Shown here piece after piece: positions 1 through 64,000 of a DNA stretch of 64,000 nt; within the stretch, counting starts at the first letter, position 1, and every line of letters begins with the position of its first letter. Origin of the DNA: Bacteroidota bacterium. Its GTDB lineage: Bacteria; Bacteroidota; Bacteroidia; Flavobacteriales_F; PHOS-HE28. The DNA lies in the NCBI GenBank assembly GCA_014584605.1, contig JACTMO010000059.1:1-64000 (forward strand), given 5' to 3'. The notes below the pieces were generated by a model that had not been told where the DNA came from, did no database searches, and saw only the letters and a program-made list of their open reading frames with translations. The position numbers and the translations under genes are program-made.

Positions 1-34
1 TGCGACAAGGGACCTGAAAACGGTTGAAAACTCG

Positions 35-94
35 CCATCCCTTTTGTCCATTACCGCACATACGCTCCCAAAACACCATCCCTTTTGTCCATTA
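35..94. repeat. Two direct copies of a 19-bp motif
   Basis: The 19-mer CCATCCCTTTTGTCCATTA occurs identically at 35-53 and 76-94, a 41-bp period. It lies downstream of the minus-strand gene that ends at 133, in the only AT-richer stretch of the left edge. Two copies are too few to call an array. A longer series could continue off the left edge, but no further copy fits between position 1 and 35. Confidence 0.6.
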
Positions 95-132
95 TACCCG
101 AGTTTGTTGTCTACTGAAAGACCGGACTTCAA

Positions 133-1155
133 CTACTCGATCAACACGAACTTGAACGAATGACTTCCTCCCTTTGCCTGCAGCCTTAGCACATAGGATC
201 CGCGCGGCCAGTCCCGCACATCGAGCCGTAGCATTTCGCTCCCGCTATGGCCCTGCCAGGTCATACGCCCCAAGGCATCCACTACCCATACCTCCACATC
301 AAAACCGACACCGCGCAGCCAAACCTCGTCCTGCGCTGGGTTCGGGTAAAGTCGGGGCAGAGCGAACGGGTCATCTTGTGGTCCGGCCAAGGCCAGCGGG
401 CAGCCCAGCGGATCGGTGCTTACGCACACGTTGTCGATCAACGTGTACGCTTTCGGCAACCAGGCGTACTGTGCAAAGTGCGCCGTATCCGTTAGCGCAT
501 TGCTGAAGTGGTTGCCCAGCATCACATACTGGTACGCACTATCGGCCACGAAGCTGCCGCTCACCAGCACCCAGTTCACCGTATCGGCGATCACCCAGGG
601 GTGGTACACATGGGCGAAATTGCCCGGCACCGGCCAGGCATCACCGATGGACCAGGGGCGGGGCTGCATGGTGAAAAGCGCTCCGATATGGCTGGTTGCG
701 ATATAGGCCTGTGGATTCGGCTCAGTACCGTTCCATGCGGCATTGGCATAGAAGCTCACGTAGTAGGTCTGGCCGATCACCAAGGGCTGTAGCAATTCGG
801 CCATGACATACTCCCGCAAACCGGTCGGCAATTGATAGGTCACCAAGCCCACGAAGTACTCACCGTCCTGCGGGTATTGGTAGGTGACGTAGCTCTGCGG
901 GATGCCGTTGCCACTTCCATTGGGCAAGCAGCCTTGGTAGTAGTCCGGCGAGCCGCTGGCGGAGAACCAGCCCAGGGGGCCATCGGTATCGTTGTAGAAG
1001 CCCAGCACGGCGAGACAGGTATCGTGATCCTCGAAAGATCCATTGTACACCAGGTTCTGCGCTTCGCAGCGGAGGGATGCAACGAACCCCAGGCAGCCGA
1101 GCAGCAGGCCAAGGCGTGCGCCCGGCCACCGGAGGTCCATCGCGTTGGAGGTCAT
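133..1155 (-). CDS. Secreted protein with T9SS type A sorting domain
   Basis: A 340-residue protein with an N-terminal hydrophobic signal (about residues 11-33, ending near CEAQ). Its central region of about 230 residues begins with NLVYNGSFEDHD, reminiscent of carbohydrate-binding-like beta-sandwich modules in Bacteroidota secreted proteins. The last 75 residues form a typical type A C-terminal sorting domain, starting LYPNPAQDEV (about 269) and ending in alternating strands. It is therefore predicted to cross the outer membrane by T9SS and be surface-bound or released. No catalytic motif was recognised. A second in-frame ATG at 1140 (residue 6) would give a more conventional signal peptide and may be the true start. 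Confidence 0.85.
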   Translation of the reverse strand: MTSNAMDLRWPGARLGLLLGCLGFVASLRCEAQNLVYNGSFEDHDTCLAVLGFYNDTDGPLGWFSASGSPDYYQGCLPNGSGNGIPQSYVTYQYPQDGEYFVGLVTYQLPTGLREYVMAELLQPLVIGQTYYVSFYANAAWNGTEPNPQAYIATSHIGALFTMQPRPWSIGDAWPVPGNFAHVYHPWVIADTVNWVLVSGSFVADSAYQYVMLGNHFSNALTDTAHFAQYAWLPKAYTLIDNVCVSTDPLGCPLALAGPQDDPFALPRLYPNPAQDEVWLRGVGFDVEVWVVDALGRMTWQGHSGSEMLRLDVRDWPRGSYVLRLQAKGGSHSFKFVLIE

Positions 1156-1466
1156 CGTTCGTTCGTATTGGCCGGGGCACCCTTCGGTAAGCTCAGGGTA
1201 GCATCGTTCCGGTCCATGAAAATACGATGCACCGTGCGATCAGCACGCATGCATGTCTTCCCTTGCGGCGGCCGGGGAAGGGTGAGAATGGAGAGAACGG
1301 GGAGAATGGTGAGACAGGTACAGGAGGGAAGGGTGGCGCGTTGCCACCTTCACCCCGGGGAGGATGCCACGGCGCGCCGCACGCCAACCCGCACCGCGCC
1401 TCGCATTGGGGTTTGGAATTGCTCCGCGTCCCCGCGCGCTCGTTCCCTGCACCGTTCCTTTGCGCC
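1156..1466. other. Intergenic region with 9-nt tandem repeat
   Basis: This 311-bp stretch lies between the divergent T9SS protein and glycosyltransferase genes. It contains about four imperfect copies of a 9-nt unit, GGNGAGAAN, at 1281-1316, which would read Gly-Glu-Asn if translated. The plus frame is open from 1227, but the first 80 codons are low-complexity and Pro/Arg/Gly-rich, so I treat them as non-coding. No RNA gene was seen. Confidence 0.6.
1455..1462 (+). promoter_or_regulatory. -7-like box TTCCTTTG
   Basis: TTCCTTTG differs from the Bacteroidota -7 consensus TAnnTTTG at one base and ends 4 nt before the GTG at 1467. The same 4-nt spacing recurs at several other genes in this window. 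It supports choosing GTG 1467 and suggests a leaderless transcript. Confidence 0.45.
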
Positions 1467-2603
1467 GTGCGCATCGCGGTGAACACCCGGCTGCTGCTGC
1501 CCGACAAGCTGGAGGGCATTGGCTGGTTCGCGCACGAGACCCTCTCGCGCATCGTGCGGGCCCACCCCGAGCACCAGTTCATCTTCCTCTTCGACCGCGC
1601 CTACGATCGCCGCTTCCTCTATGCGGACAACGTGGAGGGTGTGGTGCTGTGGCCGCCCACCCGCCACCCCCTGTTGTACCGCCTGTGGTTCGACCTGCGG
1701 CTTCCCGGCGCGCTGCACCGCCTGGGGGCCGACGCCTTCCTGACGCCGGACGGCTACCTGGCCCTGCGCAGCCGGGTGCCCACCCTGGCGGTGATCCACG
1801 ACCTCAACTTCGAGCACCATCCCGAGGACCTGCCGAAGGCCTACCGCGCCTTCTATCGCAGCCAGTTCCCGCGCTATGCCCGCCACGCCACGCGCCTGGC
1901 CACGGTGAGCGAGCACTCCCGGCAGGACATCGTGCGCACCTACGACATTCCGGCGGACCGGATCGACGTGGTGTACAACGGCGTGGGGGAGGTGTTCCGG
2001 CCCCTGAGCCCCGCGGAACAGGAGGACGCGCGGCGCACCTTCAGCGAAGGGCTCCCGTATCTGGTGTGCATCGGCTCGCTGAACCCGCGCAAGAACATCG
2101 CGCGGTTGCTGCAGGCCTTCGACCGGCTGGCCGACGCCGGGGACACGGACCTGCGGCTGCTGATCGTGGGCGAGCGCATGTGGTGGGACGGCCGCATGGA
2201 GCAGGCCTGGCGGGGCATGCGCCACCGCGACCGGGTGCACTTCACCGGAAGGCTGGACCAGCAACGGCTGCACCGCGCATTGGGCGGCGCCCTGGCGCTG
2301 GCCTTCGTGAGCTACTTCGAGGGCTTCGGCATCCCGGTGGCCGAGGCCATGCGCTGCGGCGTGCCCGTGGTGGCCGCACGCGCCACCAGCCTGCCCGAGG
2401 TGGCCGGTGAGGCGGCGCACTACTGCGATCCCTTCGATGTGGACGACATCGCCCGCGCGCTGCGCGAGGTGGTGACCGATGCCGCCTTGCGCGAGCGGTT
2501 GGGCCGGGCCGGGATCGCCCGTTCGGCCCGCTACACCTGGGACCGCGCCGCCACGGAGCTCTGGGCCTCGTTCGAACGGATGATGAACGCCCGTGCCCGA
2601 TGA
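1467..2603 (+). CDS. Glycosyltransferase family 4 protein
   Basis: A 378-residue GT-B glycosyltransferase starting at GTG 1467 (VRIAVNTRLLLPDKLEGIG). The N-terminal Rossmann half binds the acceptor and the C-terminal half is a Glycos_transf_1 domain. Visible signatures are the linker GSLNPRKNI that opens the C-terminal domain and the E-x7-E donor-binding motif EGFGIPVAEAMRCG (about residues 284-297). Such enzymes move a sugar from a nucleotide-sugar to envelope glycans or lipids; the substrate cannot be told. The open frame continues upstream to 1227 but that part is low-complexity. Its stop overlaps the rnhB start (ATGA), so the two are likely co-transcribed. Confidence 0.9.
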   Translation: MRIAVNTRLLLPDKLEGIGWFAHETLSRIVRAHPEHQFIFLFDRAYDRRFLYADNVEGVVLWPPTRHPLLYRLWFDLRLPGALHRLGADAFLTPDGYLALRSRVPTLAVIHDLNFEHHPEDLPKAYRAFYRSQFPRYARHATRLATVSEHSRQDIVRTYDIPADRIDVVYNGVGEVFRPLSPAEQEDARRTFSEGLPYLVCIGSLNPRKNIARLLQAFDRLADAGDTDLRLLIVGERMWWDGRMEQAWRGMRHRDRVHFTGRLDQQRLHRALGGALALAFVSYFEGFGIPVAEAMRCGVPVVAARATSLPEVAGEAAHYCDPFDVDDIARALREVVTDAALRERLGRAGIARSARYTWDRAATELWASFERMMNARAR

Positions 2604-3202
2604 GCCGTCTGGCCGCCTTCCACACGAAGGGCCTGCTGGAGGCCGGATGCGACGAGGCCGGGCGCGGCTGCCTGGCCGGTCCGGTGGTGGCCGCCGCCGT
2701 GATCCTGCCGCCCCGCGTGCGCATCCCCGGCCTCGACGACAGCAAGAAGCTCAGCGCCGCCCAACGCGAGGCCCTGCGTCCGATCATCCTGGAAAAGGCG
2801 CTGGCGTGGGCCGTGGCCGAGGTGGGTCCGGCGGAGATCGATGCGATCAACATCCTGCGCGCCTCCTTCCTGGCCATGCACCGGGCGATCGATGCACTGC
2901 AGCAGCGACCAGGGCACCTGTTGATCGACGGGAACCGCTTCATGCCATACCCCGGCGTCCCGCACACCTGCCTGGTGCAGGGTGATGGCCGCTTCCGCAG
3001 CATCGCCGCCGCCAGCGTCCTCGCCAAGACGCACCGCGATGCGCTGATGGACACGCTGCACACCGCACACCCGGTCTACGGATGGGTGGAGAACAAGGGC
3101 TACCCCACCCGCGCGCACCGGACGGCGATCGCGGCCCACGGGCCCACCGTCTGGCACCGCCGCAGCTTCGCCCTGCTCCCGACACAGGGCGAGCTCTTCT
3201 AA
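2600..3202 (+). CDS. rnhB: Ribonuclease HII
   Basis: A 200-residue RNase HII, the enzyme that nicks RNA-DNA hybrids at embedded ribonucleotides. Family motifs appear in order: DEAGRGCLAGPV (catalytic Asp18 and Glu19), DDSKKL, LIDGNR, QGDGRF, SIAAASVLAK and the C-terminal GYPTRAH. The length is normal for the family. The start ATG at 2600 overlaps the stop of the preceding glycosyltransferase gene by 4 nt (ATGA), indicating translational coupling. The lysine usually found before GDGRF is a glutamine here, a minor variation. Nothing else is odd. Confidence 0.97.
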   Translation: MSRLAAFHTKGLLEAGCDEAGRGCLAGPVVAAAVILPPRVRIPGLDDSKKLSAAQREALRPIILEKALAWAVAEVGPAEIDAINILRASFLAMHRAIDALQQRPGHLLIDGNRFMPYPGVPHTCLVQGDGRFRSIAAASVLAKTHRDALMDTLHTAHPVYGWVENKGYPTRAHRTAIAAHGPTVWHRRSFALLPTQGELF

Positions 3203-3258
3203 CAGGACCGTGTGCATAGGGCGCCTGTGGCGCCACCCGCGTCCGCCCGCGCAGGGGC

Positions 3259-3266
3259 TTGCTTTG
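3259..3266 (+). promoter_or_regulatory. -7-like box TTGCTTTG
   Basis: TTGCTTTG matches TAnnTTTG at all but the second base and ends 4 nt before the ATG at 3271. It overlaps an in-frame TTG at 3259 that would otherwise be an alternative start. Confidence 0.45.
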
Positions 3267-3270
3267 CGGG

Positions 3271-5727
3271 ATGCGCCGCGCCGCGATCCTGCTGGTGCTG
3301 CTGGGCCTCACCGGTTTCGGCACGTGGCAGGTGCTGCGCAGCGTCGGACCCTCCGCGGCCCAGGCCGACCCCTGGGAGCTGCTGCCCGAAGGCACCCGCG
3401 CGGTGCTGTCCCTGCCCAACGCCGCGACCGCATGGGAACGGTGGGCGCACGGCTGCGCCCTCGGCACCGTGCTCAAGGACCTGCCCGGGCTCCAGCACAT
3501 CGAACAGCTGGCCGGTGCCCTGTCCCCCGCGCACGGCGACTTCCCGGAGGTCCCTTTGCTGGTGGTCTGGAGCGGCAACGATGCCGGGACCGGTGAACTG
3601 CTGCTGATCGCCGCGCCCCGGGCCGAGGGCCTTCACGCGCTGATGCCCCTGCTGGGCACGACCGCCAACGCCGATGGGCCGCAGACCTTGCGTGTGAAGG
3701 ACCTGCCCCAAGGCTGGTCCGTGCTGTTGCATCGCGGCCTGCTGCTCTTCGGCAACGATGCCGCGCGCCTGAAGGTCCTGGCCGACAGGTCCACCGCCGT
3801 GCATGCACCCGACAGCCTGCTGCGCGAAGCACGGTCCACCCTGGGCCGCAACGCCACGGCCCACCTGCTGCTTCGCACCGGGGCACCTCCGGGCTGGGCC
3901 AGCGCACCGTGGAGCGACCTCTTCGCCGCACTGCCCGCGGACGATGGCTGGTTGGCCCTGGACCTGGAACCGCGGGCCGATGGCCTGATCGCCGGCGGGG
4001 TGCTGATGCCCTTCGCGTCCCTCGCGACGCAGGCTCCGGCCGATCCCCTGCCGCCGCTGCGCGCACTGCCCGCCACCGTGCGCTGGTACGAACAACGCAG
4101 CCTCCCGGAGGACACCGCGAACGAAAGCTGGCACGAGGCCTCCCTGGTGCGTGCGCGGGCCCACGGACCGCATGGACCGGTGGAGTGGACCGTGCTCCGC
4201 ACCGACGACCCCCTGGACGCCGCCCGCACCGTGGGTGATCGCGTGGCGGCCAATGCCCCACGGCGCATGCACCGGGGCAAGCTGATGGTGCAGGTGGAAG
4301 GCCTGCGCACCCTGGCCGCTTTGCAGGGCGACAGCGCCCCGTGGTGCGTGCTGCATGAGGACCGGTGCATCCTGGCGCAGGACAGCACGGCCGCCCGCAT
4401 CGCGGTGGACGCACTGCTCGATGGCGGTACCCTGGGCGAGGACCTGGCCTTGGCCACGCGCATGACCGAACTGGCGGCGCCGGCGCTGCGCACCTGGTGG
4501 TGCGACATCGCGGCGGGCGGCTTGGCCTTGCAACACCGGGCCGTCGGCGGGCCACCCGCACCACCGTGGGACGGGCTCGGCACCCTGCTCGTGCAGCTGG
4601 TGCGCACCGCCGACGACAAGGCCTTCATGAGCATCGCGCTGCGGCCTGCCCGCACACCAGGACCGTCGGCGATGGCACCGCCTGCCGAGAACGCCTCCCG
4701 GGCAGCGGCCACGGGCATGGCGTGGCTGCAGGCCGTGCGCAACCACGTGAACGGATCGCAGGAACTGCTGGCCCAGGACAGTGCGGGGGTGCTGAGCCTG
4801 CGGACCCCGGGTGGACTTGTGCTGTGGCAGGTGCCGCTGGACGGTCCCCTGCTGGGTCCGGCGCTGCAGGTGGACCGCTACCACAACGGCAAGTTGCAGC
4901 TGCTGGCGCTCACCGCCCGCACCCTGTACCTGATCGACCGCAACGGCCGCGCGGTGCCCGGCTTCCCCGTGGCCCTTCCCGCTGCGGCCTCCGCACCCGT
5001 GGCCTGCTACGACTACGATGACGACGGCAAGCTGCGCGTGCTGGTGCCGCTGACGGACGGTCGCGTGCTGAACCTGGGCCCCGACGGGCGCCCCGTGACC
5101 GGCTGGATGGCGCCCCGTGCAGGTGCCGCCATCACCAGCGCCGCGCATCACCTGCGCATCCGCAGCAAGGACCACCTGCTTTTCGCCGATGCGAGCGGTA
5201 CCCTCCATCACCTGGACCGACGCGGTACGCAACGGAGCACGCCGGACCTGAAGCTGCCCGAGGCTGCACGCATGCTGACGGTGCGCCCCGGAGCGTCGGG
5301 ATCGCTGGTGCCGGTCTGGCGTACGGCGGACGGTCGGTTGGAGGAGGCGCCGCTGGGCGGCGGCACCCACCTGCTGGGTTCGGGCACCCGCGCCGCAGGG
5401 ACCGTTGGTGCGGACCGTGGGCCGCTGCTCTGGTGGTGTACGGCGGACAGCCTGTACGTGCACGGACCAGGAGCGGCCACCACCGGGGTGGCGCTGGCAG
5501 GCCCCGTACAGGAGGCGATGCTCCTGCGGCTTGAGGACCGCATCCACTGGGCCGTTCGGGAGGCCGATGGCCACTGGGTGCTCGTCAATGCCCGCGGCCG
5601 CAGCATGGCCGAAGGGACGGCCAGCGGCCCGGCCGTGCTCACCGACCTGGAGCCCGACGGGCACCCCGAGCTGCTGGTGCTGCCGCCGCAAGGCGTGCCC
5701 GAGGTGCTGCGGCCTGTTGCACCGTGA
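3271..5727 (+). CDS. Membrane-anchored protein of unknown function with propeller-like C-terminus
   Basis: An 818-residue protein not recognised as a named family. One N-terminal hydrophobic segment (residues 2-17) looks like a signal anchor. Residues about 30-490 are alpha/beta with text resembling DUF3352-type extracytoplasmic proteins (WELLPEGTRAVLSLPN). From about residue 510 come repeated beta-strand units such as LYLIDRNGRAVPGFPVAL and VLNLGPDGRPVTGW, typical of FG-GAP/VCBS or PQQ-like beta-propeller blades. It is probably periplasmic or surface-exposed. The start is ATG 3271, 4 nt after a -7-like box. It is followed after 57 nt by ktrB, but with its own promoter-like box between. The function is unknown. 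Confidence 0.7.
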   Translation: MRRAAILLVLLGLTGFGTWQVLRSVGPSAAQADPWELLPEGTRAVLSLPNAATAWERWAHGCALGTVLKDLPGLQHIEQLAGALSPAHGDFPEVPLLVVWSGNDAGTGELLLIAAPRAEGLHALMPLLGTTANADGPQTLRVKDLPQGWSVLLHRGLLLFGNDAARLKVLADRSTAVHAPDSLLREARSTLGRNATAHLLLRTGAPPGWASAPWSDLFAALPADDGWLALDLEPRADGLIAGGVLMPFASLATQAPADPLPPLRALPATVRWYEQRSLPEDTANESWHEASLVRARAHGPHGPVEWTVLRTDDPLDAARTVGDRVAANAPRRMHRGKLMVQVEGLRTLAALQGDSAPWCVLHEDRCILAQDSTAARIAVDALLDGGTLGEDLALATRMTELAAPALRTWWCDIAAGGLALQHRAVGGPPAPPWDGLGTLLVQLVRTADDKAFMSIALRPARTPGPSAMAPPAENASRAAATGMAWLQAVRNHVNGSQELLAQDSAGVLSLRTPGGLVLWQVPLDGPLLGPALQVDRYHNGKLQLLALTARTLYLIDRNGRAVPGFPVALPAAASAPVACYDYDDDGKLRVLVPLTDGRVLNLGPDGRPVTGWMAPRAGAAITSAAHHLRIRSKDHLLFADASGTLHHLDRRGTQRSTPDLKLPEAARMLTVRPGASGSLVPVWRTADGRLEEAPLGGGTHLLGSGTRAAGTVGADRGPLLWWCTADSLYVHGPGAATTGVALAGPVQEAMLLRLEDRIHWAVREADGHWVLVNARGRSMAEGTASGPAVLTDLEPDGHPELLVLPPQGVPEVLRPVAP

Positions 5728-5759
5728 TGCTCCACTACCCGGAATGGCTTCCCTCCGCC

Positions 5760-5767
5760 TAAGTTTG
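5760..5767 (+). promoter_or_regulatory. -7 box TAAGTTTG
   Basis: A perfect TAnnTTTG match 17 nt upstream of the GTG start of ktrB at 5785, in the 57-nt gap after the previous gene. Confidence 0.5.
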
Positions 5768-5784
5768 CCTCTTTCCCGGTCCAG

Positions 5785-7563
5785 GTGAACCGGACCCTTG
5801 GTCCCCTCCGTCGTTGGATCCTGCGCACGGTGCTCCGCCGCGAGGTGGTGGCCCTGACGCGCCTGCTCGTGGTGGTGCTCACCATCCTGCTGGCCCTGCT
5901 GGAACTGGGCTACCGCGGGGCCGCGCCCACCAGCGGCATGCGGGCCGAACTGCTCACCGGCCTGATGTTCGGCGCAGGCTTCGTGATGTTCGGCACCATC
6001 CTGCGCACCCTCCTTCGGGGCCAGCGCCCGCGCAAGGCGGAGATCGCCTGGTTCCTGGTCTGGCTCAGCTTCTTTGCCACCGACCCCATCGGGCTGCCCA
6101 TCTGGGAGGGCATGGGCATGATGGGCAACCTCATCTTCCTGGGCCTGTTCGTCTTCATCGAGCTCAGCCGGCTGGAGCTGGGCGGGGGCTTCACCCTCAG
6201 TCCGGCCCTGCTCTTCACCTTCAGCTTCATCCTGCTGATCGCCATCGGAACGGCACTGTTGATGCTGCCCAAGGCGGCGGTGCGTCCGCTCGGCCTCATT
6301 GAAGCGCTCTTCACCAGCACCAGCGCCGTGTGCGTCACCGGGCTCTCGGTCATCGACGTCGGCCGCACCCTTACCCCGATGGGGCTGTGGACCCTGTTGT
6401 TGCTGATCCAGCTGGGCGGGCTGGGCGTGATGACCTTCACCAGCTTCTTCGCCTTCTTCTTCAAGGGCAGCAACTCCCTGGAGGAGCAGATGCGCATCCG
6501 CGACCTGAGCAACACCACCCTCGGTGGCGCACGCCGCTTCATCGTACAGGTGATCCTCTTCACGCTGGTGGTGGAGGCCATCGGGGCCCTGTTCATCTAC
6601 CAGGCCGTTCCGGCCGACCAGTTCGCCAGCGTGGGCGACCGCACCTTCTTCGCGGTGTTCCACGCGGTGAGCGCCTTCAACAACGCCGGCTTCAGCACCT
6701 ACACCAACGGGATGAACGAGCTGGTGATGCGCTTCAACTACGCCCTGCAATGGGCCGTGGCCCTGATGATCGTCTTCGGCGGTCTGGGCTTCGGCATCAT
6801 CTTCAACTTCTCCAACCACCTGCGTGCCTGGCTCTGGGCCCGTGTGCGGCGGTGGACCTTCGGGGGGCCCTGCGAGCGGTTCCCGCGGGTGATGACCCTG
6901 AGCACCAAGCTGGTGCTTTTCACCACCGCCGGGTTGTTGCTTACCGGCACGGCCGCCTTCTGGGCCCTGGAACAGGACAACGCCCTGCGCGAGCACGGCA
7001 GCTGGTTCGGCCGCCTCACCGTGAGCTTCTTCGGCAGCGTCACCCCGCGCACGGCAGGCTTCAATCACGTGGACTACGGCACCCTCACCGTGCCCACCCT
7101 CATGATCACCATGCTGCTGATGTACATCGGGGCCAGCCCCGGCAGCACCGGCGGCGGCATCAAGACCAGCACGGCCGCCGTGGCCCTGCTCAACATCTTC
7201 AGCACCGGGCGCGGCCGTGAACGCGTGGAGACCGGCGGGCGCGAGATCGGCATCATGAGCGTGCGCCGCGCCTTCGCCACCATCGTGCTCAGCCTCATCT
7301 TCCTCGGCGTGTCCATCACCGTGGTGGCCTCCCTGGAGAAGGACCAGGGCCTGCTGCCCGTCGCCTTCGAGTGCTTCAGCGCCTTCGGGACCGTGGGCCT
7401 CACCATGGGCATCACCACCGAACTGGGCGATGCCGCCCGTGTGGCGATCGCCCTGGTGATGTTCGTGGGCCGCGTCAGCGCCCTCACCCTGCTCATCGGC
7501 GTGCTCAAACAGGTGGAGGTGAACCCCTACCGCTACCCCAAGGAGGACATCCTGATCAACTGA
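5785..7563 (+). CDS. ktrB: TrkH/KtrB-type potassium uptake channel subunit
   Basis: A 592-residue integral membrane protein of the TrkH/TrkG/KtrB superfamily, the K+-translocating subunit. Four pore loops of the pseudo-tetramer are visible: TSTSAVCVTG (about 176-185), FNNAGF (about 298-303), TPRTAGF (about 420-426) and FGTVGL (about 534-539). The conserved segment GASPGSTGGGIKTST precedes the last repeat. About 110 extra N-terminal residues, with additional membrane helices, precede the canonical core. The GTG start at 5785 follows a -7 box. The regulatory subunit gene lies 37 nt downstream, so the two form a KtrAB-like Na+- or H+-coupled system in the inner membrane. Confidence 0.93.
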   Translation: MNRTLGPLRRWILRTVLRREVVALTRLLVVVLTILLALLELGYRGAAPTSGMRAELLTGLMFGAGFVMFGTILRTLLRGQRPRKAEIAWFLVWLSFFATDPIGLPIWEGMGMMGNLIFLGLFVFIELSRLELGGGFTLSPALLFTFSFILLIAIGTALLMLPKAAVRPLGLIEALFTSTSAVCVTGLSVIDVGRTLTPMGLWTLLLLIQLGGLGVMTFTSFFAFFFKGSNSLEEQMRIRDLSNTTLGGARRFIVQVILFTLVVEAIGALFIYQAVPADQFASVGDRTFFAVFHAVSAFNNAGFSTYTNGMNELVMRFNYALQWAVALMIVFGGLGFGIIFNFSNHLRAWLWARVRRWTFGGPCERFPRVMTLSTKLVLFTTAGLLLTGTAAFWALEQDNALREHGSWFGRLTVSFFGSVTPRTAGFNHVDYGTLTVPTLMITMLLMYIGASPGSTGGGIKTSTAAVALLNIFSTGRGRERVETGGREIGIMSVRRAFATIVLSLIFLGVSITVVASLEKDQGLLPVAFECFSAFGTVGLTMGITTELGDAARVAIALVMFVGRVSALTLLIGVLKQVEVNPYRYPKEDILIN

Positions 7564-7600
7564 ACCATCAACGCCTTCGCCCGGCAACGGCGCCCCCTCC

Positions 7601-8290
7601 ATGAAGATCGCAGTCTTCGGCCTCGGCAACTTCGGCAAGAACCTGGCCGTGAAGCTCACCCAGCTGGGCCATGAGGTCATCGCCATCGACCACACCATGG
7701 AGAAGGTGGAGAGCGTCAAGAACGACGTGAGCTTCGCGGTGTGCCTGGAAAGCAACGACCCCCTGGCCGTGGACACCCTGCCCCTCGACGAGCTGGATGC
7801 GGCCGTGGTGGCCATCGGCGAGAACGAAGGCGCCAACATCATGACCACCGCCCTGCTGGTGAACCGCAAGGTGAAGCGCGTGATCAGCCGTGCCATCAAC
7901 GACCTGCACGAGATGGTGCTCAACTCCATGGGCGTCACCGAGATCGTACACCCCGAGGAGAAGGCCGCCGAGGGCCTGGCCCGCAAGCTCAACCTGCGGC
8001 GCCTGGTGGACCAGTTCGAGCTGCCCGGTGGCTTCATGATCGCCGAGGTGGTGGTGCCCGACCGGTTCGTGGGGCAGCCCGTGGGGCAGATCAACGAGCT
8101 GCGTCAGCGGCGCATCGGCCTGGTGACCGTGCTGCGCAAGGAGAGCGAAAAGGGCTTCCTGGGCCGACGGTCCATCCGCCTGGGGGCCTTGGGCGTGGTG
8201 GACAATGATTTCGCCCCCGCCAAGGGCGACATCCTGGTGCTGTTCGGCACCAAGGAACAGATGGCCGCCTTCACCGGCGAGAACGAGTGA
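7601..8290 (+). CDS. ktrA: TrkA/KtrA-type NAD-binding regulatory subunit of K+ uptake
   Basis: A 229-residue cytosolic RCK protein that gates the KtrB channel according to nucleotide binding. The N-terminal Rossmann fold starts MKIAVFGLGNFGKN (GxGxxG at residues 7-12) with the ribose-binding acidic end of strand two in VIAIDH. The C-terminal 80 residues are a TrkA-C domain (VVVPDRFVGQPVGQINELR). The size is that of KtrA rather than of duplicated TrkA. It follows ktrB by 37 nt, and its TGA overlaps the GTG of the truncated haemoglobin gene (GTGA), so all three are probably one transcript. Confidence 0.93.
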   Translation: MKIAVFGLGNFGKNLAVKLTQLGHEVIAIDHTMEKVESVKNDVSFAVCLESNDPLAVDTLPLDELDAAVVAIGENEGANIMTTALLVNRKVKRVISRAINDLHEMVLNSMGVTEIVHPEEKAAEGLARKLNLRRLVDQFELPGGFMIAEVVVPDRFVGQPVGQINELRQRRIGLVTVLRKESEKGFLGRRSIRLGALGVVDNDFAPAKGDILVLFGTKEQMAAFTGENE

Positions 8291-8679
8291 GCACACCTGC
8301 GCCCAACGACCTGGACCGCGCCGAGCGCATCGATGCGCTGGTGATCGCCTTTTACGACCGTGTGCGGCCCGATCCCGTGCTGGGACCCTGGTTCGCCCGG
8401 GTGGACTGGCCGCACCACATCCCCCGCATCCAGGCCTTCTGGAGGGGCGTTCTGCTGGGTGGTTCCGACCATGCGGGCGATCCCATGACGGCGCACATCG
8501 CCCTGCACCGCCGCATGCCGTTGGGGCACGCCCAGTTCGAGCGCTGGGTGGAGCTGTGGGCGGCAACGGTGCATGCGCTCCACTCGGGGCCCAAGGCCGA
8601 GGAGGCCATCGCCCGCGCCCGCAGCATCGCCGCCGTGATGCGGCACAAGGTGCTCAACGCTTCGGCTTCCGCAGGCTGA
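8287..8679 (+). CDS. Group III truncated haemoglobin
   Basis: A 130-residue haem protein of the truncated (2-on-2) globin family, group III. Diagnostic text includes IDALVIAFYDRVRPDPVLGPWF near the N-terminus, the YP/HHIPRIQAFWRGVLLG helix and HIALHRRMPLGHAQFERWVELW, which carries the likely proximal histidine. Members bind O2 or NO and are often linked to nitrosative or microaerobic stress. It starts at GTG 8287, overlapping the ktrA stop. Its last 26 bp overlap convergently with the 3' end of the minus-strand glucosaminidase gene. Coupling a globin to a potassium transporter is unusual; a functional link is only inference. Confidence 0.9.
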   Translation: MSTPAPNDLDRAERIDALVIAFYDRVRPDPVLGPWFARVDWPHHIPRIQAFWRGVLLGGSDHAGDPMTAHIALHRRMPLGHAQFERWVELWAATVHALHSGPKAEEAIARARSIAAVMRHKVLNASASAG

Positions 8680-9622
8680 GCACCGTGCCCGGCCGCACCG
8701 GCGCATCGGGCGCCAGGCCGTTGTAGGCGGCCAGCTTCGCCAGCTTGATGGCGTGCTGCTGGCTGATGCCCCACAGCGTTTCGCCGGCCTTCACCGTATG
8801 CGGCGCCGGTGCCTTCACGGCGTTGCGCTTGGGCTGCAGATAGACCACCTGGCCCTCCTGCAGCGCGCTTCCCTTGTCCTGGTCGTTCCACCGGGCCAGC
8901 AGGCCGGGGATCTGCCCCAGCTCCTCGGCCAGCCCGGCATAGGTGTCGCCGCGGCGCGCCGTGACGTACTTGATGCGGCCCGCATGACGCTCCACCGGGC
9001 GCGTGCCGCCCACGTTCACCGTGACCTCTTCGCCTTCACCGCTGCGGCGACGGGTCGCGCTCCTCGTGGAGGTCGGAGGCTCCTCCTTGGGCGGGCGCGC
9101 GGACCGCTGACCACGGTCCAGCTCGTGCAGCGCGTAGCGTTCAATGAGGTCGATGAGCTTCGACGGATAACGCGGGTCCGTGGCGTAGCCCGCCTTCTTC
9201 AGCCCGTGCGCCCAGCCCTTGTAGTCCGTGGGCCGCAGGGTGAAAAGGTCGGCATAGCGCGGGCGCAGCAGGAAGCGGCTGTGGTCCTCGTAGCTGTCGG
9301 CCGCATCGCGGTACTTGCGGAAACAATCGTTCCGGCGGTCGTCGTCGTGGTACACCTTGCCGCCGCTCCAGTCGGGCGTGCACTTGATGCCGAAGTGGTT
9401 GTTGGCCTTCACGGCCAGCACGCTGTTGCCGTTGCCGCTCTCCAGCAGCCCCTGCGCCAGGGTGATGCTGGCCGGGATGCCGTGCTCCTTCATCTTGGCC
9501 ACGGCCACGTCCTGCCAGCGGGCGATGTAGTCCTCGGCGGTGAGGCGCTGTGCCGCCGCCGCCACGGGCAGCAGGAGCAGCGTACCGGGAATACAGGTTT
9601 TCAACAAATGAACGATCCTCAT
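8654..9622 (-). CDS. Glucosaminidase with two LysM domains
   Basis: A 322-residue exported peptidoglycan hydrolase. After a signal peptide (IPGTLLLLPVAAAAQ) comes a glycoside-hydrolase 73-like glucosaminidase domain: ITLAQGLLESGNGNSVLAV with the general-acid glutamate, then NNHFGIKC and YRDAADSYEDHSRFL. Two LysM modules follow, YVTARRGDTYAGLAEELG and HTVKAGETLWGISQQHA, which anchor the enzyme to glycan strands. The frame stays open upstream to 9748, but ATG 9622 starts directly before the signal peptide and lies 29 nt from a -7 box, so I chose it. It acts in cell-wall turnover or daughter-cell separation. Confidence 0.92.
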   Translation of the reverse strand: MRIVHLLKTCIPGTLLLLPVAAAAQRLTAEDYIARWQDVAVAKMKEHGIPASITLAQGLLESGNGNSVLAVKANNHFGIKCTPDWSGGKVYHDDDRRNDCFRKYRDAADSYEDHSRFLLRPRYADLFTLRPTDYKGWAHGLKKAGYATDPRYPSKLIDLIERYALHELDRGQRSARPPKEEPPTSTRSATRRRSGEGEEVTVNVGGTRPVERHAGRIKYVTARRGDTYAGLAEELGQIPGLLARWNDQDKGSALQEGQVVYLQPKRNAVKAPAPHTVKAGETLWGISQQHAIKLAKLAAYNGLAPDAPVRPGTVLSLRKPKR

Positions 9623-9651
9623 CGGGCGGGGGAGGGGCTTGCGCCAAGGGC

Positions 9652-9659
9652 CGAAAGTA
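9652..9659 (-). promoter_or_regulatory. -7 box TACTTTCG
   Basis: The minus strand reads TACTTTCG, a one-base variant of TAnnTTTG, 29 nt upstream of the ATG at 9622. It supports that start over the longer open frame. Confidence 0.45.
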
Positions 9660-9745
9660 CCGGGGTTCTGAGAGGTTTTCCACGATCCATCCACGGATCC
9701 ATGCACCATGGCCTGTGGAAAGAACGCAGCGCCTGGCGGGCTTCG

Positions 9746-9753
9746 CATCTTCG
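9746..9753 (+). promoter_or_regulatory. -7-like box CATCTTCG
   Basis: CATCTTCG ends 5 nt before ATG 9759. It deviates from TAnnTTTG at two positions, so support is weak, but the spacing matches other leaderless-like starts here. Confidence 0.25.
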
Positions 9754-9758
9754 CACCG

Positions 9759-9965
9759 ATGGAAGCTCCGGAGCCACCTGCCTACACCCCGGAACAACGG
9801 GCGCGCATGGAACGTCTGGGACTGGAGCCGGGCGACTGCACCTTCACCCCGGAGGGCTACCTGGTGTACAGTGCCCAGTACCACCTGAAGCGCGGCTACT
9901 GCTGCGGCAACCGTTGTCGGCACTGCCCCTACGGGCACGAGGCGGTGCGCAGGGTCCAGGGTTAG
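9759..9965 (+). CDS. Small Cys-rich DUF5522-like protein
   Basis: A 68-residue protein ending in a compact cysteine cluster, RGYCCGNRCRHCPYGH, preceded by the conserved-looking YTPEQRARMERLGLEPGDCTFTPEGYLVYS split by short loops. This matches my recollection of the DUF5522 family, widespread in Bacteroidota and of unknown function. The cysteines could bind zinc or an iron-sulphur centre (inference). An in-frame ATG at 9708 gives 85 residues. I prefer 9759 because the extra 17 residues are non-conserved in character and a -7-like box lies just upstream of 9759. Confidence 0.7.
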   Translation: MEAPEPPAYTPEQRARMERLGLEPGDCTFTPEGYLVYSAQYHLKRGYCCGNRCRHCPYGHEAVRRVQG

Positions 9966-10010
9966 GTCGTGGCCCGGCGCCCTGCGGAAGGGGCTCCTTC
10001 GGGTGGCGCC

Positions 10011-10032
10011 ATCGGCGTCCGGAAGCGCCGAT
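10011..10032. terminator. Hairpin between convergent genes
   Basis: ATCGGCG (10011-10017) pairs with CGCCGAT (10026-10032), and flanking GGCGCC / CGGCGC could extend the stem. It lies between a plus-strand and a minus-strand stop. No T-run follows, so Rho-independent function is uncertain. Confidence 0.4.
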
Positions 10033-10046
10033 CGGCGCGTTCGTTC

Positions 10047-10610
10047 CTACCAGCCCGGGGCGAAGCTGCTCTGGAAGCTGGCGTAGTCCTGTTTCCGGTA
10101 GGCCCCCTCGCCGATGAACTTCAGGATCGGTTCGATCTGCTGGGGGGTGAGGTAGCCCTGCACCGGCGCGATGACCTCGAGGCTCTCGTTGAGGTACACC
10201 ACCGTGGGGTAGGCGATGCGGCCTTCCACGTTGGCGATGGCGTAGGTGAGCTCGTGGGTGCCGTTGCGACCGTTGCCGGCGGCCGGGTTGTACTGCGGGT
10301 TCTTGAAGGTCTGCCCCTTGAAGGTCACCGGGTCGGGGCCCTCGGCGTTGAACTTCACGGCGTAGAAGTGGCTGTTGACGTACTCCACCAGCCTGGGGTC
10401 GGTGAAGGTGCGGCCGGCGAGCATCTTGCAGGGACCGCACCAGTTGGTGTACACGTCCACCAGGATGGGGCGCGGGGCCTTCTTGGTGGCCGCCTGGGCC
10501 TGTTCAAGGCTCATCCACTGGATGGCCGGGCCGGCAGGGGCGGCGTGGGTGGTGCCTTGGGCGGCAAGGGTGCCGGGGGCCAGCAGCAGGGCGAGGAGGG
10601 TGGCGCGCAT
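10047..10610 (-). CDS. Exported thioredoxin-like protein
   Basis: A 187-residue periplasmic thioredoxin-fold protein. The signal peptide MRATLLALLLAPGTLAAQ is followed by PILVDVYTNWCGPCK with the redox-active CGPC (Cys58, Cys61), and the cis-proline segment IAYPTVVYLN appears near residue 140. It resembles the DsbD C-terminal/thioredoxin_7 class with an insertion after the active site. An alternative ATG at 10634 adds 8 residues; 10610 starts directly at the signal peptide. The last POT transporter gene ends at 10664, just upstream on the same strand, so they may share a transcript, although a weak -7-like GATCTTCG sits at 10636-10643. Confidence 0.88.
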   Translation of the reverse strand: MRATLLALLLAPGTLAAQGTTHAAPAGPAIQWMSLEQAQAATKKAPRPILVDVYTNWCGPCKMLAGRTFTDPRLVEYVNSHFYAVKFNAEGPDPVTFKGQTFKNPQYNPAAGNGRNGTHELTYAIANVEGRIAYPTVVYLNESLEVIAPVQGYLTPQQIEPILKFIGEGAYRKQDYASFQSSFAPGW

Positions 10611-10663
10611 GGAAGGGCGTGTGCGGTTCAGCATGCGAAGATCATGCCGGATCCTCAATTGCG

Positions 10664-12148
10664 TCAATGGACCCCCCGCATCAGCTTGCGCACCACGGGG
10701 CTGATGGCGATGAGCACCACCCCGGCCACCAGGGCGTAGAGCGCCAGTTGCAGGTAGCCGTCGGTGTAGCTCTGCAGCTTGTCCATGTTGGTGGCCTTCT
10801 CGCCGGCGATGCTCATGCCCGCGCCCAGCAGGCCCGCCACGTACTGGCCGTAGGCGCTGGCCAGGAACCACATGCCCATCATCAGGCCCTGCACGCTGTG
10901 CGGCGACAATTTGGTCATCAGCGACAGGCCGATGGGCGACAGGCAAAGCTCCCCGAAGGTGATCACGAAGTAGCCCAGGGTGAAGACGTCCAGCGAGGTC
11001 ACGCCATCCGCGTCGGCGAAGAAGATGGTGGCGTAGAACACGTAGAAGGCCAGCGCCAGCAGCAGGAAGCCCAGGCCGAACTTCACCACGCTGTTGGGCT
11101 CCAGCTTGCGCTTGGCCAGCCACACCCACAGGATGCCGAGCGGTGCGGCGAAGGCGATCACGAAGAGCGAGTTGGAGCTGTTGTTCACCACGTTGGGGTC
11201 CATGGGGATGCCCAGCAGGGAGTGCTTCAGATTGTTCAGCGCGAACAGGCTGAGGCTGCCGCCGCTCTGCTCGAAGAAGGCCCAGAACAGCACCGAGAAC
11301 AGGATGAACACCAGGGCCGCCAGCAGCCGCTTGTTCTCCGCCGCGCTGAACTTGCGCATCTCCCAGCCCAGCCACACCAGGGTGGCCGGCCCGATGATGT
11401 ACATGAACAGGTCCGTGTAGGCCGTGTTGGTCACCAGCAGCAGGATGAAGGGGATGGCCACCAACGAGCCGATGTACGTGGCGATCTCGTAGATCCGACG
11501 CCGGTTCAACGGCATGTCCGGATGCAGGGGGCTGAGGCCGATGGGCCCCAGGCTGCGCTGGGTGTACAGGAAGTTGACCAGGCTGATGGTCATCACCACG
11601 CCCACCAGCGCGAAGGCCCAGCTCCAGCTGTGGTACTTGCCCACGTAAACCATCAGGATGCCGCCCAGCAGGGCCCCCAGGTTGATGCCCGCATAGAAGA
11701 GGCTGAAGCCCGCGTCGCGCCGGCTGTCGTCGGCGTGGTAGAGCTGCCCCACCATGGTGCTGATGTTGGGCTTGAAGAAGCCCGTGCCGATGATGCTGAA
11801 GCAGATGCCGATGTAGAAGAGCTCCTTGGGCGAGACGGCGATCACCAGGCCGCCCACGATCATCAGCAGCGCGCCCCACAGCAGCGACTTGCGGAAGCCC
11901 AGGACCTTGTCCGCGAAGACCCCGCCGATGAAGGTGAAGGCGTACACGAAGGCCTGGATGGCCCCGTACTGCAGGTTGGCCGTGCGGTCGTCCAGCATCA
12001 GCTGGCTCACCATGAAGACCGTGAGCATGCCGCGCATACCGTAGAAGCAGAAGCGCTCCCACATCTCGGTGAAGAAGAGCGCCCAGAGCTGGCGGGGGTA
12101 CTTGCCGTCGAACGAGCGGATCTGGTCCAGCGTGAGGTGTTGCGACAT
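10664..12148 (-). CDS. POT-family peptide transporter (first of three)
   Basis: A 494-residue proton-coupled oligopeptide transporter (PTR2/POT, major facilitator superfamily). The N-terminal helix carries the proton-coupling ExxER signature in FFTEMWERFCFYGMR. Further family text is GGVFADKVLGFRKS in the loop after helix two or three and FSIIGTGFFKPNISTMVGQLY, the classic PTR2 motif. The length and about 14 membrane segments fit the bacterial 14-helix POTs. It imports di- and tripeptides. It is the last of three tandem paralogues on the minus strand and lies 84 nt after the second, with a possible internal promoter (TACACTTG) between. Confidence 0.95.
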   Translation of the reverse strand: MSQHLTLDQIRSFDGKYPRQLWALFFTEMWERFCFYGMRGMLTVFMVSQLMLDDRTANLQYGAIQAFVYAFTFIGGVFADKVLGFRKSLLWGALLMIVGGLVIAVSPKELFYIGICFSIIGTGFFKPNISTMVGQLYHADDSRRDAGFSLFYAGINLGALLGGILMVYVGKYHSWSWAFALVGVVMTISLVNFLYTQRSLGPIGLSPLHPDMPLNRRRIYEIATYIGSLVAIPFILLLVTNTAYTDLFMYIIGPATLVWLGWEMRKFSAAENKRLLAALVFILFSVLFWAFFEQSGGSLSLFALNNLKHSLLGIPMDPNVVNNSSNSLFVIAFAAPLGILWVWLAKRKLEPNSVVKFGLGFLLLALAFYVFYATIFFADADGVTSLDVFTLGYFVITFGELCLSPIGLSLMTKLSPHSVQGLMMGMWFLASAYGQYVAGLLGAGMSIAGEKATNMDKLQSYTDGYLQLALYALVAGVVLIAISPVVRKLMRGVH

Positions 12149-12192
12149 GGGGGTGGGGTTGGGGCGCTGCCGGAGGTAGGCCGTCGGCGTGG

Positions 12193-12200
12193 CAAGTGTA
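12193..12200 (-). promoter_or_regulatory. -7-like box TACACTTG
   Basis: TACACTTG on the minus strand lies 44 nt upstream of the POT gene start at 12148, inside the 84-nt gap between two POT genes. It could allow separate expression of the third gene in the series. Confidence 0.3.
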
Positions 12201-12232
12201 ACACCCGGGGGCGCACCGCCGCGCCCGGCGGG

Positions 12233-13834
12233 TCAGTGGATGTTCTTCTCGGCCATCACCGCCTTCAGCCAGCGCAGCAGGAAGAAGAGCATGAGGGCGG
12301 CCGCCAGGGCCAGCACGAAGTTCATCAGGAAGAAGTGCGACTTGTCCTCGAAGCCCTCCCACAGGCCGCTGAGCATGCCGCTGAGCTTGTTGCCCACCGA
12401 GGTGCTCAGGAAGAAGCCGCCCATCATCAGCGCGGTGATCCGCGGCGGGCTCAGCTTGCTCACCAAGGACAGGCCCATGGGGCTCAGGCAGAGCTCGCCC
12501 ACGGTGACCACGCCGTAGCTGGCGATCAGCCACCAGCTGCTGGCCTTGGTCTCCAGGTTGTTGGTGGCCCACACGGCGCCCACCATCACCAGGGCGCTCA
12601 GCGCGGTGATCACCAGGCCGATGGCGATCTTGGTGGGCGTGGCCGGCTCCCGCTTGCGACTGCGCATCCAGCCCCAGAAGCCCACGATGACGGGCGTGAG
12701 CAGCACCACCCAGAACGGATTGATGCTTTGGTACAGCTGCGTGGAGTACAGTTTCAGGCTCTGGCCCTCGGCGGGTATGCGATCGGCCGGAAGCGAGGCG
12801 AAGTAGTGCGCGCTTTTCTCGTCCATGGCCGCACCGGCGTTGGTCACCGTTTGCGCCATGCCCAGGTCGTCGGCGACCTTGCCCAGTGCCTGCGGCATCT
12901 CGCGGTCGGTGTGGTCCTTGGCCCACACGGTGAGGGCGTCTCCGTTCTGGTGGAACACGGCCCAGAAGATCACCAGGCAGCCGAACACCGCGAGCAGCGC
13001 GCCGATGGGCCTCTTGTCCTCGGCGTTCGCCTTGATGTACAGGTAGATGAAGAAGGCCACCACCGGGATGCAGCCGAAGATGAAGGCGTCGTTGGTGTCG
13101 GTGCCCAGCACGTTGCCGGGGATCAGGTAGCCCAGCAGGCCGAAGACGAACATGGGCACCAGGGTGCTCAGCAGGATCTTCCCTGTGCCCATGTCGCCGG
13201 GCTGCATGGGCTTGATCACGTCGGCATGTTTCACCCAGCCGCTGCCGCTTACGAAGATGGCCACCCCGATCAGCATGCCCACACCGGCGGCCGCGAAGGC
13301 ATGGCCCCAGCCGTAGTTGATCTGCATGTAGGCCGCCACGAAGTTGCAGACGAAGGCACCGATGTTGATGCCCATGTAGAAGATGTTGAAGCCCGCGTCC
13401 TTGTGGTCGCGGTACCGGTCGTCGTTGTACAGGTTGCCCACCAACGTGCTGATGTTGGGCTTGAACATGCCGTTGCCCAGGATGATCAGCAGCAGCCCGA
13501 GGTAGAACGTGGTGACCTCATGCACGGCCAGCGTGAGATAACCCGAGGCCATGAGCAGCCCGCCGATGAGGATGCTCTTGCGGAAGCCCAGGATGCGGTC
13601 CGCCAGCAGCCCGCCCAGGAAGGGGGTGAGGTAGACCAGGCCGAGGTAGGTGCCGTAGATGTCGCTCTTCTTCAGCGCGCTGAAGCCCATGCCGCCGTTG
13701 TCCCAGCTGTCCAGCATGTACAGGCTGAAGATGCCGAGCATGAGGTAGTAGCCGAAGCGTTCCCACATCTCGGTGAAGAAGAGGACGTAGAGGCCCTTGG
13801 GGTGCTTGCCGGTGGAGGCGGAAGGGGTCTGCAT
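12233..13834 (-). CDS. POT-family peptide transporter (second of three)
   Basis: A 533-residue POT transporter. ExxER is present in FFTEMWERFGYYLMLGIF and the PTR2 signature in LGNGMFKPNISTLVGNLY; the substrate-facing region FNIFYMGINIGAF is conserved. A longer central segment of about 60 soluble residues (around AEDKR to DRIPAEGQ) separates the two halves and is absent in the neighbouring paralogue at 10664. It should be an inner-membrane H+/peptide symporter. The gene starts only 10 nt after the stop of the third paralogue, so they are surely co-transcribed. No promoter-like box lies in that gap. Confidence 0.95.
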   Translation of the reverse strand: MQTPSASTGKHPKGLYVLFFTEMWERFGYYLMLGIFSLYMLDSWDNGGMGFSALKKSDIYGTYLGLVYLTPFLGGLLADRILGFRKSILIGGLLMASGYLTLAVHEVTTFYLGLLLIILGNGMFKPNISTLVGNLYNDDRYRDHKDAGFNIFYMGINIGAFVCNFVAAYMQINYGWGHAFAAAGVGMLIGVAIFVSGSGWVKHADVIKPMQPGDMGTGKILLSTLVPMFVFGLLGYLIPGNVLGTDTNDAFIFGCIPVVAFFIYLYIKANAEDKRPIGALLAVFGCLVIFWAVFHQNGDALTVWAKDHTDREMPQALGKVADDLGMAQTVTNAGAAMDEKSAHYFASLPADRIPAEGQSLKLYSTQLYQSINPFWVVLLTPVIVGFWGWMRSRKREPATPTKIAIGLVITALSALVMVGAVWATNNLETKASSWWLIASYGVVTVGELCLSPMGLSLVSKLSPPRITALMMGGFFLSTSVGNKLSGMLSGLWEGFEDKSHFFLMNFVLALAAALMLFFLLRWLKAVMAEKNIH

Positions 13835-13844
13835 GGGTGCGGGT

Positions 13845-15416
13845 TCAGTTGATGCCGTGCATCCACTTCTTCAGGGTGGGGGTGAGCACCAGCAGCACGG
13901 CGGCGCAACCCAGTACGATGTACACGCCCCATTGCAGGTACACGTCCATGAAGCCGGTGAGCTCGGCCACGGGGTCGGCACCGTCGGTGGCGCTGCTGGC
14001 GATCATCTGCCCCAGCTTGCCGGCCACCTTGTGGGCGAAGGCGATGCTGAGGAACCAGCTGCCCATCACGAAGCCCACCACCTTCTGCGGGCTGAGCTTG
14101 GTGACCACGCTGAGGCCCACCGGGCTCAGGAACAGTTCGCCGGTGGTGTGCACCAGGTACATGCCGATCAGGAAGCCCATGGGGATGGCCGTGGCGCCCG
14201 CCCCGTTGGCGATGCCCACCTTCACGCCCCACACGATGATGCCGTAGCCGATGGCCATCTGGATGAGGCCGTAGAAGAACTTCATCGGCGTGCGCGGTTC
14301 CAGCTTGTTCTTGGCCAGCCACACCCACAGCCAGTTGAACACCGGCGCCAGCAGCATGATGAAGAGGGCGTTCACCGACTGGAACTGCGAGGCCTCGATG
14401 CCGGCCCTGTTCACGTAGCGGTCCGTGAGGATGTTGATGGAGCCGCCCGCCTGCTCGAACAGCACCCAGAAGATCATGTGGAAGAAGAAGAGGATGAGGA
14501 AGACGAAGAGCCGCTGGCCCTCCGCCCGGTCCTCCGCCGTGAAGGCCGTGTACAGCAGGTAGCCCAGGCAGGCGAAGCCGGCGCCGAAGAGCAGCCAGTC
14601 GGTGATGCCCTCGCTGTTGATCAGGAAGCTGAAGACCGGGATCGTCACCACACACCCCAGCAGGGTGAGCGGGAAGGGCTTCAGGCCCATGAAACGCCAC
14701 TGGTCGGCGCCTTCGGGCGCATGCCCCTTGCCCTCCAGGTGCTTGAAGTTCATGAAGAAGACCACCATGCCCAGCAGCATGCCCAGCCCGGCGCTGAAGA
14801 AGCCGTAGTGCCAGCCCACGCGCTGCCCCAGGTAACCGCAGGTGAGCGGCGCCAGGAAGGCCCCGATGTTGATGCCCATGTAGAACAGCGTGTAGGCGCC
14901 GTCCTTGCGCGTGTCGTTGCGGTCGTAAAAGGTGCCCAGGAAGCTGCTGATGTTGGGCTTGAACATGCCGTTGCCCACGGTGAGCGCCGCCAGCCCCAGA
15001 AAGAAGACGCTCTCGCTGTGCAACGCGCCGGTGGACCCCGACGACAGCGCCAGGATGAACTGGCCCAGCGCCATGAAGGCCCCGCCCGTGAGGATGGCCT
15101 TGCGGAAGCCGATGGCGCGGTCGGCCAGCATGCCGCCGATCACCGGCGCGGCATACAGCAGCGCGTTGTAGGCGCCGTAGATGCCGTAGGCACGCGCGTC
15201 GGCCTCCCCGGCGGCCATCTTGTCGAAGAGCTCCTTGGTGAGGTACAGCACCAGCAGCGCCCGCATGCCGTAAAAGCTGAAGCGCTCCCAGAGCTCGGCG
15301 AAGAAGAGCACGAAGAGCGCCTTGGGGTGCACCTTCCGCTGGCTGAACAGTGTGGCGGGCACCCAGATGAGCACGAAGGCCCAGCCGATCACAAGGCTCC
15401 AGAGCGCGAAATCCAT
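13845..15416 (-). CDS. POT-family peptide transporter (third of three, promoter-proximal)
   Basis: A 523-residue POT transporter and first gene of the minus-strand series. Unlike its two neighbours it has an extra N-terminal hydrophobic helix (WSLVIGWAFVLIWVPATLF) before the ExxER helix FFAELWERFSFYGMRALL. The PTR2 signature reads VGNGMFKPNISSFLGTFY. Divergence among the three copies is high, arguing for old duplication and different peptide preferences rather than recent amplification. A weak -7-like TACCTTAC lies on the minus strand at 15451-15458. It probably acts with the S9 peptidases encoded nearby in peptide use. Confidence 0.95.
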   Translation of the reverse strand: MDFALWSLVIGWAFVLIWVPATLFSQRKVHPKALFVLFFAELWERFSFYGMRALLVLYLTKELFDKMAAGEADARAYGIYGAYNALLYAAPVIGGMLADRAIGFRKAILTGGAFMALGQFILALSSGSTGALHSESVFFLGLAALTVGNGMFKPNISSFLGTFYDRNDTRKDGAYTLFYMGINIGAFLAPLTCGYLGQRVGWHYGFFSAGLGMLLGMVVFFMNFKHLEGKGHAPEGADQWRFMGLKPFPLTLLGCVVTIPVFSFLINSEGITDWLLFGAGFACLGYLLYTAFTAEDRAEGQRLFVFLILFFFHMIFWVLFEQAGGSINILTDRYVNRAGIEASQFQSVNALFIMLLAPVFNWLWVWLAKNKLEPRTPMKFFYGLIQMAIGYGIIVWGVKVGIANGAGATAIPMGFLIGMYLVHTTGELFLSPVGLSVVTKLSPQKVVGFVMGSWFLSIAFAHKVAGKLGQMIASSATDGADPVAELTGFMDVYLQWGVYIVLGCAAVLLVLTPTLKKWMHGIN

Positions 15417-15772
15417 GCAGGGGTCGGTTTAGGGGTGTGAAGAGCGGGCGGTAAGGTAGAAAAGGAGGCGGACGAGGGCCGGGGCGCTCATCGAAAGCCG
15501 GACCGGCGGCCGGGGTTCTGCACGGCGCATCCCTTCCGGGGAATGCCTACAGGGTGCCTCGAAGAACCTCGAACGGATGGCGCGCGCCGCTATCATTCGT
15601 CCGGACGAGGCGCTCCGAAGAGAGGCTACTGGATCGAAGTGTCCCACCGAGGAGCACCAAAGTAGGGGCGAATGAGCGCAAGCGATGACCGCTGTGCTCC
15701 TTGCTCATCAACGCCGTGCGCCGTCGCGGAAGCTATGGCTCAAGCGACCGGAACGCGGTTCTTCGAGGTGCT
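15417..15772. other. Intergenic region containing an inverted-repeat element
   Basis: A 356-bp stretch between the minus-strand POT gene and the minus-strand DPP-IV gene. I see no open frame with coding character. Its right 212 bp are bounded by inverted repeats (separate entry); the left 140 bp may hold the POT operon promoter. Confidence 0.6.
15557..15768. mobile_element. 212-bp inverted-repeat-bounded element (MITE-like candidate)
   Basis: CCTCGAAGAACC at 15557-15568 is the exact reverse complement of GGTTCTTCGAGG at 15757-15768. With mismatches the similarity extends outwards to about 25 bp per end (CTACAGGGTG versus CTGTAGAGCA read inwards). The interior has no coding frame. Size, terminal inverted repeats and intergenic position fit a miniature inverted-repeat element, but no target duplication or partner transposase is visible. 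Confidence 0.4.
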
Positions 15773-17992
15773 CTACAGGTTCTCCAGCAGCCAGTTCGTC
15801 ATCTGCTCGAACAGGAACAGCCGCGTGTTGCCCCCGTAGATCCCGTGGTTCCGATCGGGGTAGGCGAACTGGTCGAAGGGTTTGTTGGCCTTGATCAGCG
15901 CCAGGGTCATCTCCGCCGCGTTCTGGAAGTGCACGTTGTCGTCGCCCATGCCGTGGATCAGCAGGTAGCCGCCCTTGAGCTTCTCCACGTGGTTGATGGG
16001 GCTGTTGTCGTCGTAGCCGGCGCCATTGTCCTTGGGCAGGCCCATGTAGCGCTCGGTGTAGATGCTGTCGTAGTAGCGCCAGTTGGTCACCGGGGCCACG
16101 GCGATGGCGGCCTTGAACACGTCGGCGCCCTTGGTGATGCACAGGCTGCTCATGTAACCGCCGTAGCTCCAGCCCTGGATGCCGATGCGCGTGCCGTCCA
16201 CATAGGGCTGCTGTGCCAGCCATTGCGCGGCCGCGATCTGGTCCTCCGTTTCATACCTGCCCAGCTGGCCGTAGGTGATGTGGCGGAAGTCCCGTCCCCG
16301 GCGGCCCGTGCCGCGCGGATCCACGCAGGCCACGATGTAGCCCTGCTGGGCCAGCAACTGGTGCCACAGCCCGTTGCGGCCCGCCCACCGGTCCAGCACC
16401 TCGTTGCTGTTGGGACCGCTGTACTGCGTCATGAACACGGGGTACTTCCGGGCCGCATCGAAGCCCGGCGGCTTGATCATCCACCCGTTGAGCGTGACGC
16501 CGCCGGGGGTGGTGAACTGGAAGAACTCGTAAGGCCGCAGCCCGTAGGGGGCCATCCGCTCGCGCAGGGCGGCGTTATCCTTCAGGGTCTTCACCAGCTT
16601 GCCGTTGCCGTCCAGCAGGCTGATCACCGGCGGCTCGTTGGCGGTGCTGTGCGTGTTGATGAAGTAGCGGAAGCCCTCGCTCCAGTCGGCGTCGTTGAAA
16701 CCGCCCGGCGGGCTCAGCTGTACCAGCCCCTTGCCGTTGAGCCCCACGGCGTACACCTCCTGTTCGCGCGGGTTGCGCTTGCTGGCGGTGAAGAGCACCC
16801 GCTTGCGTGCCGCATCCACGCCCTGCACGGCCACCACGTCCCACGCGCCCTTGGTGACGGACCGCTGCACCTTGCCGTCCATGCTGCACCATTGGATGTG
16901 GTTCCACCCGTCCTTCTCGCTGGTGAGGATGAAGCCGCTCCCGTCCTCCAGGAAGTGCAGGTCGTCCGTCACTTCCACGTACGTGGGGCTCGTCTCCCGG
17001 TAGATCTCCCGGGTGATGACACCGATCTGCGGCGGCGGCGGCCAGGCCATCCACGCGGTGAACAGCACCTTGGTCCGCTGCAGGCGGTCCATCAGCATGT
17101 ACCACAGCACGTCGTCCTTGGTGGTCCACCCGAAGCGCGGGATGTAGGTCTCGCTGAAGTTCTCGCCCATGCCCACCGCGCGGGTGGCCCCGCTGCGGGT
17201 GTCGTACACGTACAGGGCCACGGTGCTGTTCCGCTCGCCGGCCTTGGGGTACTTGAACCGGTACTCGCGCGGGTACAGGCGACCCTCGTAGTAGGTGAGG
17301 TCGAACTCGGGCACCTCGGTCTCATCGGTGCGCAGGAAGAGCAGCTGCGTGCCGGCAGGGCTCCACTGGTAGCCCTGCACCAGGGCGAACTCCTCCTCGT
17401 ACACCCAGTCGGTGGCCCCGTTGATCACGCGGTTCTGCGCGCCGTCGCTGGTCACGCGTGTTTCCACCATGGTGGCCAGGTCCACCACGTACAGGTCGTT
17501 GTCGCGCACGAAGGCCGCCTTGCTGCCGTCGGGGCTGAAGGTGGCCAGGCGCTGCTTGCCCCTGGCGGGGTCGCTCAGCGGCCGCAGGGTGTGCGTGGTC
17601 AGGTCCAGGATGTGGTGCTCGGCGAAGAAGCTGTAGCGGTACAGTGGTTCGGTACCGGTCTGCAGCATCACCTTCTTCTCGTCGGTGCTGAAGCTGTAAC
17701 CGTCCACCTCGATGGGATCCGCGGCGCCGGCCGGCACCAGGTCCCTGCCTTCCACCAGCACGGCCACCTCCTGCCCGGTGCGGTAGCTGTACTGCACGAT
17801 GGCCGAAGCGCCGTTGCGTTCCTCCAAGGCGGTGTAGTGCTCGCCGTCGCGCATGCCCTCCAGGCCGCCCACGAACTCGGTGCTGAAGGTGGGCGAGGCC
17901 CAGATCTCGCGGTTGGTGATGGGCTTCTGCGCAAGGGCATGGAGGCCCATGCACGAAAGAAGGAGCGCGGCGGGGAGGCGGTGGTGCAGCAT
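15773..17992 (-). CDS. S9 family dipeptidyl peptidase IV
   Basis: A 739-residue exported serine peptidase that removes X-Pro or X-Ala dipeptides. The signal peptide ends near LHALAQ. A DPPIV_N beta-propeller follows, with YEEEFALVQGYQWSP carrying the double-glutamate motif that binds the substrate amino terminus. The C-terminal alpha/beta-hydrolase domain has nucleophile GWSYGGY, the Asp region GMGDDNVHFQNA and the catalytic His in PDRNHGIYGGN. The length is typical. ATG 17992 is chosen because it opens the signal peptide, 18 nt after a -7-like box; the frame is open further upstream only fortuitously. It supplies dipeptides that the POT transporters could import. Confidence 0.95.
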   Translation of the reverse strand: MLHHRLPAALLLSCMGLHALAQKPITNREIWASPTFSTEFVGGLEGMRDGEHYTALEERNGASAIVQYSYRTGQEVAVLVEGRDLVPAGAADPIEVDGYSFSTDEKKVMLQTGTEPLYRYSFFAEHHILDLTTHTLRPLSDPARGKQRLATFSPDGSKAAFVRDNDLYVVDLATMVETRVTSDGAQNRVINGATDWVYEEEFALVQGYQWSPAGTQLLFLRTDETEVPEFDLTYYEGRLYPREYRFKYPKAGERNSTVALYVYDTRSGATRAVGMGENFSETYIPRFGWTTKDDVLWYMLMDRLQRTKVLFTAWMAWPPPPQIGVITREIYRETSPTYVEVTDDLHFLEDGSGFILTSEKDGWNHIQWCSMDGKVQRSVTKGAWDVVAVQGVDAARKRVLFTASKRNPREQEVYAVGLNGKGLVQLSPPGGFNDADWSEGFRYFINTHSTANEPPVISLLDGNGKLVKTLKDNAALRERMAPYGLRPYEFFQFTTPGGVTLNGWMIKPPGFDAARKYPVFMTQYSGPNSNEVLDRWAGRNGLWHQLLAQQGYIVACVDPRGTGRRGRDFRHITYGQLGRYETEDQIAAAQWLAQQPYVDGTRIGIQGWSYGGYMSSLCITKGADVFKAAIAVAPVTNWRYYDSIYTERYMGLPKDNGAGYDDNSPINHVEKLKGGYLLIHGMGDDNVHFQNAAEMTLALIKANKPFDQFAYPDRNHGIYGGNTRLFLFEQMTNWLLENL

Positions 17993-18010
17993 GGCGGTCA
18001 ACAAGGGCGG

Positions 18011-18018
18011 GCAAGATA
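18011..18018 (-). promoter_or_regulatory. -7-like box TATCTTGC
   Basis: Minus-strand TATCTTGC lies 18 nt before the DPP-IV ATG at 17992. It matches TAnnTTTG except in the last two bases; the same TATCTTG(C/T) variant recurs upstream of other minus-strand genes here. Confidence 0.4.
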
Positions 18019-18076
18019 CTTCGCCCGGTCCGCGCGCCCGTGGCAGCGTCAACCGCCGGTCACCCCGGCACCGGGC

Positions 18077-18084
18077 TACCTTCG
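18077..18084 (+). promoter_or_regulatory. -7 box TACCTTCG
   Basis: TACCTTCG ends 7 nt before GTG 18092 and is a one-base variant of TAnnTTTG. The divergent DPP-IV box lies about 60 bp away, so two opposing promoters share this gap. Confidence 0.45.
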
Positions 18085-18091
18085 CCCCGTC

Positions 18092-18667
18092 GTGCATACC
18101 CTGGAACCCTTCTGGAACTGGCGCCACCGCTACATCAGCGAGGAGGACGAACGCTCGCCCTTCTTCGGTCGCGAGCACAGCGAGTTCGAGTTCACGCATG
18201 CCGTGTACGACCACGCCATCCATCCCCAGTGGGACGAGTTCGGCTCGGCCACGCTCTACCTCAAGGTGCTGTTCGCCGACTACGACGCCGGCTGGGCCGT
18301 GCTGGAGCTGATCGGCGAGTGGAACGACCTGCTGGGCAATGATGTGATGTTCCTGAAACGCGATGTGGTGGAGCCCATGATGGACCAGGGCATCGAGCGC
18401 TTCATTCTCATCGGCGAGAACGTGCTGAACTTCCACGCCAGCGACGAGAGCTACTACGAGGAGTGGTTCGAGGAGGTGAGCGACCGCGACGGATGGATCG
18501 CGCTGCTCAACTTCCGTGAGCATGTGCGCGACGACCTCAGGGCGGCCAACATCGACCAGTACTTCCTGCTGGGGGGCAACCTGGACCAGGTGGACTGGCG
18601 CACCTTCGAGCCGGAGGACCTCTACGACAAGGTGAGCGCCTTCGTGCAGCGCCGCATCGGCGCATAG
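18092..18667 (+). CDS. Conserved cytosolic protein of unknown function
   Basis: A 191-residue acidic protein without signal peptide or membrane segment. It starts at GTG 18092 (VHTLEPFWNWRHRYISEEDE), just after a -7 box. The sequence is rich in aromatic and acidic residues (FFGREHSEFEF, SDESYYEEWFEEV) and looks globular alpha/beta. I believe similar proteins occur in many Bacteroidota, but I recognise no domain and propose no function. It lies alone between the divergent DPP-IV gene and the convergent esterase gene, whose stop is 6 nt away. Confidence 0.8.
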   Translation: MHTLEPFWNWRHRYISEEDERSPFFGREHSEFEFTHAVYDHAIHPQWDEFGSATLYLKVLFADYDAGWAVLELIGEWNDLLGNDVMFLKRDVVEPMMDQGIERFILIGENVLNFHASDESYYEEWFEEVSDRDGWIALLNFREHVRDDLRAANIDQYFLLGGNLDQVDWRTFEPEDLYDKVSAFVQRRIGA

Positions 18668-18673
18668 GTCGGG

Positions 18674-19819
18674 TCACCCCACGGTGAAGGGGATGCGCAG
18701 TTCGGGACGATCCCCGTCGCGCACCAGCAGCACGTACTGCCCCGCGCGCAGGCCGGGCAACGGCAGCAAGGCGGCGCCGGTGGACCGCTCCTGCAGCAGC
18801 ACGCGCCCGGTGAGGTCCATGATGGTGAGCAGGGCGCCTGCGGCCGGAGCCTGACGGAAGGTGAGGGCGTCGCGCGCGGGCACCGGATGCACCAGCAGCA
18901 CCGCTGCGCCCGCCGTTTCTTCCACGCTGGTGGCACAGGCCGCGCCCGGCAGTTGCTGCACCGCACAGAAGCCCACGATGCCCATCGCCGTGTTGAAGCC
19001 GGGGTCGTTCGGCCACGAATGGCCCACCCCCTGGATACGGACCAGGTTCACCGGCTCGCCCACACTGCCGTCGCAGAACACCAGCTGGACCACCGTGGGC
19101 GAGATGGGGTAGGGGAGGTAGGCGTCCTCCCCGCAGGTGGCGCTGCCGAAGGAACTGAGCGGCCAGTTCCACGTGTCCGGGTCATGGTCCGCGTCCGGGT
19201 ATTCCACCACCGGGTCGGGGTCGCCGTGTACATGGAAGAGCGGGACCGGGGTGAAGCCGACGCCGAAGGCCGCGTTCAGGTAGGTGTTGTCACCCCATAG
19301 GCTGCCGGCCACCGGTGCGAAGGCCGCGATGCGGTCCGCCAGATGGAGCGCCAGCTGGTACACCATGAAGCCGCCGTTGCTGTGGCCCGTGACATAGACC
19401 CGGGTGGCATCGATGTCGTGTGCACCACAGAACCAGTCGATCAACTCGCTGATGAACTGCACATCGTCCGTGGCGTTCACGTCGCCCACGCCGCCATGGC
19501 CCGGCTGATCGTCGGCGTACACGTTCCATTGCAGGTCGCCGCCGATGGTGGTGCTGTTGGGGTACACCACCGTGAGGTCGTACGCGTCCGCGGCGGCGTC
19601 CAACCCGCTTGCAGCGCGCAGGCCCGCCCCCGTGCCGCCCGTGCCGTGCAGCGCGATCAGCAGCGGGCGCCCGGGGGCCACCGCCGCGCCCGGTGCGTGG
19701 TAGATGAAGCTGCGGGTGAGGCCCTGCGACACCAGGGTGCCGTTGCCATCAAAGGCGACGGCCATGGAGGGCAGCAGTACGAGGAGCAGGAGCGGTGCGT
19801 TCAGCACAGGAGCATGCAT
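18674..19819 (-). CDS. Secreted LpqC/PHB-depolymerase-type esterase with T9SS tail
   Basis: A 381-residue exported alpha/beta-hydrolase of the polyhydroxybutyrate depolymerase / feruloyl esterase (CE1-like) class. The oxyanion segment LLIALHGTGGTG is followed by nucleophile elbow GHSNGG (Ser147) and a likely catalytic histidine in GVGHSWPN; HVHGDPDPVVEY supplies the acid. The C-terminal 75 residues (VHPVPARDALTF to the end) are a type A sorting domain in which the usual YPNP is degenerate (VHPVP). Substrate is unknown; short polyesters or acylated polysaccharides are possible. A -7-like TAGCTTCA at 19850-19857 lies 30 nt upstream, inside the end of the NUDIX gene. Confidence 0.85.
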   Translation of the reverse strand: MHAPVLNAPLLLLVLLPSMAVAFDGNGTLVSQGLTRSFIYHAPGAAVAPGRPLLIALHGTGGTGAGLRAASGLDAAADAYDLTVVYPNSTTIGGDLQWNVYADDQPGHGGVGDVNATDDVQFISELIDWFCGAHDIDATRVYVTGHSNGGFMVYQLALHLADRIAAFAPVAGSLWGDNTYLNAAFGVGFTPVPLFHVHGDPDPVVEYPDADHDPDTWNWPLSSFGSATCGEDAYLPYPISPTVVQLVFCDGSVGEPVNLVRIQGVGHSWPNDPGFNTAMGIVGFCAVQQLPGAACATSVEETAGAAVLLVHPVPARDALTFRQAPAAGALLTIMDLTGRVLLQERSTGAALLPLPGLRAGQYVLLVRDGDRPELRIPFTVG

Positions 19820-19854
19820 GGCGTCGGTGGGCGATGGGACAGCCCAGCGTGAAG

Positions 19855-20322
19855 CTACACATTCCGTGCTTCGCTCCGGTGCGCGGTGGCGAGCAGCAGG
19901 CCCAGCACCACCCGGTCGATCGGCAGGCTCACATCCTCGATCCGCGCACCTTCCAGCGGCAGCCAGCGGAACACCTCGTGGACGCCTCCTTCGGCCAGGC
20001 CGGCGAACGGGGTCCGCACCACCGGCAGCGCGGCGGGGTCCGTGGTGCGGAAGCGATAGTACACGCTCACCACCTGCATGGGCGTGCTGTGGAAGGCGCT
20101 CTGCTGGAAGAAGTCGGTGGTGTAGAAGTGCTCCAGGTCGAAGGCGTCCACGCCCAGCTCTTCGCGCACCTCGCGCACCAGGCAGTCCTTCAGCCCTTCG
20201 CCGTACTCCAGCCCGCCGCCGGGGAACTTGGTGATGCGCTGACCGCGGATCAGTTCATCGGCCACCAGCACCTGCCCTGCATGCAGCAGCAGGCCGTAAA
20301 CGCGGATGGTGAACGGCGCCAT
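19855..20322 (-). CDS. NUDIX hydrolase
   Basis: A 155-residue NUDIX-fold hydrolase that cleaves nucleoside diphosphates linked to another moiety. The Nudix box is complete, GGGLEYGEGLKDCLVREVREELG in the Gx5Ex7REUxEExGU pattern (about residues 34-56), giving the metal-binding glutamates. Substrate cannot be assigned. It begins 3 nt after the stop of the MnmD gene, so the two are likely one transcript. Confidence 0.92.
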   Translation of the reverse strand: MAPFTIRVYGLLLHAGQVLVADELIRGQRITKFPGGGLEYGEGLKDCLVREVREELGVDAFDLEHFYTTDFFQQSAFHSTPMQVVSVYYRFRTTDPAALPVVRTPFAGLAEGGVHEVFRWLPLEGARIEDVSLPIDRVVLGLLLATAHRSEARNV

Positions 20323-20325
20323 GGC

Positions 20326-21012
20326 TCACAGCGGTTTGCGCCCGCGCAGCATCTGGCGCTTGCCGGGCGGCCCTGCGGGCTTGTCCACCGCGAAGCCGAC
20401 GGCCTCCAAGCTGCGGCGCACCGAACCCTTCGCACTGTAGGTCACCAGCACGCCGCCCGGTCGCAGCGCGCGGAACAAGCGGCCGAACACGGCGCTGGTC
20501 CAGAGCTCCGGCTGCTTGTCCGGCGCGAAGGCATCGAAGTACACCACATCGAAGGCCGCCGTGTCCTCCAGCGTCTGCACACCGGTTTGCCGCCAGCTGA
20601 AACGAAAACCGCCGAACCCTTCGAAGAGGCGCCCCGGCGCGTTGGTCATGGCCTCCAGCCAGGGTCCGGCGAGCGTGGGCACCCCGCATTGCGCACAGTG
20701 GTCCATCGCTTCCAGCAGCGGTCGTGGCAGCGGGTGTGGCTCCAAGGCGGTGTAGCACACCCGGCATTTGCCCTCCACGCACTGCAGCCAGGTGAGCAGC
20801 ATGTTCAGGCCGGTGCCCAGGCCCACCTCCAGGACGTCCACTTCGTGCCTGTCCACCGCGCGCAGGCCATGCGTGATGAACACGTGCCACGACTCCTGCA
20901 GCGCACCGTGCACGCTGTGGTAGGGCTCGTCGAGCGCCGTGTTGCGCAGGGTGTTGGAGCCGTCCGCCGTGCGCACCATCTCCAACGGGACCTTTTCCTG
21001 CGACCCTTCCAT
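20326..21012 (-). CDS. mnmD: tRNA (mnm5s2U34) methyltransferase MnmD
   Basis: A 228-residue SAM-dependent methyltransferase of the MnmC N-terminal / DUF752 class, which makes the last methylation of mnm5s2U at tRNA wobble position 34. The SAM-binding motif is VDVLEVGLGTGLNMLL, and the catalytic segment VYFDAFAPDKQPELW is the signature of the family; the end reads GFAVDKPAGPPGKRQMLRGRK. No FAD-binding MnmC C-terminal domain is fused, as usual for stand-alone MnmD. It starts at ATG 21012, 7 nt after box CACCTTTG; the frame is open 7 codons further upstream. It is followed 3 nt later by a NUDIX gene. Confidence 0.9.
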   Translation of the reverse strand: MEGSQEKVPLEMVRTADGSNTLRNTALDEPYHSVHGALQESWHVFITHGLRAVDRHEVDVLEVGLGTGLNMLLTWLQCVEGKCRVCYTALEPHPLPRPLLEAMDHCAQCGVPTLAGPWLEAMTNAPGRLFEGFGGFRFSWRQTGVQTLEDTAAFDVVYFDAFAPDKQPELWTSAVFGRLFRALRPGGVLVTYSAKGSVRRSLEAVGFAVDKPAGPPGKRQMLRGRKPL

Positions 21013-21019
21013 GGCGCTG

Positions 21020-21027
21020 CAAAGGTG
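21020..21027 (-). promoter_or_regulatory. -7-like box CACCTTTG
   Basis: Minus-strand CACCTTTG ends 7 nt before ATG 21012. The same octamer at the same 7-nt spacing precedes murQ, and with 4-nt spacing the gene at 39519. Confidence 0.45.
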
Positions 21028-21077
21028 CGGCACGCGACCGACCGCGTCGGCGGTGGCATGTCCCGCGCCCCGGTCGC

Positions 21078-22937
21078 CTATTCGCCCTGGGCGGGTTTCC
21101 CGGGAAGGGCGTCAACGGTCGGCACCGGTCGCAGCCCTTCCATCGATGCGCCCTGGTAGGTGCGGCCCTCGACCGCCTGCCGTTCCTTGTAGGGAAGGGG
21201 CGGACCGAAGCGTTGCCGGTAGGTGGAGTGCCGCACCGAGCCGTCGGGCAGCTGTTCGGTCTCGTCGGCGCGTGTGGCCACGATCGACCATGCGAAGGGA
21301 ATGTTCGAGGTGCCCCCGCCGAGCTCGTGCACCTCAAAGCCTGTCGCGCTCTTGTTGGTGACGTAGGTCCCCTTGCAATCCCCTTCCGGCTGGATGAAGA
21401 CCTTCAACGGGTGCGCCGCATCGACAAGGATGTTCCCGGTGAGGATGGGGTCCAGCACCACTTGTGCATGGCCGTTCACCAGGTGGCCGATGCCGTGGTC
21501 CTGGAACAGCACCTCGGGGGCTTCCGGACAGTACATGGACACCTTGCTCCCCTGGGTGTCCCGCACGATCGTTCCCACCGTGCCCGGCCCGGCGATCTTG
21601 ATGTAGCCCAGGTTCCAACCACCAACGTCCCATTGGTTGCCAAGGTTGTCTTGAATGACCACCCCGGATGAAACGACCCCGGTGACGTATGAATACAAGC
21701 CTGTGGTGACGCCGTTGGCGGCAACACCGCTTCCAGCCACCAGGGTCATCATCGCGGGGAAGTTGTTGCCGGCCCCCAGCAGCCCGGTGCCGGCAGCGGC
21801 GCTGTTCGCGTAGGCGAGCGCACCGGTCGTCGTACCCGTGAACGCGCCGCCGCTTCCCGCGGTGAGATAGGTCCCGCCCTGGTTGTTCCCGCTCGCCAGC
21901 AGACCTGTGCCGCTTGCGTTCTGGTTGCGTGCCCGCACGCCGAAACCGGTGGTGTTGTTCGCGATGCCATACACGCCGAGCGGCGCACTTCCTGCGACCG
22001 TGCTCGTGCTCGATGCATACCCGAAGACGCCGATCCCGTTGCGCGAGGCCGTTTCACCGTGCACCCCGCGCGCATCCCCCGTGGTCATGGTGGTGGGCGT
22101 GATCCCCACGACACCGATGGCCTGGCCCGTGGCGGCCAGGGTGCCGTTCACCTGCCCCTGCACACCGATGGCATTGCTCGCGTTGGGGATGGCCGCCGCC
22201 GAGGTGTTGGCGATGCCCACGATGGCCCGCCCGTTGCGCGACGCCGCATCGCTCCACAGCCCGTAAGCCGTTCCCGTGGTCGCCCGGTTCACGGCCACCA
22301 CCCCGATGCCGGCCGTATTCCCCGCATCGCCGTAAACCCCGTAGCCGATGTCGGTGTACCCGTTCACGGCATAGTCCCCCAGCGCGGAGAGCCCGCCGGT
22401 GCCGCTGGCGTAAACGCTGAGCACATCACCCGCCGCTGCCGTGGCCCGGTTCAGCACCACCGGCCCGGTGGACAGCACGCGCAGACGCTCATTCGTTGCT
22501 GCGCTGCCGCCGGTCTTCACCACGAAGTCCTGCGCGTCGGTGGTGCCGATGAAGTTGGTGCCTGCCGTGGTGCCGGCATTGCCGGTCACCCGCCAGGCCT
22601 CCCCGTCCATGCCGAAGCGCACCCACGTGGTGCCGTTCCAGGAATAGAAGCCGGGCGTGACGTTGTTGGGCGCGGTGCCGGCCGTGGCGGTGTTGTACAC
22701 CAGCAGGGAGGTGGCGGGGGCCACCACCGGCGCGGCGACGTTCGTGGCCGTCAAGGCCATCCGTGGGATCAACAGGCCCTTCTTGTCCGCCGCCGGGTGG
22801 GCGGCGACGTCCAGGTCGAGCACCGCGCTCGCATCGGGCGCCGCTCCGCTGGCATTGATGCCGATGTTCTGGGCGTGTACGCCTGTGCCGACGAGGACGC
22901 AGGTCAGGAGGAGGGTGCGCATCCGTGCCATGTCCAT
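21078..22937 (-). CDS. Secreted fibre-like repeat protein (paralogue A)
   Basis: A 619-residue exported protein of unknown function. After the signal peptide (MRTLLLTCVLVGTGVHAQ) comes an 88-residue block (23-110) that is 85/88 identical to the protein at 41675. The centre (about 130-430) is Gly/Ala/Asn/Thr-rich with degenerate repeats such as IGVVAVNRATTGTAYGLW, IGVVGITPTTMTTG and LGVYGIANNTTGFG. This resembles the beta-structured shafts of trimeric adhesins or phage tail fibres. A second shared domain follows (about 445-560: MYCPEAPEVLFQDHGIG, LDPILTGNILVDAAHP, FEVHELGGGTSN). No T9SS tail is evident. A -7-like TATCTTGT lies at 22981-22988. ATG 22922 is an alternative start. Confidence 0.8.
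   Translation of the reverse strand: MDMARMRTLLLTCVLVGTGVHAQNIGINASGAAPDASAVLDLDVAAHPAADKKGLLIPRMALTATNVAAPVVAPATSLLVYNTATAGTAPNNVTPGFYSWNGTTWVRFGMDGEAWRVTGNAGTTAGTNFIGTTDAQDFVVKTGGSAATNERLRVLSTGPVVLNRATAAAGDVLSVYASGTGGLSALGDYAVNGYTDIGYGVYGDAGNTAGIGVVAVNRATTGTAYGLWSDAASRNGRAIVGIANTSAAAIPNASNAIGVQGQVNGTLAATGQAIGVVGITPTTMTTGDARGVHGETASRNGIGVFGYASSTSTVAGSAPLGVYGIANNTTGFGVRARNQNASGTGLLASGNNQGGTYLTAGSGGAFTGTTTGALAYANSAAAGTGLLGAGNNFPAMMTLVAGSGVAANGVTTGLYSYVTGVVSSGVVIQDNLGNQWDVGGWNLGYIKIAGPGTVGTIVRDTQGSKVSMYCPEAPEVLFQDHGIGHLVNGHAQVVLDPILTGNILVDAAHPLKVFIQPEGDCKGTYVTNKSATGFEVHELGGGTSNIPFAWSIVATRADETEQLPDGSVRHSTYRQRFGPPLPYKERQAVEGRTYQGASMEGLRPVPTVDALPGKPAQGE
22608..22871 (-). repeat. 264-bp inverted homologue of 41729-41992
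   Basis: This segment, read on the minus strand, aligns without gaps to 41729-41992 on the plus strand. I count 21 differences in 264 bases (about 92% identity). It encodes the N-terminal constant block shared by the two fibre-like proteins. Confidence 0.85.
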
Positions 22938-23042
22938 GGTGTTCTGTTCCGACCGGCCTTCATCTTCCGGTCATCGCCTAACAAGATACGGGATCACGTG
23001 GGATCCGAGAGTGACCTTGCGCACGGCCCACCCCGACCTTGA

Positions 23043-23050
23043 TAGCTTTG
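23043..23050 (+). promoter_or_regulatory. -7 box TAGCTTTG
   Basis: A perfect TAnnTTTG match that ends 6 nt before ATG 23057, implying a leaderless or near-leaderless transcript. Confidence 0.55.
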
Positions 23051-23056
23051 GGCACC

Positions 23057-26000
23057 ATGCTCCGGAATCTTCCCATCCCCTTTGTCACGCTGCTGCTGAC
23101 CGCTCCGTCCACTTTTGGCCAGGATTGGGTGCGGATGTACCACGACCCCGCCGTGCCGCTGTACGTGGTGGAGCAGGCTCACTCCGACCACTTCGCCGGG
23201 CGCGCGCCCGAACGCGGCAAAGGGCGGAACGTCTTCGCCCGCGAGGCCTGGTTCTGGGGGCAACGGCTGTATCCGGAGGGTGTGCGACCCGACCCCGGGG
23301 CCTATGCCCGTGCCTGGCGACAACTGCAGGCCACGCCGCGTGCCGCCGCACCCAAGAGCGCCTCCTGGCAGCCCCTCGGGCCCTCGACCTGGGATACCTG
23401 GAGCTACAACCCCGGCAACGGGCGCGTGCACACCGCCGCCGTGTCGCCGTTGGATCCCAATACCATCTACGTCGGCACGCCCGCCGGCGGCCTTTGGCGC
23501 ACCACCGACGGCGGCGTCAACTGGAGCGCCCTGGGGCAGGACCTTCCCTCGCTGGGGGTCACCGGCATCGCCCTGCACCCGGCGGACCCCAACACGTTGT
23601 ACATCGCCACGGGCGACGGCTACTCGCGCGATACCTACGCGCTGGGGGTGCTCAAAAGCACCGATGGCGGCACCAGCTGGAGCCCCACGGGCCTGAACTG
23701 GGACGTGCACCAAGTGCGCACCACGCGCCGTTTGGTGATGCACCCCACCGACCCCGACGTGCTTTTCTGCGCGGCCAACACGGGCCTGTTCCTCACCACC
23801 GATGCAGGCGCCACCTGGCAGCGGGTGGCCCTCGGCAACTTCTACGACGTGGCGTTCAAGCCCGGCGACCCCTCGGTGGTGCATGCCACCAGCGACCAGT
23901 ACCACCGGAGCACCGATGGCGGTGCCACCTTCAGCATCGTGACGACCGGGCTGCCGACGGCCGGCCTGGTGGTGCGCATGGCGCTGGCCGTCACCCCGGC
24001 GGACCCGCAACTGGTGTACGTGCTGGCGGGACGCGAGGACGACAGCGGCTTCCGCGGACTGTACCGCAGCACCGATGGCGGCACTTCCTTCACCACACGC
24101 AGCACCTCACCCAACATCATGGGGTATTCGGAATCGGGGAACGACAGCGGCGGGCAGGCGTGGTACGACCTGGCCCTTGCCGCCGACCCGGTGAACGCCG
24201 GCACCCTCTACGCCGGTGGCGTCAACGTGTGGAAGAGCGTGAACGGCGGCACCACCTGGACCATCGCAAGCCACTGGGCCTGGCCCAGTGCGGTGGGCTA
24301 CACGCATGCCGACATCCATCACCTGCACATCGCCAACGGGCAATTGTACTGTGGCAGCGACGGCGGCTTCTTCCGCAGCCCCAACGGTGGTGCCGACTGG
24401 TTCGATCTCAGCGCCGGGCTGGAGGTGTCCCAGGTGTACCGCATCGGCGTGTCGGCCACCCAGGCCGACCTGGTGGTGGGCGGGCTTCAGGACAATGGAA
24501 GCATGCAGCTGGAGAACGGCGTGTGGACCCACGTGCAGGGTGGCGACGGCATGGAGGGCCTGGTGAGCAACGACGATCCGCAGGTGCGCTTCTGCAGCGC
24601 ACAATACGGTTCGATCTACCGTTCGTTCGACGGCGGGCAGACCTATGGAAGTGTCAGCTCCTCGATCAACGAGGAAGGTGCCTGGGTGACGCCCTACATC
24701 CAGGACCCGTCGGTGCCCGGGCGGCTCTATGCCGGGTACATCAACCTGTGGCGCAGCGATGACCTGGGCGACACCTGGACCGCCCTCACCAACCTCAACA
24801 CCCAGCGCAAGGTGCGCGCCATCGCCGTGGCGGCATCCGATCCGGACGTCATCTACTTCAGCAACGACGGCGCGCTTCGCCGCAGCACCGACGGGGGCGG
24901 CACCTGGACCATCCTCACCGGCCTGCCCGTACAGGCCCTCACGGCCATCGTCATCGACCCCGCCGATGCGGACCGGGTGACGGTGACCTGCTCGGGCTTC
25001 CGCGAAGGGGTGAAGGTGTTCCGCAGCACCGACGGCGGCAATACCTGGAACGACCACAGCGGCAACCTGCCCAACGTGCCCGTGAACACCGTGGTGCTCA
25101 CCGGAACCGACGATGGGATGTACGTGGGCACCGACCTCGGCGTGTTCTACCGCGACGCCACACTGGGCAACTGGCAGCCCTTCGGCCAGGGCCTGCCCGC
25201 CGTGGTGGTGATGGAGCTGGAGCTGGACGGCAGCGGGCAATGGCTCTACGCGGCCACCTACGGGCGCGGCGTGTGGCGCACCCCCGTACACACCCCGGCC
25301 AATACGCCGCCGGTGGCCGGTTTCCGTGCGGTGGACGAGGTGGTCTGCGGCGCGGCCCCGGTCGTCTTCCACGATGTGGCGCTCGATGCCGCGCCCGGAT
25401 GGTCCTGGCAGTTCCCCGGAGGCACGCCGTCCTCCAGCACCGACGCTTCACCGGCCGTGACCTATCCCGCAAGCGGCAGCTACCAGGTGAGCCTGACGGT
25501 GGGCAACGGCTTCGGCAGCGATACCGAGACCCGGTGGGTGGACGTGCAGGTGTTGCCCGAGGAGGTGCAGGTGGACCTGGTGTTCGACCAGTACGCCACC
25601 GAGAGCGCCTGGAGCATCGTGGACCAAAGCGGCCTGGTGGTGGCCACCGGCGGACCGTACACCGGCCAGTTGAACACCGCTTCGCTCACGGCCACGGCCT
25701 GCCTCGATACGGGATGCTACACCTTCATCATGCACGATGCATACGGCGACGGCATGTGCTGTGGGAGCGGCAACGGCAGCTACACGGTCACCGGTACGCA
25801 CACCGGCCTGATCGCCAGCGGCGGAAGCTTCGGCACGGAGGAGAGCACACCTTTCTGCGTGGACGCTCCCGTAGGGGTGCCCCATCGCGTTCCGCCGGCG
25901 CTGCGCGTGCTGAACGAAGGGGGAGGCATGTACACCCTGCTCGGTGCGTTGCCCGGCGGGCGTTGGTGGGTGGCGGATGCGATGGGGCGCGTGGTGTGCG

Positions 26001-26119
26001 ACGGCATGCGCGTCCCGGCGGACGGTGTGCTGCGCGTGGACCTGCGTGCTGCAGCTGCGGGCACCTACACCTTGCGCGGCGCCGATGGCGCGGGCGTGAA
26101 GCTCGTGCGCAGCTACTGA
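23057..26119 (+). CDS. Secreted BNR/sortilin-type propeller protein with PKD and T9SS domains
   Basis: A 1020-residue surface protein. A signal peptide (to about residue 21) is followed by about 700 residues of beta-propeller with at least eight Asp-box (BNR) motifs of the type STDGGTSW, as in sortilin/VPS10-like and exo-glycanase proteins. At about 760-840 lies a PKD domain (PVAGFRAVDEVV to WSWQFPGGTPSSS). A beta module with two cysteine pairs (DTGCYTFIMHDAYGDGMCCG) follows, and the last 70 residues form a degenerate T9SS type A tail. The start is ATG 23057, 6 nt after a perfect -7 box. The gene ends 7 bp inside the convergent OmpA-like gene. It is probably adhesive or glycan-binding; no catalytic residues were assigned. 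Confidence 0.88.
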   Translation: MLRNLPIPFVTLLLTAPSTFGQDWVRMYHDPAVPLYVVEQAHSDHFAGRAPERGKGRNVFAREAWFWGQRLYPEGVRPDPGAYARAWRQLQATPRAAAPKSASWQPLGPSTWDTWSYNPGNGRVHTAAVSPLDPNTIYVGTPAGGLWRTTDGGVNWSALGQDLPSLGVTGIALHPADPNTLYIATGDGYSRDTYALGVLKSTDGGTSWSPTGLNWDVHQVRTTRRLVMHPTDPDVLFCAANTGLFLTTDAGATWQRVALGNFYDVAFKPGDPSVVHATSDQYHRSTDGGATFSIVTTGLPTAGLVVRMALAVTPADPQLVYVLAGREDDSGFRGLYRSTDGGTSFTTRSTSPNIMGYSESGNDSGGQAWYDLALAADPVNAGTLYAGGVNVWKSVNGGTTWTIASHWAWPSAVGYTHADIHHLHIANGQLYCGSDGGFFRSPNGGADWFDLSAGLEVSQVYRIGVSATQADLVVGGLQDNGSMQLENGVWTHVQGGDGMEGLVSNDDPQVRFCSAQYGSIYRSFDGGQTYGSVSSSINEEGAWVTPYIQDPSVPGRLYAGYINLWRSDDLGDTWTALTNLNTQRKVRAIAVAASDPDVIYFSNDGALRRSTDGGGTWTILTGLPVQALTAIVIDPADADRVTVTCSGFREGVKVFRSTDGGNTWNDHSGNLPNVPVNTVVLTGTDDGMYVGTDLGVFYRDATLGNWQPFGQGLPAVVVMELELDGSGQWLYAATYGRGVWRTPVHTPANTPPVAGFRAVDEVVCGAAPVVFHDVALDAAPGWSWQFPGGTPSSSTDASPAVTYPASGSYQVSLTVGNGFGSDTETRWVDVQVLPEEVQVDLVFDQYATESAWSIVDQSGLVVATGGPYTGQLNTASLTATACLDTGCYTFIMHDAYGDGMCCGSGNGSYTVTGTHTGLIASGGSFGTEESTPFCVDAPVGVPHRVPPALRVLNEGGGMYTLLGALPGGRWWVADAMGRVVCDGMRVPADGVLRVDLRAAAAGTYTLRGADGAGVKLVRSY

Positions 26120-28131
26120 CCCAGGATGCGGATCTCGGTGCGGCGGTTGCGCGCCTTGTTCTCCGGCGTGTCGTTGGGCGCCACCGGCCGGGAGGCCCCA
26201 TAGCCCTTCACCGCCAGACGGTCCGATGCGATGCCATGGGCCACCAGGTGGTCCACCACGGCCTGCGCACGGGCTTGCGACAGCCGGTCGTTGTGCTCGG
26301 CGCTGCCGTCGGCGTCCGTGTGCCCGCCGACCTCCAGGCGGAGCGTGGGGTTGTCCTGGAGCAGACCGTGCAGTTGGGCAAGCTCGGCCAGCGAGCTGGG
26401 TTGCAGATCGGCCTTGTCCCGATCGAAGAACAGGTTGCGCATCACTTCGATGCCGCCTTCTTCCAAGGGTTGCAAGGCCACTTCCAGGGCGAGTTCCAGG
26501 TTCCCGTCGGCGCTCACGTCGATGTGCTGGCTGTGGAACAGGTAGCCCCTGGCCCGCACGTGGAGGGCGTAGGAACGGCCCGCCGGCACCGTGGCCATGA
26601 ACTCGCCTGTTTCGCGGTCGCTCTGGAAGCGTGCCACAAGGCTCGCATCCGCCAGGTCCATCAGATCGATGTCGGCCTCCAGGCCTTTGAGGGCGCGCAG
26701 GTCCTTCACCCAGCCCTTCACCAGCACGGCGGCCGTCGTGGCGGCCGGTGCCGGGGTGGGGGCATCCGCGGCGCTGGCGGTCTCCTGCGTGGCCGGATCG
26801 GGCAGGAAGTCCACCTGGTACACATCGTCCTCGCCCGATCCGCCCGGGCGTACGGAGCTGAAGTAGCCCGTGCTGCCGCTGGCGTTCAGCACGAAGAAGA
26901 GATCGTCGTCCGGCCCGTTCACCGGCCAACCCAAGTTTTCGGGCTTCGACCACTGCCCGCCGGACAAGGTGCTGCGGAAGATGTCGTAGCCGCCCATGCT
27001 GTTGTGCCCTTTGCTGCTGAAGTAGATGGTGCGGCCGTCGGGGTGCACGAAGATGCCGTCCTCATCGAAGCGCGAGTTGATGGTGGGACCCAGGTTCTCG
27101 GCCGGCCCCCACTCCTGTGCGGCGGCATCCCACCGGCTGCGGTAGATGTCCTGCCCACCGAGCCCTACCTCCGGCCGGTCGCTCACGAAGAAGAGCCATT
27201 GCCGGTCGAAGCTGTACCAGGCGCTGCTCTCGTGATAGCGCGTGTTCACGTTCGCACCGAGGGCGACGGGTTCGCTCCACACCTGGCCCGTGCGCCTGGT
27301 CTCGTACAGGTCGCCGGTGCCCTTCACGTCGCGGTAGATCAGCAGGGTGCGCCCGTCGTTGAACAGGCCCACCGATGCGTCGTTGATGGCCGTGTTGACC
27401 GGGGCGGGCAGCGGGGCCGGAACGCTCCAGCCCTGATCGCCGCGCGTGCTGGCATACACATCCTCGAAGTACTCGTTGGTGGCCTTGTTGACCCTGCCTC
27501 CGGTGCTGTTGGCGCGGCGTGAGGTGTAGAACAGGGTGCCGCCATCGGCGGTGAGCAGCACGCCGTAGTCGCTCTCCGGGCCGTTGATGTCCGGGCCCAT
27601 GTTGGACACGCGCACGTTGGCAGGCGCAGCGGCAAGGGCCTTGCCGGCGCGGCATTCGGCCAACTGCTTGTCCGCCATGTTGTAGGTCGGCTCGGGGTCG
27701 GGGTTGCGGGCCGTGCGCCGCTTGTGGTCCTCGAACTCGGCGATGGCCTCGTCCCATTGCGCGTTGAGCTGCAGCGCATAGCCGCACAGGAAGTGCACGC
27801 GGGGCATGGCGGGATCAAGCGCGGCGGCACGCAGGAACCATTCGGCGGCCTGGTGGCGCTGTTCGCCGTTGAGGTGGCACAGTCCGATGCGGACGTTCAG
27901 CTCGGCGTTGTCGGGGTTCACGGCGTGGGCCTGGAGGTAAAGCGGCAGGGCTTGGGCGTAGGCTGAACCGCCGGCGGCGGCCAGCTTGTCCGCCTGCTGC
28001 ATGGCGCGCAAGGCCGCGTCCAACGAAGCCTTGTCGGCGATGTGGTCGCGGTCGAAGGGGATGTTGCCCTGGGCCCGCACCAGCAGGGTGCAGAGCAGCA
28101 GGAGCAGGGTGGAGGGGGCGCGCATGCGCAT
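26113..28131 (-). CDS. OmpA-family protein with TPR and PD40 propeller
   Basis: A 672-residue envelope protein of the architecture common in Bacteroidota. It has a signal peptide, a TPR-like helical part (about 35-150), WD40-like PD40 blades (YGVLLTADGGTLFYTS, SFDRQWLFFVSDRPEVG, GIFVHPDGRTIYFSSKG; about 170-430), a CarboxypepD_reg/PEGA-like segment and a C-terminal OmpA peptidoglycan-binding domain (FFDRDKADLQPSS, VGGHTDADG, ASRPVAPNDTPENKARNRR; about 560-672). This layout recalls PorE of the T9SS, which anchors the secretion apparatus to peptidoglycan, although many paralogues share it. Its 3' end overlaps convergently with the propeller gene by 7 bp. Confidence 0.9.
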   Translation of the reverse strand: MRMRAPSTLLLLLCTLLVRAQGNIPFDRDHIADKASLDAALRAMQQADKLAAAGGSAYAQALPLYLQAHAVNPDNAELNVRIGLCHLNGEQRHQAAEWFLRAAALDPAMPRVHFLCGYALQLNAQWDEAIAEFEDHKRRTARNPDPEPTYNMADKQLAECRAGKALAAAPANVRVSNMGPDINGPESDYGVLLTADGGTLFYTSRRANSTGGRVNKATNEYFEDVYASTRGDQGWSVPAPLPAPVNTAINDASVGLFNDGRTLLIYRDVKGTGDLYETRRTGQVWSEPVALGANVNTRYHESSAWYSFDRQWLFFVSDRPEVGLGGQDIYRSRWDAAAQEWGPAENLGPTINSRFDEDGIFVHPDGRTIYFSSKGHNSMGGYDIFRSTLSGGQWSKPENLGWPVNGPDDDLFFVLNASGSTGYFSSVRPGGSGEDDVYQVDFLPDPATQETASAADAPTPAPAATTAAVLVKGWVKDLRALKGLEADIDLMDLADASLVARFQSDRETGEFMATVPAGRSYALHVRARGYLFHSQHIDVSADGNLELALEVALQPLEEGGIEVMRNLFFDRDKADLQPSSLAELAQLHGLLQDNPTLRLEVGGHTDADGSAEHNDRLSQARAQAVVDHLVAHGIASDRLAVKGYGASRPVAPNDTPENKARNRRTEIRILGQ

Positions 28132-28203
28132 GGCAGGTGGTTTTCGCCGAAGCGCTGTTCATACGCAGGGCGGCCGCGAAGGTTCCGCCCCTGGCGCCCC
28201 GCC

Positions 28204-28211
28204 TACTTTCG
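28204..28211 (+). promoter_or_regulatory. -7 box TACTTTCG
   Basis: TACTTTCG lies 33 nt upstream of ATG 28245 and downstream of the frame-open but unlikely start at 28137, supporting 28245. Confidence 0.4.
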
Positions 28212-28244
28212 CCCCGCCGCCCCCAACACGGCGCCGCAACACGC

Positions 28245-29366
28245 ATGGCCAAGCGCACCGCCCGCACCGCACGACCCTCCAAGCCCACCAGCATCCTCGG
28301 GCCCGCCTCGATGGAGTTCCTGGAGGCCTACCTCAACAACGCCAGCCCCACCGGCTTCGAGAGCAGCGGCCAGCGGCTCTGGCTCGACTACCTGAAACCC
28401 TACGTGGACGACCACTTCACCGATGCGTACGGCACGGCCGTGGGCGTGGTGAACCCCGATGCGCCGTTCAAGGTGGTGATCGAGGCCCATGCCGATGAGA
28501 TCAGCTGGTTCGTCCACTACATCACCAAGGAGGGCTTCATCTACGTGCGCCGCAACGGGGGGAGCGACCACCTGATCGCCCCCAGCAAGCGCGTCAACAT
28601 CCACACGGACAAGGGCATCGTGAAGGCCGTGTTCGGCTGGCCCGCCATCCACGTGCGCACGGGCAAGAACGACCCGGTGCCGGCGCTGGACAACATCTTC
28701 CTGGACTGCGGCTGCAGCAGCAAGGAGGAGGTGGAGAAGCTGGGTGTGCACGTGGGCTGCGTGATCACCTACGAGGACGAGTTCATGGTGCTGAACGACC
28801 GCCATTTCGTGGGGCGTGCGCTGGACAATCGCATCGGCGGTTTCATGATCGCCGAGGTGGCGCGCCTGCTGCATGCCGAGCGCAAGCGCCTGCCCTACGG
28901 CCTGTACATCACCAACAGCGTGCAGGAGGAGGTGGGCCTGCGCGGCGCCGAGATGATCGTGGAGCGCATCCGCCCCCATGTCGCCATCGTGACCGATGTG
29001 ACGCACGATACGCAGACCCCGATGATGAACAAGGTGCAGAACGGCGACATCGCCTGCGGGCTCGGGCCCGTGCTGAGCCATGCGCCCGCCGTCCACAACA
29101 ACCTGCTGAAGCTGATCGCGGACACCGCCGTGCGCAACCGCATCCCCTTCCAGCGGCTGGCCGCCAGCCGCGCCACGGGCACGGACACCGATGCCTTCGC
29201 CTACGGCGCCGCCGGTGTGCCCAGCGCTCTGATCAGCCTGCCCCTGCGCTACATGCACACCACGGTGGAGAGCGTTCACCGCAAGGATGTGGAGCATGTG
29301 ATCCGGCTGATCCACGCCAGCCTGAGGGCCCTCCGCAAAGACCACGACCTGCGCTACATCCGTTGA
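28245..29366 (+). CDS. M42-family metallo-aminopeptidase
   Basis: A 373-residue cytosolic M42 aminopeptidase (glutamyl/deblocking aminopeptidase, tetrahedral TET type). Expected metal ligands and catalytic residues are visible: His in EAHADEI, bridging Asp in VGRALDNRIGG, catalytic Glu pair in NSVQEEVGLRGA, Asp in IVTDVTHDT and the C-terminal His in RYMHTTVESVH. It finishes hydrolysis of imported peptides to amino acids. The long upstream frame from 28137 was rejected since it has no conserved character and a -7 box lies within it. Confidence 0.93.
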   Translation: MAKRTARTARPSKPTSILGPASMEFLEAYLNNASPTGFESSGQRLWLDYLKPYVDDHFTDAYGTAVGVVNPDAPFKVVIEAHADEISWFVHYITKEGFIYVRRNGGSDHLIAPSKRVNIHTDKGIVKAVFGWPAIHVRTGKNDPVPALDNIFLDCGCSSKEEVEKLGVHVGCVITYEDEFMVLNDRHFVGRALDNRIGGFMIAEVARLLHAERKRLPYGLYITNSVQEEVGLRGAEMIVERIRPHVAIVTDVTHDTQTPMMNKVQNGDIACGLGPVLSHAPAVHNNLLKLIADTAVRNRIPFQRLAASRATGTDTDAFAYGAAGVPSALISLPLRYMHTTVESVHRKDVEHVIRLIHASLRALRKDHDLRYIR

Positions 29367-29379
29367 TCCGTCCGTGCCG

Positions 29380-30024
29380 ATGAGGCCCACGCTGGACGAC
29401 AACACGCGTTCCGCGCTGCACTTCATCGTGCTGGGCCTCGGACTGACCGGCGGCCTGCGTCTGGCCTATGGCCTGGCCGAGCGGTGGCTGCTGGCGGACC
29501 ATCCGGATGCGGAGGTGCTGCTGCCCTGGCGCGCGGGCTACCTGCTGGCCGATGCACACGCCGTGGTGGATGATGCGCCCGCCCTGCCGATGCGCCTTGC
29601 CGCAGCGGTCGGCTACGCCCTGCTGGCCGGTGTGCTGGCCGCCGTGCTCGCGTGGGCGTTGCGGGCACGCGCCTGGGTGGCGGTCGGCCGTGCCGTGGGC
29701 GCCGTGACGCTGCTGCTCGCCCTGGCCTCGGCCCTCTTCCTGCCGGTGCGGAGCGCCACACCGGACCCCGTGGCAGGTGCCTGGCGCATCTGCGCGCGCA
29801 ACGCGTTGCCCGGCGGCGTGGCGCTGCCCGGCACGGCCCGTTGCACCACCCGGCCTGGGGCCCTCCTGGGCATGCACCGGCTCGCGGACGGGCTGCAGCT
29901 CACCCTGGATGGACGGCCGCTGGCCACGGCAGCGCGCTCCGGACCGGCGCCGGCGGACAGTGTGCGGGCACGGCGGGCGGTGGAGGTGCTGCACGACCAC
30001 CTCCCGGCCCGCACGGCGCCGTGA
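29380..30024 (+). CDS. Small membrane protein of unknown function
   Basis: A 214-residue protein with three hydrophobic helices (about residues 12-33, 64-88 and 95-117), then about 95 residues predicted outside the cytoplasm (PDPVAGAWRICARNALPGG onward). It contains cysteines in ICARN and ARCTT that could form a disulphide. No family was recognised. It begins 13 nt after the M42 gene (ATG 29380, or GTG 29374) and probably shares its transcript. Codon use is like its neighbours. Confidence 0.65.
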   Translation: MRPTLDDNTRSALHFIVLGLGLTGGLRLAYGLAERWLLADHPDAEVLLPWRAGYLLADAHAVVDDAPALPMRLAAAVGYALLAGVLAAVLAWALRARAWVAVGRAVGAVTLLLALASALFLPVRSATPDPVAGAWRICARNALPGGVALPGTARCTTRPGALLGMHRLADGLQLTLDGRPLATAARSGPAPADSVRARRAVEVLHDHLPARTAP

Positions 30025-30035
30025 ACGCCACGACC

Positions 30036-30042
30036 TATTTTG
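30036..30042 (+). promoter_or_regulatory. -7-like element TATTTTG
   Basis: TATTTTG, one base shorter than TAnnTTTG, ends 5 nt before ATG 30048. It is a plausible but imperfect promoter box. Confidence 0.3.
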
Positions 30043-30047
30043 CACAC

Positions 30048-30482
30048 ATGCGCATCACCCGCATACCGGCCCGGTCCACCTGGCCCCTGCGCCAGCTGGT
30101 GTTGCGGCCCGGCATGCCGGCGGAGAGCTGCCGCTTCCCGCACGACGAACACCCGACGGCCGTGCACCTGGGCGCTTGGGACGATGCGGTGCTGGTGGGG
30201 ATCGCCTCGCTCCATGGCGAGGCCTGTGCATGGCTGCCCGCCCGCCATCCCTACCGGTTGCGCGGCATGGCCGTACACCCCGGTCGGCAAGGGAGCGGGG
30301 TGGGCCGCGCGTTGCTGCAGGAGGCCCTCGAGGTGGCGCGCGCCGCCGACGGCGACCTGTTGTGGTGCAACGCCCGCACCGGGGCGGGCGGATTCTACCG
30401 CCGTTCCGGGTTCGCGGTGGAAGGCGAGGTCTTCGAGCTTCCCGGCATCGGTCCGCACCTGCTGATGTACCGTCGGCCATGA
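30048..30482 (+). CDS. GNAT-family N-acetyltransferase
   Basis: A 144-residue acetyltransferase with the GNAT fold. The acetyl-CoA pyrophosphate-binding motif is LRGMAVHPGRQGSGVGRALL (Q/RxxGxG/A), followed by the beta-5 to alpha-4 part LWCNARTGAGGFYRRSGF, where the Tyr is the usual general-acid position. The text resembles the ElaA-like group. The substrate is unknown. The stop overlaps the start of the glycosyltransferase-like membrane gene (ATGA), so they are coupled. Confidence 0.88.
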   Translation: MRITRIPARSTWPLRQLVLRPGMPAESCRFPHDEHPTAVHLGAWDDAVLVGIASLHGEACAWLPARHPYRLRGMAVHPGRQGSGVGRALLQEALEVARAADGDLLWCNARTGAGGFYRRSGFAVEGEVFELPGIGPHLLMYRRP

Positions 30483-31900
30483 AGCGCACACCCACCGACG
30501 CCCTGGTCCTGGTCGCCCTGGTGACGCTGGCCCTGGTGGTGCGCAGCCTGTTCATGGGGCTGGCCAGCCTCACACACGATGAGCCCTTCACCGTGTACTG
30601 GGCGCACCGCCCGCTGGCCGAGCTCTTCGCACAGCTGCGCCACGAGAACAATCCGCCGCTGCATTTCCTGCTGGTGAAGGCCCTGCTGCCCCTGGCCGGC
30701 ACCGATGCCGCCTGGCTGCGGATGCCGAGCGTGGTGGCCTCGGGCCTCACCGTCTGGCCCCTCTTCCTGATCGGTCGTGCGCTCCGTGGAAGGCTCACGG
30801 GTTTCGCCGCCGCGCTGCTCTTCATCTGCAGCAGTTACCAGCAGGGCTTCGCCCACGAGGTGCGCGCCTATCCGCTCTTCCAATTGCTGGCCGTGGCCGG
30901 GGTGTGGCAGCTGGTGCGACAGGCCCTGGAGGCACCCGGGCACCCGCGCGGCCCGGTGCTGTGGCTCGCCCTGCTGAACACGGCCATGGTGTACACCCAT
31001 TTCTTCGGCTGGTTGATGCTCGGGGTGCAGGCCCTGCTCGTCCTGCTGGTGCCGGCCCTGCGCCCCGCCCGCCGCGGCGTGGCCCTCGCTGCGATGGTGG
31101 CCGCGGTGGCCTACCTCCCGTACGCGGCTGTGCTGTTCGAGCGCTTGGGCCGTTCGGTGGCGCAGGGCACCTGGCTCACCGTGCCGCCGGTGGAGGAGCT
31201 GTACAACATGCTCTGGCGCTGGAGCAACGCACCGGTGGCGGTGCTGTTCTTCCTGGCGGCCCTCGCCCTGGCCTCCTTGCGCCGGGCCGGTCGTGGTGCC
31301 CTCTGGGCGGTGGGCCTGCTGTGGGGGCTGCTGCCCCTGCTGGGCCTGTGGGTGATGAGCCAGCGCGTGCCCGTGTTCCTGGACCGCTACCTGCTGTTCG
31401 CGGCCCCGGGCTGGTGCCTGCTGACGGCGCACGCCCTGCTGCACGCGCTCCCCTGGCGCCAGGCGGGATGGGCCCTGGCAGGCCTGGGCGTGGGCGCCAT
31501 GGCCCTCACCTTCGAGCCCGGTCGCGGCCCGCAAGGGCAGCCCGAACGCGTGGTGGCCGTGGCGCAGGCCATGGGCAAGGGGCGTGTGCCCGTGCTGCTC
31601 CTCCCGGCCTGGTATGCGCAGACCTACGCCTGGCAGGTGGACCCCGCCCTCTTTGCCCACACCGGTCCCTGGGCCGAAGCCCTGGCCGCACGCCACATCC
31701 ATCCGGTGGACGACCCGGCCCGGCCCCCGGCGGTGGCCGTCACGGCCGACACCCTGGTGCTGGTGGACGCCGGCGCCCTGCTGGTCGACCCGGACCGGCG
31801 CCTGGAGCATGCACTGCAGCGCAGGCTTGGTGAGCCCGACGTGGTGGAGGCCGACCGCGGCGTACGGGTGTTGCGCTTCCGCCGTTCATCCGCCCGCTGA
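30479..31900 (+). CDS. GT39-like polytopic glycosyltransferase
   Basis: A 473-residue membrane protein of the GT-C / PMT_2 (dolichyl-phosphate mannosyltransferase-like) type, with about 9-11 helices and a C-terminal soluble part. The catalytic acidic pair in the first periplasmic loop is visible as THDEPFTVYWAH, and the next loop has NNPPLHFLL, the usual position of the family second motif; HEVRAYPL follows. Such proteins use polyprenyl-phosphate sugars to glycosylate lipids or proteins outside the membrane. ATG 30479 overlaps the GNAT stop. Confidence 0.85.
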   Translation: MKRTPTDALVLVALVTLALVVRSLFMGLASLTHDEPFTVYWAHRPLAELFAQLRHENNPPLHFLLVKALLPLAGTDAAWLRMPSVVASGLTVWPLFLIGRALRGRLTGFAAALLFICSSYQQGFAHEVRAYPLFQLLAVAGVWQLVRQALEAPGHPRGPVLWLALLNTAMVYTHFFGWLMLGVQALLVLLVPALRPARRGVALAAMVAAVAYLPYAAVLFERLGRSVAQGTWLTVPPVEELYNMLWRWSNAPVAVLFFLAALALASLRRAGRGALWAVGLLWGLLPLLGLWVMSQRVPVFLDRYLLFAAPGWCLLTAHALLHALPWRQAGWALAGLGVGAMALTFEPGRGPQGQPERVVAVAQAMGKGRVPVLLLPAWYAQTYAWQVDPALFAHTGPWAEALAARHIHPVDDPARPPAVAVTADTLVLVDAGALLVDPDRRLEHALQRRLGEPDVVEADRGVRVLRFRRSSAR

Positions 31901-31929
31901 ACGTTCCATCCCGGCGGACAACGTTCCAT

Positions 31930-31950
31930 GGATCCCGAGGCCCGGGATCC
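31930..31950. terminator. Perfect 8-bp hairpin in the 3' flank
   Basis: GGATCCCG (31930-31937) pairs fully with CGGGATCC (31943-31950) over a 5-nt loop, 30 nt after the GT39-like stop. No T-run follows, so it may be a terminator or simply an mRNA structure. A 10-bp direct repeat AACGTTCCAT sits just upstream. Confidence 0.35.
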
Positions 31951-31961
31951 AAAGGGCCTGA

Positions 31962-31969
31962 GACCTTTG
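31962..31969 (+). promoter_or_regulatory. -7-like box GACCTTTG
   Basis: GACCTTTG, one base off TAnnTTTG, lies 23 nt before ATG 31993. Confidence 0.4.
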
Positions 31970-31992
31970 TCCTTCACCAAAACCCCCTCACC

Positions 31993-33936
31993 ATGCGCCA
32001 CCACCTTCCCGCCGGGCTCTGTGCCGGCCTGCTGCTGGCCTCCTGCGGCGGCGGCGAGCAACCCGCCACCAGGACCGCCACCAAGGCCCCGCCGCCCGTG
32101 ATCGACATGAAGCTCTTCTTCAAGAACCCCGAGAAGGCGGGCTTCCAGATCAGTCCCGACGGCAATTTTTTCAGCTACCGCGCGCCGTGGAAGAACCGCA
32201 TGAACCTCTTTGTGCAGCGCGTGGGCGACAGCACCGCCCTCCAGGTGACGCATGACACCGTGCGTGACATCGGCGGCTACTTCTGGAAGGGCGACCGCCT
32301 GGTGTACAGCCGCGACATCAACGGGGACGAGAACTACATCGTCTTCAGCGCCAGCATCGACGGCAAGGACATCAAGGCCCTCACCCCCGAGAAGGGCGTG
32401 CGCGCCGGCACCCTGGACCGCCTGCACAACATACCCGGCATGGAGACCAAGGTGATGCTCCAGATGAACCAGCGCAATCCGCAGGTGTTCGATCCCTACC
32501 TGTGCGACATCGCCACCGGTGAGATCAAGCCCCTGTACGACAACAGCAAGGACAACTTCGAGGGCTGGATCACCGACCACAACGGCGTGATCCGCATGGC
32601 CACCAAGACCGACGGCACCGACCAGGTGGTGTACTACCGCGCCAGCGAGAAGGAGCCCTTCACCGAGTACATGCGGACCGGCTTCAAGGACAGCTGGAGC
32701 CCGCTCTTCTTCACCTTCGACAACGCCAACCTGTACGTGAGCCACAACCTGAACGGCCGCGACAAGACCGCCGTGGTGGAGTGGGACCTGGCCGCCAAGA
32801 AGGAGACGCGCCTGATCCATGAGGAGCAGGACTACGACGTGTACGGCCTGGAGTACAGCGACAAGCGCAAGGTGCTCACCATGGCGACCTGGACCGGCTG
32901 GAAGCAGGAGCGCCGCATCCTGGACCCGGAGACCAAGGCCCTGTATGACAAGCTGGCCCCCAAGTTCGAGGGGTACGACCACTGGATCTACGGGGAGAGC
33001 GACGATGAGACCAAGTTCATGGTGTGGGTCGGCAACGACCGCCAGCCGGGCCGCTACTACTTCTATGATGCCAACATCGACAAGCTGGAGCTGATGGCCG
33101 AGTCGCGCCCCTGGATCGACGAGGAGCAGCTGGCCGAGATGAAGCCCATCAGCTACACCTCGCGCGACGGGCTCACCATCCACGGCTACCTCACCCTGCC
33201 GGTGGGGCGCGAGGCCAAGGGCCTGCCCGTGGTGATCAACCCGCACGGCGGTCCCTGGGCCCGGGATGAGTGGGGCTTCAACCCCGAGGTGCAGCTCCTG
33301 GCCAACCGTGGCTACGCCGTGCTGCAGATGAACTTCCGCGGGAGCACGGGCTATGGCCGGGCGTTCTGGGAGAAGAGCTTCAAACAATGGGGCAAGACCA
33401 TGCAGGACGACATCACCGACGGTGTGGAGTGGCTCAAGGACCAGGGCATCGCCGACAGCAGCCGGATCGCCATCTACGGCGGCAGCTACGGGGGCTATGC
33501 CACGCTGGCCGGCATCACCTTCACCCCGGACCTGTATGCCTGCGCCGTGGACTACGTGGGCGTGAGCAACATGTTCACTTTCATGAACACCGTGCCCCCC
33601 TATTGGGAGCCCTTCAAGAAGATGATGTACGAGATGGTGGGCGATCCCAAGGCCGACAGCCTGTTGCTTCGTGAGGCTTCGCCCGTGTTCTTCGTGGACC
33701 GGATCAAGTGCCCCCTGTTCATCGCCCAGGGCGCCACCGACCCCCGGGTGAACAAGGCCGAGAGCGATCAGGTGGTGGAGGCGCTGAAGGCGCGCGGTGT
33801 GGAGGTGGAATACCTGGTGAAGGAGAACGAGGGCCACGGCTTCCACAACGAGGAGAACCGGTTCGAGTTCTATGGGGCCATGGAGAAGTTCCTGGAGCAG
33901 CACATCGGCACCAAGCCTGCGCCCGTGAAGGGTTAG
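31993..33936 (+). CDS. Lipoprotein S9 family prolyl oligopeptidase-like peptidase
   Basis: A 647-residue peptidase predicted to be lipid-anchored: the lipobox LLAS-Cys (Cys18) is followed by GGGEQ. Residues about 30-370 form a beta-propeller; the C-terminal alpha/beta-hydrolase has oxyanion text NPHGGPWARDEWGFN, nucleophile YGGSYGGYATLAG, the acid in QGATDPRVNKAES and catalytic His in NEGHGFHNEEN. It belongs with acylaminoacyl-peptidase-type S9 enzymes. It likely cleaves peptides at the cell surface or in the periplasm, feeding uptake by POT transporters. It has its own -7-like box and is followed by a strong terminator, so it is monocistronic. Confidence 0.94.
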   Translation: MRHHLPAGLCAGLLLASCGGGEQPATRTATKAPPPVIDMKLFFKNPEKAGFQISPDGNFFSYRAPWKNRMNLFVQRVGDSTALQVTHDTVRDIGGYFWKGDRLVYSRDINGDENYIVFSASIDGKDIKALTPEKGVRAGTLDRLHNIPGMETKVMLQMNQRNPQVFDPYLCDIATGEIKPLYDNSKDNFEGWITDHNGVIRMATKTDGTDQVVYYRASEKEPFTEYMRTGFKDSWSPLFFTFDNANLYVSHNLNGRDKTAVVEWDLAAKKETRLIHEEQDYDVYGLEYSDKRKVLTMATWTGWKQERRILDPETKALYDKLAPKFEGYDHWIYGESDDETKFMVWVGNDRQPGRYYFYDANIDKLELMAESRPWIDEEQLAEMKPISYTSRDGLTIHGYLTLPVGREAKGLPVVINPHGGPWARDEWGFNPEVQLLANRGYAVLQMNFRGSTGYGRAFWEKSFKQWGKTMQDDITDGVEWLKDQGIADSSRIAIYGGSYGGYATLAGITFTPDLYACAVDYVGVSNMFTFMNTVPPYWEPFKKMMYEMVGDPKADSLLLREASPVFFVDRIKCPLFIAQGATDPRVNKAESDQVVEALKARGVEVEYLVKENEGHGFHNEENRFEFYGAMEKFLEQHIGTKPAPVKG

Positions 33937-33951
33937 GACCTGTGGCCGGAG

Positions 33952-34002
33952 GGCGCCGCCCCGGCCTCCCCACCGCGCGGGAGTCCGGGGCGGCGCCATT
34001 TT
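33952..34002 (+). terminator. Strong Rho-independent terminator
   Basis: GGCGCCGCCCCGG (33952-33964) pairs perfectly with CCGGGGCGGCGCC (33985-33997), followed by ATTTTT. It lies 15 nt after the S9 peptidase stop. It is the clearest intrinsic terminator in the window. Confidence 0.85.
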
Positions 34003-34116
34003 TCCCGGACCGGACGACGACGGGCGGGGATCGTGCGTCCTTGTCCTTGGAGAGGTGTGCCGGCCCCCGACGACATCCCGGACCGGGATGCCTGTGTGGG
34101 TCTGTCCCCTTCCCCC

Positions 34117-34124
34117 TAAATTGG
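34117..34124 (+). promoter_or_regulatory. -7-like box TAAATTGG
   Basis: TAAATTGG lies 16 nt before ATG 34141 after the terminator of the previous gene. Similarity to TAnnTTTG is partial. Confidence 0.35.
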
Positions 34125-34140
34125 CCGCCAGCGCCCCCCC

Positions 34141-36903
34141 ATGACCCTGAAGCTCTTCCATCCGATCGCCGCCGCCGCCCTGGCAGGCACCCTGGCCTTC
34201 CATGGGCATGCCCAGGTGGTGCTCAACGAGGTGAGCGCCAGCAACCTTAACACCTTCGCCGACAACAACGGGGAGTACGAGGACTGGGTGGAGCTGTTCA
34301 ACACCAGTGCCGTACCGGTGGACATCAGCGGCTGGCACCTCAGCGACAAGCAGAGCAACCCCACCAAGTGGGCATTCCCGGCGGGAACGCAGGTGCCGGC
34401 GAACGGGCGTCTCATGGTCTTCTGCTCGGGGCGCGACATGTTCACCCTGCCGCTGATCTTCCACACCAACTTCAAGCTGAGCCAGGGCCAGAACGAGTGG
34501 ATCCTGCTCTCCGATGCCGGCGGCAACGTGCTGGACGACTTCCAGCTCTCGGAACGGGCCAAGGAGAACCACAGCCGCGGCCGCAGCACCGACGGGGCCG
34601 CCACCTGGTCGCTGTTCCTGACCCCCACGCCCAACGCCGCCAACGCCGGGGCTTCCCCCGATTACGAGGCCAGGCCCCAGTTCAGCGTCCCCGCCGGAGT
34701 GTACGCCGGAGCCCAGAGCGTGGCCCTCAGTTCCCCGAACGGAGCCACCATCCGCTACACCCTGGACGGCAGCGCGCCCACGGCCACGAGCGCCGCCTAC
34801 AGCGCCCCTTTGAACATCGCCACCACCACCGTGGTGCGTGCCGCCTGTTTCAGCGCCACCCCGGGCGTGCCGCCCAGCTTCATCGAGACCAACACCTATT
34901 TCATCGGCGTGAGCCACACCGTGGCCATCCTCAGCCTGGCCGGGGACGAGGTGGACGACCTGCTGCTGGGCAACGGCGGCCTTGAACCCGTGTCGTCGCT
35001 GGAGTACTTCGGCCCCAACGGCGTGCTGCGCGACGAGGTGGTGGGCACCTGCGATGAGCACGGACAGGACAGCTGGGCCTACGACCAGCGCGGCTTCGAC
35101 TGGGTGACCCGCGACCAGTTCGGCTACAGCGACGCCATCCACTACCCGGTGTTCCGCACCAAGACCCGCGACAGCTACCAACGTCTGATCATCAAGGCCG
35201 CCGCGGGCGACAACTACGAGTTCGGCCCCGGGCAGCCGGCCCACATCCGGGACCCTTATGTGCAGGCCCTTAGCCAGATGGGCGGCCTGCGCGTGGACGA
35301 GCGCAGCTACGAACCCTGCGTGGTGTACGCCAACGGTCAGTACTGGGGGGTGTACGACATGCGGGAGAAGGTCGATGACCACGACTTCATCGGCTACTAC
35401 TACGACCAGGACGAGTACGACATCCAGTTCATCAAGACCTGGGGCGGTACCTGGAGCGAGTATGGCGGGGCCCAGGCCCAGAACGATTGGGATGCCCTGC
35501 GCACCTTCATCGCCACCAACAACATGGGCGACCCCGCGGCCTTCGCCTATGTGGACAGCGTGTACAACTGGAAGAGCCTGGTGGACTATTTCTGCCTGAA
35601 CAGCTATACGGTGTGCGCCGACTGGCTGAACTGGAACACCGGCTGGTGGCGCGGCCTGGACCCCAACGGCGACCACAAGAAGTGGGGGTACATCCTGTGG
35701 GACATGGACGCCACCTTCGGGCACTACACCAACTTCACGGGCATCCCCGACCAGAGCCCCGACGCCGATCCCTGCACCGTGGAGGACCTGCCCGACCCCG
35801 GAGGCCAGGGCCACACCGAGATCATCGAGAAGCTGATCCAGGAGAACACCATGGTGCACGACTACTACGTGAACCGCTACATCGACCTGGGCAACACCGT
35901 CTTCAGCTGCAACAACATGGTGCCCTTCCTGGACAGCCTGGTGGGCCTGATCGCCCCCGAGATGCCCGGGCAGGTGGCCCGCTGGGGCGGAAGCGTGGCC
36001 GACTGGCAGGCCAACGTGCAGGTGATGCGTGACTTCATCGAGACCCGTTGCGTCACCATCCAGGACGGACTGATCGACTGCTACGAGCTGTCCGGGCCCT
36101 TCGACGTCACCTTCGACGTGAACCCGCCCCTGAGCGGCACCGTGCGCGTCAACTCCCAGGTGCTGCCCTCGTATCCCTTCACCGGCACCTATTACGGCGG
36201 CATCACCACCACCCTGGCGCCCATCCCGGAGCCCGGCTGGGTGTTCAGCCACTGGACCATCCAGAACGACACCATCTGGCCCAGCCTCACGGACAGCCTG
36301 GTGACGCTCACCATCGACACCACGGACCACATCGTAGCGCACTTCATCCCGCCCATCAAACACCAGGTGCTGCTGGACGTGGACCCGGACCACAGCGGCC
36401 GCATCGTGTTCGACGGTGTGGTGTACGATGTCCTCCCCACCGTGGTGCAGGTGCCCGAGGGCGTGGCCCTGCCCATCAAGGTGCTGCCGGCCCAATACCA
36501 CGACTTCAAGTATTGGAGCATCCGGAACAACGAGCTCAGTCCGGCGGACAGCTCCCTGCAGGAGCTCAGCATCACCTTCTTCGGGCCGGACACCGTGGTG
36601 GCCCACCTGGAGCCCCAGGAATACGCCTACTGGATCCCCAACTCGTTCACGCCCAACAACGACGGCATCAACGATGTGTGGCAGCCGTGGGGCAACGTGA
36701 TCGACCTGGAGTCCTTCGACCTGCGGATCTACGACCGCTGGGGACAGCTGTTGTTCCAGAGCGAGGACCCCAACCTGCCCTGGGACGGGACCAACGGCGC
36801 AGGACCCGTGGGTGCCGGGGTGTACGCCTATCGCGCCTACGTGATCGAGGGCGTCACCAAGGAAAGGCACGAGATCTTCGGGCACGTGACCGTGGTGCGC
36901 TGA
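34141..36903 (+). CDS. CotH-kinase-like secreted protein with LTD and T9SS type B domains
   Basis: A 920-residue surface protein. Domains in order: signal peptide (to about 24); lamin-tail domain (VVLNEVSASNLNTFADNNG, about 25-135); chitobiase C-terminal-like module (TIRYTLDGSAPTATSAAYS, about 180-245); CotH kinase-like domain (about 330-640) with the DxDxxFG signature as DMDATFG at 521-527; two beta modules with SHWTIQNDT/YWSIRNN text; and a type B gliding-motility C-terminus, NSFTPNNDGINDVW (about 834) to the end. CotH proteins are atypical secreted kinases in spore-formers and fungi; in Bacteroidota the role is unclear. It follows a strong terminator. Confidence 0.9.
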   Translation: MTLKLFHPIAAAALAGTLAFHGHAQVVLNEVSASNLNTFADNNGEYEDWVELFNTSAVPVDISGWHLSDKQSNPTKWAFPAGTQVPANGRLMVFCSGRDMFTLPLIFHTNFKLSQGQNEWILLSDAGGNVLDDFQLSERAKENHSRGRSTDGAATWSLFLTPTPNAANAGASPDYEARPQFSVPAGVYAGAQSVALSSPNGATIRYTLDGSAPTATSAAYSAPLNIATTTVVRAACFSATPGVPPSFIETNTYFIGVSHTVAILSLAGDEVDDLLLGNGGLEPVSSLEYFGPNGVLRDEVVGTCDEHGQDSWAYDQRGFDWVTRDQFGYSDAIHYPVFRTKTRDSYQRLIIKAAAGDNYEFGPGQPAHIRDPYVQALSQMGGLRVDERSYEPCVVYANGQYWGVYDMREKVDDHDFIGYYYDQDEYDIQFIKTWGGTWSEYGGAQAQNDWDALRTFIATNNMGDPAAFAYVDSVYNWKSLVDYFCLNSYTVCADWLNWNTGWWRGLDPNGDHKKWGYILWDMDATFGHYTNFTGIPDQSPDADPCTVEDLPDPGGQGHTEIIEKLIQENTMVHDYYVNRYIDLGNTVFSCNNMVPFLDSLVGLIAPEMPGQVARWGGSVADWQANVQVMRDFIETRCVTIQDGLIDCYELSGPFDVTFDVNPPLSGTVRVNSQVLPSYPFTGTYYGGITTTLAPIPEPGWVFSHWTIQNDTIWPSLTDSLVTLTIDTTDHIVAHFIPPIKHQVLLDVDPDHSGRIVFDGVVYDVLPTVVQVPEGVALPIKVLPAQYHDFKYWSIRNNELSPADSSLQELSITFFGPDTVVAHLEPQEYAYWIPNSFTPNNDGINDVWQPWGNVIDLESFDLRIYDRWGQLLFQSEDPNLPWDGTNGAGPVGAGVYAYRAYVIEGVTKERHEIFGHVTVVR

Positions 36904-37028
36904 GGCGGCCACCGTTGCTTGTTCCCCGGCCGCACCTGCACAGGTCCCGGTCCTTCCGATCCGATCTCCGGCGTTGGACGAACGGGGATATCATGCATCT
37001 TCGTGTTCGCACGATAGACCCCAGCCCC

Positions 37029-39437
37029 ATGCGAACAAGTACGACCCTCTTGGTGACCATTCTCCTGTCCGCGACCCCGGCCCTGGCCCAGCAGGCCCGG
37101 CTGTAGGTGGTGCACAACAGCGCGGACTCCGCGCTGACCGCAGTGGACCTGTACATGAACGACAGCCTGCTGATCGACGACCTCGGTTTCCGCACGGCCT
37201 GGGGCTATCACGATGTGCCCGCCGGCACCGACCTGCGGATCGGCATCGCACCGGACAGCAGCAGCAGCGTGGCCGATACCATCCCCGGCCTGTCCACCAC
37301 CATCAACCTGACCGACAGCGGCACCTACCTGTTGGTGGCCCAGGGCATCGTCAGCGCCATGGGCTACAACCCTGCACCGCCCTTCAACCTTGTACTTACC
37401 GCCGGGCAGGAAGTGGACACGCTGGGACAGCTGGGGTTCGTCCTGCAGCATGGCGCCACGGACGCACCGGCCCTGGATGTGTTCGAGCGCGCCGTGCTGG
37501 ATGCCGGTATCCTCAACGGTCTGGGCTATGGGCAGAGCGCTGCTGCACTGTCCCTGCCCGCGACCGACCTGGTGCTGGAACTGCATGCCGCAGGTGACCC
37601 CGACCCCTGGTCGTCCTACAGCCTGCCGGCGCAGAACCTTGCGGGGCAGGGTGTGACGGTGTTCGCGAGCGGCTTCACGGACCCCGCGCAGAACAGCAAT
37701 GGCCCGGCCTTCGGCCTGTGGATGGCGCTGCCCGCAGGCGGCCCGCTGGTGGAACTGCTGCCCTGGGAGGCTCCCACGGCGTGGCTGCAGGTGGTCCACG
37801 CCATTGCCGACACCGCGCTGGACGTGGTGGACATCTACCTGAACGACGGCCTGCTGGCCGATGACCTGGCCTTCCGCAACGCCACCGCCTTTGTCGAAGT
37901 GCCCGCCGGGGTGGTGGGGCACCTGGCCGTCGCACCGGGTACGAGCACCGGCGCGGCCGACAGCATCCCCGGGCTGAGCGTGGTGCTTCAACCGGACACC
38001 GACGACCTCCAGGTGCTGGTGGCCACCGGCATCGTCAGCGCAACGGGGTACAACCCCGCACCGCCTTTCGCCTTCAGCAGTTTCGACCCGGCCCGTGAGG
38101 CCGCCCTCACCGCAGGGCACACCGACGTGCTGTGGATGAACGCCTGCACGGACCTTCCGCAACTGGACCTGCGGGAAACAAGGACCTTGGATTCGCTGTT
38201 GGTGAACGATCTGTCCTATACCGACTTCGCGGACTATCTGGAGCTGTCCGCAGACAGTTTCACCGTGCAGGTGCGCACGCCGGACAACAGCGCGGTGGTG
38301 GGGGCTTATCAGCTGATCCCTGCGGCCCTGGGTCTGGTCGACAGCGCGATCACCGTGGTGGCATGCGGTTTCCGCGAGCCGGCACAGAACAGCAACGGTG
38401 CGGCGTTCGGTCTTTGGGCGGCGCTGCCCACGGGCGGCCCCCTGGTGGAGCTGCCTGCCGCGCCGGTGCCCATGGCACGCGTGCAGATCATCCACAACAG
38501 CGCCGATGCCGCCCTGGCCACGGTGGACCTCTGGAAGAACGACATCATGCTGGCCGACGACCTGCCCTTCCGCCAGGCCACGCCCTTCGAGTACGTGCAG
38601 GCCGACGTGGACATTGACCTGGGCGTGGCCCCGGCCAACAGCACCAGTGCCGCCGATGCCTTCTTCAACGCGGCGATGCGCTTCGAGGAGGGCAGCGCCC
38701 ATGTGCTGATGGCCGCCGGTATCGAGAGCTCCACGGGCTATGATCCCGCCGTGCCCTTCGGTCTGCATCACCATGCCAACGCCCGCGAAACGGCCACCTC
38801 CGGTGCGGACAACACGGACATCCTGATGGCGCATGGCGGCACGGACGTGCCGACCGTGAACATCAACGAGGTCCTGGCCTTCGGCGGTGTCACCCTGGTC
38901 TCGGGCCTGGGCTATGGCGACTTCATCGGCTACCTCGAACCGCCCACGGCCGGCTATGCCCTGGATGTCGTGGCCCCCGGTGGCCTCCTGGGCAGCTTCC
39001 AGGCGCCCCTGGCCACCATGGGCTGGCAGGGTGAAGCGATCACCGTGGCGGTGAGCGGCTTTGCGGACCCGGCGCAGAACAGCAACGGCCCGGCCTTCGG
39101 CCTGTGGGTGGCCGATGGCGACGGAGGTCCGATGGTGGAGCTGCCGGTGTACACCGGGCTGCACGAGAACGCGGGACCGCTCGTCGGCACCGTGGTCTGG
39201 CCCAACCCCGCTGCGGAACGCCTGAACGTCCGCGTTCCCGGCCTGGGCCATCGCACCCTGCAGGTGGACCTGCTGGACGCCGCGGGCCGCGTGTTGCGGA
39301 GCTGGGGCGATGGCGACCTGGCCCGACACGACGACCAGTTGATGCTGAGCACCGCCGGCCTGTCCACCGGCACCTACGTGCTTCGCCTGCGCAGCGACGC
39401 CCACAGCGTGGCCCTGCCCGTTGCCGTGTTGCGTTGA
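37029..39437 (+). pseudogene. DUF4397-repeat T9SS protein interrupted by in-frame TAG
   Basis: The ATG at 37029 opens a clear signal peptide (MRTSTTLLVTILLSATPALA), but codon 26 is TAG (37104-37106). The frame then stays open to 39437 and encodes about 776 residues with three DUF4397-type units (VVHNSADSALTAVDLYMND, LQVVHAIADTALDVVDIYL, VQIIHNSADAALATVDLWK) alternating with three copies of a second module. That module ends GFxDPAQNSNGxAFGLW. A type A sorting tail (VVWPNPAAERLN to the end) closes it. At the TAG position the second unit has Gln (CAG), so a single C-to-T change explains the break. A GTG at 37107 would restart translation but without an export signal. It could be a real nonsense allele, a read-through site or a sequencing error. 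Confidence 0.85.
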
Positions 39438-39506
39438 GCCCCCCGCCGTGCCCGGTGGGACCTGCCCTGCCGGTGCTTCCGGGCACGGCAGGAACGGTAA
39501 CGAGTC

Positions 39507-39514
39507 CACCTTTG
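39507..39514 (+). promoter_or_regulatory. -7-like box CACCTTTG
   Basis: CACCTTTG ends 4 nt before GTG 39519; it is one base off TAnnTTTG. Confidence 0.45.
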
Positions 39515-39518
39515 CAGG

Positions 39519-40205
39519 GTGAGCGCCCAACCACCCGGTACCCTGCTCGTCCTGCTGGCGCTGGCCCTGGTGGCCTGCGACAAGGCGCAGCCTTCCGCAT
39601 CCGGAGGACCGGCCCCAAGGCGTGCTGACGTGCGCGCGACGGTGCCGTACGTGGACGGTACCAAGCATGGGGAGGCCCTTGTGCTGGACGAGCGTGGCCG
39701 TGTGCGGAAGTCGGGGCGGTACGACCACGATCGGAAGACCGGGACATGGACCGGCTTCGACGGGGACGGAGACACCCTGGAAGTGGTGCACTACGCGAAC
39801 GGGCTGCTCGATGGCGAAAGCCGGATGTACGGCCCGGGCGGAGTGCTGCTCAAGAAGATCACCTATCGGCGCGGGCGGATGCACGGGGCCTACGAGGACC
39901 ACCATCCGGACGGCGCGCTGTACGAAAGGGTCTCCTACCGCGACGGCCAGCGCCACGGCCCCTACCTGCGCTTCACGCGGAAGGACACGCTGGACAACGG
40001 GCCGCGCCTGGAAGGGCAATACAGCAAGGGTTCGCGTACCGGCATCTGGCGGCGTTACTACGGCAATGGTGTACAGAGCGAGGAAGGCCCGATCGTGGAC
40101 GACCGGTTCCATGGACGATGGACCTACTGGGACCGCCGGGGCCGACCGCGGTTGGAGCGTGTCTACGTGCGGGGCGCGCTCGTGTACGAGGGCCCGCCGC
40201 GCTAA
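39519..40205 (+). CDS. MORN-repeat lipoprotein
   Basis: A 228-residue predicted lipoprotein with lipobox LVAC (Cys20). From about residue 48 it contains MORN-like repeats: GTKHGEALVLDERGRVRKSG, RKTGTWTGFDGDGD, GLLDGESRMYGPGG, GRMHGAYEDHHPDG, GQRHGPYLRF, SRTGIWRRYYGNG and RFHGRWTYWDRRG. Such YwqK-like repeat proteins are frequent in Bacteroidota envelopes; the role is unknown. The GTG start is set by the box 4 nt upstream. Its stop overlaps the stop of the convergent GlcD-like gene by 3 bp. Confidence 0.85.
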   Translation: MSAQPPGTLLVLLALALVACDKAQPSASGGPAPRRADVRATVPYVDGTKHGEALVLDERGRVRKSGRYDHDRKTGTWTGFDGDGDTLEVVHYANGLLDGESRMYGPGGVLLKKITYRRGRMHGAYEDHHPDGALYERVSYRDGQRHGPYLRFTRKDTLDNGPRLEGQYSKGSRTGIWRRYYGNGVQSEEGPIVDDRFHGRWTYWDRRGRPRLERVYVRGALVYEGPPR

Positions 40206-41602
40206 GGCAGCACCTTGCCCGGGTTCAGGATGCCCTTGGGATCGAACAGGCGCTTGAGCCCGCGCATCAGTTCGAGCTGGGCCGTGTTGAAGACGATGTC
40301 CATGTAAGGACGCTGCACCAGCCCGATGCCGTGCTCGCCGCTGAGCGTGCCGCCCAGCGAAACCGTCAGCTCGAAGATCTCGCGCACGGCCTTGGGCAGT
40401 TCCTGTTCCCAGAAGGTCTCGTCGAGCTCGCCCCGGATGATGTTGACGTGGAGGTTGCCGTCGCCGGCATGGCCATAGCACACGCTCTGGAACCCGTACC
40501 GGGCCCCGATGGCCTTGACACCGGCCAGCAGACGGGGCAGGGCGAAGCGCGGCACCACGGTATCCTCCTCCTTGTACACGCTGTGCGCCTTCACGCTCAC
40601 CGGAACACTGCGGCGCAGGTGCCACAGGGCCGCCTTCTCCGAGGGGCTCTCGGCGAAGAGCACCTCTCCACCTCCGTGCGCTTCCATCACCCCCAGGATG
40701 GTCTCGCAATCGCGCATCAACGCCTCGCCGTGGTCGCCGTCCACCTCGATCAGCAGGTAGGCGCCGGGTTGTGTGGAAAGCTGGCGCGGGAGCCCTTCGG
40801 TGAAACGCATGGTCCAGGCGATGGCGTCGCGCTCCATGAACTCGAGCGCGCTGGGGGTCACGCCGGCGCGGAACGTGGCGCTCACCGCCGTGCACGCGTC
40901 CTCGGCACTGGCAAAGGGCACCAGCATCAGCCGGTTCTCGCGGGGCATGGGCACCAGTTTCAGCACCGCCCTGGTGATCACCGCCAGGGTGCCTTCGCTG
41001 CCCACGATCAGGCGGGTGAGGTCGTAGCCGGTGGCGTTCTTCAAGGTGTTGGCGCCGGTCCACAGCACCGTGCCGTCGGGCAGCACCACCTCCAGGTTGA
41101 GCACGAAGTCGCGGGTGACGCCGTACTTCACGGCGCGCGGACCGCCGGCGTTCTCGGCCAGGTTGCCGCCGATGGTGCAACTGCCGCGGCTGCTCGGATC
41201 GGGCGGATAGTACAGCCCCCTGGCCGCCACCGCCTCCTGCAGCACCTGGGTGATCACGCCCGGCTCCACCGTCACCTGCAGGTTGCCTTCGTCGATCTCC
41301 ACGATGTGGTCCATGCGGTCCAGGGCCAGGCCCACGCCGCCGTGAATGCACAGGGCGCCACCGCTAAGCCCGGTCCGCCCGCCAATGGGGGTCACGGGCA
41401 CTTCGAGCGCGTGGCAGGTGCGCAGCACGGCCGCCACCTCGGCCGTGGTCCGCGGGCGCACGAGCACCTCCGGCGGATGGACCAGGTCCTCGGTCTCATC
41501 GTGCCCGTAAGCCTTCAGCAGGTCCTCGTCCACCTGGACGATCTCCGCAGAGAGCACCTTCCGGAGCGCTTCGACAACGGCCTTGGTCCCATCGGATCGC
41601 AT
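40202..41602 (-). CDS. FAD-linked D-2-hydroxyacid dehydrogenase (GlcD/D-lactate type)
   Basis: A 466-residue flavoprotein of the GlcD / D-lactate dehydrogenase (cytochrome-type) family. The N-terminal FAD_binding_4 domain (about 35-215) shows PIGGRTGLSGGA and the diphosphate-binding SSRGSCTIGGNLAENAGG; the C-terminal FAD-oxidase_C domain contains CYGHAGDGNLHVNI with the metal/substrate histidines and SGEHGIGLVQR. It oxidises D-lactate, glycolate or a similar 2-hydroxyacid. There is no Fe-S partner gene nearby, so it may work alone. A possible box ATCTTTCG ends 4 nt before the ATG at 41602. Confidence 0.93.
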   Translation of the reverse strand: MRSDGTKAVVEALRKVLSAEIVQVDEDLLKAYGHDETEDLVHPPEVLVRPRTTAEVAAVLRTCHALEVPVTPIGGRTGLSGGALCIHGGVGLALDRMDHIVEIDEGNLQVTVEPGVITQVLQEAVAARGLYYPPDPSSRGSCTIGGNLAENAGGPRAVKYGVTRDFVLNLEVVLPDGTVLWTGANTLKNATGYDLTRLIVGSEGTLAVITRAVLKLVPMPRENRLMLVPFASAEDACTAVSATFRAGVTPSALEFMERDAIAWTMRFTEGLPRQLSTQPGAYLLIEVDGDHGEALMRDCETILGVMEAHGGGEVLFAESPSEKAALWHLRRSVPVSVKAHSVYKEEDTVVPRFALPRLLAGVKAIGARYGFQSVCYGHAGDGNLHVNIIRGELDETFWEQELPKAVREIFELTVSLGGTLSGEHGIGLVQRPYMDIVFNTAQLELMRGLKRLFDPKGILNPGKVLP

Positions 41603-41674
41603 GAGGCGAAAGATCGCCTAACTTTCCGAGGCCACCATTTACAGGCAGCATCGTCCACCAATAAATCCAATGCC

Positions 41675-43330
41675 ATGCGGAAGGCCGTTCTATTGATCGC
41701 AGGTCTGGCCGTGGTCGAAACCCAGGCCCAGAACGTCGGCATCAACGCCAGTGGGGCGGCCCCCGATGCGAGCGCGGTGCTGGACCTGGACGTGGCCGCG
41801 CACCCGGCGGCGGACAAGAAGGGCCTGTTGATCCCGCGGTTGGCCTTGACGGCCACCAACGTGGCGGCACCCGTGGTGGCCCCGGCCACTTCCCTGTTGG
41901 TGTACAACACCGCCACGGCCGGCGCCGCGCCCAACAATGTCACGCCCGGCTTCTATTCCTGGAACGGCACCACCTGGGTGCGCTTCGGCATGGCCGGGGA
42001 CGACTGGCGGGTGACCGGTAACGCGGGCACCAATGCCGCCACCAACTTCCTCGGGACCACCGACGCGGTGGACCTTGTGCTCCGCACCAACAACGTCGAG
42101 CGCATGCGTGTGATGGGCGCCACGGGACGGGTGGGGGTCAACACGTCGGCACCAACGACATTTCTGGACGTGTCCAGCCCGGGCGTTCTCCAAGACGCCG
42201 TATACGGCCACAGCCCCAACGTGGGCGGTGTGCTGGGCCGCGAGGTGAACTTCAGCTTCGGCGTGCCGCTGCAGACCATCAACGGTGCCGGGGTGTACGC
42301 CAACAACCCGACCGCGGGCTACACCTCCATCTATGCACAGAGCACGGGCGCGGCCACCGTGGCGGCCAACGTGAACTATTCCGATGTCTGGATGGCCCAG
42401 TACAATTACACGCAGAACGGCAGCGCCGTGTACAACCCCGCAGGTACCTACAGCCAATTGAACGTGACCAACGCCGCCCTTGGCGGCAATCATCGGGCCA
42501 TCTGGGCCTATAGCGGACGTGGTACCACCGCCGGCAACGTGGGTTGGACCGAAGGGGCCACCGCCCTCGCCGTGGCGCAGAACCAGGATTGCGACGGTGT
42601 GGTGGGGATCAGTGCCACCAACTCCACCATTGAGAATGCCGGCGGCTACTTCGAGAGCAACACCTATGCGGGTGCCTTGATCAACTATGCGTGGGTCGGG
42701 GCCAGGCTGGCCGGGGTCGGCTACAAGATCACCGGGGCGGGCGCGGTGGCCGAGATCATTCCCACCCCCGATCACGGCCGCATTACGCTGGTGTGCCCCG
42801 AATCGCCGGAGTACTGGTACCAGGACTATGGCTCCGTTCAACTGGTGAACGGTTCCGCCCACGTGGAACTGGACCCGATCCTGCAGGACATCATCGTGGT
42901 GGATGCCGCCAACCCCATGCGCGTCTATTGCACACCGGTGGACATGCCCTACTTCAACGGGGTGACGGTGATGAACAAGACGGCCACCGGTTTCGACCTC
43001 CAGGAGCTGAACGGCGGCACCCATTCGGGGGTCATCGACTACCAGGTGATCGTGAAGCCGAAGACCAACTTCGGTATGGGTCGCTTCGCACAAGCCCCAC
43101 CGCCCCATGGAGTGAAGCCCTGGCAGCAACCTGAACAGGCCAGAGCGGCCAATCAGCCCGATCCCACCAAGATCTTCAACTGGCCCTCGGACTTCGAGGT
43201 GTACAACTACGATCCGGACAAGACCACCCCCATCGGTTCGCGGGTGCGTATCGGGCCGAACGCGGGCAAGTGGAAACTGGCCGAAGGCGTTTACTCGGAC
43301 CACATCCCGGCCAAGTTGCCCGGGAAGTGA
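41675..43330 (+). CDS. Secreted fibre-like protein (paralogue B)
   Basis: A 551-residue exported protein, paralogue of the one at 21078-22937 and in opposite orientation. The signal peptide (KAVLLIAGLAVVETQAQ) is followed by the near-identical 88-residue block (residues 19-106). The middle (about 120-360) is unrelated in detail to paralogue A but is again Asn/Ala/Thr/Tyr-rich (GAGVYANNPTAGYTSIYAQS). The C-terminal shared domain reads LVCPESPEYWYQDYG, LDPILQDIIVVDAANP and FDLQELNGGTHSG (about 365-470), followed by a unique tail of about 80 residues. Function is unknown; adhesion or a fibre tip is an inference. A weak -7-like TAACTTTC lies at 41619-41626. Confidence 0.8.
   Translation: MRKAVLLIAGLAVVETQAQNVGINASGAAPDASAVLDLDVAAHPAADKKGLLIPRLALTATNVAAPVVAPATSLLVYNTATAGAAPNNVTPGFYSWNGTTWVRFGMAGDDWRVTGNAGTNAATNFLGTTDAVDLVLRTNNVERMRVMGATGRVGVNTSAPTTFLDVSSPGVLQDAVYGHSPNVGGVLGREVNFSFGVPLQTINGAGVYANNPTAGYTSIYAQSTGAATVAANVNYSDVWMAQYNYTQNGSAVYNPAGTYSQLNVTNAALGGNHRAIWAYSGRGTTAGNVGWTEGATALAVAQNQDCDGVVGISATNSTIENAGGYFESNTYAGALINYAWVGARLAGVGYKITGAGAVAEIIPTPDHGRITLVCPESPEYWYQDYGSVQLVNGSAHVELDPILQDIIVVDAANPMRVYCTPVDMPYFNGVTVMNKTATGFDLQELNGGTHSGVIDYQVIVKPKTNFGMGRFAQAPPPHGVKPWQQPEQARAANQPDPTKIFNWPSDFEVYNYDPDKTTPIGSRVRIGPNAGKWKLAEGVYSDHIPAKLPGK
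41729..41992 (+). repeat. 264-bp homologue of 22608-22871 in inverted orientation
   Basis: Encodes the N-terminal constant block. Together with 22608-22871 it forms an inverted repeat of about 92% identity spaced by about 19 kb. Confidence 0.85.
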
Positions 43331-43356
43331 GGATGCACCGCGCACCGGGCCTGGAG

Positions 43357-43374
43357 CCCTTCGTTCGGGAAGGG
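43357..43374. terminator. Short hairpin between convergent genes
   Basis: CCCTTC (43357-43362) pairs with GAAGGG (43369-43374) over a 6-nt loop, between the stops at 43330 and 43426. No clear T-run; weak. Confidence 0.3.
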
Positions 43375-43425
43375 ATGCTCAGCGGTCGTTCGCGCGGATA
43401 GGTCCGGCGGGATGGGGAGTGCCGT

Positions 43426-44310
43426 TCAGGGCCGGGCCACCATCGGGTAGCGCACGATCACCGGGGTGCCGCCCTTGCCTTCGCTGCTGAGCACGAGCTC
43501 GCCGTCGGGCAGGAAGGTGATGCCCTCCGGCTTGGGCAGCAGGTCCGCGTCCAGCACCGCCAGGTCGACGAGCCTTCCCGCCCGGTCCACGACGGTCAAG
43601 GTCCGGTCCACCGCGCTGAGCAGATAGTAGTGCCCGGTGTGCGGATGCACGGACACGGAGGAGAAGCGCAGCTTGAGCGCCGGCACCTCGCGTCCCTTGT
43701 CCGTGGTCCGCGTGGGGACCTCGATGCCTTTCGCGGCGGCCTGGCGCAGCAGCGAAGCCACCGAGAGCCTCAGGATGGTCCTGCACCGATGCTGGGGGTC
43801 GGCCGGGTCGAAGGCGTGCAGCACGCGTTGGTCCCGCACCTCGGGCCCGCCCTTGGTGATGTCCTTGGGCGCCACGAGCACCATGCCCGTGCTGTCGTCG
43901 AAACCGAGGCCCTCGATGTTGTGGTGGGGAAGCTCCAGCCTGAAGCTGTCCACACCGGTCCACCGGCCCTTCAGGAACCGCAGGTGGTGGATGAGCCCAT
44001 CGCTGCGCAGGGCGTAGTAACGATCGTGCACGCGCGTCAGCCCTTCCATGTCGCCGGGGCCGGCGAAGGTCTCGCTGCGCAGCACACGCCCGTCGTTCAG
44101 GTCAATGAAGTACAGGGTGGCGGCCTCGTCCTGTACGCAGGCCACGGTGCCCTGGTCCACGTCGGTGAGGGCGCTCACCTCCACCAACAGGTCCGGCAGG
44201 GGGATCACCTGTGCCGGTCGTTGCAGCGCGTAGGGGATGGCGTCGGCGCGTTGCTGCCCGGAGACGGTGCCTGCCAGCAGGACCATGTGGAGCAGGACGG
44301 TCGAGCGCAT
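43426..44310 (-). CDS. SdiA-regulated-like secreted propeller protein
   Basis: A 294-residue exported protein whose single domain looks like the SdiA-regulated / esterase-like phytase propeller family. Characteristic text is VSALTDVDQGTVACVQDE, FAGPGDMEGLTRVHDRYYAL, HNIEGLGFDDSTGMVLVAPKD and LPKPEGITFLPDGELVLSSEG. Members have a beta-propeller with acidic loops that bind calcium; activity is mostly unknown. The chosen ATG 44310 opens the signal peptide and lies 3 nt after a box-like GATCTTCG (44314-44321); the frame is open to 44388. Confidence 0.82.
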   Translation of the reverse strand: MRSTVLLHMVLLAGTVSGQQRADAIPYALQRPAQVIPLPDLLVEVSALTDVDQGTVACVQDEAATLYFIDLNDGRVLRSETFAGPGDMEGLTRVHDRYYALRSDGLIHHLRFLKGRWTGVDSFRLELPHHNIEGLGFDDSTGMVLVAPKDITKGGPEVRDQRVLHAFDPADPQHRCRTILRLSVASLLRQAAAKGIEVPTRTTDKGREVPALKLRFSSVSVHPHTGHYYLLSAVDRTLTVVDRAGRLVDLAVLDADLLPKPEGITFLPDGELVLSSEGKGGTPVIVRYPMVARP

Positions 44311-44360
44311 GCGCGAAGATCGCTCCACAGCACCGGTTTGCACCACGTGCCGCGTTGCGC

Positions 44361-44368
44361 TTCCTTCG
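44361..44368 (+). promoter_or_regulatory. -7-like box TTCCTTCG
   Basis: TTCCTTCG ends 9 nt before ATG 44378 and faces the opposite promoter of the neighbouring gene. Confidence 0.35.
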
Positions 44369-44377
44369 CCCCATCGC

Positions 44378-45679
44378 ATGAAGCACATCTTCCCGGGCCG
44401 CTCGTGGTTGCTGGTGGTCGTGGCCGCCCTGGGCTACTTCGTGGACATCTACGACCTGGTGCTCTTCAACGTGGTGAAGCGCGAGAGCCTGGAGCACATC
44501 CTGGGCGCAGGCGACGCGCGCATCCGCGATGTGGGCATCGACCTGTTCAACTGGCAGATGCTGGGCATGCTGGTGGGCGGGGTGCTGTGGGGGGTGTGGG
44601 GCGATCGGAAGGGCCGCATCACGGTGCTCTTCGGAAGCATTCTCCTGTACAGCGCTGCGAACGTGGCCAACGCCTTCACCTTCGACCTGACGTGGTACGC
44701 CGTGGTCCGGTTCATCGCCGGGGTGGGCCTGGCGGGCGAACTGGGGGCGGGCATCACGCTGATCACCGAGACCATGCCCCGCGACAAGCGCGGCTACGGC
44801 ACGCTCATCGTGGTCACCTTCGGTGCATTGGGCGCGGTGTTCGCCGCGGAGGTGGCCGACCAGGGCGCCTGGTTCGGACGGCTGTGGACCGCCCTCACCG
44901 GCCGGGAACTGATGAGCTGGCAGGTCACCTACCTGGTGGGCGGGTTGATGGGGCTGGTGCTGCTGGTGCTGCGGGTGGGTGCGCTGGAGAGCGGGCTGTT
45001 CCAGGGGATGCGCCATCGCCCGGTGCGCCGGGGCGACCTGCGGATGCTGTTCAACGACCGCGACCGGTTCCTGCGGTACCTGGGCTGCATCCTGATCGGG
45101 TTGCCTGTATGGTATGTCGTCGGGGTGCTGGTGAACCTCAGCCAGGATGTCTTCGTGCCCGAGCTGGGCATCGACACCGGCGCACTGGACGCCGACGGAC
45201 TGAAGCACATCAACGGGCAGGCGATCAAGTACGCCTACATTGGTCTGAGCGTCGGCGACCTGCTGAGCGGGCTGCTGAGCCAGCTGCTCCGCAGCCGGCG
45301 CAAGGTGATCCTGCTCTACCTCGGTGCCAACCTGGTGCTGACGCTGGTGTTCCTCTTCGGCATGCGCGGGGCGAGCATCGCGGCCTATTACTGGATGTGC
45401 CTGGCCCTGGGGACCGCCACGGGCTACTGGGTCATCTTCGTCACCGTGGCCGGTGAGCAGTTCGGCACCAACATCCGCAGCACGGTGGCCACCACCACGC
45501 CCAACTTCGTGCGCGGGGCCGTGATGCCCATCACCAATACGTTCAAGTTCCTGGCCGTTCCCCTGGGCAATGTCACGGGCGCACTGGTGGTGGGCCTGCT
45601 GTGCATCGGCGTGGCTTTCTGGGCCACCTTCCGCGTGCGGGAGACCTTCGAGGCGGACATGGACTTCGTGGAGGAGTGA
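44378..45679 (+). CDS. MFS transporter
   Basis: A 433-residue major facilitator superfamily protein with about 12 helices. The loop 2-3 signature is GVLWGVWGDRKGRITVLFGS, and FDIYDLVLF-like text is present in helix one (GYFVDIYDLVLFNVVK), which recalls the sugar/organic acid and phosphate:H+ symporter groups. GAGITLITETMPRDKRGYG is the loop 4-5 motif. The substrate cannot be assigned. An insertion of about 35 residues (FVPELGIDTGALDADGLKH) precedes helix seven. The gene ends directly at the inverted-repeat element at 45680. Confidence 0.88.
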   Translation: MKHIFPGRSWLLVVVAALGYFVDIYDLVLFNVVKRESLEHILGAGDARIRDVGIDLFNWQMLGMLVGGVLWGVWGDRKGRITVLFGSILLYSAANVANAFTFDLTWYAVVRFIAGVGLAGELGAGITLITETMPRDKRGYGTLIVVTFGALGAVFAAEVADQGAWFGRLWTALTGRELMSWQVTYLVGGLMGLVLLVLRVGALESGLFQGMRHRPVRRGDLRMLFNDRDRFLRYLGCILIGLPVWYVVGVLVNLSQDVFVPELGIDTGALDADGLKHINGQAIKYAYIGLSVGDLLSGLLSQLLRSRRKVILLYLGANLVLTLVFLFGMRGASIAAYYWMCLALGTATGYWVIFVTVAGEQFGTNIRSTVATTTPNFVRGAVMPITNTFKFLAVPLGNVTGALVVGLLCIGVAFWATFRVRETFEADMDFVEE

Positions 45680-45852
45680 GCCTCAGCGCCTGTTCGGGAT
45701 CTCTTCAAACCCGTCCCTCGGTCCCTTTTCCGTCCATGCTGCGCCTGAACATGATCCCGTAGACACCGCTACGCGATGATCTTCAGGCTGTGCCTGACCG
45801 AAAACTGGCCTCAAGGTCCTTCGTTCAGGAGATCCCGGACAGGCTCTCAGGC
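45680..45852. mobile_element. 173-bp element with 24-bp terminal inverted repeats (MITE-like)
   Basis: The left end, 45680-45703, and the right end, 45829-45852, are inverted copies with 20 of 24 positions matching; the core CTGTtCGGGATCTC is almost perfect. The element starts at the base after the MFS stop and its right end enters the last 6 bp of murQ. The interior has a second imperfect inverted repeat (GCCTGAACATGATC versus GATGATCTTCAGGC) and no coding frame. It may be a MITE that now serves as a bidirectional terminator between convergent genes. No target duplication was found. Confidence 0.5.
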
Positions 45853-46653
45853 CCGGCCCGCCTCGATGGCGCGGCGTACGCTGCCGTGCCGTTTCAGCAG
45901 GGCGTTGGCCTCCTCGTACCCCACGCCCAGGCCGTCCATCACCATGCGCGTGCCGCGGTCGATGAGCTTCACGTTGCTCAGCTGCATGTCCACCATGCGG
46001 TTGCCCTTCACACGGCCCAGGCCGATCATCACCGCGGTGCTGATCATGTTCAGCACGAGCTTCTGGGCGGTGCCGCTCTTCATGCGCGTGCTCCCGGTGA
46101 CGAACTCGGGCCCCACGACGACCACGATGGGGTGGTCGCTCACTGCGGTGATCGGGGCGCCCGGGTTGCAGGTGATGCAGGCCGTGAGGATGCCGTGCCG
46201 TCGGCACGCCTCCAGGGCTCCCACCACATAGGGCGTGCCTCCGCTGGCGGCGATGCCCACCACTGTGTCATCGGCGCCCACGGCGTGCTCGGCGAGGTCC
46301 TTCCAGCCCTGCTCCCGGTCGTCCTCGGCGAATTCCACCGCCTTGCGGATGGCGCTGTCGCCACCGGCGATGAGGCCCACCACCAGGCCGTGGGGCACCC
46401 CGAAGGTGGGCGGGCATTCGCTGGCGTCCACGATGCCCAGCCGCCCGCTGGTGCCCGCGCCCAGGTAGAAGAGCCGCCCGCCGCGCCGCATGCGCACCAC
46501 GATGGCATCCACCAGGGCGCCGATAGCGGGCAGCACGCGGTGCACGGCCTCGGGCACCCGCCGGTCCTCCGTGTTGATGTGGCCCAGCAGCTCGGCGGTG
46601 CTCATGTGCTCCAGGCCGTCGTACAGCGATGGGCTTTCGGTGATCCTCTCCAT
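45847..46653 (-). CDS. murQ: N-acetylmuramic acid 6-phosphate etherase
   Basis: A 268-residue SIS-domain etherase that cleaves the lactyl ether of MurNAc-6-phosphate during peptidoglycan recycling. Visible signatures are ERITESPSLYDGLEHMS at the start, the sugar-phosphate binding GAGTSGRLGIVDASECPP, the catalytic glutamate region AEDDREQGW and TGSTRMKSGTAQKLVLNMIST. It is about 30 residues shorter than many family members at the C-terminus, which ends in an inverted-repeat element; the core is complete. Start ATG 46653 lies 7 nt after a CACCTTTG box. Confidence 0.94.
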   Translation of the reverse strand: MERITESPSLYDGLEHMSTAELLGHINTEDRRVPEAVHRVLPAIGALVDAIVVRMRRGGRLFYLGAGTSGRLGIVDASECPPTFGVPHGLVVGLIAGGDSAIRKAVEFAEDDREQGWKDLAEHAVGADDTVVGIAASGGTPYVVGALEACRRHGILTACITCNPGAPITAVSDHPIVVVVGPEFVTGSTRMKSGTAQKLVLNMISTAVMIGLGRVKGNRMVDMQLSNVKLIDRGTRMVMDGLGVGYEEANALLKRHGSVRRAIEAGRA

Positions 46654-46660
46654 GGCCGCA

Positions 46661-46668
46661 CAAAGGTG
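46661..46668 (-). promoter_or_regulatory. -7-like box CACCTTTG
   Basis: Minus-strand CACCTTTG ends 7 nt before the murQ ATG, the same arrangement as in front of mnmD. Confidence 0.45.
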
Positions 46669-46696
46669 GGCCTTGCACCGGTACGCACCTAACGGA

Positions 46697-46722
46697 GCGG
46701 GCCGCCCCGAAGGACGGCCCGC
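46697..46722 (-). terminator. GC-rich hairpin downstream of the T9SS hydrolase-like gene
   Basis: GCGGGCCG (46697-46704) pairs with CGGCCCGC (46715-46722), 20 bp past the stop at 46743 on the minus strand. Few T residues follow. Confidence 0.45.
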
Positions 46723-46742
46723 CACCTCATCGGGGACCCGGT

Positions 46743-48524
46743 TCAGTTGAACGCGATGCGCCGCACGGCACGGCCGTCCGCGAACTCCAGCGTGAGGAAG
46801 TACGCACCACCGTCCAGGGCGCCGCGCTCCAGCACGATCACGTCGCTGTTCACGGTGCTGTTCCGCACCAGCCGTCCATCGGGCGCGTGCAGGGTGTAGC
46901 TCAGCACCCGGCCTGCCGGGCTGCTGATCCGCACGGCGTCGTTGGCCGGGTTGGGCGCGATCACCAGCGCGGCGGCGGCTGCGGGTTCGGCGATGCCGAC
47001 CGGCTGACCCACACAGGCGCAGTTCGCCGTCCAGGTGTCGTTGATGGTGTTCACGTCGCCGTCGTCACAGGGCTGGCCCGGCATGTCGGGACCGTCGATC
47101 ACACCAAGGCAGTCCGGCGTGCCCAGGCTGCAGGGACCGAGCTGCAGGGCGCAGACGATGCGCGGGTTCATGTAGCCCATCACCGTGTCCAGGTAGGCCC
47201 GGCCCTTGGTGCCGCTCATGTCGGGGTTGCTGGCCAGGCTGGCCTGGTGCGTGGTGATGTTCAGGCCCGGGATCACGTCCTGGGCATCCGGGCTGTTGGG
47301 GTCCCACCACTGCCACGGGCTGGCTTCGTCCTTGGCCGGGGCCGGCCAGCGGGGACGCACCACGGGGAAGAGACCCTCGGCACCGGCGGAGATGGTGACG
47401 TTGTCCAGGGTCTGGCCGTAAAGCGATCGGGCCCGCGCGGTGTAGGGGTCGTTGGTCATGTTGGCGAAAACGTCCTGGTTGCCCAGGTCATTGGCCCAAG
47501 GGATGAAGTAGTTGCTCCCCGGGACATCCACAACGGGGCCGTTGGTGGTGGGCACGATGACGATACCGTAAGTGAACGGAGCATAGGGATCGAACACGGT
47601 GTGGAACGCGACCATGGGCACATCCCCCTGCTCGAGCCAGGTGGTGTCCGCCAGGGCACCGCCCATGTTCACGCAGAAGTGGGTCTCATGATCGAAGCCG
47701 TTCGGGCGGTAGAGCGTGAGCTGGCCGTTGAGACCGGACAGGTTGCCCACCTTGTTGGTGTCCACATAGCTGGAGTCGGGCGGGAAGGGGCCGTTCGGGT
47801 CGAACTTGTCCACGAAGAGCTCCGAAGGCTTGTCCAGGGTGGAGTGTGCCAGGGCGATGTAGCCGCCGGTGCCCTCCCCAAGGACCACGATCTTGTCCGG
47901 GTCGATGCCGTAGGTGTTGGCGCCCGCCGCCTCGGCCTTGTTGTGCCGCACGCACTGGCGCACGTCGTGGATGGCGCGGTAGATGGCGTTGAGCAGCTGT
48001 CCCCGGCGCTCCTCCTCGGTGGGGGCCAGCGGGTTCCAGCCCAGGCGGTAGCTCATGCTCACGGCCACATAGCCGCGACGGGCCATGCGCTTGCACACCT
48101 CCACCGCGCAGCTGTCGGTGCGCGTCCCGGTGGGGCTTCCGTTGCCGGGGTAGCCCGGGGGAAGGGCGTTGCCCGTGTGGACGTACAGCACCATCGGTCG
48201 CTGGGCCGCCGTGTCCACCACCTGGTCGGGCTCATAGACGTCCATCCGCAGGTTGGTGACCTTCACGGCCGTGCTGCCGTCGAACGGATCGAAGAAGGGG
48301 GTCGGGATGGGTTGCTGCGTGCTCACCAGCGTCTGCAGCTGCATCACCTCCGCCGGCACGTTGGGGCTGGCGAAGTTGCTGGTCAGGAAGTCGATGTTGG
48401 TGCCGAAGAGCACGTTGGAGGTGATCACCACCTGCGCGTCGGTGAACACCTCGTCGATGTATCGTTGCTGCGCCGTGGCCACCACCGGCAGGCCGAGCAG
48501 GAGCAAGGGTAGGGTTCGTTTCAT
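46743..48524 (-). CDS. Alpha/beta-hydrolase-like T9SS protein lacking the nucleophile serine
   Basis: A 593-residue exported protein. After the signal peptide (LLLLGLPVVATAQ) is a carboxylesterase-like alpha/beta-hydrolase domain: VLYVHTGNALPPGYPG at the oxyanion position, VCKRMARRGYVAVSMSYRLGW, and the expected nucleophile elbow reads VLGEGTGGYIALAHS. Family enzymes have G-x-S-x-G here, so the serine is replaced by glycine. Downstream is a cysteine-rich stretch (PCSLGTPDCLG, PCDDGDVNTINDTWTANCAC) and a T9SS type A tail (IAPNPANDAVRI to the end). It may be inactive or binding-only. Box TAACTTCG lies 27 nt upstream. Confidence 0.82.
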   Translation of the reverse strand: MKRTLPLLLLGLPVVATAQQRYIDEVFTDAQVVITSNVLFGTNIDFLTSNFASPNVPAEVMQLQTLVSTQQPIPTPFFDPFDGSTAVKVTNLRMDVYEPDQVVDTAAQRPMVLYVHTGNALPPGYPGNGSPTGTRTDSCAVEVCKRMARRGYVAVSMSYRLGWNPLAPTEEERRGQLLNAIYRAIHDVRQCVRHNKAEAAGANTYGIDPDKIVVLGEGTGGYIALAHSTLDKPSELFVDKFDPNGPFPPDSSYVDTNKVGNLSGLNGQLTLYRPNGFDHETHFCVNMGGALADTTWLEQGDVPMVAFHTVFDPYAPFTYGIVIVPTTNGPVVDVPGSNYFIPWANDLGNQDVFANMTNDPYTARARSLYGQTLDNVTISAGAEGLFPVVRPRWPAPAKDEASPWQWWDPNSPDAQDVIPGLNITTHQASLASNPDMSGTKGRAYLDTVMGYMNPRIVCALQLGPCSLGTPDCLGVIDGPDMPGQPCDDGDVNTINDTWTANCACVGQPVGIAEPAAAAALVIAPNPANDAVRISSPAGRVLSYTLHAPDGRLVRNSTVNSDVIVLERGALDGGAYFLTLEFADGRAVRRIAFN

Positions 48525-48551
48525 GTGTGTCCTTGGTTTTGGAACTGGTTC

Positions 48552-48559
48552 CGAAGTTA
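48552..48559 (-). promoter_or_regulatory. -7 box TAACTTCG
   Basis: Minus-strand TAACTTCG lies 27 nt before ATG 48524. Confidence 0.4.
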
Positions 48560-48592
48560 GGGAGTAGGCGGCAATGTGCCGACCACCGGACG

Positions 48593-48622
48593 AAAATGGC
48601 CGGGGTGCGATGGCCCCGGGCC
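48593..48622 (-). terminator. Intrinsic terminator of the TonB receptor gene
   Basis: On the minus strand GGCC-C-GGGG (48622-48614) pairs with CCCCGGCC (48605-48598) and is followed by ATTTTCG. It lies 8 nt past the receptor stop at 48630. Confidence 0.65.
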
Positions 48623-48629
48623 GGGTCCG

Positions 48630-51590
48630 TCACCGGCGGTCCAGCTCGTAGATCAGTTGCAGGTAGCCCAGGCGCCCCACGGCGGGCCCGCCATGGACCA
48701 GGTACACGCTGTTGTTCCACATGCGGTCCATCCGTTCCTCGTCCGGCACCTGCTCGTCCAGCAGCGGGACGATCCCGAACAGGTTGCTGCATCCCAGCTT
48801 CACGGTGAGCCCGGGCTTGGGGAACTTCACGTTCACCTGCACGTCCACCATGTCGTAGCTGGGGATCGTGCCGGTGAACTGGGGCGAGCCCTCGAAGGTG
48901 AAGCCTTCCACGAACTTGTAGTTGATGCCGAAGCCCAGGTCGCGCCGGTCGGTCCAGGGGATCCGCAGGTCGTGCCCGGTGAAGCCCACGTTGAACTTGT
49001 TGAGCGGGGTGTTGAAGGCGGGGATGATGGGGTCGTCCGCCCCAGCGGTCAGACGGTTGTAGCTGTAGTTCACGCTGTAGGTCATCCGCTTGCGGTAATA
49101 GTTGAGCCCGGCATTGGCGCCCACGGTGCGCACGGTGCTGGTGCTGTTGGCCGCCACGCGGTACACCTGCAGCTCGATGGGGAACCCGTTGATCGGGTCG
49201 AAGCTGCCGTCGATGCCGATCAGGTAGCCGATGAAGTCCGTGTACCAGCTGGTGTACCCGCTGAGGTCCAGGTAGAACTTCTCCTTGAGCGTGCCCCGGT
49301 ACCCGGCCTCCAGGGTGAGCACCTTCTCGGGGCGCACCCGGTCCACGTTGAAGTAGCGCAGGCGGTCCAGGCCGGAGAGCAGGGAGGAGGAGGAGCGGTA
49401 GTCGTTGAAGCTCTCGATGGTGACCAGGCTGTCGCGGCCGGCCTCGAACTGGCCTTCGATGTTGCCCAGCAGGATGGCCCGGCCCACGTTGTAGTACAGG
49501 TACTGGTCGGCCAGCGTTGGGTTGCGCACGCCACGGCCCATGCTCACGCGCAGCACGTGCTCGGGGCCCGGCATGTACACCGCGCTCAGGGCGGGCGATA
49601 CCTGCGGTTCGAAGTTCTGGTTCTTGTCCACCCGCACGGTCAGGGCCAGCCGCACCTTGTCCTGCGCGAACTTCTTCTCGATGCCGGCGTACCCGCCCAC
49701 TTCCCAATTGGTGATGACCACGTCCGCCGTGTCCTTGAAGATGGTGCCCGCACTGTTGGGCCGGTACAACCTGCCGTTGGCGCCCACGGTGATCTCGGCG
49801 AACTTCGGTTTGAAGCGGTACTCGCCCATGGCGTGGTAGAGCGCCGAGCGGTCGTAGAACAGGGTGCCGCCCTCGGTGAAACGGCGCGACCGGATGTCGG
49901 CGAGCTTTTCGTTGAAACGGTCGGTGCCGACCACGTACACGGGGTCCAGCGCATTGTCGTTCATGTGGCCGATGCTGTCCGCGACCATCTGATGATAGCC
50001 GTTGAACAGGTCGGTGTGGGAGGCGACGAACTGCGCCAGGTAGGCATCGTACTCCTCGGAGGTGGAGGCCACACCCTGGTTGAAGGCTTCGATGTCCGTG
50101 AGGTATTCCGGCACCGTGGCGTTCATCAGCGGTTTGATCCAGGTCTCCCACAGGGTGAAGTAGCGGACGTTCCACTCCGGGGTGGGCCCGCTGGCCTCCT
50201 GCAGGCGCAGGCCCGTGGTGTAGATGTCGTAGGTGGTCCCGGCATCCTCGTGCGTCACATAGGTGCGGAAGTGCCATCGCCCTTCCTGGCGGAGCTCGAG
50301 GCGGTGCTGGAAGAACTGGACCCCCTCCAGGCGGTAGCGGTTGTCCCCCTGGTACACGGTGCTGCCGGTGCTGTAGTTGGTGGCCAGCTGCACCTCCACA
50401 CTGTCCGTGAGGCGGTAGTGCAGGCTCAGGCCGGCCTTCACGTTGCGTGTGTCGTAGTCCACCAGGTCCTCCTCGCGGTAGCCCGGACGCAGGAAGAGCC
50501 CCAGCCCGGGGTATTGCTTGCGCGCAAAGAGGGTGTTGCTGAAATCGTTGTTCACCGTCACCCACTCGTCGCCGTAACTGTTCACCGCGTCGTAGCGGCC
50601 GGGGTTGTCCACACCGGTGGGGCTGTTGCTGGTGGGCGCGAGGTTCGTGGCGTACCAGTCCTCGGCGCGCATGGCGAACAGGTTCAGCTTGTACGCGAAG
50701 CGCTCGCGGCCTGCGCGGTCCTTGAAGACCTGGGCCCAGCGCACGCAACCCTCCAGCAGGTCGCGTTCACCCACCTTGGCGCACACGCTCAGCCCGGGGA
50801 AGGCCCACGGGCTCTTGGTGGTCATCTGGATCACCCCGTTGAAGGCCCCCGGGCCGTAGAAGGCGCTGCTGGCCCCCGCGATCACGTCCACCTTCATCAC
50901 GTCCAGGTCGCTGGCCCCAAGGAAGTTGCCCAGGCTGAAGTTGAGCCCGGGGCTCTGGTTGTCCACGCCGTCGATCAGCTGCAGGCTGCGCACGGGGCTG
51001 GTGCTGTTGAAGCCGCGCGTGTTGATCACCTTGAACCCGAGGCTCGCGGCCGTCATGTCCACGCCTTTCAAGGTACCCAGGCTTTCGTAGAAGTCGCCGC
51101 TGGGCGCTTCGCGGATGGCGATGACGTCCATGCTCTCCACGGTGAGCGGGGCCTGCTTCTGCTTCTCGCCGATCCGGCTCCCCACCACCTCGGCCTCCCG
51201 CAGCAGCACCTGGTCCGCGCTCAACCGGGCCTTGATCTCCTGGTCCGGGATCCGCACCTCCAGCTCTATGTCGGTGAAGCCCACGTAACTGATCTGCAGC
51301 ACGTACGGCGGCAGCTCGTTGACCGGCAGTTCGAAGCGGCCTTCAAGGTCCGTCTGGGTCACGTTCTTCGTTCCCTTCAAGGTCACCGTGGCACCGATGA
51401 GGGTCTCGCCGCTGGCGGCATCGCTCACCACCCCGCGCAGCCTGTACTGCTGCGCCGTGCCGCACAGCGGAAGCAGCAGCGCGATGGCCAGGAGCGGATG
51501 GAAGGCGCGCCCACAGGCGGCGCCGAGGACCTGCAGCGGCAACGACGGCTGTTCCGTCGGCCGCACGGTGCGGTGGGGGATGGAGCGCAT
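48630..51590 (-). CDS. TonB-dependent outer-membrane receptor
   Basis: A 986-residue receptor. A signal region (about 28-47) precedes a CarboxypepD-reg-like domain (YRLRGVVSDAASGETLIGAT, about 48-130), a plug domain (PLTVESMDVIAIREAPSGDF, QLIDGVDNQSPGLNFSLGNF, VIAGASSAFYGPGAFNGV; about 140-270) and a 22-strand barrel to the C-terminus (LGYLQLIYELDRR). No SusD-like gene is adjacent, so this is a stand-alone receptor rather than a SusCD pair; cargo could be a metal chelate, vitamin or peptide. The chosen start ATG 51590 lies 13 nt after TATCTTGT; the frame is open further to 51935 without conserved character. Confidence 0.93.
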   Translation of the reverse strand: MRSIPHRTVRPTEQPSLPLQVLGAACGRAFHPLLAIALLLPLCGTAQQYRLRGVVSDAASGETLIGATVTLKGTKNVTQTDLEGRFELPVNELPPYVLQISYVGFTDIELEVRIPDQEIKARLSADQVLLREAEVVGSRIGEKQKQAPLTVESMDVIAIREAPSGDFYESLGTLKGVDMTAASLGFKVINTRGFNSTSPVRSLQLIDGVDNQSPGLNFSLGNFLGASDLDVMKVDVIAGASSAFYGPGAFNGVIQMTTKSPWAFPGLSVCAKVGERDLLEGCVRWAQVFKDRAGRERFAYKLNLFAMRAEDWYATNLAPTSNSPTGVDNPGRYDAVNSYGDEWVTVNNDFSNTLFARKQYPGLGLFLRPGYREEDLVDYDTRNVKAGLSLHYRLTDSVEVQLATNYSTGSTVYQGDNRYRLEGVQFFQHRLELRQEGRWHFRTYVTHEDAGTTYDIYTTGLRLQEASGPTPEWNVRYFTLWETWIKPLMNATVPEYLTDIEAFNQGVASTSEEYDAYLAQFVASHTDLFNGYHQMVADSIGHMNDNALDPVYVVGTDRFNEKLADIRSRRFTEGGTLFYDRSALYHAMGEYRFKPKFAEITVGANGRLYRPNSAGTIFKDTADVVITNWEVGGYAGIEKKFAQDKVRLALTVRVDKNQNFEPQVSPALSAVYMPGPEHVLRVSMGRGVRNPTLADQYLYYNVGRAILLGNIEGQFEAGRDSLVTIESFNDYRSSSSLLSGLDRLRYFNVDRVRPEKVLTLEAGYRGTLKEKFYLDLSGYTSWYTDFIGYLIGIDGSFDPINGFPIELQVYRVAANSTSTVRTVGANAGLNYYRKRMTYSVNYSYNRLTAGADDPIIPAFNTPLNKFNVGFTGHDLRIPWTDRRDLGFGINYKFVEGFTFEGSPQFTGTIPSYDMVDVQVNVKFPKPGLTVKLGCSNLFGIVPLLDEQVPDEERMDRMWNNSVYLVHGGPAVGRLGYLQLIYELDRR

Positions 51591-51603
51591 CGGTGGGGTG
51601 CGC

Positions 51604-51611
51604 ACAAGATA
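51604..51611 (-). promoter_or_regulatory. -7-like box TATCTTGT
   Basis: Minus-strand TATCTTGT lies 13 nt upstream of the TonB receptor start at 51590. Confidence 0.4.
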
Positions 51612-51657
51612 GGGGGATGGTCCTTTCGCACTTTTGTGACCGTCCATCATCGCACCC

Positions 51658-52758
51658 ATGCGCCCGCTCGTCCTGCCAACCCTTGCCTTCCTGATCAGCA
51701 CCGTGTGCGCCGCGCAGTTGCGGCCGGGTTTCGACCAGGCCGAATACCTCGAGCTGCTCCGCGTGTACGCCACCCAGGGCGACACGGTGGTGGGGGACGA
51801 CCGCCTGCCGCCCCCCGAGCGCTTCACCCTGACGTGGCGCAGCCCCGTGGTGGGCCTGGACAACCGGTGGGACCTGTACACCGATGGCCGGGGCACGGCG
51901 GCCGTGGTGGTGCGTGGCACCACCGGCGCACTCACCAGCTGGATGGAGAACTTCTACGCCGTGCTGGTGCCCGCACAAGGCAGCCTGGACCTGGACGGCG
52001 ATGGTCCTTTCAGCTACGTGCTGAGCGACGATCCGCGTGCGTGCGTCCACCTGGGCTGGCTCATCGGCCTGGGCCATCTGCAGCGCAGCATCCTACCGAA
52101 GCTCGATTCGCTCCACGCCGCAGGCACCCGCCAGGTGCTGATCACCGGGCACAGCCAGGGAGGGGCCATCGCCTACCTGCTCACGGCCCATCTGTGGCAC
52201 CTGCGCGATGCCGGACGCCTGCCCGGGGACCTTCAGTTCAAGACCTACTGCAGCGCCGCGCCCAAGCCGGGCAACCTGCCCTTCGCCTATGGCTACGAGG
52301 CCACCTGCGGCCAGGGCTGGGCGGTGAACGTGGTGAACAGCGCCGATTGGGTGCCCGAGGTGCCCATGACCGTGCAGACCGTGGACGACTTCAGCCCGGT
52401 GAACCCGTTCAGGGATGCCCGCAAGGCCATCCGCAAGCTGCCCTTCCCGCAGGACATCGCCCTGGGGCGCATGTACGGCAAGCTGGACCGCTCCACCCGC
52501 CGGGCCCGCCGTCGCCTGCACCGCGTGCTGGGCCGCACCCTGGGCAAGCTGGCCGCCCGCGCGATGCCCGGCTACACCGCCCCGGCGATGCCCGAGGGGG
52601 CCCACTTCGTGCGCACCGGGCCCACCGTGGTGCTGCGGCCCGATGCGGCCTACCGTGCGCAGCGACCGGACGACCCCAAGCGCGTGTTCATGCACCACAT
52701 GCTCGGCCCGTACTACGACCTGGCCTTGCGCCTGGCCCCGGTGACGGATGTGCCCTGA
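51658..52758 (+). CDS. Secreted class 3-like lipase
   Basis: A 366-residue exported alpha/beta-hydrolase of the lipase class 3 type. The signal peptide ends at VCAAQ. The oxyanion region is AAVVVRGTTGALTSWMENF; nucleophile elbow TGHSQGGAIAYLL (Ser about 166) follows, with VNSADWVPEVP providing the acid and HHMLGPYY a candidate histidine near the C-terminus. A lysine/arginine-rich segment (STRRARRRLHRVLGR, about 280-295) is unusual and may contact membranes. It may act on triacylglycerols or phospholipids outside the cell. It is divergent from the TonB receptor gene. Confidence 0.85.
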   Translation: MRPLVLPTLAFLISTVCAAQLRPGFDQAEYLELLRVYATQGDTVVGDDRLPPPERFTLTWRSPVVGLDNRWDLYTDGRGTAAVVVRGTTGALTSWMENFYAVLVPAQGSLDLDGDGPFSYVLSDDPRACVHLGWLIGLGHLQRSILPKLDSLHAAGTRQVLITGHSQGGAIAYLLTAHLWHLRDAGRLPGDLQFKTYCSAAPKPGNLPFAYGYEATCGQGWAVNVVNSADWVPEVPMTVQTVDDFSPVNPFRDARKAIRKLPFPQDIALGRMYGKLDRSTRRARRRLHRVLGRTLGKLAARAMPGYTAPAMPEGAHFVRTGPTVVLRPDAAYRAQRPDDPKRVFMHHMLGPYYDLALRLAPVTDVP

Positions 52759-52791
52759 CCGGCCCGCGGCCCTCCGACCCGTTCGCATCAG

Positions 52792-52799
52792 TAGCTTGC
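52792..52799 (+). promoter_or_regulatory. -7-like box TAGCTTGC
   Basis: TAGCTTGC ends 4 nt before ATG 52804, the recurring leaderless-like spacing. Confidence 0.4.
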
Positions 52800-52803
52800 A
52801 CCC

Positions 52804-54234
52804 ATGGCCATCTCCATCACCTACCACGGCGCCGCGGGCACGGTGACCGGCAGCAAGCACCTGGTCGAGGTCCGGCATCGCGACGGCGATGTGCGCCGGG
52901 TGCTGTTGGATTGCGGCATGTTCCAAGGCGAGGCGGTGGACCGGGGCAAGGTCGACCCCAACCGCCATTTCGGCTTCGACCCCGCCGCAGTGGATGCCGT
53001 GGTGCTGAGCCATGCCCACATCGATCACAGCGGCCTGCTGCCGCGCCTGGTGGCCGAGGGCTTTCGCGGGGCCATTCACGCCACAGCCGCCACGCGCGAC
53101 CTGTGCGCCATCATGCTCGAGGACAGCGCGAACATCCAGGAGGCCGACCACGCCTACGACCTCAAACGGGCCAAGCGCCAGGGCCGCGCCCTCGACGAAC
53201 CGGGGCCGCTGTACACCGTGGACGAAGTGCGCCCTGCGATGGAGCGCTTCGAGGCCCACGACCTGAACAGACCCTTCCCCGTGGTGCCCGGCGTCACCTG
53301 CACCCTCACCGATGCGGGCCACATCCTGGGCAGCGCGGCCGTGCACCTCACCATCGACGACGGGGAGCGTGTGCTGCGCCTGACCTTCAGCGGCGATGTG
53401 GGCCGGTACGTGGACCGCCTGCTGCCGGAACCCGCCCCCTTCCCGCAGGCCGACGTCATTGTGTGCGAGAGCACCTACGGCGATCGCGACCATCCCGAGG
53501 TCGCACAGGCCGAGGAGGAACTGCTGCACCATGTCCAAGAGGCCTGCGTGGTGCGCAAGGGCAAGCTGCTGATCCCGGCCTTCAGCATCGGCAAGACGCA
53601 GGAGATCCTGTACACGCTGAACCGGCTGAGCAACCAGGGGCTGCTCCCGCGCATCCCCGTCTTCGTGGACAGCCCGCTGGCGATCAGCGCCACGGGGATC
53701 GTACGCCGGTACAGCAAGGCCTTCCGGCCGGCGGTCCGTGCCGAGCTGGACCGCGATGCCGACCTGTTCAGCTTCCCGGGCGTGGAGTTCGTGCGCAACC
53801 CCGAGCGCAGCAAGCAGCTCAACAGCCGGCAGGAACCCTGCATCGTCATCGCGGCCAGCGGCATGATGGAGGCCGGCCGCATCCGTCACCACCTGCGCCA
53901 CGGGCTGCCCAACGCGCGCAACACGGTGCTGGCGGTGGGCTTCTGCGCGCCGGGCACCCTGGGCCACGAGATCCTCGAGGGCCGCGAGGTGGTCCACATC
54001 TTCGGGGAACCGGTGCCGGTGAAGGCCGCCGTGCACCGCATGGGTTTCTACAGCGCCCACGCCGACCGCGGCGAACTGCTGCGCTTCCTGGGCTGCCAGG
54101 ACCCGGCCCGGGTGCGGAAGCTGTTCCTGGTGCACGGCATCAAGTCCTCGCTGGAAGGTCTGCGCGACCAATGCGCCGCCGCCGGCCATCGCGACATCGC
54201 GATCCCGCACAAGGGGCAGCGTTTCGAGCTCTGA
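52804..54234 (+). CDS. Beta-CASP metallo-beta-lactamase fold RNA nuclease
   Basis: A 476-residue MBL-fold/beta-CASP hydrolase of the RNA-processing (YSH1/CPSF-73-like, bacterial) class. Motif II is SHAHIDHSGLLPRL; GHILGSAAVHL, CESTYGDRDH, FSIGKTQEILYTL and VDSPLAISATGI mark the beta-CASP insertion. ASGMMEAGRIRHHLRHGL and YSAHADRGELLRF (RMMBL) supply the late metal histidines. It is predicted to process or degrade RNA in the cytoplasm. The length is normal. Four-nt spacing from the -7-like box supports ATG 52804. Confidence 0.93.
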   Translation: MAISITYHGAAGTVTGSKHLVEVRHRDGDVRRVLLDCGMFQGEAVDRGKVDPNRHFGFDPAAVDAVVLSHAHIDHSGLLPRLVAEGFRGAIHATAATRDLCAIMLEDSANIQEADHAYDLKRAKRQGRALDEPGPLYTVDEVRPAMERFEAHDLNRPFPVVPGVTCTLTDAGHILGSAAVHLTIDDGERVLRLTFSGDVGRYVDRLLPEPAPFPQADVIVCESTYGDRDHPEVAQAEEELLHHVQEACVVRKGKLLIPAFSIGKTQEILYTLNRLSNQGLLPRIPVFVDSPLAISATGIVRRYSKAFRPAVRAELDRDADLFSFPGVEFVRNPERSKQLNSRQEPCIVIAASGMMEAGRIRHHLRHGLPNARNTVLAVGFCAPGTLGHEILEGREVVHIFGEPVPVKAAVHRMGFYSAHADRGELLRFLGCQDPARVRKLFLVHGIKSSLEGLRDQCAAAGHRDIAIPHKGQRFEL

Positions 54235-54305
54235 TCCCGACGGCCAACGGCGGCACGAACCACCGGTGGCTGTCCCCTGGTCCGATCCCAGGCCGGGGGC
54301 GGCCG

Positions 54306-54941
54306 CTATCGATCGCCCCCTCTGCCGATGACCACGCCGGCCGTGGCGTACCAGGTGAGGTTGTGCGGGTCGTCGTAGGCGTTGTTCAGCCCGTCGTCGT
54401 CCAGCACCTTGCTGAGGCCCACGCTCACACCGCCCTCGAGCGCGATGAACCAGATGTCCAGCCCGGCGCCGACATCCAGGTTGAAGGATCCTGCGGACAG
54501 GTCGTCCCGGTTCCACGCGATGTCGTCGTCGCTGTTGTCCACGCTGAGCAGCACGTCGTAGGTGGGGCCTGCGTTCAGCCGCAGCTTGAAGCCGTCCTTG
54601 TGCACCAGGTTGAAGCCCAGCAGCGCCTTGGCCTTGAGCACCGTGCGCACCAGGTCGTTCTCCACCAGGAAGGTGTCCAGCAGCAGGGGGACCTGCACCT
54701 GCACGATGGTGGCCTGGCGCCCGATGTGCAGCCCGGGCTGGAAGTACACCCGTCCGCCGATCCGCAGGTCCACTCCGGCCTGCCAGCCCAGGTCGCCCTT
54801 GTAGTCGCCGTGGTCCGGGTCGCCCTGCAGGGTCTGCACGAGCAGGCCCGCCTGGGGGACCACCTGCAGCTGGGCATGGGCCGGGGCGCTCATCAGGAGC
54901 GGAAGAGCGACGACCGGCAGGAGGCGGAGGCTGAAGCGCAT
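54306..54941 (-). CDS. Outer-membrane beta-barrel protein
   Basis: A 211-residue exported protein with signal peptide LLPVVALPLLMSAPAHAQ and alternating beta-strands typical of the PorT/outer-membrane beta-barrel family (Bacteroidota OMP_b-brl_2-like): VVPQAGLLVQTLQ, GWQAGVDLRIGGRVYFQPGL, FNLDVGAGLDIWFIALEGG. It is likely an 8- or 10-strand small barrel of unknown role. ATG 54941 opens the signal peptide, 17 nt after TAGCTTCA; the open frame extends to 55001. Confidence 0.8.
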   Translation of the reverse strand: MRFSLRLLPVVALPLLMSAPAHAQLQVVPQAGLLVQTLQGDPDHGDYKGDLGWQAGVDLRIGGRVYFQPGLHIGRQATIVQVQVPLLLDTFLVENDLVRTVLKAKALLGFNLVHKDGFKLRLNAGPTYDVLLSVDNSDDDIAWNRDDLSAGSFNLDVGAGLDIWFIALEGGVSVGLSKVLDDDGLNNAYDDPHNLTWYATAGVVIGRGGDR

Positions 54942-54958
54942 GCGGCGGAAGGAAAGGG

Positions 54959-54966
54959 TGAAGCTA
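54959..54966 (-). promoter_or_regulatory. -7-like box TAGCTTCA
   Basis: Minus-strand TAGCTTCA lies 17 nt before ATG 54941. Confidence 0.35.
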
Positions 54967-55026
54967 CGCCACCTCGGATCAGGTGCACCACGGCGGAGCA
55001 CCCACGGTCGCCCTGGCAGTGCCCGG

Positions 55027-56028
55027 TCAGGCCCGGAAGCCGAGCGCCTGGTGCACAGGGTCGGGCAGGGGAGGCAGTTTGCGCCGCTCGAACAGGAAGC
55101 TGCTCAGGTCGGCGATCTCCTTGAAGACGTAGTGGCTGTCCAGCGCACCCTTCAGGTAGCCGCTCCCCGAGCTGCCGCCCGTGCCCATGCGCAGCCCGAT
55201 CATGCGGTGCACCATGTCGATGTGCCGCGCACGCCAGCGTGCCAGGTTGCTGTCCAGGATCACCAGGGCGTCCAGGAAGCGATAGGGCTGCTGGAAGATG
55301 GGCTCGTCGCGGTACAGCATGATGAACAGCGCGCTCCTTGCGGCTCGCGGCGAGAAATGGCGCGTGGCCGACCCCTGGATGAAGATCTCCTCCCACAACC
55401 GGGCGTTGCCTTCCTCGCCGGCCACCAGCGAGCCCTTGTACAGGCTGCTCAGCTGTTCGAAGAAGGCCGCCCCTTCGGGCCAGTGCTTCTCCTGCAGGAA
55501 AGGCATGCGCTCCAGCCAGGCGTTCACCAGCTCGCGCAGCGTGCGCTTGGACTCCAGCGCTTCGATGTCCGCCTTGTGCTCGGGACGCAGCTGGCTGGTG
55601 TAGTACTGCTTGCCATGGCGGTCCTCCATGCGCAGGCCCAGCCGAGCTTCGAGCACCTTGAACTGCAGGCTCTGGAAACCGCTGGCCGGGCGCAGCATGT
55701 CCCGGAAGTCCAGGAAGTCCAACGGCGTCATCGTGTCCAGCACGCCGAGCTGTTTCACCAGCACGTCCAGGATCGTGTTCACCCGGTTCAGGCGGTGCAC
55801 CGCGATGTTCAGCTCCCCGCCGTTGTCGTCCACCCGCTGGTGCTCGAAGATCCCGATCACGCTGCCCACCTCGTGCAGGATCTGCTTGAACCACAGTTCG
55901 TACGCCTGGTGGATGACGATGAAGAGCATCTCGTCGTGTGCGGGCTTGCCGTGCTTCTCGCTCTCCAGGGCCTGCGCACCCAGGATCTTGTCCAGTTGCA
56001 GGTAGTCGGGGTAGTACACGTTGGACAT
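55027..56028 (-). CDS. kynA: Tryptophan 2,3-dioxygenase
   Basis: A 333-residue haem dioxygenase that opens the indole ring of tryptophan to N-formylkynurenine. Diagnostic segments are YPDYLQLDKILGAQ, HQAYELWFKQILHE (substrate and haem pocket), LDFLDFRDMLRPASGFQSLQ, and RHIDMVHRMIGLRMGTGGSSG with the haem-ligating histidine and substrate-binding GTGGSSG. The C-terminal FERRKLPPLPD is also typical. The length fits the longer Bacteroidota form. No other kyn gene is adjacent. Box TATTTTCG (56087-56094) is 58 nt upstream. Confidence 0.95.
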   Translation of the reverse strand: MSNVYYPDYLQLDKILGAQALESEKHGKPAHDEMLFIVIHQAYELWFKQILHEVGSVIGIFEHQRVDDNGGELNIAVHRLNRVNTILDVLVKQLGVLDTMTPLDFLDFRDMLRPASGFQSLQFKVLEARLGLRMEDRHGKQYYTSQLRPEHKADIEALESKRTLRELVNAWLERMPFLQEKHWPEGAAFFEQLSSLYKGSLVAGEEGNARLWEEIFIQGSATRHFSPRAARSALFIMLYRDEPIFQQPYRFLDALVILDSNLARWRARHIDMVHRMIGLRMGTGGSSGSGYLKGALDSHYVFKEIADLSSFLFERRKLPPLPDPVHQALGFRA

Positions 56029-56086
56029 GGTTCGTCGGGGTCTGGTCCGGCGGGCCGATCGGTCGTGAGGCCCGCTCTGGGTGCGG

Positions 56087-56094
56087 CGAAAATA
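56087..56094 (-). promoter_or_regulatory. -7 box TATTTTCG
   Basis: Minus-strand TATTTTCG in the kynA upstream region; the divergent box TACCTTTG lies about 20 bp away on the other strand. Confidence 0.35.
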
Positions 56095-56115
56095 GGTGCT
56101 GCAGGACCGGGCCGC

Positions 56116-56123
56116 TACCTTTG
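56116..56123 (+). promoter_or_regulatory. -7 box TACCTTTG
   Basis: A perfect TAnnTTTG match ending 4 nt before ATG 56128. It is the cleanest leaderless-like start in the window. Confidence 0.55.
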
Positions 56124-56127
56124 GTCC

Positions 56128-56574
56128 ATGCGCCGCCCCCTCGTGCTGTTGCTGCCGGCCCTTGCGCCGATGCTGCTGGGCGCGCAGGACGGCGGGGCGC
56201 CCGTGCGGCAGGACGCCGACCGCGGGCAGGCGTTGTTCGACCAGGGCTTCCGCCAGGAGCACGCGGCGGACAGCGTGGTGCCGCCCGCATGGCCGGAGGG
56301 CCGGGCCGCGCTGCTCCGCGAGGTGCAGGCCCGGATGCGTTATCCGCAGGAGGCCCGGGCTGCGGGTGTCGCCGGGCGTGTGGTCGTGGCCTTCACCGTG
56401 AGCCCCGAGGGAACGCCGGAACAGCTGCGCGTACAGCGTCCGGTGCATCCGCTGCTGGACGCCGAGGCCTTGCGCGTGGTGGGCACCCTCACCGGATGGG
56501 TCCCGGGCGCGCGGAACGGTCGCCCGGCCGCGATGCGCGTGCAAGTGCCCGTCGCCTTCGGCACCACGCCGTGA
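56128..56574 (+). CDS. TonB C-terminal domain protein
   Basis: A 148-residue exported protein whose C-terminal 80 residues are a TonB-C domain: YPQEARAAGVAGRVVVAFTV, then PLLDAEALRVVGTLTGWVPG and a final strand MRVQVPVAF. Unlike classical TonB, it seems to have a cleavable signal peptide (RPLVLLLPALAPMLLGAQ) rather than a transmembrane anchor with a proline-rich linker, so it may be a periplasmic single-domain relative rather than an energy transducer. It begins 4 nt after a perfect -7 box. Confidence 0.85.
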   Translation: MRRPLVLLLPALAPMLLGAQDGGAPVRQDADRGQALFDQGFRQEHAADSVVPPAWPEGRAALLREVQARMRYPQEARAAGVAGRVVVAFTVSPEGTPEQLRVQRPVHPLLDAEALRVVGTLTGWVPGARNGRPAAMRVQVPVAFGTTP

Positions 56575-56599
56575 CGGCGGGCGCAGGTCTGTACGAAGG

Positions 56600-57028
56600 T
56601 CAGGCCACGCGCACCTTCAGCACGTCACCCGCCACCTCCACGGGATAGGTCTTGAGCCCCTGCTGGGAAGGGCCCTTGGTCACCTTGCCGTCCATGTCGA
56701 AGATGCTCCCGTGCCAGCTGCACACCAGCGTATCGCCGGAAGGCTTCACCGGACCGCCCTTGTGCGGGCAGTGCAGCACCAGCGCCTTGTAGGTCCCGTC
56801 CGTGCCCTTGCTGATGTACAGCTTGTTGTCGAGGCCCTTGGCGCTCACCAGGCCCACACCGTTGGAAAGGCTGGCGACCGGTATGCTGAGCACGCCGTTC
56901 TCCACGGCCAGGGCCGTGGAACCCGCGGCCTTCGCGGTGGAACAGCTCTCGAGCGAGGCGATCGCGGGCACGGCGGCCAGTGCGGCGCAGGCCTTGCAGC
57001 CCGCAAGGAGGAAATGGCGTCGGTCCAT
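56600..57028 (-). CDS. Rieske 2Fe-2S protein
   Basis: A 142-residue exported Rieske protein. The twin-arginine start DRRHFLLAG suggests folded export by Tat, with an N-terminal Cys-containing segment (GCKACAALAAV; possible lipobox LESC at 29). The cluster ligands are complete: Cys87-Pro-His89 and Cys103-x2-His106 (LVCSWHGSIFD). It carries electrons in the periplasm, perhaps for a respiratory or oxidase partner not encoded here. ATG 57028 lies 21 nt after TATCTTGC; the frame is open to 57136. Confidence 0.92.
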   Translation of the reverse strand: MDRRHFLLAGCKACAALAAVPAIASLESCSTAKAAGSTALAVENGVLSIPVASLSNGVGLVSAKGLDNKLYISKGTDGTYKALVLHCPHKGGPVKPSGDTLVCSWHGSIFDMDGKVTKGPSQQGLKTYPVEVAGDVLKVRVA

Positions 57029-57049
57029 GGTGTCGGGTTTGATCGAGCG

Positions 57050-57057
57050 GCAAGATA
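57050..57057 (-). promoter_or_regulatory. -7-like box TATCTTGC
   Basis: Minus-strand TATCTTGC lies 21 nt before the Rieske ATG at 57028. Confidence 0.4.
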
Positions 57058-57138
57058 GCGGCCCTTCCGGACCGCGGCCCCAGGACCGTCGTTCACAAGG
57101 CTTAACACGGCAACGGGCCAAGGGGCGGCGGATCACCG

Positions 57139-57146
57139 TACCTTGC
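57139..57146 (+). promoter_or_regulatory. -7-like box TACCTTGC
   Basis: TACCTTGC lies 21 nt before ATG 57168, mirroring the divergent Rieske promoter at the same spacing. Confidence 0.4.
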
Positions 57147-57167
57147 GCTAAAATCCGACCTCACCCC

Positions 57168-57677
57168 ATGCGCATCCTCCTGACCTTCGCCGCCGCCCTG
57201 GCCTTCCTGGCCACGGCTTCGGCCCAGAACACCGCCACGGACAAGGCGGCCAACGACAAGGCACCTGCCGAGAAGGCGGCCGCCGTGGCCCCCGAAGCGG
57301 GTGGTACCACCCTCCAACCGGCCGGTGAGAACAAGGCCCATTCCTGCGCGGGTGCCGCCAAGGCGGGCTGCTGCGCGGGCAAGGCCGGCGCCAAGGCCGA
57401 TGCCAAGGCTTGCGCCGGGCACGACCACAAGGCCCACGGTGAGGCCCATGCCGGGCAGGGTGCCCACGGCGATGCCAAGGCCGGTTGCTGTGCGGGCAAG
57501 GCCGATGCCAAGGCCTGTGCCGGGCACGACCACAAGGCCCACGGCGAAGCCCATGGCGAGCACGGTGCCCATGGCGATGCCAAGGCCGCCGGTTGTGCCG
57601 ATAAGGCCAAGGCCGGTTGCTGCGCGCACAAGGCCGGTGCCAAGACCGATGCCCAGCCGGCCCCGGCGAACAAGTAA
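57168..57677 (+). CDS. Exported Cys/His-rich tandem-repeat protein
   Basis: A 169-residue protein with signal peptide FAAALAFLATASAQ, an Ala/Lys linker, then two near-identical repeats of about 35-39 residues. Each carries GCCAGKA, AKACAGHDHKAHGEAH and GAHGDAKA, and a third partial repeat ends it (GCADKAKAGCCAHK). I count 10 Cys and 13 His. The periodic CC, C and HDH-x2-H groups suggest binding of soft metals such as copper or zinc in the periplasm; that is inference. It is divergent from the Rieske gene with mirrored promoters, so co-regulation is possible. The repeats make alternative lengths by recombination likely. Confidence 0.8.
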   Translation: MRILLTFAAALAFLATASAQNTATDKAANDKAPAEKAAAVAPEAGGTTLQPAGENKAHSCAGAAKAGCCAGKAGAKADAKACAGHDHKAHGEAHAGQGAHGDAKAGCCAGKADAKACAGHDHKAHGEAHGEHGAHGDAKAAGCADKAKAGCCAHKAGAKTDAQPAPANK

Positions 57678-57701
57678 GCGGAGCTCCCGCTGTGCCATGA
57701 G

Positions 57702-57724
57702 GCCCTCCGACCCGGTCGGGGGGC
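57702..57724. terminator. Hairpin between convergent genes
   Basis: GCCCTCCGAC (57702-57711) pairs with GTCGGGGGGC (57715-57724), with one T-G wobble, and is followed by TTCGTGCTTTC. It probably ends transcription from both sides. Confidence 0.55.
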
Positions 57725-57733
57725 TTCGTGCTT

Positions 57734-58126
57734 TCAGCCCAGGAAGACCAGCTCCATGCGCTCCTCAGGGCGTAGCCGCAGATCGCGCAGCTTCAGCTCC
57801 AGCAGCCAGCCCAGCACCGGGGGCGCATCCGCGCGCAGTTCCACCGGCACATAGTTCCAGTTGCGGATGTTGCGGAACAGCGGGTCGGGCCAGGTGGGGT
57901 TGAACAGCTTGCTGAAGCGGAACACCTGATGGTCGATGGCCAGCTCACGACCGCTCCCGTCGTATGCACTGGTGGTGACCACGAGGGCCGCGCGGTTCAG
58001 GCGCCGCTGCCATGCGGGGTCGGCGGTGGCGAAGAAGGCCTGCCGCAGCACGATGCGCGGCCGCTCGGAGGCGCTGAAACGGGCTTCGGGCCGTGCGGGG
58101 TCCAGGGTGATGTGTTGGACGCCCAT
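57734..58126 (-). CDS. Conserved protein of unknown function
   Basis: A 130-residue protein without signal peptide or membrane segment (MGVQHITLDPARPEARF start; LRLRPEERMELVFLG end). It looks alpha/beta. No family was recognised. It begins 3 nt after the stop of the helix-hairpin-helix barrel gene, so it is the last gene of a three-gene minus-strand operon with the two outer-membrane proteins. Confidence 0.65.
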   Translation of the reverse strand: MGVQHITLDPARPEARFSASERPRIVLRQAFFATADPAWQRRLNRAALVVTTSAYDGSGRELAIDHQVFRFSKLFNPTWPDPLFRNIRNWNYVPVELRADAPPVLGWLLELKLRDLRLRPEERMELVFLG

Positions 58127-58129
58127 CGG

Positions 58130-60313
58130 TCAGAAACGAACGCGCAGCTGCAGCTTCACATCGCTGCGTGTGCCGCCGGCGATCTCCTGCAGCCCCGAAC
58201 TGATGCGGTCGGTGTCCTGGAACAGGAAGGCGCCGTAGCGCAGCCACAGGTCCACCCGCCGCACCGGGGTGAGGCGCAGCATGGCGTACCAGCGCATGCC
58301 CCGCCCGTAGTGCGGTGGGATGCTGAACACGCCGATCAGGTCGTTCTCGTAGGCGTACAGCCGGGCGTCGTACCCGTCGGTGTCGAAGAGGGCCAGGCGC
58401 AGGGTGAGCTCCCACCAGCTGCGCAGCGGCCGGTGCACCAGGTCCTGGTACACGATGAAGCCGTGCTCCACGGGGCTGTCGCCGCGCTGCACGTCCACCG
58501 CCTCGACCCGGGTGCGCAGGCTCACCGCCGGGCTCACCTTGTAGGCGGCGTTGAACCGCCAGTTGGTCTGGCGCCGCCGCACCAGCGGATCGATGCCGTT
58601 CACCGGTTCCTCGCTGTTGTACCCTTTCTGCTCATGCCGGCCGCGCAGGTACAGCTCCACCTGCCGGCTGGGCCGCCAGGTCACCTGCGCCAGCACGTCG
58701 TGGCCATCGCTTGGGCCGTTCACCTGGTAGCGCAGCCACGGGAAACGGTAGTGGTCGAAGTAGGCGTTGATGGTCCATTTGCGGTCCGGCCGCACTTCGA
58801 TGCCGGTGTACAGGCCGCGTTCGTTCCAGGGGTTGCCGCCCTCGGCGAAGCCCACGCTGTTCAACCCGTGGAAGTCGCGCTGGTAGTCGCGGTACAACAG
58901 GGCCAGCGTCACCCGGCGGTCCACGGCCACCAGGGTGCCCAGGTTCAGCGCCCAGCCCGTGTTGCCGTCGGCCTGCGGCAGGCTGGCGGCCACTTCGCCG
59001 AAAAGGCTCGCGTTGCGGTACAACCAGCTGAAGTCGCTGCCCACCGTGGTGTTGTGCTGCCCGTTGAACTCGAAGCGGTTGTACGGCTGCAGCGTGCGCG
59101 CAAGCACCCCGTCGTAGCCCACGTGCGCCCCGGTGAGCCCCCAGCTGAAGCTGCGCCGGCGGTAGCGTAGGTGGCCGCCCCAGGCCTGTTCGAGGATGGC
59201 GTCCTTCTTGGCCAGCTCATTGAAGGTGCGGTGATAGCCGTCCTCCTGGAAGCTGCTGAAGCTCACCTGCGCATCGTCCACATCGCTGCTGTCCACCTCC
59301 TGCTGCACGTTGGCGTCCAGGCCCTTGAGGCTGTAGAACACGGTGAGGTCCAGGTCGCGGTGCAGGGCCACGGTGGCGGCCAGCCCGCGGTTGAAGAGGT
59401 TCTCGTTGACGCTGGTGTACGGCATCAGCCCGGCGGCATTGCGCTTCACGTTGAGGCTGAAGGAGGACTTGCTGGCCAAGGCCAGGCCGCTCCAGTAGGT
59501 GAGGCCCAGCCCGAACTGCGCCTGGTAGTCGCCCACGGCCAGCGCCTTCAGCCGCCCGAAATGGCGCAGGAAGAGGTGCGCGCTGTAGAAGTCGAAGCCC
59601 TGTTGCTGCGTGCCGCGGAAGAACTCCTCGCCCTCGTCCTTCTCGGCGGTGAGGCCGATGCTGATGTTGTTGCGATAGCGGAAACGGTAGCGGGCGTAGA
59701 GCTTGTACGGGTCGCCCAGGTAGAGGCGGCTCTCGCGCCGCAGGCTGTCGCGCACGGCCGGGTCGCCCGTGTCGGGCAGGGCATCGCCGTCCGGATCGGT
59801 ATAACGCCCGCCGAACAGCCCGCGGCGGTCCATGCCTCCGCGCCGCGCCTCCACGTTCACGATCGTGCGCAGCATCACCTCGTGCTCGCCGTTGCGCAGG
59901 ATCTCCTTGAGGCTCGCCCGCGACCGCAGCGCGTCCTCGCGCACGGTGATGAAGGGCCGCACCAAGGCCAGCGTGCGCGCGTCCCACGCATCGATGGTCT
60001 GCACCTCGTACACGCTCAGCAGCCTGCCGTTGCGGCGGATGTGGTCGAACAGCGCGCCGATCTGCACGTCGGTGAGCAGCGCCAGGCTGTTCAGCTCCCC
60101 GGCATCGGTGTGGTTCAGGTCGATCGGGTCGCGCCAGCGGTCGGTGAGGACGTCGAACAGGTTGGTCAGGTCCACGTCGCTGTCGTCGCCCAGCTGCTCG
60201 GTGGCCGCCTCGATGCGTTGCTCGATCAGGTCGCGCGGCACGCCCTGGTCCTCCTGGGCCCGGACCGTGACCCAGGCCGTGGTCGCGAGCAGGACGGCGG
60301 TCACCGTTCTCAT
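58130..60313 (-). CDS. Helix-hairpin-helix domain plus beta-barrel outer-membrane protein
   Basis: A 727-residue exported protein. After a signal peptide (VLLATTAWVTVRAQ) lies a helical region with ComEA-like helix-hairpin-helix text (DPIDLNHTDAGELNSLALLT, LLSVYEVQTIDAWDARTL; about 60-125). The remaining 600 residues are amphipathic strands of an outer-membrane barrel (YKLYARYRFRYRNNISIGLT, FGLGLTYWSGLALASK), ending in aromatic F (KLQLRVRF). A similar HHH-plus-barrel layout is known in other Bacteroidota, but its role is uncertain; DNA handling at the surface is only speculation. ATG 60313 overlaps the stop of the PorV/Q-like gene (ATGA). Confidence 0.8.
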   Translation of the reverse strand: MRTVTAVLLATTAWVTVRAQEDQGVPRDLIEQRIEAATEQLGDDSDVDLTNLFDVLTDRWRDPIDLNHTDAGELNSLALLTDVQIGALFDHIRRNGRLLSVYEVQTIDAWDARTLALVRPFITVREDALRSRASLKEILRNGEHEVMLRTIVNVEARRGGMDRRGLFGGRYTDPDGDALPDTGDPAVRDSLRRESRLYLGDPYKLYARYRFRYRNNISIGLTAEKDEGEEFFRGTQQQGFDFYSAHLFLRHFGRLKALAVGDYQAQFGLGLTYWSGLALASKSSFSLNVKRNAAGLMPYTSVNENLFNRGLAATVALHRDLDLTVFYSLKGLDANVQQEVDSSDVDDAQVSFSSFQEDGYHRTFNELAKKDAILEQAWGGHLRYRRRSFSWGLTGAHVGYDGVLARTLQPYNRFEFNGQHNTTVGSDFSWLYRNASLFGEVAASLPQADGNTGWALNLGTLVAVDRRVTLALLYRDYQRDFHGLNSVGFAEGGNPWNERGLYTGIEVRPDRKWTINAYFDHYRFPWLRYQVNGPSDGHDVLAQVTWRPSRQVELYLRGRHEQKGYNSEEPVNGIDPLVRRRQTNWRFNAAYKVSPAVSLRTRVEAVDVQRGDSPVEHGFIVYQDLVHRPLRSWWELTLRLALFDTDGYDARLYAYENDLIGVFSIPPHYGRGMRWYAMLRLTPVRRVDLWLRYGAFLFQDTDRISSGLQEIAGGTRSDVKLQLRVRF

Positions 60314-61122
60314 GGAAAGCGGTAGCTGAGGCCCAGCTGGGGCGTGGGGCCGAGCAGGCTGCGGAAGGCCACCGCCAGGTCCAGGTCGAAGCCCTTCAGG
60401 CGGACGCCCACCCCGAAGTGGCCCTGCACGGCGCCGGTGCTCACGCCCGTGCGCAGGAACAGGGCGTTCACCGGATGGTATTCCAGCCCCGCGTGGAAGC
60501 GCTCGGCCTGGTCGATGTCCTTCTCCACTTCGCCGGTGAGCACCAGCTTCTCGCTGAAGGTGTAGCCCAGCCCGGCCTTGAGGACGGTGGGCACCCGCTC
60601 GTCGTACGGCCCGCCCAACGCGGCGCGCGAAGGGTTGTACAGGTGTGCGCCCACCCACAGGCCCCCGGTGAGCCGTGCCTGCACGCCCACCTCGCCCGTC
60701 ACGGTGCTGCGGCTTCCGTAGCCCTCGCCCAGGCGCACGCTCAGGTAGTCCAGCTGCACGCCCACCCGCAGCCCTTCGCCGAAGCGCATGGCATAGGCCA
60801 CGCCCACGCTCGTTTCGCGGTACAGGTCGTAGCCCAGCGTGCTGGCGTTCACCGCAATGCTGCCCCGGCCCAGGGGCAGCGCGGCGGCCAGCGCCTGGTG
60901 GTCGAGCGATTCGCTGAGCCAGTGCCGCTGCATGAAGACCCCCACGGCAGGACGGGTGAGGCCTGCCAGGCCGGCCTGGTTGTGCTGGGCGCTCCACAGG
61001 TCCACCAGCGTGAGGCCCGCCTGGCCCATGCCGGCGATGCGCGCCCCCACCGGCGTGTGGTCGCCTCCGGCCCGCACGGCGGTGGCCAGGGCCAGGGCGA
61101 GAAGGCACAGCGGGCGGCGCAT
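60310..61122 (-). CDS. PorV/PorQ- or FadL-like outer-membrane barrel protein
   Basis: A 270-residue exported barrel. The start after the signal peptide, PVGARIAGMGQAGLTLVDLWSAQHNQAGLAGL, is the pattern seen in PorV/PorQ-family (UPF0164) proteins that shuttle T9SS cargo, with the typical S/A-x-x-NPA-like loop here as QHNQAG. It ends LGPTPQLGLSYRF. It may therefore belong to T9SS surface attachment, but size and divergence leave this open. It is first in an operon with the HHH-barrel gene. Box TACATTCG ends 5 nt before ATG 61122. Confidence 0.75.
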   Translation of the reverse strand: MRRPLCLLALALATAVRAGGDHTPVGARIAGMGQAGLTLVDLWSAQHNQAGLAGLTRPAVGVFMQRHWLSESLDHQALAAALPLGRGSIAVNASTLGYDLYRETSVGVAYAMRFGEGLRVGVQLDYLSVRLGEGYGSRSTVTGEVGVQARLTGGLWVGAHLYNPSRAALGGPYDERVPTVLKAGLGYTFSEKLVLTGEVEKDIDQAERFHAGLEYHPVNALFLRTGVSTGAVQGHFGVGVRLKGFDLDLAVAFRSLLGPTPQLGLSYRFP

Positions 61123-61127
61123 GGTGC

Positions 61128-61135
61128 CGAATGTA
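61128..61135 (-). promoter_or_regulatory. -7 box TACATTCG
   Basis: Minus-strand TACATTCG ends 5 nt before ATG 61122, supporting that start. Confidence 0.45.
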
Positions 61136-61215
61136 TGCGGAATGGCGCAGGCCCCGGCGTCCCGCCCCCTTGCCGCCGACCCACCCGCGCTTGCACCGAC
61201 CCCCGCACCGTTGCC

Positions 61216-61223
61216 TACCTTCG
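61216..61223 (+). promoter_or_regulatory. -7 box TACCTTCG
   Basis: TACCTTCG lies 23 nt before the hpt ATG at 61247. Confidence 0.45.
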
Positions 61224-61246
61224 CATCCCTCCCGCAGCGCCCCGGC

Positions 61247-61810
61247 ATGTCCGAGCCCCCCACAGCCGCCCGCGTACGCCTGCACGACAAGGAGTTCGTG
61301 CCCTACATCCCCGCAGCCGACCTGGATGCGGCGATCGACCGCGTGGCCGCCGCGCTGGAACAACGCTTTGCGGGACGGCGGCCCCTCTTCCTGGGTGTGC
61401 TCAACGGTGCCTTCTTCTTCGCCGCCGAGCTCATGAAGCGCCTGGAGATGGAGTGCGAGATCAGCTTCATCAAGGTGGCCAGCTACCACGGCACCAGCAG
61501 CAGCGGCACCGTCACCCAGCTCATCGGCCTCAGCGAGCGGCTGGACGGCCGCCACGTGGTGATCGTGGAGGACATCGTGGACACCGGTGGCACCATCGCC
61601 CACATCATGGACGCGCTCTCCGGCCTTCATCCGGCGAGCGTCAGCGTGGCGGCGCTGCTCTTCAAGCCCGAGGCCTACACGCGTCCCTGGCCCATCGAGC
61701 ACGTGGCCCTGCGCATCCCCAACGCCTTCGTGGTGGGCTCCGGCCTGGACCACGACGGGCTGGGCCGCAACCTGCCAGGCATCTGGCGCATCACCGAATC
61801 CGCAACATGA
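61247..61810 (+). CDS. hpt: Hypoxanthine phosphoribosyltransferase
   Basis: A 187-residue purine salvage enzyme converting hypoxanthine or guanine plus PRPP to IMP or GMP. The PRPP-binding motif VIVEDIVDTGGTIAHIMD, the cis-peptide loop FLGVLNGAFFFAAEL, the flexible-loop SYHGTSSSGTV and the base-binding end FVVGSGLDHDGLGRNLPGIW are all present. The normal N-terminal length is reached from ATG 61247. The stop overlaps the adk start (ATGA). Confidence 0.95.
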   Translation: MSEPPTAARVRLHDKEFVPYIPAADLDAAIDRVAAALEQRFAGRRPLFLGVLNGAFFFAAELMKRLEMECEISFIKVASYHGTSSSGTVTQLIGLSERLDGRHVVIVEDIVDTGGTIAHIMDALSGLHPASVSVAALLFKPEAYTRPWPIEHVALRIPNAFVVGSGLDHDGLGRNLPGIWRITESAT

Positions 61811-62379
61811 GCAAGCTCAACCTCGTGCTCTTCGGCCCGCCCGGCGCCGGCAAAGGCACCCAGAGCGCCTTTCTGATCGAACGCTACGGCCTGGTACACT
61901 TCAGCACCGGCGACCTGCTCCGCGCCGAGATCAAGATGGAGACCCAACTGGGCATCCAGGCCAAGGAGCTCATGGACCGCGGCGAGCTGGTGGCCGATGC
62001 CATCGTGATCGGCATGATCCGCAACGCCATGGAGGCCAACCTCGAGGCCCGCGGCTTCATCTTCGACGGCTTCCCCCGCACCAAGGCCCAGGCCGTGGCG
62101 CTGGACGAGATGCTCGCCTCCAAGAACGAACCCATCACCCGCATGCTGGCCCTGGAGGTACCCGAGGCCGAGCTTGTGCAGCGCCTGCTGGGGCGCGGCG
62201 CCTCCAGCGGCCGCAGCGACGACCGCGACGAGGCCGTCATCCGCAACCGCATCCGCGAGTACGAGCAGAAGACGGCGCCCCTCAAGGACCACTACGCCGC
62301 CCAAGGCAAGTTCACCGCCATCGACGGTGTGGGCAGCGTGGCCGAGATCACCGCACGGCTGGTGAAGGCGATCGGTTGA
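61807..62379 (+). CDS. adk: Adenylate kinase
   Basis: A 190-residue short-form adenylate kinase, ATP + AMP to 2 ADP. The P-loop is GPPGAGKGT (10-18); HFSTGDLLRAEIK and GFIFDGFPRTKAQA carry the AMP-binding arginine and aspartate; RLLGRGASSGRSDDRDEAVIRNR covers the short LID. It is translationally coupled to hpt. A hairpin with 7-bp arms at 62525-62547 could end the transcript, but it has no T-run. Confidence 0.97.
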   Translation: MSKLNLVLFGPPGAGKGTQSAFLIERYGLVHFSTGDLLRAEIKMETQLGIQAKELMDRGELVADAIVIGMIRNAMEANLEARGFIFDGFPRTKAQAVALDEMLASKNEPITRMLALEVPEAELVQRLLGRGASSGRSDDRDEAVIRNRIREYEQKTAPLKDHYAAQGKFTAIDGVGSVAEITARLVKAIG

Positions 62380-62584
62380 GGCGGCCCGGCGAACGACCGC
62401 GGCGCCTGTGCCCCGGCACATGCGCACCCGTGCACTCCTTCACCAAGCGTGCGGTCCGCACCTGGTCCGGGGTGCGCGGTCAGGCACCGGGTTGGCTTCC
62501 GTTGTCCGCCGCGCAGTAATGCGCCCGGCCGACGATACGACGGCCGGACACTTGCTACCGCCGTGAAGTTGAGGAACCGCCTGG

Positions 62585-62682
62585 TCTGAAAATACTGCGA
62601 CCCCGACAAGTCGGGGCCGCAGACAAGCCTGGAAGCTTAGTTCTCACAACGGAATCATCCTTATTGTGAAAGACTTCAGGTC
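62585..62682 (-). ncRNA. Candidate tracrRNA, divergent from cas9
   Basis: Read on the minus strand from about 62682, the RNA starts with a likely anti-repeat (CCTGAAGTCTTTCACAAT, 62680-62663). It runs into AATAAGGATGATTCCGTTGTG, which closely parallels the nexus AAUAAGGCUAGUCCGUUAUCA of characterised tracrRNAs. CACAA and TTGTG at 62664-62668 and 62645-62649 could close it. A small AAGC/GCTT stem follows, then a 13-bp hairpin (62622-62610 with 62607-62595, TT loop, one wobble) and TATTTTC as a terminator-like end. A -7-like TATTCTTG lies just upstream (62694-62687). The exact ends are inferred. Confidence 0.75.
62595..62622 (-). terminator. 3' hairpin of the tracrRNA candidate
   Basis: CTGCGACCCCGAC (62595-62607 plus strand) pairs over its full length with 62610-62622 (one G-T wobble in the RNA), a 2-nt loop, and the minus strand continues with AGTATTTTC. 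Confidence 0.7.
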
Positions 62683-62686
62683 AGCG

Positions 62687-62694
62687 CAAGAATA
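62687..62694 (-). promoter_or_regulatory. -7-like box TATTCTTG of the tracrRNA candidate
   Basis: Minus-strand TATTCTTG matches TAnnTTTG but for one base and would place the transcript start near 62680-62683, just before the anti-repeat. Confidence 0.4.
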
Positions 62695-62706
62695 GCACAT
62701 TTTTTC

Positions 62707-62714
62707 TACTTTGA
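62707..62714 (+). promoter_or_regulatory. -7-like element TACTTTGA upstream of cas9
   Basis: TACTTTGA follows a T-run (TTTTTTCTACTTTG). It is the only box-like sequence upstream of cas9 on the plus strand, 65 nt before ATG 62780. Confidence 0.3.
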
Positions 62715-62779
62715 TCGCGCACACCTGGTCATCGTTCTTGAAAGGCACGATGGGCTCGTGTGCCATACCATTCATGCAC

Positions 62780-64000
62780 ATGGAAAGCAAGAACGAACTG
62801 ATCGTTGGCCTGGATGTTGGCAGCAACAGCGTGGGCTGGGCCGTGGTGGAAATGAACGGTGAACGCCTGGAGAAGATCCACGGCATGGGCAGCCGCATCA
62901 TCCCCATGGGCGATGAAAAGAAGGAGTTCGAACAAGGCGCCAAGATCACCAAGAACAATGCGCGACGGCAGAAACGCAGCATGCGCCGCAACCACCAACG
63001 CTACAAGCTGAGGCGGGCGAACCTGGTGAAGGTGCTGAAGCTCATGGATGCCTGGCCGGATGGGCTTGGCGAGCAAGCGCGACCGGATGAGCCGGTGATG
63101 ACACCGCTGCAGATATACGGCCTCCGCGCGTTGGCGGCCATGGAACCCGTCTCCCTGAAAGAATGGGGGCGCGTGCTCTACCACATGAACCAGCGGCGCG
63201 GCTACAAGGACATCGGCGACCTGATGGACGAGCAGGACGGAGCCGCACCCGGGGAAGCGAAGGACGATGGCAAACGCATCGAACGGGTGTTCATCGAGTC
63301 GGTGGAGGTGGACGACGACAAGGGCAAGAAGGTGAAGTACCTGGTCCGGCTGGGTGATGGCCGCGAAGGCACCTGCACGCTGGAGATCATCAAGGACATG
63401 GTGGGGACGGAACAGGAACTGGAGGTTGCCACGAAGAAGAACAAGGATGGCGAACGCTACGAGTTCCGGCTTGCGCAGAAGACCGATTGGCGCAAGGGCA
63501 TGGAAAGCATCAATGCCGCCATTGATGCGAGCGGACTGACACCCGGTCAGTACTTCCACCAGCAACTGAAGGACGATGCGTTCTACCGGATCAAGGAGCG
63601 CATCGTGCTCCGCGACACCTTCAAGAAGGAGTTCGATACCATCTGGACACGGCAACGGAACGAACACTCCGCACTGACCAGCGATGTGCTAAGGGACAAC
63701 GTGGTAAAGGCCTTGATCCCGAACAACCTGGCCGAGCAGACCAAGTGGTTGAAAAAGGACCTGGGCAGCTTCATCCGTGACTACGTGATCTACTACCAGC
63801 GGCCCTTGAAGTCGCAGGTCGGTAACAAAGGGCAATGCCGTTTCGAGACAGGTGTGCTGGCCAAGGACGGCAAGAAGGGCATTCCGCCCAAGCCCGTGAT
63901 GCCGGTGAGTTCGCCCATCTTCCAGCTGTTCCGCATCTGGCAACAGGTGAACAACATCCGCCTGATCGACAAGTACGCCAGGGAACAGGAGCTCGCCGCC
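62780..64000 (+). CDS. cas9: Cas9 endonuclease, type II-C-like, 5' part (truncated by window end)
   Basis: The frame is open for 407 codons and leaves the window, so about a quarter to a third of the protein is seen. RuvC-I is LIVGLDVGSNSVGWAVVE with catalytic Asp12. The arginine-rich bridge helix is NARRQKRSMRRNHQRYKLRR (about 63-82). LYHMNQRRGYKDIG (about 132-145) and the REC-lobe text YYQRPLKSQVGNKGQCRFE and SSPIFQLFRIWQQVNNIR are characteristic of the large Bacteroidota type II-C Cas9s. RuvC-II, HNH and RuvC-III lie beyond the edge, so activity cannot be judged. ATG 62780 or 62774 is likely; ATG 62750 (after GAAAGG) would add 10 residues. GC is lower than the flanking chromosome. Confidence 0.95.
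   Translation, partial: MESKNELIVGLDVGSNSVGWAVVEMNGERLEKIHGMGSRIIPMGDEKKEFEQGAKITKNNARRQKRSMRRNHQRYKLRRANLVKVLKLMDAWPDGLGEQARPDEPVMTPLQIYGLRALAAMEPVSLKEWGRVLYHMNQRRGYKDIGDLMDEQDGAAPGEAKDDGKRIERVFIESVEVDDDKGKKVKYLVRLGDGREGTCTLEIIKDMVGTEQELEVATKKNKDGERYEFRLAQKTDWRKGMESINAAIDASGLTPGQYFHQQLKDDAFYRIKERIVLRDTFKKEFDTIWTRQRNEHSALTSDVLRDNVVKALIPNNLAEQTKWLKKDLGSFIRDYVIYYQRPLKSQVGNKGQCRFETGVLAKDGKKGIPPKPVMPVSSPIFQLFRIWQQVNNIRLIDKYAREQELAA

Follow-up and report, generated by a model that had tools for sequence, protein, structure and literature searches.

Why should a gene that is otherwise conserved carry a stop codon exactly between its export signal and the protein to be exported? The question is raised by a locus in a 64,000-nucleotide stretch of DNA from a Bacteroidota bacterium (here the window: GCA_014584605.1, contig JACTMO010000059.1, positions 1 to 64,000). 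A first-pass annotation of the letters had read the locus as a T9SS-DUF4397 protein interrupted by TAG, and had offered four options: a fresh nonsense mutation, an on/off allele, amber read-through or a base-call error. We compared the window's genome (G000, a draft of 89 contigs) with related genomes, one per species; the closest relative compared was G024 (contig JABWBQ010000033.1, locus L037, 45.8 kb).

An in-frame TAG separates the leader from its cargo

Re-translation reproduced the frame as first described, both in its coordinates and in its content (ATG 37029, a 25-codon leader, TAG, then about 776 codons). The reading frame opens at ATG 37029, and codons 1-25 read MRTSTTLLVTILLSATPALAQQARL in the translation of the window; codon 26 is TAG (37104-37106), in frame with that ATG; 776 open codons follow, closed by TGA at 39435-39437. 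GTG 37107, which had been named as the start that an automatic caller would choose, is the first ATG, GTG or TTG downstream of the TAG. The signal peptide was called by eye and by alignment. The parts of the gene are as follows.

37029..37103, + strand: signal peptide and first mature residues, 25 codons, MRTSTTLLVTILLSATPALA-QQARL (translation; leaders of relatives compared)
37104..37106, + strand: in-frame TAG, codon 26 (the syntenic orthologue has CAG, and every other repeat has Gln or Glu)
37107..39437, + strand: rest of the open frame, 776 codons and TGA, with DUF4397 repeats and C-terminal sorting domain (frame scan, profile matches)
37095..37481, + strand: DUF4397 repeat 1, which contains the TAG (profile match 1-118 with one TAG inside)
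37779..38168, + strand: DUF4397 repeat 2, CAG at 37788 in WLQVVH (profile match, repeat-start alignment)
38460..38777, + strand: DUF4397 repeat 3, CAG at 38484 in RVQIIH (profile match, repeat-start alignment)
39195..39407, + strand: T9SS type A C-terminal sorting domain, just below curated cut-offs (profile matches)

The DUF4397 half of the original description stood, with 98.6 bits in the body of the protein (Pfam, two stretches). The sorting domain was also found, yet it scores slightly below the curated cut-off of each profile (Pfam, 25.9 vs 27; TIGR04183, 20.7 vs 23). The genome encodes the T9SS translocon protein SprA (2565 bits), which was the component searched for, and the window gene is its only DUF4397 gene. 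With a signal peptide, a repeat body, a putative C-terminal sorting domain and SprA in the genome, the gene resembles the T9SS type A cargo proteins of Bacteroidota; it differs in having a stop between signal peptide and cargo. In the relatives leader and cargo are in frame, whereas in the window gene the TAG cuts one off from the other.

The stop is most likely a derived change

The gene has a syntenic orthologue in G024, and the neighbours that anchor the comparison are:

34141..36903, + strand: conserved upstream neighbour gene, synteny anchor (comparison with relatives)
39519..40205, + strand: MORN-repeat lipoprotein-like gene, the next conserved neighbour, which follows the MerR gene in G008 (gene order, domain search)
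40205..41602, - strand: conserved convergent neighbour gene, synteny anchor (comparison with relatives)

The orthologue has 802 codons, the same length, is 80% identical with no indels, and reads CAG at the stop site. Because both sides of the TAG align to a syntenic gene of identical length that has CAG there, the TAG-split frame is not a product of chance. Across 69 homologous repeat starts from the window's genome and its relatives, Gln stands in 66 (CAG in 42, CAA in 24), Glu in two and a stop in one, the window gene. An equivalent CAG in an internal repeat, pointed out in the first-pass annotation, was found at 37788 and again at 38484. Among the matches listed, TAG occurred only in the window copy, both for the DUF4397 family in 45 congeners and for the N-terminal part in 58 relatives; neither these comparisons nor that of the repeat starts found the stop conserved in a second species. 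The comparison with related genomes that had been proposed thus agrees with a single C-to-T change in a Gln codon, and the TAG at codon 26 is most likely derived, CAG to TAG.

The main rival is that the population carries CAG, and that the TAG is either an error of base calling or assembly consensus or an allele of a minor strain captured in the consensus. A frame that is otherwise perfect and constrained would suit such an error, as would the draft state of the assembly (89 contigs), which is known here through its consensus. However, of the window genes whose orthologues lie on the 45.8-kb contig of G024, the DUF4397 gene alone has an internal stop (the other stops in this comparison fell in antisense shadow frames), and substitution errors that create a stop are rare relative to real nonsense alleles. 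We therefore regard an error as unlikely, although likelier than any other alternative, and prefer a real nonsense mutation.

The genome uses the standard code

The window's genome uses the standard genetic code. RF1 (prfA) is present (profile score 480 bits vs a cut-off of 423), no CUA anticodon occurs among the 41 tRNA genes that passed the cut-off, and in a 382-kb sample of the genome 27 of the 226 frames that show coding signal stop at TAG; several conserved genes of the window also terminate in TAG. Apart from the DUF4397 gene, no TAG-split gene was found in the 382 kb. Two candidates proved, as judged from their translations, to be ordinary gene junctions: one between the end of a histidine kinase gene and a LytTR-type regulator, the other between panD and a membrane protein gene downstream of it. 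The searches suggested at the outset, for other TAG-interrupted genes and for a suppressor tRNA, thus returned neither, and we rejected UAG reassignment or suppression: with RF1 present, no UAG-reading tRNA among the 41, TAG a normal terminator and no second split gene, the evidence is against amber read-through at the level of the code.

The gene was probably under selection until recently

Between the window gene and its G024 orthologue, dS is 0.44 and dN/dS 0.29, equal across all thirds of the gene. Amino-acid changes, polarised with three more distant homologues as outgroups, numbered 42 on the window gene's own branch and 38 on that of G024. Had the whole own branch been neutral, about nine further stops would be expected; none was observed. 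Since dN/dS is 0.29 and change on the own branch is no faster, the gene would have been useful long after the split from G024 and after the loss of its regulator (see below), and the stop would therefore be late, or a little protein would still be made. As a rough limit, taking half of dS per branch and outgroups that are 58% identical, the stop can be no older than roughly the final 0.27-0.32 of the own branch. The same pattern of constraint also fits a protein that may still be made at a low level.

This second possibility corresponds to a tolerated in-frame stop as understood by Belinky et al. 2021 (PMC7918605), at which low-level read-through by a near-cognate tRNA would still supply some surface protein. 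In-frame stops in prokaryotic genes are described there as widespread and short-lived, and those in genes with dN/dS below 1, also reported as widespread, include a CAG/TAG example in Paenibacillus (PMC7918605). The window gene is alike in its CAG to TAG change and in its dN/dS below 1 (0.29, with no acceleration), but differs in that its stop is confined to one species and its read-through is hypothetical. Conservation in a second species, which this stop shows in none, is that paper's own filter against artefacts; moreover, there is no UAG-reading tRNA among the 41 genes, RF1 is present, and a recent stop would give the same dN/dS. We consider read-through of this kind improbable, slightly more so than an error.

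Re-initiation at GTG 37107, yielding a DUF4397 protein that lacks a leader, stays in the cytoplasm and has its own function, is geometrically possible, as the GTG immediately follows the TAG. We think it very improbable: the same GTG is a plain Val codon after CAG in the orthologue, the start lies within the conserved beginning of a repeat, and the product would retain the T9SS sorting domain while lacking any export signal. Least probable of all is a reversible on/off allele, whether by phase variation or by gene conversion with an internal repeat as donor, since, despite three homologous repeats of which two have CAG, the site is a plain substitution with no repeat tract and no close donor copy (identity to the other repeats around it extends over only 5+7 and 2+2 bases). 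Of the four options first listed, the nonsense mutation is thus preferred; the on/off allele and read-through at the code level have the evidence against them, and an error keeps its small share.

Two further checks gave nothing. A methylation hotspot, CTGCAG to CTGTAG, was considered through site counts only; these lent it no support, the window containing 51 CTGCAG sites against 49 expected, without depletion. Viral contigs searched with sequence carrying either base gave no match.

Relatives pair the DUF4397 gene with a CarH-like regulator and a palindrome

In most congeners a MerR gene lies directly 3' of DUF4397. A domain search of this neighbouring protein found MerR_1 and then B12-binding_2 domains, and it matches the CarH structures 3whp and 5c8d (E ~1e-18). 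The order in G008 is upstream neighbour, DUF4397, CarH-like gene, MORN lipoprotein, convergent neighbour; G000 and G024 have the same order minus the CarH-like gene. Such a second MerR gene was present in six of eight genomes searched, i.e. in all six congeners, and directly downstream of DUF4397 in all five that have DUF4397; in G000 and G024 it was not found, both having the other, conserved MerR gene only. The regions concerned in the window are:

36899..37028, + strand: upstream region without the TGTTYA-N18-TRAACA palindrome (motif scan)
36974..37003, + strand: possible promoter-like element, TTG-N19-YAnnTTYG, common to G024, a pattern match only (alignment with the closest relative)
39438..39518, no strand: interval in which congeners have the CarH/LitR-like MerR gene, absent here and in G024 (synteny, MerR search)

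Upstream of DUF4397 the relatives have a palindrome, TGTTYA-N18(19)-TRAACA, 77-100 bases 5' of the start (loci L009-L036 and L137-L148). It was found with at most two mismatches at 31 of 35 DUF4397 genes, perfectly in 28, compared with 7% of shuffled upstream sequences. Eleven of the 35 loci were added as a check after the motif had been seen: among these it was exact in nine, had two mismatches in L141 and was absent from L143. Other families of the class have TGTTTA/TAAACA as the halves, so that both arms change together. Of 2540 tiles of 150 bases from the window's genome, two contain the palindrome with at most one mismatch.

The four genes without it are the window gene, its G024 orthologue, and a paralogue that occurs in G012 (L026) and in G067 (L143). 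The G012 paralogue locus (contig C166) has neither palindrome nor adjacent MerR gene and is a parallel case. Palindrome and adjacent regulator co-occur (13/0 vs 2/3 loci, Fisher p 0.012, the loci not being independent), and we infer that the palindrome may be the operator of the CarH-like regulator. Between the DUF4397 and CarH-like genes there is another perfect palindrome (L149, 5492-5522; G008 contig C3, 25991-26021), perhaps reflecting autoregulation. A literature search found no paper combining the palindrome halves with Bacteroidetes and promoter, and none on DUF4397 whose title and abstract bore on the question.

In congeners the carotenoid operon has the palindrome too

All six congeners tested outside the G000/G024 pair have the palindrome, with no more than one mismatch, ahead of the crtI operon (ECF sigma-crtI-crtB, or crtI itself; L192, L195, L196, L197, L198 and L199). 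It precedes the ECF sigma gene in G008, G010, G025 and G066, and stands directly before crtI in G023 and G013; in G013 crtI lies next to the DUF4397 gene, the two being transcribed divergently. G000 and G024 have crtI genes with no palindrome upstream and no ECF gene alongside; G013 likewise lacks an ECF gene beside crtI. The crtI-family matches in L195, L200 and L201 show one TGA inside, perhaps because the match overruns the gene end.

CarH/LitR proteins are B12-based light regulators of carotenogenesis, according to PMC9304148, PMC6739363 and PMC7064467. The relatives' system is like the CarH/CarA/LitR regulators of Myxococcus and Thermus in its MerR_1 and B12-binding_2 domains, its 3whp and 5c8d matches and its palindrome 5' of the crtI operon. 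It differs in the sequence of that palindrome, TGTTYA-N18-TRAACA, in the link to a T9SS-DUF4397 surface protein and in a response to light or B12 that is putative; from the window's genome the CarH-like gene is missing. By analogy, the relatives' regulator may sense light or B12. The relatives thus seem to have a single regulon made up of the CarH-like regulator with its probable operator, the surface protein (DUF4397) and the carotenoid operon.

A probable course of events

The account that we favour with fair confidence is that a recent, lone CAG to TAG nonsense mutation ends an exported T9SS-type DUF4397 protein after its leader, and that this happened late in the decay of a regulon member that had already been orphaned. 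The G000/G024 lineage would have lost the regulator, the DUF4397 palindrome and the crtI-operon palindrome (loss, rather than never having gained them, being the presumed direction). The DUF4397 gene would have stayed under selection, perhaps through another promoter such as the promoter-like match at 36974-37003 common to both genomes, until a single CAG to TAG change at codon 26 arose in G000. Translation would then terminate just past the signal peptide and release a 25-residue leader peptide. Any product restarted at GTG 37107 would have no export signal and stay cytoplasmic, so that the surface protein would be lost or nearly so; presumably no useful protein is now made. That the protein can be lost is indicated by 8 of 30 near-complete congeners, from which DUF4397 is absent altogether.

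In its one-base change to a stop, its intact orthologue in a sister species and its conserved remaining frame, the gene is like other lone nonsense alleles or young pseudogenes. It differs in that the stop falls exactly between export signal and mature protein, and its lineage differs in that a linked regulator and candidate operators are missing.

Implications

Recognising the stop as an ordinary loss-of-function change disposes of a misleading hint of stop-codon recoding in Bacteroidota. The association of DUF4397 with CarH and carotenoid synthesis is a more interesting result than an ordinary stop mutation. A wider proposal, which we hold to be evenly balanced between right and wrong, is that in this genus, and perhaps in the other palindrome-bearing families, a T9SS-secreted DUF4397 protein belongs to a CarH-type (B12/light) regulon together with the carotenoid operon, and that the window's genome records its stepwise loss, regulator and operators first and the effector later, by the stop. 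This would give a domain of unknown function a testable role, in that a CarH-like B12/light sensor apparently controls DUF4397 surface proteins and carotenoid synthesis together, and would offer a natural series for the study of how a regulon is dismantled.
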